A stretch of DNA of 64,000 nt, from the NCBI RefSeq assembly GCF_963675165.1, contig NC_087378.1:6992073-7056072 (forward strand). Reading direction: 5' to 3'. The notes beneath the pieces were generated by a model. It saw only the letters and a list, made by a program, of their open reading frames with translations, ran no database searches and was not told the origin of the DNA. Positions 1-64,000 of the stretch are shown here, one piece after another; the stretch's first letter is position 1; each line of letters starts with the position of its first letter. Both the position numbers and the translations under genes were made by a program. The stretch comes from Halichondria panicea (Eukaryota > Porifera > Demospongiae > Suberitida > Halichondriidae).

Positions 1-30250
<30,250 letters not shown>

Positions 30251-30467
30251 GAACTAAACTTGTAATAATTATTATAATGTAGCTAATTAATGTGCACTAT
30301 TAAGTACTGCTGAAACTGTTTATTCACATGGCTGAATTAAATTAATAATTTTTATAAATTAATTACGCTGATATTAATTTATTACTTATACATTGTAACT
30401 ATGGCATGGAAGTGAAATTGTACATCCATAAAAATAAATGAAGCTCATCGTTCATCAAAAAGCTACA

Positions 30468-33400
30468 CTAAACACCACCTAGCACACGTTTTCTGTTAGA
30501 ATGTACTTTGTTTGAAGCGAGGGGGTTGTCTAGAGTTGAATTGAACGTCCCCTTTAGAACAGTATTTCTTTGTGCCTCACTCAACTGCAAAGAGATAATA
30601 CAGAGAGCATGAAAGTATAATCTTCGTGTGGACATGCCATGCCGGAGAAGGAGGATATAGGCTCGAATGGTTCTGTATTTTGTTTACCTTGCAGTTCTAC
30701 AGCATGACTTAACTATCATCATAATTAGTACCTGGTATGTTCCAGGCCCTGGGACTTGTCTGTTGTGGTCTTTGAATCTGTCATCTTTACAACAAATTCG
30801 GCCTCCCTTACCCAGCCCTAAAGATCCTTGCGAATCGTACTCTCCAGGCCCTATAATAATAAGGCAGAAAAAAAGAAATAATTTATAATGTTACCACACA
30901 AAAAAGAGACCATGAATAATACTACTACAACTGACGTGTAAATATGTGCCACAAAAATAAACTATACGTGTATGTGAAAAAATTATCCTGACCTGGGTTT
31001 GCAGAGTCTGGCTCTCCAAAAAGGATGTCTCGTGGTGGTGCAAATCGCTCCGACGTCGACAGGAATGTGTTGCTGATAACTCGAGCATTAATGTCCAGCC
31101 TCCCTATACATCGACAACATACTAAGCAATTGTAATACAGTATTATGTAGTAACTACCTTGGGACTTGCTATAGGAATCAGATACTTCATAAGAACCAGG
31201 TGGAGGAATGTCCTGTTACAAGAAATGCACACAGGACGTATAAAATTATTACTTCAAGTGTCTATTTTTATGAAATACAAAGCAAGCTAAGATACGTATA
31301 AACATGCTCAGCATAATTAGACATCCAACTCACAGCGACAATTGCCGGAGGAACGTAGAGTCTTTTGCTGGTAGAGGAGAACATGGATGAATTCTTGGGT
31401 CTCTGTGTTGCCTTCATCAAGTGAGTGCTCTCGGGATCAACCTCTTCTGATGAGGGGTCCTGTTTCAGGTAGTCAGCAGGGCCTGGCATGTGTAAATCAT
31501 CCTTCTTAACTAGAGGGACAGTCCTCACTGACGTTGTACCAAACGGATGCTGATGAACACCATTAATACTGCAAAATAATTATGATGCAAATGCAGGGTA
31601 ATCAAGTGTAAGGTATTATTATTATAATCTTCCATTAGCCTACAAATACAGAGGTAACTTACATGGACCGCTTGGCCAACTCAGTAGTCATGCTAGTTGC
31701 ATGGTTGTCGTTGTATGCTCCAGGACCTACAGTACACACAGACATCACCACACACCATGCAGTACATGCAAGGAGGGAAATATCATACCTGGTAGGAATC
31801 GGGCATGTCTGTCGGCTTTGAACCGGGAGGAGGTCTGACCGAACGGAGCCTTGCTCATGGGAGCCAGTCGCTTGGTGCTCTCAAAGGCTGTCCTCGGGTC
31901 CTCGTAGGAGGTTGAAGCTGGTGAATTGCTCTTTGGAGACAGAAATCTCTGGAGGGGTGCAACACTTGAGAATAGCAATCAATGTAATCGGGTTGCTACA
32001 GTATGCGTTGACATAGCACCACTACAATTGTACGTACACGTAATAGACTAGTATAATTATACTTAGTGTTACGTACGGCAACATTATAACTGTGTGCAAA
32101 AGTTGGAGGCTACCTGTAGACTTGATCCGAAAGGAGCCTTTCTTGTTCCTCCAGTGTCCCCATCCTCTGTCTCCTCCTCAGCAAGGGGTGCCCTCTTCAC
32201 AAACTGAGATTTAATTTCGTACTGCCCTGGACCGGGGACAGCCTGAGGACAGCTAGGATAATATCACACAGATACTTTCTAGTACGTCATAGTATCAAGC
32301 CCTATAAGTAGTAAATGTAGGTAACCTTTTTCTCTTCCAGTTTAGTGACCAACTCATGGTAGCGTGGTATCTGTACTGGGACAAAAGTCATACCCAATTC
32401 ATTAGTAACAATTTCAGAACTTACATTGGCAAGTGCTTGTGCTCTTGAGTCACTGGGTTTGACCTGCTGTGTGTGTGAAAGCCTTGTCATATACATACAA
32501 CACAGCTAGTAAGATTGTGAAATACCTTGATGATTTGTGATGGGTCATAATCTCCTGGACCAGGACCCTCGGCACCTATGTGTTAGTGATGGGTGTAGTG
32601 TACACACCGGTGCATTATATAGGTACACATTGTAATATCACCTCTAAACTGAGTCCTGTAAGACTTTTGATTGCCAAAGTGGACTCCCTTGTAGTTACGA
32701 GTTGATCGTGTTTCTCCCTGAGCAATAATTTACAGTAATTATCACTCATATACAATTACCACTTTTAGCAAGGAAAGTCATGTAGATTACAGATTGACAA
32801 AAGCATTCCTAGTCCCATTAGGCAAGGACAGTACTTAGTGTGTCAGCTACAGGAACTCACATATGATACATTGTAGTAGGCAGGTCCCATGGAGGAGTCA
32901 GCGGCTGGCACTAGTTGTGGCTTGAGACGCCCATCATCACTCTCTTCATAGCCATAGTTCTGACCGGCCATTGGGATTGAGGGAGCCGTCTGTTGGCGGT
33001 GGAACATCACATGACCAACTCGTAGCTGAGGAGAGAAAATAATTAATATAATAAATTGTAAAAGGTATAATTTCATTACACACACGTACCATGTCTCTGT
33101 TGTGAAAGGATACAGAGCGAGGTACTTCAATGGCCTCTGGTGGGGGGTAGGTATTGCGTATCCAGTCAGACTCCTTGGAGACAGTGTAGGATCCAGGGCC
33201 AGGAGTCTTGGAGGGAGGAGGGGGGAATCGCTCAGCCTGAAGGATGTCATTGAGCATGCGAATCGTTATAACTTGTGGTATCAATATCAAGCATCTATTG
33301 TGGCCTACTAATACAAACCCAACAGTCAGTGATTAGCCTCCTCAACACACCTTGCTATGTAATGGTCCCTTTCCCTTATCACTGCCGAAACCAGTCCCAG

Positions 33401-33760
33401 CCTCCAGAGTGTAGTGACCTGGGCCGGGGGCAGCCGCCAGAGTGTCATTTACGGTCAGGAAGCTCTCACGAACAGCCATCGATTGGAACGGAGCATAACT
33501 CACTGTGCAAAGTAAGTGTTTTAACGAGAGAGCGCTTCATATCAAGTGACATTAGTCTGTGTGGTTACACTATACATGTATGCTGCATATAAGGCTGCCA
33601 ATAATTAAGTGGATGAGTATAAGCTGTGAGCACAATGGTTTATGGGTATGAACAAACCTTTGCCCCTGTTCTGGTCCAGATGATTGTACGTCCCAGGCCC
33701 CACCTTGGGATCAGTACTTCCAGACGGCTTGGAAGTTATGCGAGCGGCTCGGTCATACAT
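30468..33760 (-). CDS. STPG2: Sperm-tail PG-rich repeat protein (STPG2-like)
   Basis: Sixteen exons give 588 codons in frame: 33760-33658, 33502-33351, 33236-33090, 33025-32861, 32717-32642, 32575-32526, 32463-32425, 32370-32326, 32242-32114, 31948-31789, 31726-31663, 31568-31334, 31212-31158, 31103-30993, 30850-30732 and 30584-30468. The protein has repeated SHIPPO/STPGR motifs (VGPGTYN, APGPGHYT, TPGPGSYT, GPGPGDY, VPGPGQYE, GPGAYN, MPGPADY, NPGPGEYD, VPGPGTYQ) and a C-terminal KGTFNSTL segment. The family associates with axonemal microtubules, so a role in flagella (sperm or choanocytes) is likely. The start MYDRAARITS was chosen because the preceding bases look like an intron end. It is convergent with the GPCR gene (217 bp between stops) and divergent from BCKDHB. 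Confidence 0.82.
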
Positions 33761-33826
33761 AACACACCTGTACACATTTATATCGATCATTATTATAATT
33801 ATTCTACAGTATAGTAGTGTGTACGT

Positions 33827-33862
<36 letters not shown>

Positions 33863-34074
33863 CACGTATGAAATGGATCTGAAATAAAAATTATACCTAC
33901 CTGCTTCAATAATTATAGTGCCAATAATTATATTCTCTGCTTTTCAAATCATTGGTTCAGTGGCATTTATATCTGTGTAACAGCATCAAAGAAACGTGCT
34001 TCTCTGTCAAGCTGGTATCACTGTAGCCATGGCAATCAATCATGTGCAATTATCTCTTATCACATGAGAACATA
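33761..34074. promoter_or_regulatory. Divergent intergenic region between STPG2-like gene and BCKDHB
   Basis: The coding starts lie about 314 bp apart, so both promoters must sit in or near this interval. It contains a short (GT)n tract at about 33831-33858 and AT-rich sequence. No specific factor site is claimed. Confidence 0.5.
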
Positions 34075-36391
34075 ATGGCCGCATTGAGAAGAATAGGGGT
34101 ACCTTTTCTGCGTGGATTTCTTCGTCCTGGGACATCTACTTCTCTACCTAGGCCGTCTCTGGACTCGGGAGCAGCTGTGGTTCAATGTAGAAGGTCATCA
34201 GATGAGCCATACGCCCCAGAGTCCCCTCCAGTGCCAGGTACGTACTAGGTACAGGGTCAGGCTTTGGGTTTTAATACTAGTACATGGAGTATTAAGTTTA
34301 TGACCTTTGTGTGATACCGAGCAAGACGTTGTTGGTCCAAAAATGTAAACGCTTTCTTTTTGAAGACTTTCTTGTGGCCTTTGTTACTGTTAATAATACG
34401 CTTTAGTTAATTAATACATAATAGCTATACTTAATTCAGGGGCGACCCAGAAGATGAATCTGGTAGAAGCCATTCGGAGTGCGATGGACATTGCTATGGA
34501 GGGGGACTCGAGTGCCTGCATATTTGGAGAGGATGTGGCTTTTGGTGGTGTGTTCAGGTGTACGGATGGGCTGAGAGACAAGTATGGTGAGACCCAAACT
34601 ATGTTGTCTTCATCACTTCTATAGAGCCGAGATCCTAATAACATGTACAACCGAGGTCAATTTTGTATCGAAAGATATGTATGAATGTTGAATTGGTTGT
34701 TACGAACGGATTTTGATCCTTTATCCCCCCTCCCCCACGCAGGTGAGGAGCGTGTGTTCAACTCCCCGTTGTGTGAGCAGGGGATCATGGGGTTCGGTAT
34801 CGGACTGGCTGTACAGGGATCCACCGCCTTAGCAGAGATCCAGTTTGCTGACTACATCCATCCAGCCTTTGATCAGGTATGCATTCCCTTTGTTGAGTAA
34901 AAGTGCCCTAAAATTCGTTTCCTCATAGCAGTCAGGTTAAGTTCCTTACGATGTACTTGTATCTCACATTACATAGTACAGCCCATTGTTTTGAAGATCA
35001 GTTTCAGTTATTTACTCCGCCAAGGAGCAGTCTTGGTAATATTATCTTCACACATTGTACCCTCTACCACAGGTGATAAATGAGGCATCTAAATATCGCT
35101 ATCGATCTGGAGGTTTGTACGACTGTGGGCGACTCACAGTGAGGGCCCCTTATGGAGCTGTGGGCCACGGTGGCCATTATCATTCTCAGAGCGTGGAGTC
35201 CATATATGCTCATGTCCCTGGCATCAAGGTAAGACCTCAAGATGTTATTGCTATGCATGTATATACGTAGGACTTAATAATTATTGCTTTTTTTATGCAT
35301 CATCAACCTTTGACTTTTAGAAATACATCTGTAATGTGATGCCTCTGCATTTGTAGTTTTGTACACCCTAAATTTAAATCTGTGTTCTTTTGTCTCTAGG
35401 TTGTGATCCCCCGTGGCCCTAGTCAGGCAAAAGGTCTTCTTCTCTCCTCCATACGAGACAACAATCCGGTGTTCTTCTTTGAGCCCAAGGCCCTCTACAG
35501 AGCAGCCATGGAGGAGGTGCCTCAGGATGACTACACTCTGCCACTCTCATCTGCTGAGGTTATGCAAGAAGGTCAGTAGTACAGTACAGTACAGTGAAGA
35601 AGGAGAGTATGATATTTTGGATTAAGTGCGAATCGGTCTTGCTATTTTAAGTTCTGTCATTACCTAGATTCAAGGTATGGTACTTGAAAATAGACGCTTT
35701 GATTGCTCTTGTGATTCACTCTCTCTCCATTGCAGGCAAAGATGTGACTGTAGTTGGGTATGGTGCTCAGATCCAGGTGCTGCGTAAGGCATGTGACATG
35801 GCACAGGAGGAGTTGGGGGTGTCTTGTGAGCTCATTGACCTCAGGACAATCATCCCTTGGGACGTCGACACTGTTGCTGAGGTGGGTGTAGAGTGTTTTG
35901 ACAACTACATGTGTAATTATTATAAATATGTGGGGTTGGTAGTAATGAGGTATGTAGACAGGATATCTGTCATAATGATCTCAGCACTGAGGTATTATAA
36001 TGGCATTCACTGTGTACATGTTTCCCACTGTAGTCTGTCTGCAAGACTGGTCGAATGGTCATTGCACATGAAGCCCAACTCACTGCTGGGTTTGCCAGTG
36101 AAGTATCATCTACAATACAGGTAATATTCCTGCCAAACGATAAATGAAGCCCCTGTATAGTGGCTCTTCACAGGAGGCTAGATGTATATTGTCTGTCAGT
36201 CCCTGTCATTTTTTGGTTAGAGATAATCTTCTGGTATTTTATTTTTGCAGGAAGAGTGTTTCTTGAATCTAGAGGCCCCTATTCAGAGAGTGTGCGGGTG
36301 GGACACTCCTTTCCCTCTCATTTTTGAACCGTTTTATTTGCCAGATAAGTTCAGATGCTTTGAAGCAATTAAAAGAGTTGTGAACTATTAA
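34075..36391 (+). CDS. BCKDHB: 2-oxoisovalerate dehydrogenase E1 subunit beta, mitochondrial
   Basis: Eight exons (34075-34237, 34440-34586, 34743-34876, 35073-35228, 35400-35571, 35736-35881, 36034-36120, 36251-36391) give 381 residues, close to the usual length of about 390. The N-terminus is Arg/Leu/Ser-rich with few acids, as in a mitochondrial transit peptide. Family blocks are [86 protein letters not shown] and [13 protein letters not shown]. It is the beta chain of the E1 (thiamine diphosphate) component of the branched-chain alpha-ketoacid dehydrogenase complex, which oxidatively decarboxylates keto acids from Leu, Ile and Val. The start MAALRR was preferred over an upstream in-frame Met because it gives a compact transit peptide. 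No break seen. Confidence 0.95.
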
Positions 36392-36583
36392 TAGTCTTTT
36401 TTGTTTTTTTGTATTTCTATGAATTTGTTTTTGTGATACAAATTATTGAATGAGCTCACAGAAAGTAACGATAGTAATTAGAATAGTCAAAAAACAGCTT
36501 GGAGGCTGAGGGGACACCGTACACGTATACAAAAACTACCGTATAAATGTATCAACAAAGATTGTTTAGTTAGTGAGTTCAGA

Positions 36584-37330
36584 TTAAATCTTGAGCCTCT
36601 GGTAGACCCCAATGACGGTCCCGTCCTGTGGGCACGTGTGGACCACATCTTTGAGGCTGTCCACAAAGAAGGGAATCCAGGCAAAGCAGAGGAGACCAAA
36701 CAAGACCATGAGGCCTGCCACCACCCACACCATTGTTCCAGACTTGTAGTACACATTGCTCATCACCTGTATATACAGGTACATGGATATCTGTCATACC
36801 AAGAGTTCGATCATTCATTAACAAACTCTTGGTCACAATACATAGCTATTTGTGGTATGTGGCCAATTATAGGCTTGTGTGGTTGACAAATATGCCAGGG
36901 ACTTTCTGTATGGAAAATGCTAACTTTTAGCTGGTTGAAGCTTATCAGGAGCGTTTTAACAAGGAATACAATGGTATAATGGTATGACAAAGTTATGACA
37001 ACAATAATATGAAGGCTCAACACAAATAAACTTTAGTTTAACACGTGCTCTTGTTTTCAATAGCTACCAGGTTAGACTGGGCAGCTTTTTCTAGATACCG
37101 TATTAATTCTCATACCTGGTGACCTTGAGGGCAATTAACTGTAGTTGGAAACTCTCCAAGAAGAGGAGTCTGAGAAACAGAGAATTTGTACATAAACAAT
37201 AGCATTTTAATATGTAAACTGAACTTCGTACCACTCCCTGTGCCTGCTGCTGCTGTACAACTACCACCTGTGACTGTGTCTCAGACTGGGGGTAGGGAGG
37301 AGGTTGAACCAGTTCAGCTTTCTCAGACAT
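36584..37330 (-). CDS. LITAF-domain membrane protein with altered zinc knuckles
   Basis: Three exons (37330-37232, 37169-37116, 36766-36584) encode 111 residues. The N-terminus has a PPPY motif (binds WW-domain ubiquitin ligases) and a Gln/Val-rich stretch. The C-terminal half aligns with the LITAF/SIMPLE domain: VNCPQGHQV, a hydrophobic helix starting MVWVVAGLMVLFG, IPFFVDSLKDVVHTCP, then QDGTVIGVYQRL. LITAF proteins are monotopic endosomal and lysosomal membrane proteins that hold zinc through two CxxC pairs. Here both pairs read CPQG and CPQD, so the second Cys of each is missing. Divergent from GNL2 with about 275 bp between starts. Confidence 0.85.
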
Positions 37331-37605
37331 TTTCCCAGATAGTAGAGTGTTGAAGTTTGCTTGTAGATATATATATATTTATCTATCAGGCAGATAAGAC
37401 AGCAAGACAATAGAAGATTTTATGTTATAATTATAATACCTTACCCATTTCAGACAGGAAACACAACATAATAATTATGTTGTGTTTCCTGTCTAGAAAT
37501 GGGTGAGGCTAACCTCCAGCTGACTGTGCAATAATTATTCGTTTTAACAGCAAAATTCGGGATTTCCCAGCAGACCTCGTGGCAGCTAGCTAGTATAGAG
37601 TCAAG
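37331..37605. promoter_or_regulatory. Divergent LITAF-like / GNL2 promoter region with a 62-bp palindrome
   Basis: The interval between two opposing start codons contains a nearly perfect palindrome at 37443-37504. The arms of about 30 bp start ACCCATTT and contain GACAGGAAACACAACATAAT and its complement, with a one-base indel. The arms include an AGGAA core compatible with ETS factors; that reading is speculative. It could instead be a tiny MITE remnant. Confidence 0.55.
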
Positions 37606-40600
37606 ATGGGGAAGAAGATAGCAATCAAGAATTCTTCCAGTAGCGACAACCCAGGTAAGCTGTAGTCTTCATGTACCCACAATAAAACTACTGTTACTGT
37701 AGATCTACATACTGTCATCCTGATAGTAGACACGTCACATGAACTCCATCTTTATATTGAAGCACTTGTATTGTCCGTTTTACCATGCTCATAGATAGAG
37801 TTGCAAAAGGTGTGTACCATGCTCGTGACAAGTCCACTATCAAGAGGTTACGGATGTACAAGGATGGGGGCAAGGTTGTGAGGTAGGTGACCCAAATCAC
37901 ACTTATCCAACTAAGAAAATATCAGATAGTAATGCAATGTTCTTTTGTACTATAGGAATAGATATGGAAAGGTGCTCAAGCCTGCCCCCTTCCAATCAAG
38001 TGCCAAATCTGGAGAAGTTTCAAGAATTGAGCCAAACAAAAAATGGTTTGGTAAGTCACTTTAGATTATGTTTGCTGTGCTACCAAGTCACCTACATCTC
38101 TGCAGGCAACACTCGAGTGATAAGTCAGTCGGCTTTGCAGACGTTTCAGGAGGAGATGGGTAAAGTCATGAAGGACCCCTACAAGGTGTGTGTTCCATCG
38201 TAGACTCTGCTGTTACTGTTACTGTTACTGTTACTGTTGGCCCCCTCAATCGTGCAGGTGATTATGAGACAGAGTGGATTGCCAGTGTCCTTACTACAGG
38301 AGACGTCCAAGGTTTGTTGTGCCACTAATCCATTGCACACATACACCGTTACCCTCTGTACACACAGCACACTAGAGTGCATCTCCTCGACACAGAAAGC
38401 TTTTCATCAACTTTTGGACCCAAACGTCAACGCAAGAGACCCAGCATAAAAGCCACTGACATAAAGGTACCCAAATTATGTCTATTCAAAAATTCAACTG
38501 CGTTTGATTTCTCTAGAGCCTGGTCGAGTCAGCTACAGCTTCTGTTGGTAAGTCCCATTCAATAATTTTCTGATCTATTGGCTTGTAACCTATTTACATT
38601 ACGTGATGCTGTCTTTATATGATGTCATGCAACTGTACTTGACCTCACAGAGTCGTATGAGGCTGACAAAGATAGTGACATAGTCAGGGAAGGACCTGAC
38701 TTCAAGTGAGTATTTGTTCTTCCTTAAATCTGTTAGTGTACTGATGGCCTCTCTCTTGAGCAGGAGTGAAATGAGAGAGTGTATCTTCAACAAGGGACAG
38801 TCGAAGAGGATCTGGAATGAACTGTACAAGGTATGAATCCAGTTGCTCCAATAGTCATAATTATTACGAGAATTGTTTTATTGCTGCAGGTTGTCGACTC
38901 ATCGGATGTTGTGATTCAAGTAAGAATCAGCAATAACACCAAATGGTGATAAGAATGTTCTTATCACCAATTATCCACATTTTCACTGCTCTTGTCATAA
39001 CTCATTTGCACCTATTTTGAACAAGTACAATTTGTTGCCCCCAGGTGCTAGATGCTCGTGACCCCCTGGGTACTCGCTCCAAACACATTGAGTCCTACCT
39101 GAGGAAGGAGAAGTCTCACAAACACGTCATCCTCCTGCTCAACAAGTGTGACCTTGTACCCACCTGGGTCACGGTGAGATTGGGTAGTCACTGAGTAGTT
39201 GTAAGGCCAATTTTTGTTTTACAGTAGATCGTAACCACATTTTTAAGCTTTTAGAAAATCCCTGAAATTGGATCACTGTAACACCCTCAAAGATGCTATA
39301 CTTAGCTAGCCAATGGGTCCTTCCCTAATTTCAAATGAAGCTTGTACCACTCTGTTTGAATTCGCTGTTGGACTACATTAAATGTGATCACTTTACCATA
39401 AGTTGGTTTACAGAACCTATACTTACGGTACATGTGATGTACAACATTCTTAACTGTGCATAATCAATGTGTAAACCAACAACCTTAAGTTTTAGTGATC
39501 CCTGATTTCGTCACACAACAGTTGCGAAATTGATTGTTCCCCTAATTGCAGACTCGTTGGATCTCGGTATTGTCCTCTGACTACCCGACTCTTGCATTTC
39601 ATGCCAGTCTCACCAACTCGTTTGGTAAAGGGTCTCTTATCCACCTCCTGAGACAGTTTGCCAAGGTACTTTAAAGTATATAATCATTAAGTGTAACGAA
39701 TGCCCCCAAAAATGGAAGCAAATTTTTACTGTGTACTGTTATGTAAGTGCATTTCCACACTCTCAAAATTATGCGTATGTTAAGTACAATGTGTGTACAC
39801 TCTCATTCTCAACCGACAGCTCCATAAAGATAAGAAGCAGATCAGCGTTGGTTTCATTGGTTACCCCAACGTGGGCAAGAGCTCCATTATCAACACTCTA
39901 CGCTCCAAGAAAGTCTGCAAAGTAGCGCCCATCGCTGGGGAAACCAAGGCAAGTATTTTGCTGTGGTTGATAGTGTCTTTGATGTGGTTACTTGTACATG
40001 ATGTAGGTGTGGCAGTACATCACTCTGATGCGACGTATTTTCCTGATAGATTGTCCGGGGGTAGTCTACCCAGCTGGAGACACAGACACCGAAATTGTGC
40101 TCAAGGGTGTGGTGAGTGAGAGCTACCGAATACATCTTTCAGTTTGCATTTTACAGTATAGTCTCCCTAAACTAAAAGTGTTGGCAGTCTAAAACACACC
40201 CGTACTCCACTTCACCATTGCAGGTTCGTGTGGAGAACATCAAAGATCCGTATCAGCACATCCCTGCAGTCCTGGAGAGGGTAAAACCTGACTACCTGGT
40301 CAAGACCTATCAGGTGACCTCGTGGAGTACCGTCGAAGATTTCCTCGATCAAATGGCCAAACGAATGGGGCGACTATTGAAGGTGAGGGTGGTTACTATG
40401 ATTTTTACACTGCTGGATTTTTAGATATCCCATACCCCCAGGGAGGAGAGCCGGACGTTAACTCAGTGGCCAAGATCATTCTCAACGACTTTCAGAGAGG
40501 AAGACTCCCGTATTTTGTGAAGCCCCCAGGCATGGTACGAAATACAATCTGTATTCTGCAGCAATGTTAATTAACAACAGAATTTGCATGTATGTGTGGG

Positions 40601-43292
40601 CTGTCTGTAATCAGTGGACTGGACTGACTACTGGACTGGACTTTGACCTGACTATTGCAACACCAACCTTTTCCTCATAACAAGACCACAATAACAAATT
40701 AATGATTGTAAAAACTTAACACATGTACATCTAGCTACATTACAAAACACCTACTGTGGCAAGAACAAAAATTAATGCTTGTCTTTAGGTTTGCATGATG
40801 GAATTAGCTTTCTGTATAGGAGGACAGGTAACTGGCCTAGCTGGTTGAGACCATGATGCATTCTTGCTTAATTGAACTACAATATTATAGAACTGTTGTT
40901 TTTAGGCTCAAACGTAAGTTAAATTGAAAATGGTACATTGATTGTCTGTACATTGTTGTCCGTGGAGAGTGAATATTTGCCATCTTTCATAGTGTACAAA
41001 GATCGAGTCTATGCGTGCATGACTCCTGTCGTACTTTCCATGAAGCCGTTGCACATACACACTTATATTTTCTATAAACCACAAACAAGACAGATGAGCA
41101 TACCCCCCCTGCTATTTGTATCAGATCCGGTCGTAGTAGATACAAAGGATGTTATCCTGTACAAGGAAAATCACTTGAAAAAGGTGCTGTTTCAGGAGGG
41201 ATTTAAAAAAAGGGCATGAATGTTTAGAGACACACTTGGGAACTGTTTACTCACTGTAGATCTACCTGTAACGTTTCCCGTGTTTGTGTAATTCCCCTAC
41301 TTTGAGCCTATGTCAATTGTCGTGCAAGCAAGAATGCTGCTTATCATTGTGTTCTTATAATAGTCATGTATAGCTAGATATCTATGTTGTGTTTTTTATG
41401 TATTTGTCATTGTGGTCTTGTTATGAGGAAAAGGAATGTAATTGGTGTTGCAATAGTCAGGTCAAAGTCCAGTTCAGTCCAGTAGTCCAGTCCATTGATT
41501 ACAGACCGCCTGTATGTGTGTTCATAATTATTTCAAGCTGTAATAAAAAGCTTAGTTTTGCTTTTATGAATCAGTCTTTCGTCTTTCTCTATCACAGGAA
41601 GATGCCAGCAGCACGAAATCTGCTAGTGCAGAGGCTAAAAGTGCTCCTACAGAAGAAATTTTACCTGCCGATGTTTCCATGACTACTAACGATGCCGTTG
41701 ATTTGACAGTAGATGATCAAGACTCGCTTCCCAATGAACCTATGAACGATATCTCAATGGAAGAGACCGATAGTGAATTTGATGATACCAAATCAATTGA
41801 AATGACCTCTGTACATTGTAAAAACAAGGCAATCGAGCAACCAAATTTGAATGACAAAGAAGCTGAAGGAGATAATGTAGCAGAGATGTTAGGAAACTCA
41901 CTAGACGATGAATTGATGCAACCTCCATTGTCTTTTGAATCCAATGAATCACTCGTAGATGAAACAGAGGGAGCAGATGCAACCCTGAATTTAATTACAA
42001 CGACTGCTGTCTTAGTAACTCAAGCCCAACACATTTCCCCTGTTGAAGCAAGTGGACCAGTCCTCCAGCAAGCTTCCATTACTAACGATTCACTAGGCGG
42101 CCCCATCTCCCCAATCTATTCTACACTCACTAAGAGCCCTGCTGTCGACACTGTTAGCCCTGGTGATGATTCTATGAGTGAATCTGATGCAGGTGAAGAG
42201 ATTTCCTATCCCAACGTGTCCCAAGACTTGAGCTCTCTGGAGCTGACCTCAAAGTTTGATCAGGAAGACCTTATTGAGAGCTACACTCGCCTATCAAGCA
42301 AGAAAAAATCTTCCAGTACGGCTGTTAAATTCGATGACGTAGCACAAGATTCATTCTACCCTCACTCCAAACTAGGGAAATTGTTGAGAGACATTCCAAG
42401 TCCCCCAACGCGAGGGGGGTGGTCATCGCAGGGGGTCCTACCTACGTCCTTACCTGGCACTGATTTGAACCTTCTCATGAACAATGGAGTATCTGGCACC
42501 CCTCGAGTGTTTGCATGTGGTGAGGTCGTGACCCCGACAATCCTTCGACCCTCGGCTGTCAAGACAGGCGATATTTTGGACGTAGCCGAAATGGAAACGA
42601 CAAGGGGAGAAGACGATATATCGAGCAAACTTGGTGGTGATAGTCATTTAGAGGTTGATTTGGATGAGGAAGATAGTGGATCGGATTTTGGTCACCAAGC
42701 GGCACCATCGAGTAGTGAAAATTACAGCAGAGTATTACCTGCACGTACAGAGCCCAGTAAACAGCAAGTGGAAGTTGTTATTCCCAATCTACCCATTGAA
42801 ACGGTACCTTCAACTAAAAGAGCACTCCGTTCAAAATTGTCGAAGTTTCGAAAACCCTCAAAGACACGCAAAGTTGCACAGTCTGAGGTAACCGATTACT
42901 CCCCAATTGTGGTTGATCTTCGACCTTCGAGCCTGCCTAAGAGTAAAAAGAGGAATGTGTCAGTTGAACAAGAAGGCGGTCCGTCAGCAAAGAAAATAAA
43001 ACGTCACTCAATGGGAGGAGAGTCATCAGCTGCTGTTGAGATTGATCTATCTATTTCTGGAGCACAGAAGAAGGGTATGTTTTGTACTTAGCGCTAATTT
43101 GATTTAGCCATTTCATGTGTTTGCTTTACATGCAGACAAAGGTTTACATGCAGACAAAGGAAGAAAGAGAACTTTAGCAACAGAACAGGTAATGGTGTCA
43201 TGCCTCTCATGCATTCAAACACTTCTTTATTACATGTGCAGGTGTTGAATAAGAAATCTTTCAAGACACAGAAAAAAAGGAAAAGTGTATAA
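37606..43292 (+). CDS. GNL2: Nucleolar GTP-binding protein 2 (GNL2/NOG2)
   Basis: Nineteen exons give 985 codons in frame: 37606-37654, 37795-37882, 37956-38050, 38106-38185, 38258-38311, 38368-38466, 38517-38547, 38651-38705, 38764-38830, 38890-38919, 39045-39173, 39552-39665, 39820-39948, 40007-40111, 40224-40382, 40442-40534, 41598-43074, 43136-43188 and 43242-43292. It has the NGP1 N-terminal domain and circularly permuted G motifs: [23 protein letters not shown] (G4), [14 protein letters not shown] (G1) and IDCPGVVYP (G3). The family acts in late nuclear 60S ribosomal subunit maturation. The protein is longer than the usual 730 or so residues because exon 17 encodes a long acidic Ser-rich tail; the C-terminus is basic (KKRKSV). 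The exon 13 donor is GC. A 912-bp transposon sits in intron 16. Confidence 0.93.
40589..41520. mobile_element. Mutator-like non-autonomous element with 10-bp target duplication
   Basis: Element at 40599-41510 (912 bp) in GNL2 intron 16. The left end begins GGCTGTCTGTAATCAGTGG. The right end is the inverse complement of GGCGGTCTGTAATCAATGG, and similarity continues for about 90 bp on each side with small indels. Identical direct repeats TGTATGTGTG flank it (40589-40598 and 41511-41520). Long terminal inverted repeats with 9-11-bp target duplications are typical of MULEs. The longest internal frame (40938-41219, 93 codons) shows no transposase motif, so the element is probably non-autonomous. 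Confidence 0.82.
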
Positions 43293-43432
43293 ACATAATA
43301 ACTGTACTGATATAAAATTATAGAACTGACCTAATCAAAATTAATATCAATCTATTGTCACTGCACAAAAAAATATTATTGCAATGAAGTCGATCAACAT
43401 TGTTGTATACATGCATAGAAAAAAAATTTTTA

Positions 43433-44015
43433 CAGAGAATTGAGCACCAAAGTAAGTGCTCATGAACATTGGCCTTGCAAATAGCACAAGCTGCAATAGC
43501 AATATCTGAAACAAAAAATTAAAGCACCAATAACTCCACACAAACTGTCCTGTGTCTTGCAGTTCTCAGGAAACTAACCCAGAGCATCACAAGGAGGGGA
43601 GCCAGACGGGAACACTTGTAGCAACGGTTTCACTCTCTTGCTAGTGTCTAAGTCAGTATGGGTAGTGTGCAGTGATAATTGCACCTGTGTCCGAGGTGAA
43701 CAGCTGATCGAGAACATATACCACTGTAAAGAGCAGTGGCCACTGCAAACGACATGCGTTCACTCCAACAATTCATAACCGAGCAAGCATTACCAACACA
43801 GGAGAAGGCTATAGTCCAATGAGAAAGAGTTGCGTCCTGGACACAGTTTGCACCCATCTTCTGAGCGAGTGTGTGACGTTTGGGAGTAACGAAGAAGAAT
43901 AGTTCGATAACAGGCACACGCTTGAGGATTAGTCTAAACAGTTTGCTTCGATGGTTGACTCAGTACAGCAGGTAGAGAACAGCTAGCAGACTGTACAAGA
44001 TGCAGAACACATCTA
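43433..44015 (-). pseudogene. Decayed TMEM86-like copy
   Basis: Minus-strand translation from about 44012 gives a segment resembling the start of the neighbouring TMEM86-like protein (FCILYSLLAVLYLLY, then SKLFRLILKRVPVIELFFF, compared with SKLLKLVLKCSPIATLLGL). An in-frame TGA at 43962-43960 interrupts it. Further on are WTIAFSCVGNACSVM (like WGILFSLLGDMYLVF), a stop near 43648, and a separate segment near 43510-43433 like the family C-terminus (STYFGAQFSV against VTYYGAQLLI). The middle helices are missing. It lies directly downstream of the intact gene in the same orientation, so tandem duplication and decay is the likely history. A functional intron-containing gene with unusual splicing is the alternative. 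Confidence 0.5.
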
Positions 44016-44230
44016 CAGAGAGTAAATGTACAAGCTGTTTTCAGACTAACTGAGAAATTGTCTTGTTCCTCCTCCATCATGGATTATTGACTGTTGACAA
44101 GTTTTTTTATTGACCCTTTTTCAAACCCACTCTTGTAATCTAATCCTAACATAATATCTACAAACACACTCTGTGCAAAAACATAAGAGTGTACATGTAT
44201 CAACTGCACTCTTATACAAAAAATGACTAC

Positions 44231-44974
44231 CTATGACAAAGGTGTAAATACAGAACGCACAATTAAAAGTTGAGCACCATAATAAGTCACCATGACGACA
44301 ATGTCCGCTATAGGTGTTTCAAACCTCCACTTCTTCAAAGCCAGCACCAGATCAGATATGTAGAACAAACAAGCCCCAACAGCAGCTGTCAGATTGGGAG
44401 TGCTGGGCGTCAACTGAGCTCGAGTTATTGCAGACCATAGCATGGTGGATGTCAGTACACAGTAGAGCAGTGCTAACACGGACATTTTCCAGCTAAACTT
44501 TGGGTAGACATAGCAATAGAAAATTGCAGACACAAGACCTATAGCGAGTGCTGTGATGATCTGCTGCTGCTCAAGACCTGTGGAGATCCCCAACAACAGC
44601 TGTGCCCCATTGAAAAAGTAGGCGTATATACCTTGTGTCATAGAGAATGAAACGATACCCAGCAAAAACATACTGTCAAAGACGAGATACATGTCACCGA
44701 GAAGAGAGAACAAAATGCCCCAAAAAAGGCACCACAGATTATTGAGCGTATTTCCAGGTAATAGAGGTCCCAAACCATTAAAAATGTTGAAAGCGCTGTA
44801 GCCAATCAATCCAAGGAGAGTTGCAATGGGGGAACATTTGAGCACCAACTTGAGCAACTTGCTGTTGCTGTGTAATCCCAGCAGTAGGTAGGTCACTGAC
44901 ATAGCAATGTAGACATATTGAATGAGGATAAAATTCTCTGTGGCTTTTCTTTCTTGGTCCATTGCGAGGTCCAT
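44231..44974 (-). CDS. TMEM86A: TMEM86-like lysoplasmalogenase (YhhN family)
   Basis: A single exon of 247 codons encoding about eight hydrophobic helices. TMEM86/YhhN hallmarks are the GD motif in FSLLGDMYLVF, the following FLLGIVSFSMTQGIYAYFF, and ACLFYISDLVLALKKW near the C-terminus. The family hydrolyses the vinyl ether bond of lysoplasmalogens in ER or plasma membranes. The length matches the usual 230-250. The start MDLAMDQE gives the full family N-terminus; MDQERKA four codons later is an alternative. It diverges from the selenoprotein gene, with 280 bp between starts. Being intronless in an intron-rich region, it might derive from a retrocopy; the decayed copy downstream is related. 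The A versus B paralog choice is not certain. Confidence 0.85.
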   Translation of the reverse strand: MDLAMDQERKATENFILIQYVYIAMSVTYLLLGLHSNSKLLKLVLKCSPIATLLGLIGYSAFNIFNGLGPLLPGNTLNNLWCLFWGILFSLLGDMYLVFDSMFLLGIVSFSMTQGIYAYFFNGAQLLLGISTGLEQQQIITALAIGLVSAIFYCYVYPKFSWKMSVLALLYCVLTSTMLWSAITRAQLTPSTPNLTAAVGACLFYISDLVLALKKWRFETPIADIVVMVTYYGAQLLIVRSVFTPLS

Positions 44975-45254
44975 TGTATGCTACAGGGCTCCTGTAGTGT
45001 GTGCACAATGTGAACATGTGTATATGATGCTTGTTTGCACACATTTATACTGGATTTTGGCACTTGTACTTGTACTTGTATAAATCCTCACCTTTTCACT
45101 CTTCTGTTGTGGATCAAAATTAATTAATATCTACATGTACATGTGTATGTCTCTGATAATTAATCTAGCTAGCCCCTCCCATTTTAACCAACTGCTATCC
45201 ATTGATTCTGCCACTGTGATCTGTTTGCTGCATGCTAGCAAGCAGAAGCTAGCT
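44975..45254. promoter_or_regulatory. Divergent TMEM86-like / selenoprotein intergenic region
   Basis: 280 bp between opposing start codons; both promoters are expected here. It has AT-rich stretches and repeated ACATGTACATGT-like short motifs. Nothing specific is assigned. Confidence 0.4.
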
Positions 45255-46564
45255 ATGACTGACACCCCTGCTAATCTGGTGGACTGGTACCAGTCTGTAG
45301 TCAAGGAGAATGAAGCAACCTTCATTGTCTTTTACAGGGGAATCTGGTGACCTTGGTGCAAGGTGAGTTGAGTGTTGTGTCAGCTAGCTATCTATATCTA
45401 TGGTCAGACCATAGATTTTAGCTACCTAGATTTTAGCTACCTGCATTCTAATCATGCTTTTTACAGTCTATTATTTTTGTGTGACTGTTTGTTGAGTGCG
45501 CATTGTGGAGTATTAACTCTTCCTATGGTCTCAGGAGCACCTTGTCTGGTTCAACGAACTGGTCGAGGAGCTTCTTGCAAAGAAGGTGGGGGTGTACGGG
45601 GTGTGTGCTCAACCTCCCAGCGAGGTGGACCAGATAGTGATGGAGAACAACATTAAATTCAAGGTGAAACTTCTGAAATCGATCGTTATATAAACAGCAA
45701 CACCCTATTAATATAAAATGGCAATTGCTACCAAATAAATAAAAAGCTATAAATATAACCATAGCTCAAAGATTCCCCCCTCCCATGCACAATGCATGCA
45801 TACCCAGTGCTGGTCTGATGTGGATCTGACTCTGTCTAACTACCTGAAGGAGCAGGGTGTGATTGAGGTATGCATCACTGGCGGCCCGGGGACTGAGAAG
45901 GAGGATCTTTATTTCAAGATACGAGAGTACCCCCATGGCATGAATCAGCCTGCCATCCTACTGGTTAAACCAGATGGGAGTGTGGTGTACTCATGGGCCA
46001 GTCGACCCGTCAAGGTCAGCTAATTGCATTGTGATATCGTAATAAGATACAGGATCTACATTTTTGAAATGTCATACTAGTTCCTTGGTATCCTTGAAAG
46101 AGTTTATCACCTTGGTATGCTAAGCTGCTACATTGCATGTACCAATCTAGTGTCTTCAGGCTCGCATGGGGCCAGGGTTGTTTTAGTGTCATGCAGTAGT
46201 ATTCCTTTCCAATTCACCTGTACCTTATGGCTATGTACTTCCTCTTAATTACTGCCCTATAGCTCAAGTATCTAGAATTATACGATATAGGCACATATAC
46301 ATGCAAGCCGAGGGTGAGCTGCCTGTAAGACTCTCGTGCTAGGCTACCTGACCGTACGTGTAATTAATAAAATATGATAGAGACTGTATAATTAACTATT
46401 ATGACACTTATTATTTACACGCTAACAGCTTGTTACTTTGACAATGAACATGATATTACATGGTTATTCCATACAATCCCCTCACCCTGCAGGAGAACAA
46501 AGGCGGAGCTACTGGCAGACCAGAACCAAAAGACGTCTGGGCCCAAGTCAAGGACAAGATTTAG
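45255..46564 (+). CDS. Peroxiredoxin-like (AhpC/TSA fold) selenoprotein, UxxC redox motif
   Basis: Four exons (45255-45362, 45535-45663, 45808-46014, 46493-46564; all phase 0) give 171 residues if the in-frame TGA at 45348-45350 is read as selenocysteine. The motif is F-I-V-F-Y-R-G-I-W-(TGA)-P-W-C-K. Prx-like proteins have FYRGxWCPxC here, so Sec replaces the peroxidatic-type Cys. Coding clearly resumes: EHLVWFNELVEELLAKK, VYGVCAQPP, KCWSDVDLTLSNYL, YPHGMNQPAILLVKPDGSVVYSW. These match the thioredoxin-fold core and the PxxLLVDxDGxVxYxW hairpin of the family. A type II SECIS lies about 70 nt after the TAG (46562-46564). The likely role is thiol-dependent peroxide or disulfide reduction, with substrate unknown. 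The start MTDTPANL follows an upstream region without family similarity; an in-frame Met at 45135 also exists. Confidence 0.88.
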
Positions 46565-46624
46565 CAGAACTGACAATAAGGCATTATGCTGTACATGTAT
46601 GTATAATAGTAGCTGTTGTGTCTG

Positions 46625-46690
46625 TGTAGCTCATGAAGAGAGTGTGACCTAACCAGTCTCGCTGGAGTGCACTTTCTGAGGTTTAATATA
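46625..46690 (+). promoter_or_regulatory. SECIS element (type II) in the 3' UTR of the Prx-like selenoprotein
   Basis: The conserved SECIS core is present in order: ATGA at 46633-46636, unpaired AA at 46651-46652, and GA at 46678-46679. After ATGA, AGAGAGTGTG (46637-46646) pairs over 10 bp with TGCACTTTCT (46668-46677). Beyond the AA a small second stem, CCAG/CTGG with loop TCTCG (46653-46665), forms, which is the type II shape. The lower helix around TAGCTC/GGTTTA is weak. SECIS elements recruit SBP2 and EFsec to recode UGA. Confidence 0.85.
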
Positions 46691-46828
46691 TCATATCAAC
46701 AGTTTTAAATAAATAACTTATCGATGACTAATACATGTATGTCACAAAATCACTGAAGAGATACAATGCACCGAAACTGGATGAGCTACTGTACAAGCAA
46801 GAGAGCGATGAAGTTATATTATAGCATA

Positions 46829-49523
46829 CTAGACAGTGTTCTGTAGTATGAAATCATTGACGAGTTTGGCACATTTTCTGGGTCGATCCAGTGTCATGGC
46901 GTGACCACATCTCTCCACTATCACCACTTGAGCGTGCTCTACCAGTTCAGGCATGATGTTGGCTCCTGATGGATGACACACCTACAAGGGGGAGGGGGGT
47001 ACATTGTGATGGGAGAAATGCAAAGGGTACAATCATGTTTGATGAAGAGCACACACATCCAGATACATAAGAACAGATTATCTACCGTCGTTAAAAAACA
47101 AAAACAAGGTATATACAATTATACGCAAGAGTTGAGATTCTTAGACAAATTCAGAAGCGTTACAGGGTGTACATTCCAAGCTCAAATTGCATCTCAGATA
47201 ATAACAATTTTTCCTAGGAACGACTCCCAGAATTAAACATTTCCCCCTCCCAGCTAAAAATCCTGTATGAAATCCTGACACTGCACTATGCATTGAGTTA
47301 TTAACCTGTCTCACAGTGTAGTGGGTGGACATTTTGACTCACCTTATCATTATCGCCCCATAGCACGAGTGTAGGAATGGTAATGTTTTTAGCCATAAGC
47401 TGGATAGTCTCTGCTGATATCATTTTTTCGGAGTATTCCAGGTCATGTTGCACTGCATGTATAAACGTGTATGCAATGATAACTGTACAGTTCTATTTTT
47501 GTCATGTTACTAAATTTGGACGACCAAAAACCCACAGCTATGCAGACGCCTTTTTATGTGGACAAACCCACGCTTGGAAAGTAGTGATCAATCAAAGAAT
47601 GTCAACAGTTAATCACCAGATATCACTTAATTCATAGTCCCACTGCTTACAGACCAAACATTCATTGGCAAGAGGATTGACCTCACCCATACTGAAACGT
47701 CTTCTACACCTTCAATAATGGACAGAATGTTCCATAGCGCGAGGATTACACAATAAAGAGGTGGTCCTGGCTAACATTTTAATTTACTACGTTTCAAAAT
47801 GACTCACCCCTTAAGAAGTTAGGATACATCGGCAGCTGTGCCTCGACCAAGGCCTGTCTGAATCTGATGGGAAAGGTGAACTTTGATGAGTCATAGAGGA
47901 CCATGTCCATCATCTCCTGGAACTCAGCGGCATTGGTAGGCATCACTTTGTTTTCCCCCTTCGCTAGACACTGCAAAAACTCTGTCTTCACTCCTTGAGG
48001 GAACTTGTGGGTGACTGCAGGGGTGGTTGTGGTGAGTGGGTTATTGGCTTGCAACACAAATACAAAGTCGGCCTTATAATAAACAAACTCCTTTTAAGTA
48101 CTTGAGCAAGCACTGTACAAAAAACGCTCTGAATTATATACAACCAACCAAATACAAGTACACAGCACTTCATTACAAGCAAGCTCTTTAGTGCTATAAT
48201 TATGTGTACAGAAACAATTTATTTGTTTTCCTCCAAGGATGATATCATGCAGAACACACACATTGCATGATATAATCACATTCTTACATGGAGGGCACAT
48301 GAGTGTGATGCTCTTGAGGTGTTGTGATTTTGAGTGGGAAGAAGCGTAGGTGGCGGTGATGAGGGAACCCAGGGAGCAGCCAATCAGGTTCAAGTTGTGC
48401 AGATCCATAGCGGTAATAAACTACAGGAGGAAAGACACATAGGAAAAGGTGAACCACAAAATGACATTGTAGTATTGAAAGTAGAGGATGAGATCACAAT
48501 CAAGGTGAGCTTGAATAGTTCATAGGGTAGTACCAGTAATGTAATCTCAACATCATAGAACAAGATTATACGGCTTTTTTGCCCATAAATTGTTCTATAT
48601 TTGGGTATGAATACATAATTATTATTATTAGCTGAAGCTGCAGTTTATCATGACCACACACACACATGTGATGAGCATCACACAGGGCATGTGAACTGTT
48701 GCATAATGGAATAGACTCTCAGCTATGATTGAGGGAACTGTTAACTGGCACAATGTGACCTAAGTGGCATTGTGATACCAACACTTACACTAGCACTCAT
48801 TAACACAAGAAGGGGTCATAAAATTAATGTCTGTATTCATAGAAAACATACTGGAGAGGGTTGTGTAATCCTAATAGTGTAGGTACATAGGTCGGCTAGT
48901 TGGAACAATAGTGAAAAACAATTAGTCATTCTTCTACACACAACCAGCTGTACGAATACTCTGTACTCACTTCATGAATCTTATCCGAGAATCCATACGC
49001 ATCGTACTTTGATCCATCAAAAGAGCTCTCTCCGTGACCAGGCAGATCGACTAGAATAAGTCTCCATTCTTTAGGCAGGTATCGCACCATGGTCATCCAC
49101 ATGATCTTGCTCCCCGTATAGCCGTGAAGGAAAAGGAATGTTCTAGGGTGGCCATCTTCGTCAGTGTGTTGTTCTGATTGTTCCGAGCTGAGGACTGCTT
49201 CTTTTTCATAGTAGCAATAAGTGAGGTTGTTGACAGTTTTGTACTTTCTTGTCAGACCAGCTATAAAGTAGCCTCCAAATCTGCACAATTAGAGATAGAG
49301 TTTTACCACAATGTACAAGTGCTATCTATTGTGGCTGGTAGTGTGCAGTGTCCATGGCTACGTACATGATCTGAGAGAACACGCCAAAGCTACAAAACAC
49401 TGTAAGACACTGCACTTACTTGTTGTATCCATGTACCAGTGGAGAGGGATATATGTAATATAAAGCAGCCATTAAAGCAGCTAACGCTGCGGGAGGGACC
49501 AAGAAGGGAATCAAAAACTCCAT
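46829..49523 (-). CDS. ABHD6: ABHD6-like monoacylglycerol lipase
   Basis: Six exons (49523-49420, 49280-48971, 48420-48288, 48047-47808, 47452-47343, 46981-46829) encode 349 residues, near the family norm of 337. A hydrophobic N-terminal anchor (LIPFLVPPAALAALMAALYY) precedes the alpha/beta-hydrolase fold: FLFLHGYTGS with the oxyanion region, LVDLPGHGESS, nucleophile elbow GCSLGS (Ser), LVLWGDND (Asp) and CGHAMTLDRP (His). ABHD6 hydrolyses monoacylglycerols, including 2-arachidonoylglycerol, and lysophospholipids at membranes. Exon 4 was joined with its acceptor at 48049-48048 because an earlier AG (48074-48073) breaks the frame. Its stop lies about 140 bp from the SECIS element of the opposing gene, so the 3' UTRs may overlap. 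Confidence 0.88.
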
Positions 49524-49847
49524 TTCTGAGCAATTTAATTGGCTTTGCACAGCAGCTGAGTAGTTTAGCGACAGCGATTCCTTGTTTCTTGGACTATTAA
49601 ACTAGCTAAGAGAATACTATACTGATAAGCAATTGCTTGGCTGTGCATATTAAATAGGACTGCACTTGAAAGGATTATTCATTGTAAATTGTGTGGTCAA
49701 AAATCTGCTGATCCTAGGTACGTAGGTGACCTCAAGCATAGTTGCCCAAAGACCCCACCCAAGATTGACCTAAAACATGTTGCATTAGAGAATAATTGGG
49801 TAATGACATAAATGATGTTTATAACATGACATATGTACAGTCATCAG

Positions 49848-52800
49848 TTACAAAGTTTGGTGAACAGCCAATTCCAAGTCCTGCATAAACAAAATACACG
49901 CATAACACGCACACACAATAAAAGAAAGCACCAAACACTACTCGACATGGTGGTGAGGCAACTGTCTATAACAATATAACAAATTAGACTCACCACTAGT
50001 AGTTCAGATCGGTTTGTGGTCATTCTGTGTCTGAACACGATATGCTCAAACGTAGCATGCATCCTCTCCATCTGCTCGCAGCTGGCCTCCTCGGTGGCTA
50101 CTACTACTCTCTCAAACAGAGCCAACAGTCTCCCTCGTTCTATAATCACATCCACAGCTTCAGTACTCGGTAGTCTTGCATGATGACGTGTACTGTCCAC
50201 GTCTTGTAATGCGTTCAGTTTAGGTGGAGTCCCTGTCCCCATTTCAACCAAAGCTTCAGCAGCCGTAGTTACAGAGCTTGATTCAACAACTGTAGGGATC
50301 TCAGACGATTCTGTGGTGCCATTAGGTAGTGTCGGTGAAGGGGAGTGGTCTTCCCAAGGACGAATGATCTGTCGGCGCACATTTGAGTTTTGTAACGGAT
50401 GTCTCTTTGAGGCACACATCTTGGCAGGTTCGCTCTGTGAAGTCAGTTCATCTTGAGTTTCTTCTTCGCCGCTTCTCTGTTCATAGTCCATAATGTGATC
50501 GTGTGAGGCCCCTCTCTCGTGTTTGACCAGCCTGCTCTTGGATGGACTGTAGTACGGGAACCCTCTCTCCTCTGCCTGGAGGCCTTTCTGCCTGAGGCTG
50601 CGTCTGGGGGCATTGTAGAGGTCTGCATGTGGGTCGTCTGACTGGCTTGTAGCGCGTCTTCTTTGAGCATATTTCAATGGGGAAGATTCACTGGGGTCTT
50701 CTACAGAAAAGTACAAGCAGCAATGGGTTCAATACTGTATACAGAGACTTCAGTAAAACCACTATGGATGTGAAACACACATACAGAAAAAGTTACATGT
50801 AGCTAGTAGCTGTGGGAAGGCAAGGATAATAACAGCTACATCGCTGTTGTTAACATTCGGGGTACAAATAATTATGTGCGGTACAAGTATTATTTCGTCA
50901 CTCACTTCCTAGTCTTTTATAGGTATCAGCAATTTCTTCACATTGCTACAAGGAAAAACAAAGACAGAGTGACAACTCAGAGCAGTACAAAATGATCTAC
51001 CTTTTCAAAGTCCTCACTGAGCTCGTGATCAAGGATGGAGTTGGCTGTGTCCTGCAGTGCCAACGCTCTGTGTCGTAATAGTCTGCTCTCAGAGTCATGC
51101 TCGGGGTTGTACCTGCGCATGGGGTCATGGGGGTCACAATGATTGGGGCACCATCTTAATTAAGAGGTTACTGCATTTGCACAATGTTAGTGGATATCCA
51201 AATAAGCAGGGATTGTGGTTGCTACATTATCTGTACATGCTTGTAAGCTTCTCATAATTAAATAGCTATCAAAATACAACATGCAGTGCAAATAATATTA
51301 AGATGCTTACTCTAATGAGTTCATGGTGATATGGTTGACGTCGATCATCCACTGTTTGGGGGTGGTGTAACGATGCTCATCAATCTTTCTCATAATGGTG
51401 CTCAGGTCCATCGGCACAGAGATAATCTCGTGGTAGTCAGGCACCTGAGAGGATTCACACAAGCGCTTTAAAATAAAAGCGGTGGTGGTGTACCAACTTG
51501 CCTCCTCTGGGTTGACTGGTTTCACAAACTCTTTAAACTTCCTCTCAGCGAGCAGCTTATTGGTTGTATCTCGCAGGAATATTCGCAACTCTCGTAAAAC
51601 GGCCTCTCGTTGTTTCTCGATCTTTGTCAGCTCCTCATTGGTCAGTTTTCTCGACTGCGGGGACGGGGCAACAGAGAGCTCTTCCAGCACTTCAGCTGTA
51701 GGGCCATTGTCACGACACAGTGGAGAGCAAAGATTGGAATAGGAATGCTATCAACACAAACACCAGGGCTGCATCCAGGATTTTGGTCAGGGGGGAAAAT
51801 TGGGCAAATGAAAAATGTAGGGGGGCATACTCCCCCGGAAAAATTGGATATTTGAAGGCCTTAGATTGATTTTGGTGCAATTTTAGCTCGCAAGTCATTA
51901 GAATTAGAATTATAGCAGAACAAATGCCTATTCATAAATCTGCCAAATCCTAGTGGGGGGCCAATTACCCCCCTCGCCCCCCATCCTTAATGCAGCCCTG
52001 AACACCCAGACAGTGTAAATACATAGGTCATGGGGTGGGTATACACTGTATCTTGCCTATACCCAAGCAGTTTGTTCAATAGCTAATAGCACTAAAACTA
52101 ATTCTTGGCAATGGGCAATCAATTTTACTTATAAAACTCATCCAACTAACACTCACTGCTGTACCTGTTGGTGCCCTGGGTGGTGGTGGCGGTGGGAGGA
52201 GTGGCTTCTCCAGGAGTACTCGTGAGAAGAACCTCATCCGCTGCTCTCGAGAGGGCGGGGCCAACGTGAACACTTCACTGTTCACCTGAGGGGGAGGGTT
52301 ATGACTGCATGCTATGTTTTTGTATGGCTACAGCATGAGCACACAGAAAACATGCTCACTTTTGTCTAGTCATTAGTTTAGCAAGGGACTCTGAACTAAA
52401 CATGTAGGGTGCATGATGCTGACTCTTAAGAAACAGTTTGTTTATGGGTGAAAATAATTATGAGCAAACAAAGATGGCCCCTGTTTTCTAGGGAACGGGT
52501 ACACACAACCAATGTGCACCTCTCTGAAAAGGTCCTTGAGGAGGGGAGGGAGGTCAGTCCAGGGGCACTCGGTTGTGGCCAGCACTAGGAGTGGTGTGTC
52601 CGGGGGGAGGGAGCAGAGAATCGAAAGGAACGTGGCGTGGAATGTCCCCGGGACAATTTCCCACCACGACGAAATCTGAGGCACGTACACCACCGACGGA
52701 GCTAGCCTCTTGGCTTCTCGGAATATCTGAGCAGAGGGGGAGAGTTTGTATTAATCATATGGACACCGTAAACATCCTCTAAGCATTACTAATAAACCCT

Positions 52801-55800
52801 TCTACTATTATGTGTGTACAACTCAACTACAAGGAGGAAGACAGAAATTGAACCCAAGTGGGGGGGGGGGGGGGGGAGGGGGGCATCCCCTCTCCCGTGC
52901 CTTACTTGTGTGTACATAAAACTTATTGCAAAATAGTCAAGTTTCTAGCATACACTAATATAATAATTAATACTTACTTGTGCGCAAGCTTCTTCCGGGG
53001 TCTTAGTGGACACAGCGAATAGTGCGGGTAGGTCTAGTGTCTGTACTTGAAAGTCCTCAAGAGCATGTAGTATGGCGGGGGCGAGGTGTGAACTTTGACC
53101 CATCCCCCCTTGGCCGCAGACAATAAGCCGGGGACGATATACAGGGGGAGTGGCATGTGGGTGGGAGGAGTTACTTAAATAGCGAGTAGATGTAGCAGCA
53201 GACATGGCAGTAGCTCTTTCATTGCTTTCGTTCAAGCTGACAGTTGCCACATCACTTGTGGAATTTTCTTCAGCCACTAAAATGCTGTCTCTTTGCGTCT
53301 CATCTTCAACGACTTCACTCAGGTCAAAGTAAATGTCTTCTAGATTATCGATCTTGAACAGACTGCTTCTAATAATTTCCTTCTGTCGAGATGACGATCC
53401 AGTTTTGCAGGTGCTAGACCTTCTCTTGTCAGCATGACCACTCCAGTTGTTCACACCACTGTGGTTGACTCTATGAAGCTCGGCACTTGTTTCAACCAGG
53501 ACACTGTTTCTTCTCCCAGCACTCTGAAACATCTCGATATTAGTCTTGAGCTCTTCGCTGCATTTTGCCTCAATTTCCAGCAGTCCTTGAACTTCTTTGC
53601 CGGCTTTATTGACCAACTTCCATGCAGGGGGGAAAATGAACCCAACCTGAGCGAGAGCAGATGACAGGGTCTCGAGGTAGAGGGGTCTCATAATCTCGGC
53701 GAGGGCTCGACCAGATGAAGCGTCAGAGCGCTGTGCAGTGGGTACAATACTCTTCAGGCTCTTGTAGAAATCGGACGCTTGCACATTAATCGATGAAACG
53801 TCGAGGACTAGTTTTTGAGTGGTATTATAGATTTGAGGGTATTTTCGTCTCAATGCGTACAGGGTAGCTTCAGTACAAAGTGCCCTCAGGTCCGCACCGC
53901 AGTATCCCACAGTATTGTCCGCCAGCTCGGAGAGGAAGGCGGGCTTTAATTGGGGCTGCCAAAGTCGGGTGTGGATGGAGAGAATATTGAGACGATCCTA
54001 CAGATAAATAGAGTTATGGTAAATGTGCAAATAAAACAAATCGTTTGTATTTAAAAACCTACAAACAACTAGAGTACTGAAGTGGTAACCCTCGACTGTT
54101 TACTTGTAGTATGTATATGCAGCATGGAAGCTGGCTAAGTAGCAAGTAACGTGAGCAATGAAATTCCATCGTTCATGGTACAGGATCACTTTCACCGAGA
54201 AAAGGACGCATGTAGAAGCTAGTGGCCAACATGCAAGTTCAAGCTTCTTAGCTTTTTTGCTCGCTTTTATACGACAACAAAGCTTTAACATCGAAATCTG
54301 CCATTGTTAAAACTAATAACTATGTTGTGTGAAGGCTATCCATGCTGTAAACGCAGTGCTATGGCATCCAGGTAAGCAGACTCACAAATTACAAACAGAC
54401 AAACAAACTAAACGACTACTATACCCGCTGGCCCGTGGCACGGCCTCAGGTAATGATATACAGTGTACATGTACACCTTAACTAAGGTAAGACGTACACA
54501 ACTACCTGAAGCCTATAGGAGTATAGGCCCTGACGAGAATGGCAGCTAATACAATGTACCAACTATGCTTGGATAGCAGTTTTTAGTTTTGCATGTACTT
54601 CACGTTCACAACCCACCTCTCTTGAAGGCAAAGGAAATACAAATTCTCGATCAAATCTCCCGGGTCTTCGGAGGGCTGGATCGATTGCATCAATCCGATT
54701 GGTTGCTCCAATGACGACTATCTCCCCTCGGTTGTCGAGTCCATCCATGAGTGCGAGGAGCGTGGAGACAATGGACGAGTGGATCTGGTCCTGACGACTG
54801 GAACGAACAGGGGCCAACCCGTCAATCTCGTCAAAGAAGATAATGGAGGGACGCATTTGGTATGCCTACGAAAATCATTGTACAATAACATTCTGTTCAG
54901 CAAGGCATTTAATTAATAGCAGATATACATGACTGTATAATACAGTGTATGCAGAGTACAGTGTAAATGGTGACTCTATCACACAGACAAGCAAGTGCAC
55001 ATTGTAAGTTACAGTAAGGTTTTCCCTAACCCATTATAGTCAGCATACAACAGACACTCACATGCATGCAGCTGGACGATCAATGTACACACACAAAGAT
55101 GCTCACCTGATCAAAGAGGAGTCTGAGTTGTCTCTCTGACTCTCCTACCCACTTGCTGAGACAGTCCGCTCCCTTCCTCATGAAGAATGCCACTTTCTTC
55201 CCACCCTTGGAGCACTCGTTGGCCAGTGCCCGTGCCATCAGAGTCTTGCCGCATCCTGGGGGGCCAAAGAAAAGGACCCCCCGTGGTGGAGTGATCTTGA
55301 ATCGCTCAAACACCTCCGGGTATAGGAGGGGGAAGACAATCATTTCCTTGAGGGCACGGATGTGGTGTTTGTGGCCACCCACTAGGTCAAAGGTCACCTC
55401 CCTGCAAACATGTTTAAGTGCAAGTTAATAAACTCTGTTCCTCAGAAAAAGCAGCATGAGATCAGCATGCATTCTGTGTCTAGAGGAAAATGAAGTGTCC
55501 ATAATTATTTTTACCACAACTATACTAATGTATTTACTGTTGGAACTGGGTCTGATTCATTGACAGCAGAAAAGGAAAGCAACAGTATAGAAGTGATCTT
55601 CCACCCACCTGTCAATGCTCATGGGGTCGACGTCGGCCAGACTGGCTCCAATGCGGGAACGGTCCCGGATCACACTCCCTGTAGACACGTCCTCAGGGTC
55701 AAAGTTCATGGGAAGACAAAGGGAGCGAGCCTTGGCCATACTCCTCTTTTTACGTCTCCTGAACTTGGCCTCATCTGAGTCAGTACCTTCAGGGGAAACC

Positions 55801-58572
55801 ATAGCAGTACCAAGAATGTCCTGACAGTATAATAGTACTGTAGAGTCGGCTCTTACAAAATGTAACTAGTTTTGATGACCAAATTTAAAGGGTGCCCGTT
55901 CATATGGTATGCGTCAACAGGCCATAATTTGGGTAAATATTTTGTCAGATTTTAACACATCATTATCTCTAAGCATTCAGAAAATCTTGGACCAACGGAA
56001 CTAAAGTTATGGCCATTCAACTTATTTAACTAGTCAATTTGTATCTCTATGGTAACATATGGGAAACCATAGCAGCATAGTATGTATCTATGGTAACAGC
56101 ATCTGAGTCAGTACCTTCAGGGGCAACCATAGCATAGATATATTACATGTACATGTTGTATCTATGGAAACAACAAGTCCAAAACTGGATATACACTACT
56201 TACATCACATGTACTGGTAAAAGAAATATAAAATGTACATGCAGACTCAGTGCAATGAAGTTTGGCTTTCAGTTATAATTATAGTGGAGTTTCACTCTCT
56301 ACCTGATGAAGAGGTTGATGAGTTTCCATGATGCTGAGCTTGTCTCTTCCTGGCTCCATCCACTCTCGGCTTCCGAGGGATGTAAGCAGTGGAGGGGCGT
56401 TTGAGATTGCCCCCGCCTCTTTGTCTCCGACGAGTCTTAGGAGGCGTGTCATCCTCCACCACCTGGGAACAGTGACAGATAGATATAAAAATAGGAAGTG
56501 GGATAAGAGGCACAGATGAGTAGTAAGTTTCAAGCATTAAAGCGGCAGATTTTTAAACAGCATTATTTTAAAGGCAATTCAAACTCTAGTTTTGGTTGCT
56601 CAAAAATAGTTAACTCCCCTACAATAATGGATAAATGTTCTATGCAAAAGTACTTCGTGATTCTAGATCTAGTGCCTTCATGAAACCTGTTTATAGCAGT
56701 AACATACATGCTGCTGATGCACATAGCATGCCCCGTGTGTACCTGCAAGACTGGCTGGTACTGGTAGATGACTGGCCTCCTCTTGCGGAGGTAGTAGCCG
56801 ACCTCCCCTTCTCCCTCAGACTGCTCATCATCACTCTCCCCCTCCTCCTCCTCTTTGCCAGACTCGTCGCCATTGCTTCCCGTTCCTGTGCCTGTGTGTG
56901 AGGAGGGAGGGGGTCATTGACTCAAGTTACAATGTACATGCAGTATCATTAAGTTGGCTTCATAATTATTATTATTAGAGTTCAAAATCGGAAATTTCCC
57001 CATGGCAATGGTTTTGGCTAATAAAACACACGAAAAAATTTATTACCGGCCAATGCGATATATAAAGAATAGTTTTCATTTGAAATTAGACAAACAAAAC
57101 CAAGTTATTATACCTTCATGTTCTTGTTTTTCTTTGTTTTCATCTTCCTCTCCTTTCTTGCCTTCACTACCAGAGCTCTTCCCTCCACTGGCTCCACCAC
57201 CACCCTCACTAGCCTCACCACCTCCGTCTTTCTCACCATGATGATGTCGACTACTCCGACGAAGATCTCTCCGAGGAGAAAGCAACTTTTCATAAGGATC
57301 CATCCAATCCTACAATCAACAGAGGTCACTCAATACCAATAAACCAACCAGACATATACTTGGGACAGATACAATTCTTGCACCATAAGTTTTAAGAAGC
57401 TGGGATTATATTTTAGCTTGACCACCATGCACATACTATGGTACAGGCAAACTAAAAGTCCAACACTCTCACCTCAGTCTCATAAAGGGGAAAGGCTTGT
57501 TGCCCTTCGATCTGTTTCAACATGTCTGCCGTGTTCAGGGTTGCAAAAATGAGTCTCTTTTCTCGCGTGCTCCTTCTCACGGGGAAATCCTCCTTGCCAC
57601 GCCTCCTGGGGAATTCCCCACTGCTGTGTCTCCGCTGCTTGTTCTGAAGAGGGTGCTTTTTCGTAGAATACCTGTGGGATAACTGTCAAATCATATACCA
57701 TTTGTATACATGTATAATTATGCACTGTAATAATTATTGCCAATTAAGCATTTGTAGTTAATGTAATTACAGCGCCACCATAATTTAAGTGCCAACTCAG
57801 ACAGAAGGAAATTTTTTGGGTATTAAAAAAGCGGGTTACTAGTTATTAAATTTTTCTGGCGCTTAAAAAAAGCCATGCCAAGCCAGCTACCTTTACTTTT
57901 CAGCCTATAACAAACAGCTGTACTGTATAACTGTTTTCTAGATACAGCTGTAAAATACAGAGACCAAAAATCGAACCGTAGATCCACCTGCGTATCAAGA
58001 GTTGCACTCGGCACTCAACACTCGACTAGCTGTAGCGCATAACTAAGCGCCACCATAATTTAAGCACCAGCTCAGATTGAACACAACTTTTTAGGTTCTA
58101 AAAGTGCGCCACTCTGAAGTGTAATTATTTTTTTACTGGCGCTACAATTACATCAACTAAGATGAAAATGAAAATGCTGTATAAAACTTGGTAGGTTTTC
58201 CAGTAATAAAAGTGGTGTGAGAGCAACCTTGCCTTTGTTTTGGCCTGCTACGCCCACGTTTGGAAGCTACAATAATGTCCTCTTCTTCATCGCTATACTC
58301 ATCGTCTGCCTGCTCTATTTTGATCCTCTTAGCCCTCCTCAGACCATCAGTGAGCCCCGTGTCAACCTCCTCCTCCTCCAGCGAATCTCGCTTGCGATTA
58401 GTGGTGTCGTCTTGACTCATCAGCGACTGATTTACAGCATTCCTATATACAGGGGGAGGGGCAATAGTACGTAGTGTGTACGTGTGCTAGTAGAACTCTG
58501 ATAGAGCTATAGAAATTACCGTAGTGAGCGTCGAACAGACAGAGAGCTGTCCATATCAGTACCTTCACTCAT
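49848..58572 (-). CDS. ATAD2: ATAD2-type bromodomain AAA+ ATPase
   Basis: Eighteen exons give 1,429 codons in frame: 58572-58520, 58442-58228, 57671-57473, 57309-57114, 56891-56743, 56462-56303, 55820-55609, 55401-55107, 54865-54617, 53997-52978, 52725-52520, 52285-52166, 51695-51502, 51444-51311, 51112-51001, 50946-50911, 50700-49994 and 49880-49848. The N-terminus is acidic and Glu/Gly-rich. AAA1 has Walker A GPPGCGKT and Walker B IIFFDEIDGL, with sensor ATNRIDAID and arginine-finger region RRPGRFDREF. The degenerate AAA2 has GQGGMGQSSHL and VVYVPQISSWWEI. The bromodomain has VPDYHEIISVPMDLSTI, and YNPE supplies the acetyl-lysine Asn. The family remodels histone chaperone-bound chromatin and reads acetylated H4. 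One intron is GC-AG. ATAD2 and ATAD2B cannot be separated here. Confidence 0.92.
51764..52000. mobile_element. hAT-like MITE in an ATAD2 intron
   Basis: A 237-bp insertion whose left end reads CAGGGCTGCATCCAGGAT and whose right end is the inverse complement of CAGGGCTGCATTAAGGAT. The interior is rich in G and C homopolymer runs. CAGGG termini are common in hAT elements. The flanking AACACC-like repeats are imperfect, so the target duplication is not proven. Confidence 0.6.
52860..52883 (+). repeat. Poly-G run in an ATAD2 intron
   Basis: About 17 consecutive G, then A and a further G6 block. It could form a G-quadruplex and is prone to length error in assembly. Confidence 0.9.
57756..58158. 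mobile_element. MITE-like element with TIR containing TAATTACAGCGCCA, in an ATAD2 intron
   Basis: The left end AGTTAATGTAATTACAGCGCCA (57756-57777) matches the inverse complement of the right end (AGTTGATGTAATTGTAGCGCCA). A direct copy of GCGCCACCATAATTTAAG occurs near 57772 and again near 58048. On the minus strand, about 57970-58045 contains tRNA-like A- and B-box sequences (CTAGTCGAGTG and GGTTCGATTTT), so a SINE may be nested or the element may be composite. The TIR core is shared with the element at 60008-60517. Confidence 0.55.
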
Positions 58573-58896
58573 CCTGCATAATACACACAAGTGCACGTTC
58601 CTATAAAGTATTTTCAGTGGGTTGACTCATAGATACTATAAATTATATGGTTGACTTCTAATTATTGATCACCCGGCGGGACAAAACACAAGTTAACTTC
58701 GTTCCTAGCAGCTAGGTCAACTTACTTTATCTTGGCTCCCTCCAACTGTCAAGTCACTAGCAGCTTACAAATACACTGCGAAGAGTTTATCAGGGCGGCA
58801 GCACCAAATGAGGTCGCCACAATTTACATTTCCCGGGAACATAAACGATCTTTACCATACCGACAATGACATTAATTTTTTGTAGAGAACTCTTTT

Positions 58897-59455
58897 CTAG
58901 CCAACATGTTTAGTTTGTCTACCAGTAGCTATTAATGTTCCATCACTTTTCTTTACAATATCCACAGTGGCAAATGCCAATGTCTTTCCGTACTTTAAAC
59001 ATTCAGATCTTAGCTCCAGCACATCCCCAACTCTAGCTGCCTTCAAATACCTGCAACAAACAAAACATTCGAATTCTGATCAATGCGAATACAGCTTAAC
59101 CTACGATATATTAAGGTCAACACTAACTCCAGGCAGCTGTCCATCTACCGTCATCAGTGAGAGGGTGGTTATCTGGTCCACAAGGCTGGCCGTTACTCCT
59201 CCATGCATGGCACCGACTGCATTCAAGTCACCCTCCTCTACAGTCTTCTCACAGACAATTTTGCCAGGGGATGCAGCAGTCACCTGTACCTGGGAAATGA
59301 ATTACAAATGGACATCAAATTAATTTTGGTTGTGTACAGTTATTGACAGACAACACACATAAACAGTAATTTACATTTTTGATGATTCTGCTATCAAATG
59401 ATTTACTCTCAAGCAGAAATTGTATCATCCTCTGACAACTCCTTAGTGCAGCCAT
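58897..59455 (-). CDS. ACOT13: ACOT13-like hotdog acyl-CoA thioesterase, copy A
   Basis: Three exons (59455-59375, 59289-59105, 59050-58897) encode 139 residues, the usual ACOT13/THEM2 length of about 140. The hotdog-fold signature is GAMHGGVTASLVDQITTLS, with HGG at the active-site helix, followed by GVSVDLNISYLKAA and LEIRSECLKYGK-type strands. ACOT13 hydrolyses medium and long fatty acyl-CoAs, often at mitochondria. The exon structure and phases are identical to copy B, which lies upstream in tandem. It is followed by ATAD2 in the same orientation, 325 bp away. Confidence 0.92.
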
Positions 59456-59557
59456 TCTTGTATCTGGTAAAGATCGTCAACGACGCAGCTTATGGTGCTT
59501 GATAATACGCCGCGGTATGTAATCAATGAGCCTGAGTGAGCATCAAAATTTGATGAC

Positions 59558-60727
59558 TTAATAGGTGCCACTAATATGATTTGTTAGTCTGCCTGTTGCT
59601 ATCAATGTTCCATCACTTTTCCTCAGAATGTCCACAGTTGTAAATGCTAATGACTTTCCAAACTTCAAACATTCTGATCTTATCTCCAGCAAATCACCAG
59701 CCTTAGCTCCATTCAAGTATCTACACAAAGTCAATGTAATAATAAAAACCTAAACTAAAAAACCTAAACTTACGAGACATTGAGATCAACGCTGACTCCA
59801 GGCAGCTGCCCTTCTTTTGTCATCACAGCAATTGCTGTTATTTGGTCAACCAAGGTAGCTGTGAATCCACCATGCATGCCTCCATTCCTGTTCAAGTGAT
59901 CCTTTTCTACAGTCACTTCACACACCACCTTGCCATGAGATGCTGCTGTCACCTGAACCTACAATCATTGCACCTAGGGTCGTATGCCAATTTGTATATA
60001 ATGTAGTTCTTCTAATTACAGCACCACAAAAATTTATTGTGGTTCCACTGTATTATAAACGGGTACTAATTTTAGCAAATTTTAAATTAAGTACCCGCTA
60101 ATAACAAAACGCATTTTATGAAAAATGATTTCTTTTTTCTAATGAAAATGTACTTTTGAGAATATGCTAAGCGAGTTAGCCTTTTTTCATCTGAACTTTC
60201 CGTTCAACCTTAAAACTCATACATGTGCTTGTACATATTTTGACAAATAATTGTGGCAATGAATATTTGCTACAAATCCGCCAAAATTAGTACCCTAAAA
60301 AGAGAAAATCTGAAAACGCTAAAATTACTACCTGTCTATAATATTATACGTTGAGTAACTATAGCTGTTTCTACGGAGTTACCGGTATCAGAATAATATT
60401 ATCAATTGCTCGTATTATAAGCGCAAGCAATGATGATTTAGATATACTTGACACTCAATCAGAGTAAAATGTGGACTTGGCGCTTCTAATAATTAAGGTG
60501 GTGCTGTAATTAGAAGAGAGACGGTAGTTTCAGCCCCGATTAAAATTGACCTAGTGTTCAAATAGAAAATATTCAGGGCTGGTGCGCGACTATATATACT
60601 TTTTATGCGTGTGGATCTACCATAAGCAAATGCTTACATTCTTCATCACATTTTCAAAGGTTTTACTATCACTCATCATCTTGAATAACTTCTGACAACT
60701 CTTCAGCAGGGAATTTGAGCAAGCCAT
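59558..60727 (-). CDS. ACOT13: ACOT13-like hotdog acyl-CoA thioesterase, copy B
   Basis: Three exons (60727-60638, 59958-59774, 59720-59558) encode 145 residues. Motifs are GGMHGGFTATLVDQITAIA and GVSVDLNVSYLNGA; the second exon is 185 bp, as in copy A. Intron 1 is expanded to 679 bp by an inserted element, against 85 bp in copy A. The start MACSNSLLKSC lies only 103 bp from the start of the divergent UGT gene. The copies differ throughout exon 1 and the C-terminus, so this is not a very recent duplication. Confidence 0.92.
60008..60517. mobile_element. MITE-like element in intron 1 of ACOT13 copy B
   Basis: Perfect 20-bp terminal inverted repeats: TCTTCTAATTACAGCACCAC at 60008-60027 and its inverse complement at 60498-60517. 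The interior has further complementary stretches (GTACTAATTTTAGC near the left, TAGTACCC near the right). No clear target duplication and no coding capacity. The shared TAATTACAGCRCCAC core links it to the element at 57756-58158. Confidence 0.65.
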
Positions 60728-60830
60728 GGCCTGAAATCGAAGGCCAGCTAGTACAGTGTAGTCTTCTATGAATAAACTGCTTCTTTGATCTTTGATTGAA
60801 TGATCCTTTACCCATTAGTAACTAGAAGTC
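60728..60830. promoter_or_regulatory. 103-bp divergent interval between ACOT13 copy B and UGT
   Basis: Only 103 bp separate opposing start codons, so the two 5' UTRs and core promoters are compressed or overlap. Contains a CTTTGATCTTTGATTG direct repeat. No factor assigned. Confidence 0.45.
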
Positions 60831-62445
60831 ATGGAGACTCTAAGCACAGTGATTCTACTTATAATTCTCTCAGTCTGCTCCAGTGTGCAGTGTCAAGAAC
60901 ATCTATTCAACACTAGGAGAACTCTGTCCATTCTAATCATCTCCAATCCATTTCCTGGGCACCTAATGCCTCCATCTATTCTTGGTGAGGAACTAGTGAG
61001 AAGAGGGCACAATGTAACTCTATGCACAACACCTATGTCTGGCTCTAATCTGGCCCAAAAACTGACTGATAATGCAAGAATGAAATTCATCAATGCTGGC
61101 GATGGTTATTTAACGTACTATGATTTTCAGAGAGTTTTTGCAGCCGCAGGAATTGGGAACAGTACAGAAAGTGATCGATGGAAAGTGTTTAACATTCACC
61201 CGGACACTTCAATCAGGATGGGAAAGTTTCTAGATCGAGACAATCTAACAGACTATGATCTAATTGTTGCTACGGAGAAGCTTGCACCTGTGTTGGCTTG
61301 TCTAAGCAAAAGATGGAATATTTCAGGTATTGTTTTGGGAACTACTCATCAGCATCAACTTCATCTACTGCCCGAGTGGTCTTTTCCACCTTTCTATGCA
61401 AACAAACGAGGAAGGATACGCATTTCTGATGATATGACATTCAGTGAGAGAATGCGAGCATTTCTATTTGTTGAATACAACAGACTTTACAGTCGATTCT
61501 ACAAAAGTCGCTACGAATTTGTGTGTTCAGATCCAGTGGTTGATTACTCCTACATGAATGGTTACCTTGGTGTTCGTGCTCCCCACATTATTCCAACAGC
61601 TATTGGTTTTGAGTACCCAAGAACGTTATCTCCTCTCACTCACTATGTTGGTCCACTGCTCAGTAAGCAAAAGAAAGAATTATCAAGTGACATGCGTAAG
61701 TGGTTAGACTCCAAACCGCGAGCAGGTGTGATAATGATCAGTATGGGCTCGTTAGCTCACCTTACACGAGAACAAGGCAAAATAATTGTAGATGCTATCA
61801 GTTCAACCAATTACAGTGTGGTGTGGAGTTTACGGGAACAAAACCGTGACATTTTAGAAGGACTTGCAATAGACAGTGACCGATTTTTCTTATCACCTTG
61901 GCTACCACAGGTAGCAGTGCTCAACCACTCTGCTATTGGGTTGGCTATTCTACACGGTGGAATGAATGGAGTACATGAAGCCATTGCTTATGGAGTGCCA
62001 ATCATTGTGATTCCGTTCTGGAACGATCAAGGGGACGTTGGTGCCAGACTGCAACACAGTGGAGCTGGAATTCAAATCCTTCGACACCACCTGTCAACTG
62101 GTACTATTCTGGCTGCTATTCTGCAAATACAAAGAGGTGAGAAAGTTGCTTTTAGCTTTGTTTTTATTGTTTCCTTTGTACCCAGGTAGCTTGGATGCTG
62201 GCCTGGCTCGCCTGCAGAGAATATTCGTAAGAGCAGGAGGAGTGGAGAGAGCTGCTGATTTGGTGGAGCACTACTGGGAGGTTGGCTACTCTCATCTTGT
62301 CCCCTCTTATGCTACATACAACTGGAGCTGGGTGCAGTACTACAATACTGATGTCAAGGCATTGCTCATATTATCTGTGGTGTTATCAATTATTTTTGTG
62401 AATAGAATAGTTTTTTGTTCAACTTCAAAACAAAAACACAATTAA
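60831..62445 (+). CDS. UDP-glycosyltransferase (UGT family 1), ER membrane
   Basis: Two exons (60831-62136, 62186-62445) encode 521 residues, the normal UGT length. It has an N-terminal signal peptide (STVILLIILSVCSSVQCQ), a catalytic His region NPFPGHLMPP, and the C-terminal donor-binding signature (WLPQVAVLNHSAIGLAIL, HGGMNGVHEAIAYGVPIIVI, PFWNDQGDVGARL). A C-terminal transmembrane helix (LLILSVVLSIIFVNRIVF) and short Lys/His-rich cytosolic tail follow, as in ER-retained UGTs. The reaction transfers a sugar from a UDP-sugar to small lipophilic acceptors; the acceptor and sugar cannot be read from sequence. The signature HGG is preceded by IL instead of the more usual THGG. Confidence 0.9.
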
Positions 62446-62452
62446 AACTAGT

Positions 62453-63427
62453 TTATAGTTCCGCTACTACTAAAATTGATATTCTTTGCTTGTTTGTTGG
62501 GATGGGTCTCTGGGAACTCATGACATGAGTCATGTATAACCGGGTAACTGTTGACAGTAAACTTCTCTGGATAGATGCTCCCTTCCCCATACTAAGATTG
62601 TACATGTAGTCATAGGTGTCTTCAAATCTGGTATATATAGGAAGTATTATACATTGTTTGTGCTGCATGGTGACAGTTGTGTCAGACTCGTGTGTGTGCA
62701 AGAGTTATTTTATAGCATAAGTTTACATATGATATGCCGCCTGTACAGGCAAAAAAACGACAGTACGTAGTCGTGCATGCTAATTACCTGTCAAACATAT
62801 CATTCACAACATCTTCAAAGCTTGCCAGAGGTTGGAATGGTTTGTCTCCTTCTTTAAACCAGCTTTGCCTTTGGGTGTGTTTTACTTCAAGTTCAATGTG
62901 AAATATTTCAATTTGTCGTTTCCATTGTGTAAACTTTAACGAACGTCACTTCAAAACTATCCTTCAGACTAGCTTCAATAGTTTCAACTTGCCAGTTTGA
63001 CAATTGGTGTTCTTGACTACTGCAATCCATGTATTATAGAGAAGTGTGCGCACTGCTTCACTATCATCACCCCGCAAGTATCGCATGACAGACGTATATG
63101 ATCCAAATCGATCCAGAGTGTAACTCATTACCACCTCAAAATCATGCAAGAACAAATTGGAAGCGACAAAAGCATTAATTTGTTCTTCTGGCTAATTCAG
63201 ATTGGGGGTTTGGGATTCGAATACAGTTGTCGACGACATCTGCAAATGTCATTGCAAAGTAGGTCTAGTAGGGAATTAACTGCATTCTCTTGCGCACTGG
63301 AACTGTTTCGTCTGAGCAAAGAAGTTGTGCCGGGAAATTGTTTCCCTTCTCTGATAACATCAATGACATCTTGAAATAACTTCCTCATTACAATGACCTT
63401 GGAAAACAGCTGCATCTCAATTTCCAC
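62453..63427 (-). CDS. Unrecognised multi-exon gene, convergent with UGT
   Basis: No family recognised. The last two exons are well supported: one ends at 62788 (PLASFEDVVNDMFDR) and joins 62627-62453 (FEDTYDYMYNLSMGKG to VVAEL then TAA) with matching phase. Upstream coding-like blocks on the same strand are ICRC near 63220 preceded by MRKLFQDVIDVIREGKQFPG (to 63427), and FVASNLFLHDFEVVMSYTLDRFGSY to LLYNTWIA (about 63175-63035). Joining them needs short introns of roughly 50-85 bp with weak donors (for example GTCGAC at about 63222, GTAGTC near 63030), or else frameshifts, so decay is possible. No signal peptide, helix or zinc motif is obvious. Confidence 0.4.
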
Positions 63428-63722
63428 TTACTCCAACTGTGCATCTCATTTGCTCAATTTGGCCGTGGAGTATACAAAGCATCATTGTAAATCGAGTTCC
63501 ATACACGACACTACGCCTTCCTCATCAGTGCACATGCTAAAAGATCTATTGAGCCAGCACACCAAGAACAATGGCTAGTTGTAGGAGATGTGAGAGCCCC
63601 ATTTTTCTACCTCTAAACAGTGTGTATTTTCCCACTACATGTAGACTAGATCATACTCTGCTCACTGTAAAGTCTACTGCGCATGCTCAGACTATAATTA
63701 TAGTAAAGTTATGCAATAAATT

Positions 63723-64000
63723 TCACTGCATGCTTTTCATCCATGATTCACATTTATGATTCATTTTACGCTTCTCAAATGTCAGTCTTGATTCACAGCT
63801 GTTACTAAACCTCTTTTTTCTGAGATAGGGGCTGTGCATCCATTCACTCCATTCACTGTAGCTCCTTTCGAGTGACGTTTTCTCATTCGGTACAGGCTTT
63901 ATAGATCTGTTCCATACCCATGGCTTTTGGACCTTTTCAACAGGTGGAAATTTGTACATACTAGAAGATGACTTCTTTGTATTATCGTTATTATTTGTCT
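63723..64000 (-). CDS. Partial terminal exon of an unrecognised gene
   Basis: A frame open from the window edge to a TAA at 63725-63723, about 90 codons. It encodes a basic, aromatic-rich segment (YKFPPVEKVQKPWVWNRS, SEWSEWMHSPYLRKKRF). No domain recognised. It may be the 3' exon of a gene lying mostly outside the window, or the 5' part of the preceding unrecognised gene if splicing joins them. The frame and composition are the only support. Confidence 0.35.
   Translation of the reverse strand, partial: TNNNDNTKKSSSSMYKFPPVEKVQKPWVWNRSIKPVPNEKTSLERSYSEWSEWMHSPYLRKKRFSNSCESRLTFEKRKMNHKCESWMKSMQ

Follow-up and report, generated by a model that had tools for sequence, protein, structure and literature searches.

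A probable selenoprotein gene in an animal genome and its likely place in the sponge AphC.like family

A selenoprotein family found in sponges only, AphC.like, was described by Jiang et al. in 2012 (PMC3473315). According to the parts of that paper available to us, its members have a Trx-like fold, a resemblance to AhpC around the selenocysteine (Sec), and a SECIS element. There are three genes in Amphimedon queenslandica (a, b and c), two of them in tandem, two in Oscarella carmela and a partial one in Suberites domuncula; among the six animals compared by Jiang et al. the family was confined to Amphimedon, with the two other sponges as its only further hosts. The Amphimedon genes have 2, 2 and 5 coding exons (five in Aq.AphC.like_c) and all three have SECIS elements with a GUGA core, and it was suggested that the SECIS core follows the organism more than the family (PMC3473315). 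The family is repeated in PMC3828610; in the portions of the literature at hand, this later mention and the one primary description were the accounts recognised, and no further description was.

Proteins with a similar active site are published from farther afield. Bacterial peroxiredoxin (Prx)-like selenoproteins with a UxxC motif have been in print since 2005 (PMC1088965), and the accessible tables of PMC9312934 and PMC13188914 contain them also. In an alga, Thalassiosira oceanica, AhpC_b is described as a UxxC AhpC-TSA selenoprotein with prokaryotic Cys relatives (available text of PMC7539508); by that description it resembles the protein studied here, the difference being its algal host.

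We analysed a window of 64 kb (64,000 nt; C2:6992073-7056072 in its genome) that very probably contains a working selenoprotein gene of an animal. Its family is most likely sponge AphC.like, and its UGA codon 32 would be decoded as Sec via a SECIS in the 3′ UTR. An earlier sequence-only reading of this DNA had proposed a peroxiredoxin-like UxxC selenoprotein with its own SECIS. That proposal is supported by the TGA, introns and SECIS of a paralogue, by Cys at the site in relatives, and by a covariance model match. Its hint that the family was undescribed is probably wrong, given the 2012 description as far as it is available (PMC3473315).

Gene structure and the in-frame TGA

Rebuilt from the window DNA, the gene occupies 45255-46564 (+), with four coding exons comprising 171 codons and a TAG. 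Its parts and the elements that follow it are listed here in window positions.

45255..45362, + strand: coding exon 1, encoding MTDTPANLVDWYQSVVKENEATFIVFYRGIW-U-PWCK; the Sec TGA is codon 32 and the donor is GTGAGT
45348..45350, + strand: in-frame TGA (Sec, U32), codon 32 of the frame from 45255; the paralogue has a TGA at the equivalent place
45535..45663, + strand: coding exon 2, AG..GT boundaries, phase 0; intron position common to the paralogue
45808..46014, + strand: coding exon 3, AG..GT boundaries, phase 0; intron position common to the paralogue
46493..46564, + strand: coding exon 4 with the TAG stop; intron position common to the paralogue
46633..46679, + strand: SECIS core of type II (ATGA, 10-bp helix, AA, apical CCAGU/GCUGG helix, GA), from folding, energy scan and covariance model
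46708..46713, + strand: AATAAA polyadenylation-type signal 3′ of the SECIS, read in the window letters

Every intron is GT..AG and in phase 0, and the joined frame contains TGA once only, at codon 32, within FYRGIW-U-PWC. The sequence-only reading had placed the TGA at the first Cys of an FYRGxWCPxC-type motif, giving (Sec)-P-W-C, and had followed the coding region through three more phase-0 exons; both observations were confirmed, the frame remaining intact through exons 2-4. Its expectation that conventional annotation would truncate the protein at residue 31 also agrees with the rebuilt frame, in which 31 residues precede the TGA. Ordinary annotation cuts such genes at the TGA, and we regard this one as a real and easily mis-annotated gene of a kind already known. 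With two exon junctions much farther than 55 nt 3′ of the UGA, the mRNA should be open to nonsense-mediated decay at low selenium, a fate known for other selenoprotein mRNAs under selenium shortage.

Since a GT overlaps the TGA (CTG|GTGACC) in both the window gene and the paralogue, one could propose an alternative splice that removes the TGA and yields an ordinary protein. A donor there would be in phase 2, out of frame with the phase-0 exon 2, and the overlapping GT follows from the codons TGG TGA CC in any case; we give this explanation practically no credence and retain the TGA as a Sec codon.

The gene stands head to head with a YhhN-family open frame (44234-44980 (-); PF07947, E 3e-32), which lies ~275 nt from its ATG.

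The paralogue and its tandem copies

A search of the same genome with the window protein found 11 places, all on contig C2, of which four are the window gene and seven fall in a cluster at 7.064-7.077 Mb. Outside the window, ~25 kb downstream of the window gene, this cluster includes a paralogue (C2:7063764-7067809) with five coding exons and 239 codons. Exon 1 of the window gene is homologous to the paralogue exon C2:7063934-7064097, where TGA is codon 73, in YYRGVW-U-PYC, at the place equivalent to that of the window gene. The proteins are identical at 70 of 173 aligned positions (40%), and the three introns 3′ of the Sec exon fall in identical alignment columns, all in phase 0. The TGA of the window gene stands at a site that is Cys or Sec in its relatives, and coding similarity extends both 5′ and 3′ of it.

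Over 171 codons the two genes differ by 234 nucleotides, 111 of them at third positions (dN 0.55, dS 2.2 by NG86), and 56 of the 139 codons after the TGA encode an identical residue in both; from these values we conclude that selection acts on the protein encoded 3′ of the TGA. The only Cys/Sec positions common to both paralogues are U32 and C35. Both animal proteins also have the C-terminal block QP..YxWA..P...NxGGAxxRPxP. The paralogue has a C-terminal tail ending in CSLCNIL, whose CxxC, absent from the window protein, could be a second redox site.

Four tandem copies of paralogue exons 2-4, lacking the Sec exon, follow 3′ of the paralogue (C2:7068352-7078624), each of them broken or truncated in blastn alignments. 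Their SECIS elements are near-identical in three copies, and the fourth is a weaker match (22.6 bits with the covariance model R1, see below). The Sec exon of the paralogue is the only one seen in the 30 kb that were read.

The SECIS element and selenoprotein genes elsewhere in the genome

The same genome has a tRNA-Sec with anticodon TCA and exons of SepSecS, and is thereby equipped with host Sec machinery. The window also contains a frame for a secretin-type receptor (PF00002, 7tm_2), which fits an animal. With 131 Mb in 39 contigs, the size of the genome and its chromosome-scale contigs make a sponge likely; of 77 cathepsin-type matches, the four whose frames were read lack an active site of silicatein type. 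Several further selenoprotein-type genes were seen. Two SELENOL-like genes with UxxU lie at C9:5963006-5963503(-) and C16:5265987-5266481(-), scoring 104 and 87 bits, each with a SECIS shortly downstream; a third, with UGPC, lies at C15:5548136-5548618(+) (68 bits), and its downstream SECIS was found by Rfam SECIS_1; all three scores are below the NCBIfam cut-off of 120. An exon with GUVMC at C3:7041424-7041606(-) is SELENOU-like; neither the energy scan nor R1 found a SECIS at that locus. A SECIS at C4:7065201-7065267(-) (Rfam SECIS_1, 33.6 bits) lies behind an exon with Sec that, from its sequence, is presumably of a GPX-like gene. Because the SELENOL-, SELENOU- and GPX-like genes lie elsewhere, the window gene would represent one more family in an animal genome that uses Sec.

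Downstream of the window gene, the 3′ UTR carries a SECIS of the RUGA..AA..GA form. The sequence-only reading had described a canonical ATGA/AA/GA type II element with a 10-bp core helix; the core is present and the helix can form, but the distance from the TAG to the ATGA is 68 nt and not the claimed 70. The inner 41 nt can fold into the 10-bp helix, with ACCUAA as a loop and CCAGU/GCUGG as an apical helix of 5 bp, and this conformation, at -14.0 kcal/mol, is 0.7 kcal/mol higher than the free minimum (-14.7). Folded without constraint, 46600-46700 does not exceed its shuffles in stability (z -0.01). In the paralogue the SECIS core begins 75 nt 3′ of the stop and is 47 nt long, equal to that of the window; it too has AA and then a CAGU-type apical helix, and both cores are AUGA.

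Whether the element scores as a SECIS was assessed in three ways, with a divided outcome. Rfam SECIS_1 has no match to it, and no Rfam family matched anywhere in the window at gathering scores. The energy scan, in its first two versions (free fold or a single constraint), did not report it; the third version, which keeps the loop unpaired as far as the AA, reports it at -14.5 kcal/mol in the 64-kb window. Twenty dinucleotide shuffles of the window yielded 14 SECIS-like elements at or below -14 kcal/mol on both strands (0.7 per window), which by arithmetic is a chance of ~0.1% per given 200 nt of one strand. The scan also reports a site lower in energy, with two overlapping hits at 34724-34788 (-).

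The third scan was modified after the suboptimal folds of the target were known, and a covariance model built without the window is the cleaner test. This model, R1, combines the SECIS elements of five other genes of the same genome (the paralogue, three SELENOL-like and one GPX-like), with the window element left out; these five members were the basis of a manual structure assignment, made when the window element was already known. With filters off, R1 ranks 46633-46679 first of the 8 matches listed in the 64-kb window (21.8 bits, E 0.006), whereas with default filters over the same 64 kb the element is missed. The runner-up, at 4616-4661 (+), has 15.1 bits (E 0.33) and is probably a chance match. 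In 8 loci of the same genome R1 gives 9 matches, its own five members and, with one match apiece, the four partial copies in tandem.

These results bear on the view that the locus is a pseudogene, or a Cys gene in which TGC/TGT has mutated to TGA, and that its SECIS is a chance fold. The broken partial copies of the paralogue nearby lend it some colour. The same TGA, however, stands in a paralogue whose protein has diverged by 60%, selection between the two genes is purifying, the splice sites and frame of the window gene are intact, and its SECIS was found by a model built without it; we consider this view very improbable. For a functional selenoprotein gene, the Sec signals are evident in gene anatomy and conservation, and we infer from them that the UGA is decoded.

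Domain, relatives and family placement

The 171-residue product is predicted to have an AhpC-TSA/thioredoxin-type domain: in Pfam the window protein matches AhpC-TSA (PF00578) above the cut-off, at E 7.2e-12, and Redoxin at E 3.5e-7. Among solved structures, the thiol peroxidase/bacterioferritin comigratory protein 2cx3 is the closest in sequence (E 6.5e-5); in the alignment to it C35 falls on the Cys of SPVC and U32 on its Ser; we assume that this Cys is the peroxidatic one. Classical peroxiredoxins have T/SxxC, with the peroxidatic Cys at the second position, and the window protein has UPWC. The earlier label 'peroxiredoxin-like' holds for the domain (PF00578, E 7e-12) and calls for caution at the active site, where C35 and not U32 falls on the SPVC Cys of 2cx3.

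SELENOL, a selenoprotein of aquatic animals, is one family to weigh. Like the window protein it is Prx-like, with a UxxU or UxxC centre, and the window protein does match NCBIfam SelL_rel_redox weakly (E 0.0015, 18.2 bits against the cut-off of 120). Its motif is UPWC and not UxxU, and the three SELENOL-like genes on C9, C16 and C15, with other flanks, are separate and better matches in the same genome, though all below the cut-off; the 6 matches of a genome search for SELENOL-like genes include neither the window gene nor the paralogue. That the gene is a divergent SELENOL is accordingly quite improbable. PF13911 (SELENOU/PRXL2) has no match to the window protein at E ≤ 1 and has five places elsewhere in the genome. 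The earlier judgement that the protein is neither SELENOL nor SELENOU is borne out.

Prokaryotes have PF00578 Prx-like proteins with the same YRGxWCPxC-type core and AhpC-TSA domain. As 35 distinct relatives we took the best-match open frames of 43 plasmid and prokaryote loci, after dropping 8 exact duplicates; they score 37-62 bits by tblastn. Cys occupies both the Sec column and position +3 in 35/35, a count that partly reflects selection, since 16 loci were chosen partly by YRG[IV]WC patterns, and those from the genomes behind chosen loci and from the phylum of the Flavobacteriaceae locus were picked up by a profile that has C in the Sec column; 3 of 18 matches from that phylum are not among the relatives read. 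The prokaryotic proteins differ from the animal pair in being Cys forms and in the C-terminal block, which is absent from the printed stretches of the 35.

With the two-gene alignment, matches were obtained in 8 of the 11 genomes behind the chosen loci (E ≤ 1e-6). By phylum, 18 of 395 genomes matched at 1e-9 for that of a Flavobacteriaceae locus (best 8.1e-13), 0 of 396 at 1e-9 for that of a Streptomyces locus, and 0 of 398 at E ≤ 1e-11 for that of a Burkholderia locus, a limit that distant relatives would need to be looser. Two plasmid records hold distant relatives, and the search of phages gave no match. The prokaryote searches therefore point to distant relatives only, with no donor for horizontal transfer in the sample. 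In viral contigs 12 stretches fit a pattern, and none proved to be a relative.

The shared U32 and C35 suggest a thioredoxin-like selenenylsulfide centre. Once the SECIS had directed decoding of UGA codon 32 as Sec, U32 would act as the thioredoxin-type nucleophile and attack a peroxide or disulfide, C35 would resolve it as a selenenylsulfide, and the centre may then be reduced by thioredoxin/thioredoxin reductase. With such a mechanism the product would be a thioredoxin-like selenol oxidoreductase or peroxidase, not a classical TxxC peroxiredoxin.

Among described families, sponge AphC.like is the most likely home of the window gene, a placement drawn from the published description and not from sequence comparison. 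The window protein has, in Sec form, an AhpC-like region around the Sec in a Trx-type domain, and it shares with AphC.like, as far as the source describes it, the Trx-like fold, the SECIS and the occurrence of tandem members; five coding exons are found in one Amphimedon member and in the paralogue here. The differences are the AUGA core of both genes, against GUGA in the three Amphimedon genes, which we did not count as defining, and the four coding exons of the window gene (2, 2 and 5 in Amphimedon).

These differences, and a comparison made by description in place of the AphC.like sequences, would favour an animal family other than the published one. In such a family Sec would occupy the thioredoxin-type position of a peroxiredoxin-like fold, with the ex-peroxidatic Cys as resolving partner, and the genome here would hold a pair of intact genes and, beside one of the pair, a local array of broken copies. 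The five coding exons of the paralogue, as in Aq.AphC.like_c, the agreement in described features and, in the available account, the restriction of AphC.like to Amphimedon and two other sponges (PMC3473315) argue against it, and we hold a separate family to be unlikely. Taken as an AphC.like member, the window gene and its paralogue would add a further genome in support of a poorly studied animal selenoprotein family, and, provided that this is the same family, the AUGA cores of the pair extend the 2012 report of GUGA in three Amphimedon members.

Elsewhere in the window, a UDP-glucuronosyltransferase-type open frame lies at 60822-62186 (+) (PF00201, E 1.7e-40), and a (TG)n/(CA)n microsatellite of ~500 bases, at roughly 23870-24410, appears as CV/HT repeats in open frames.
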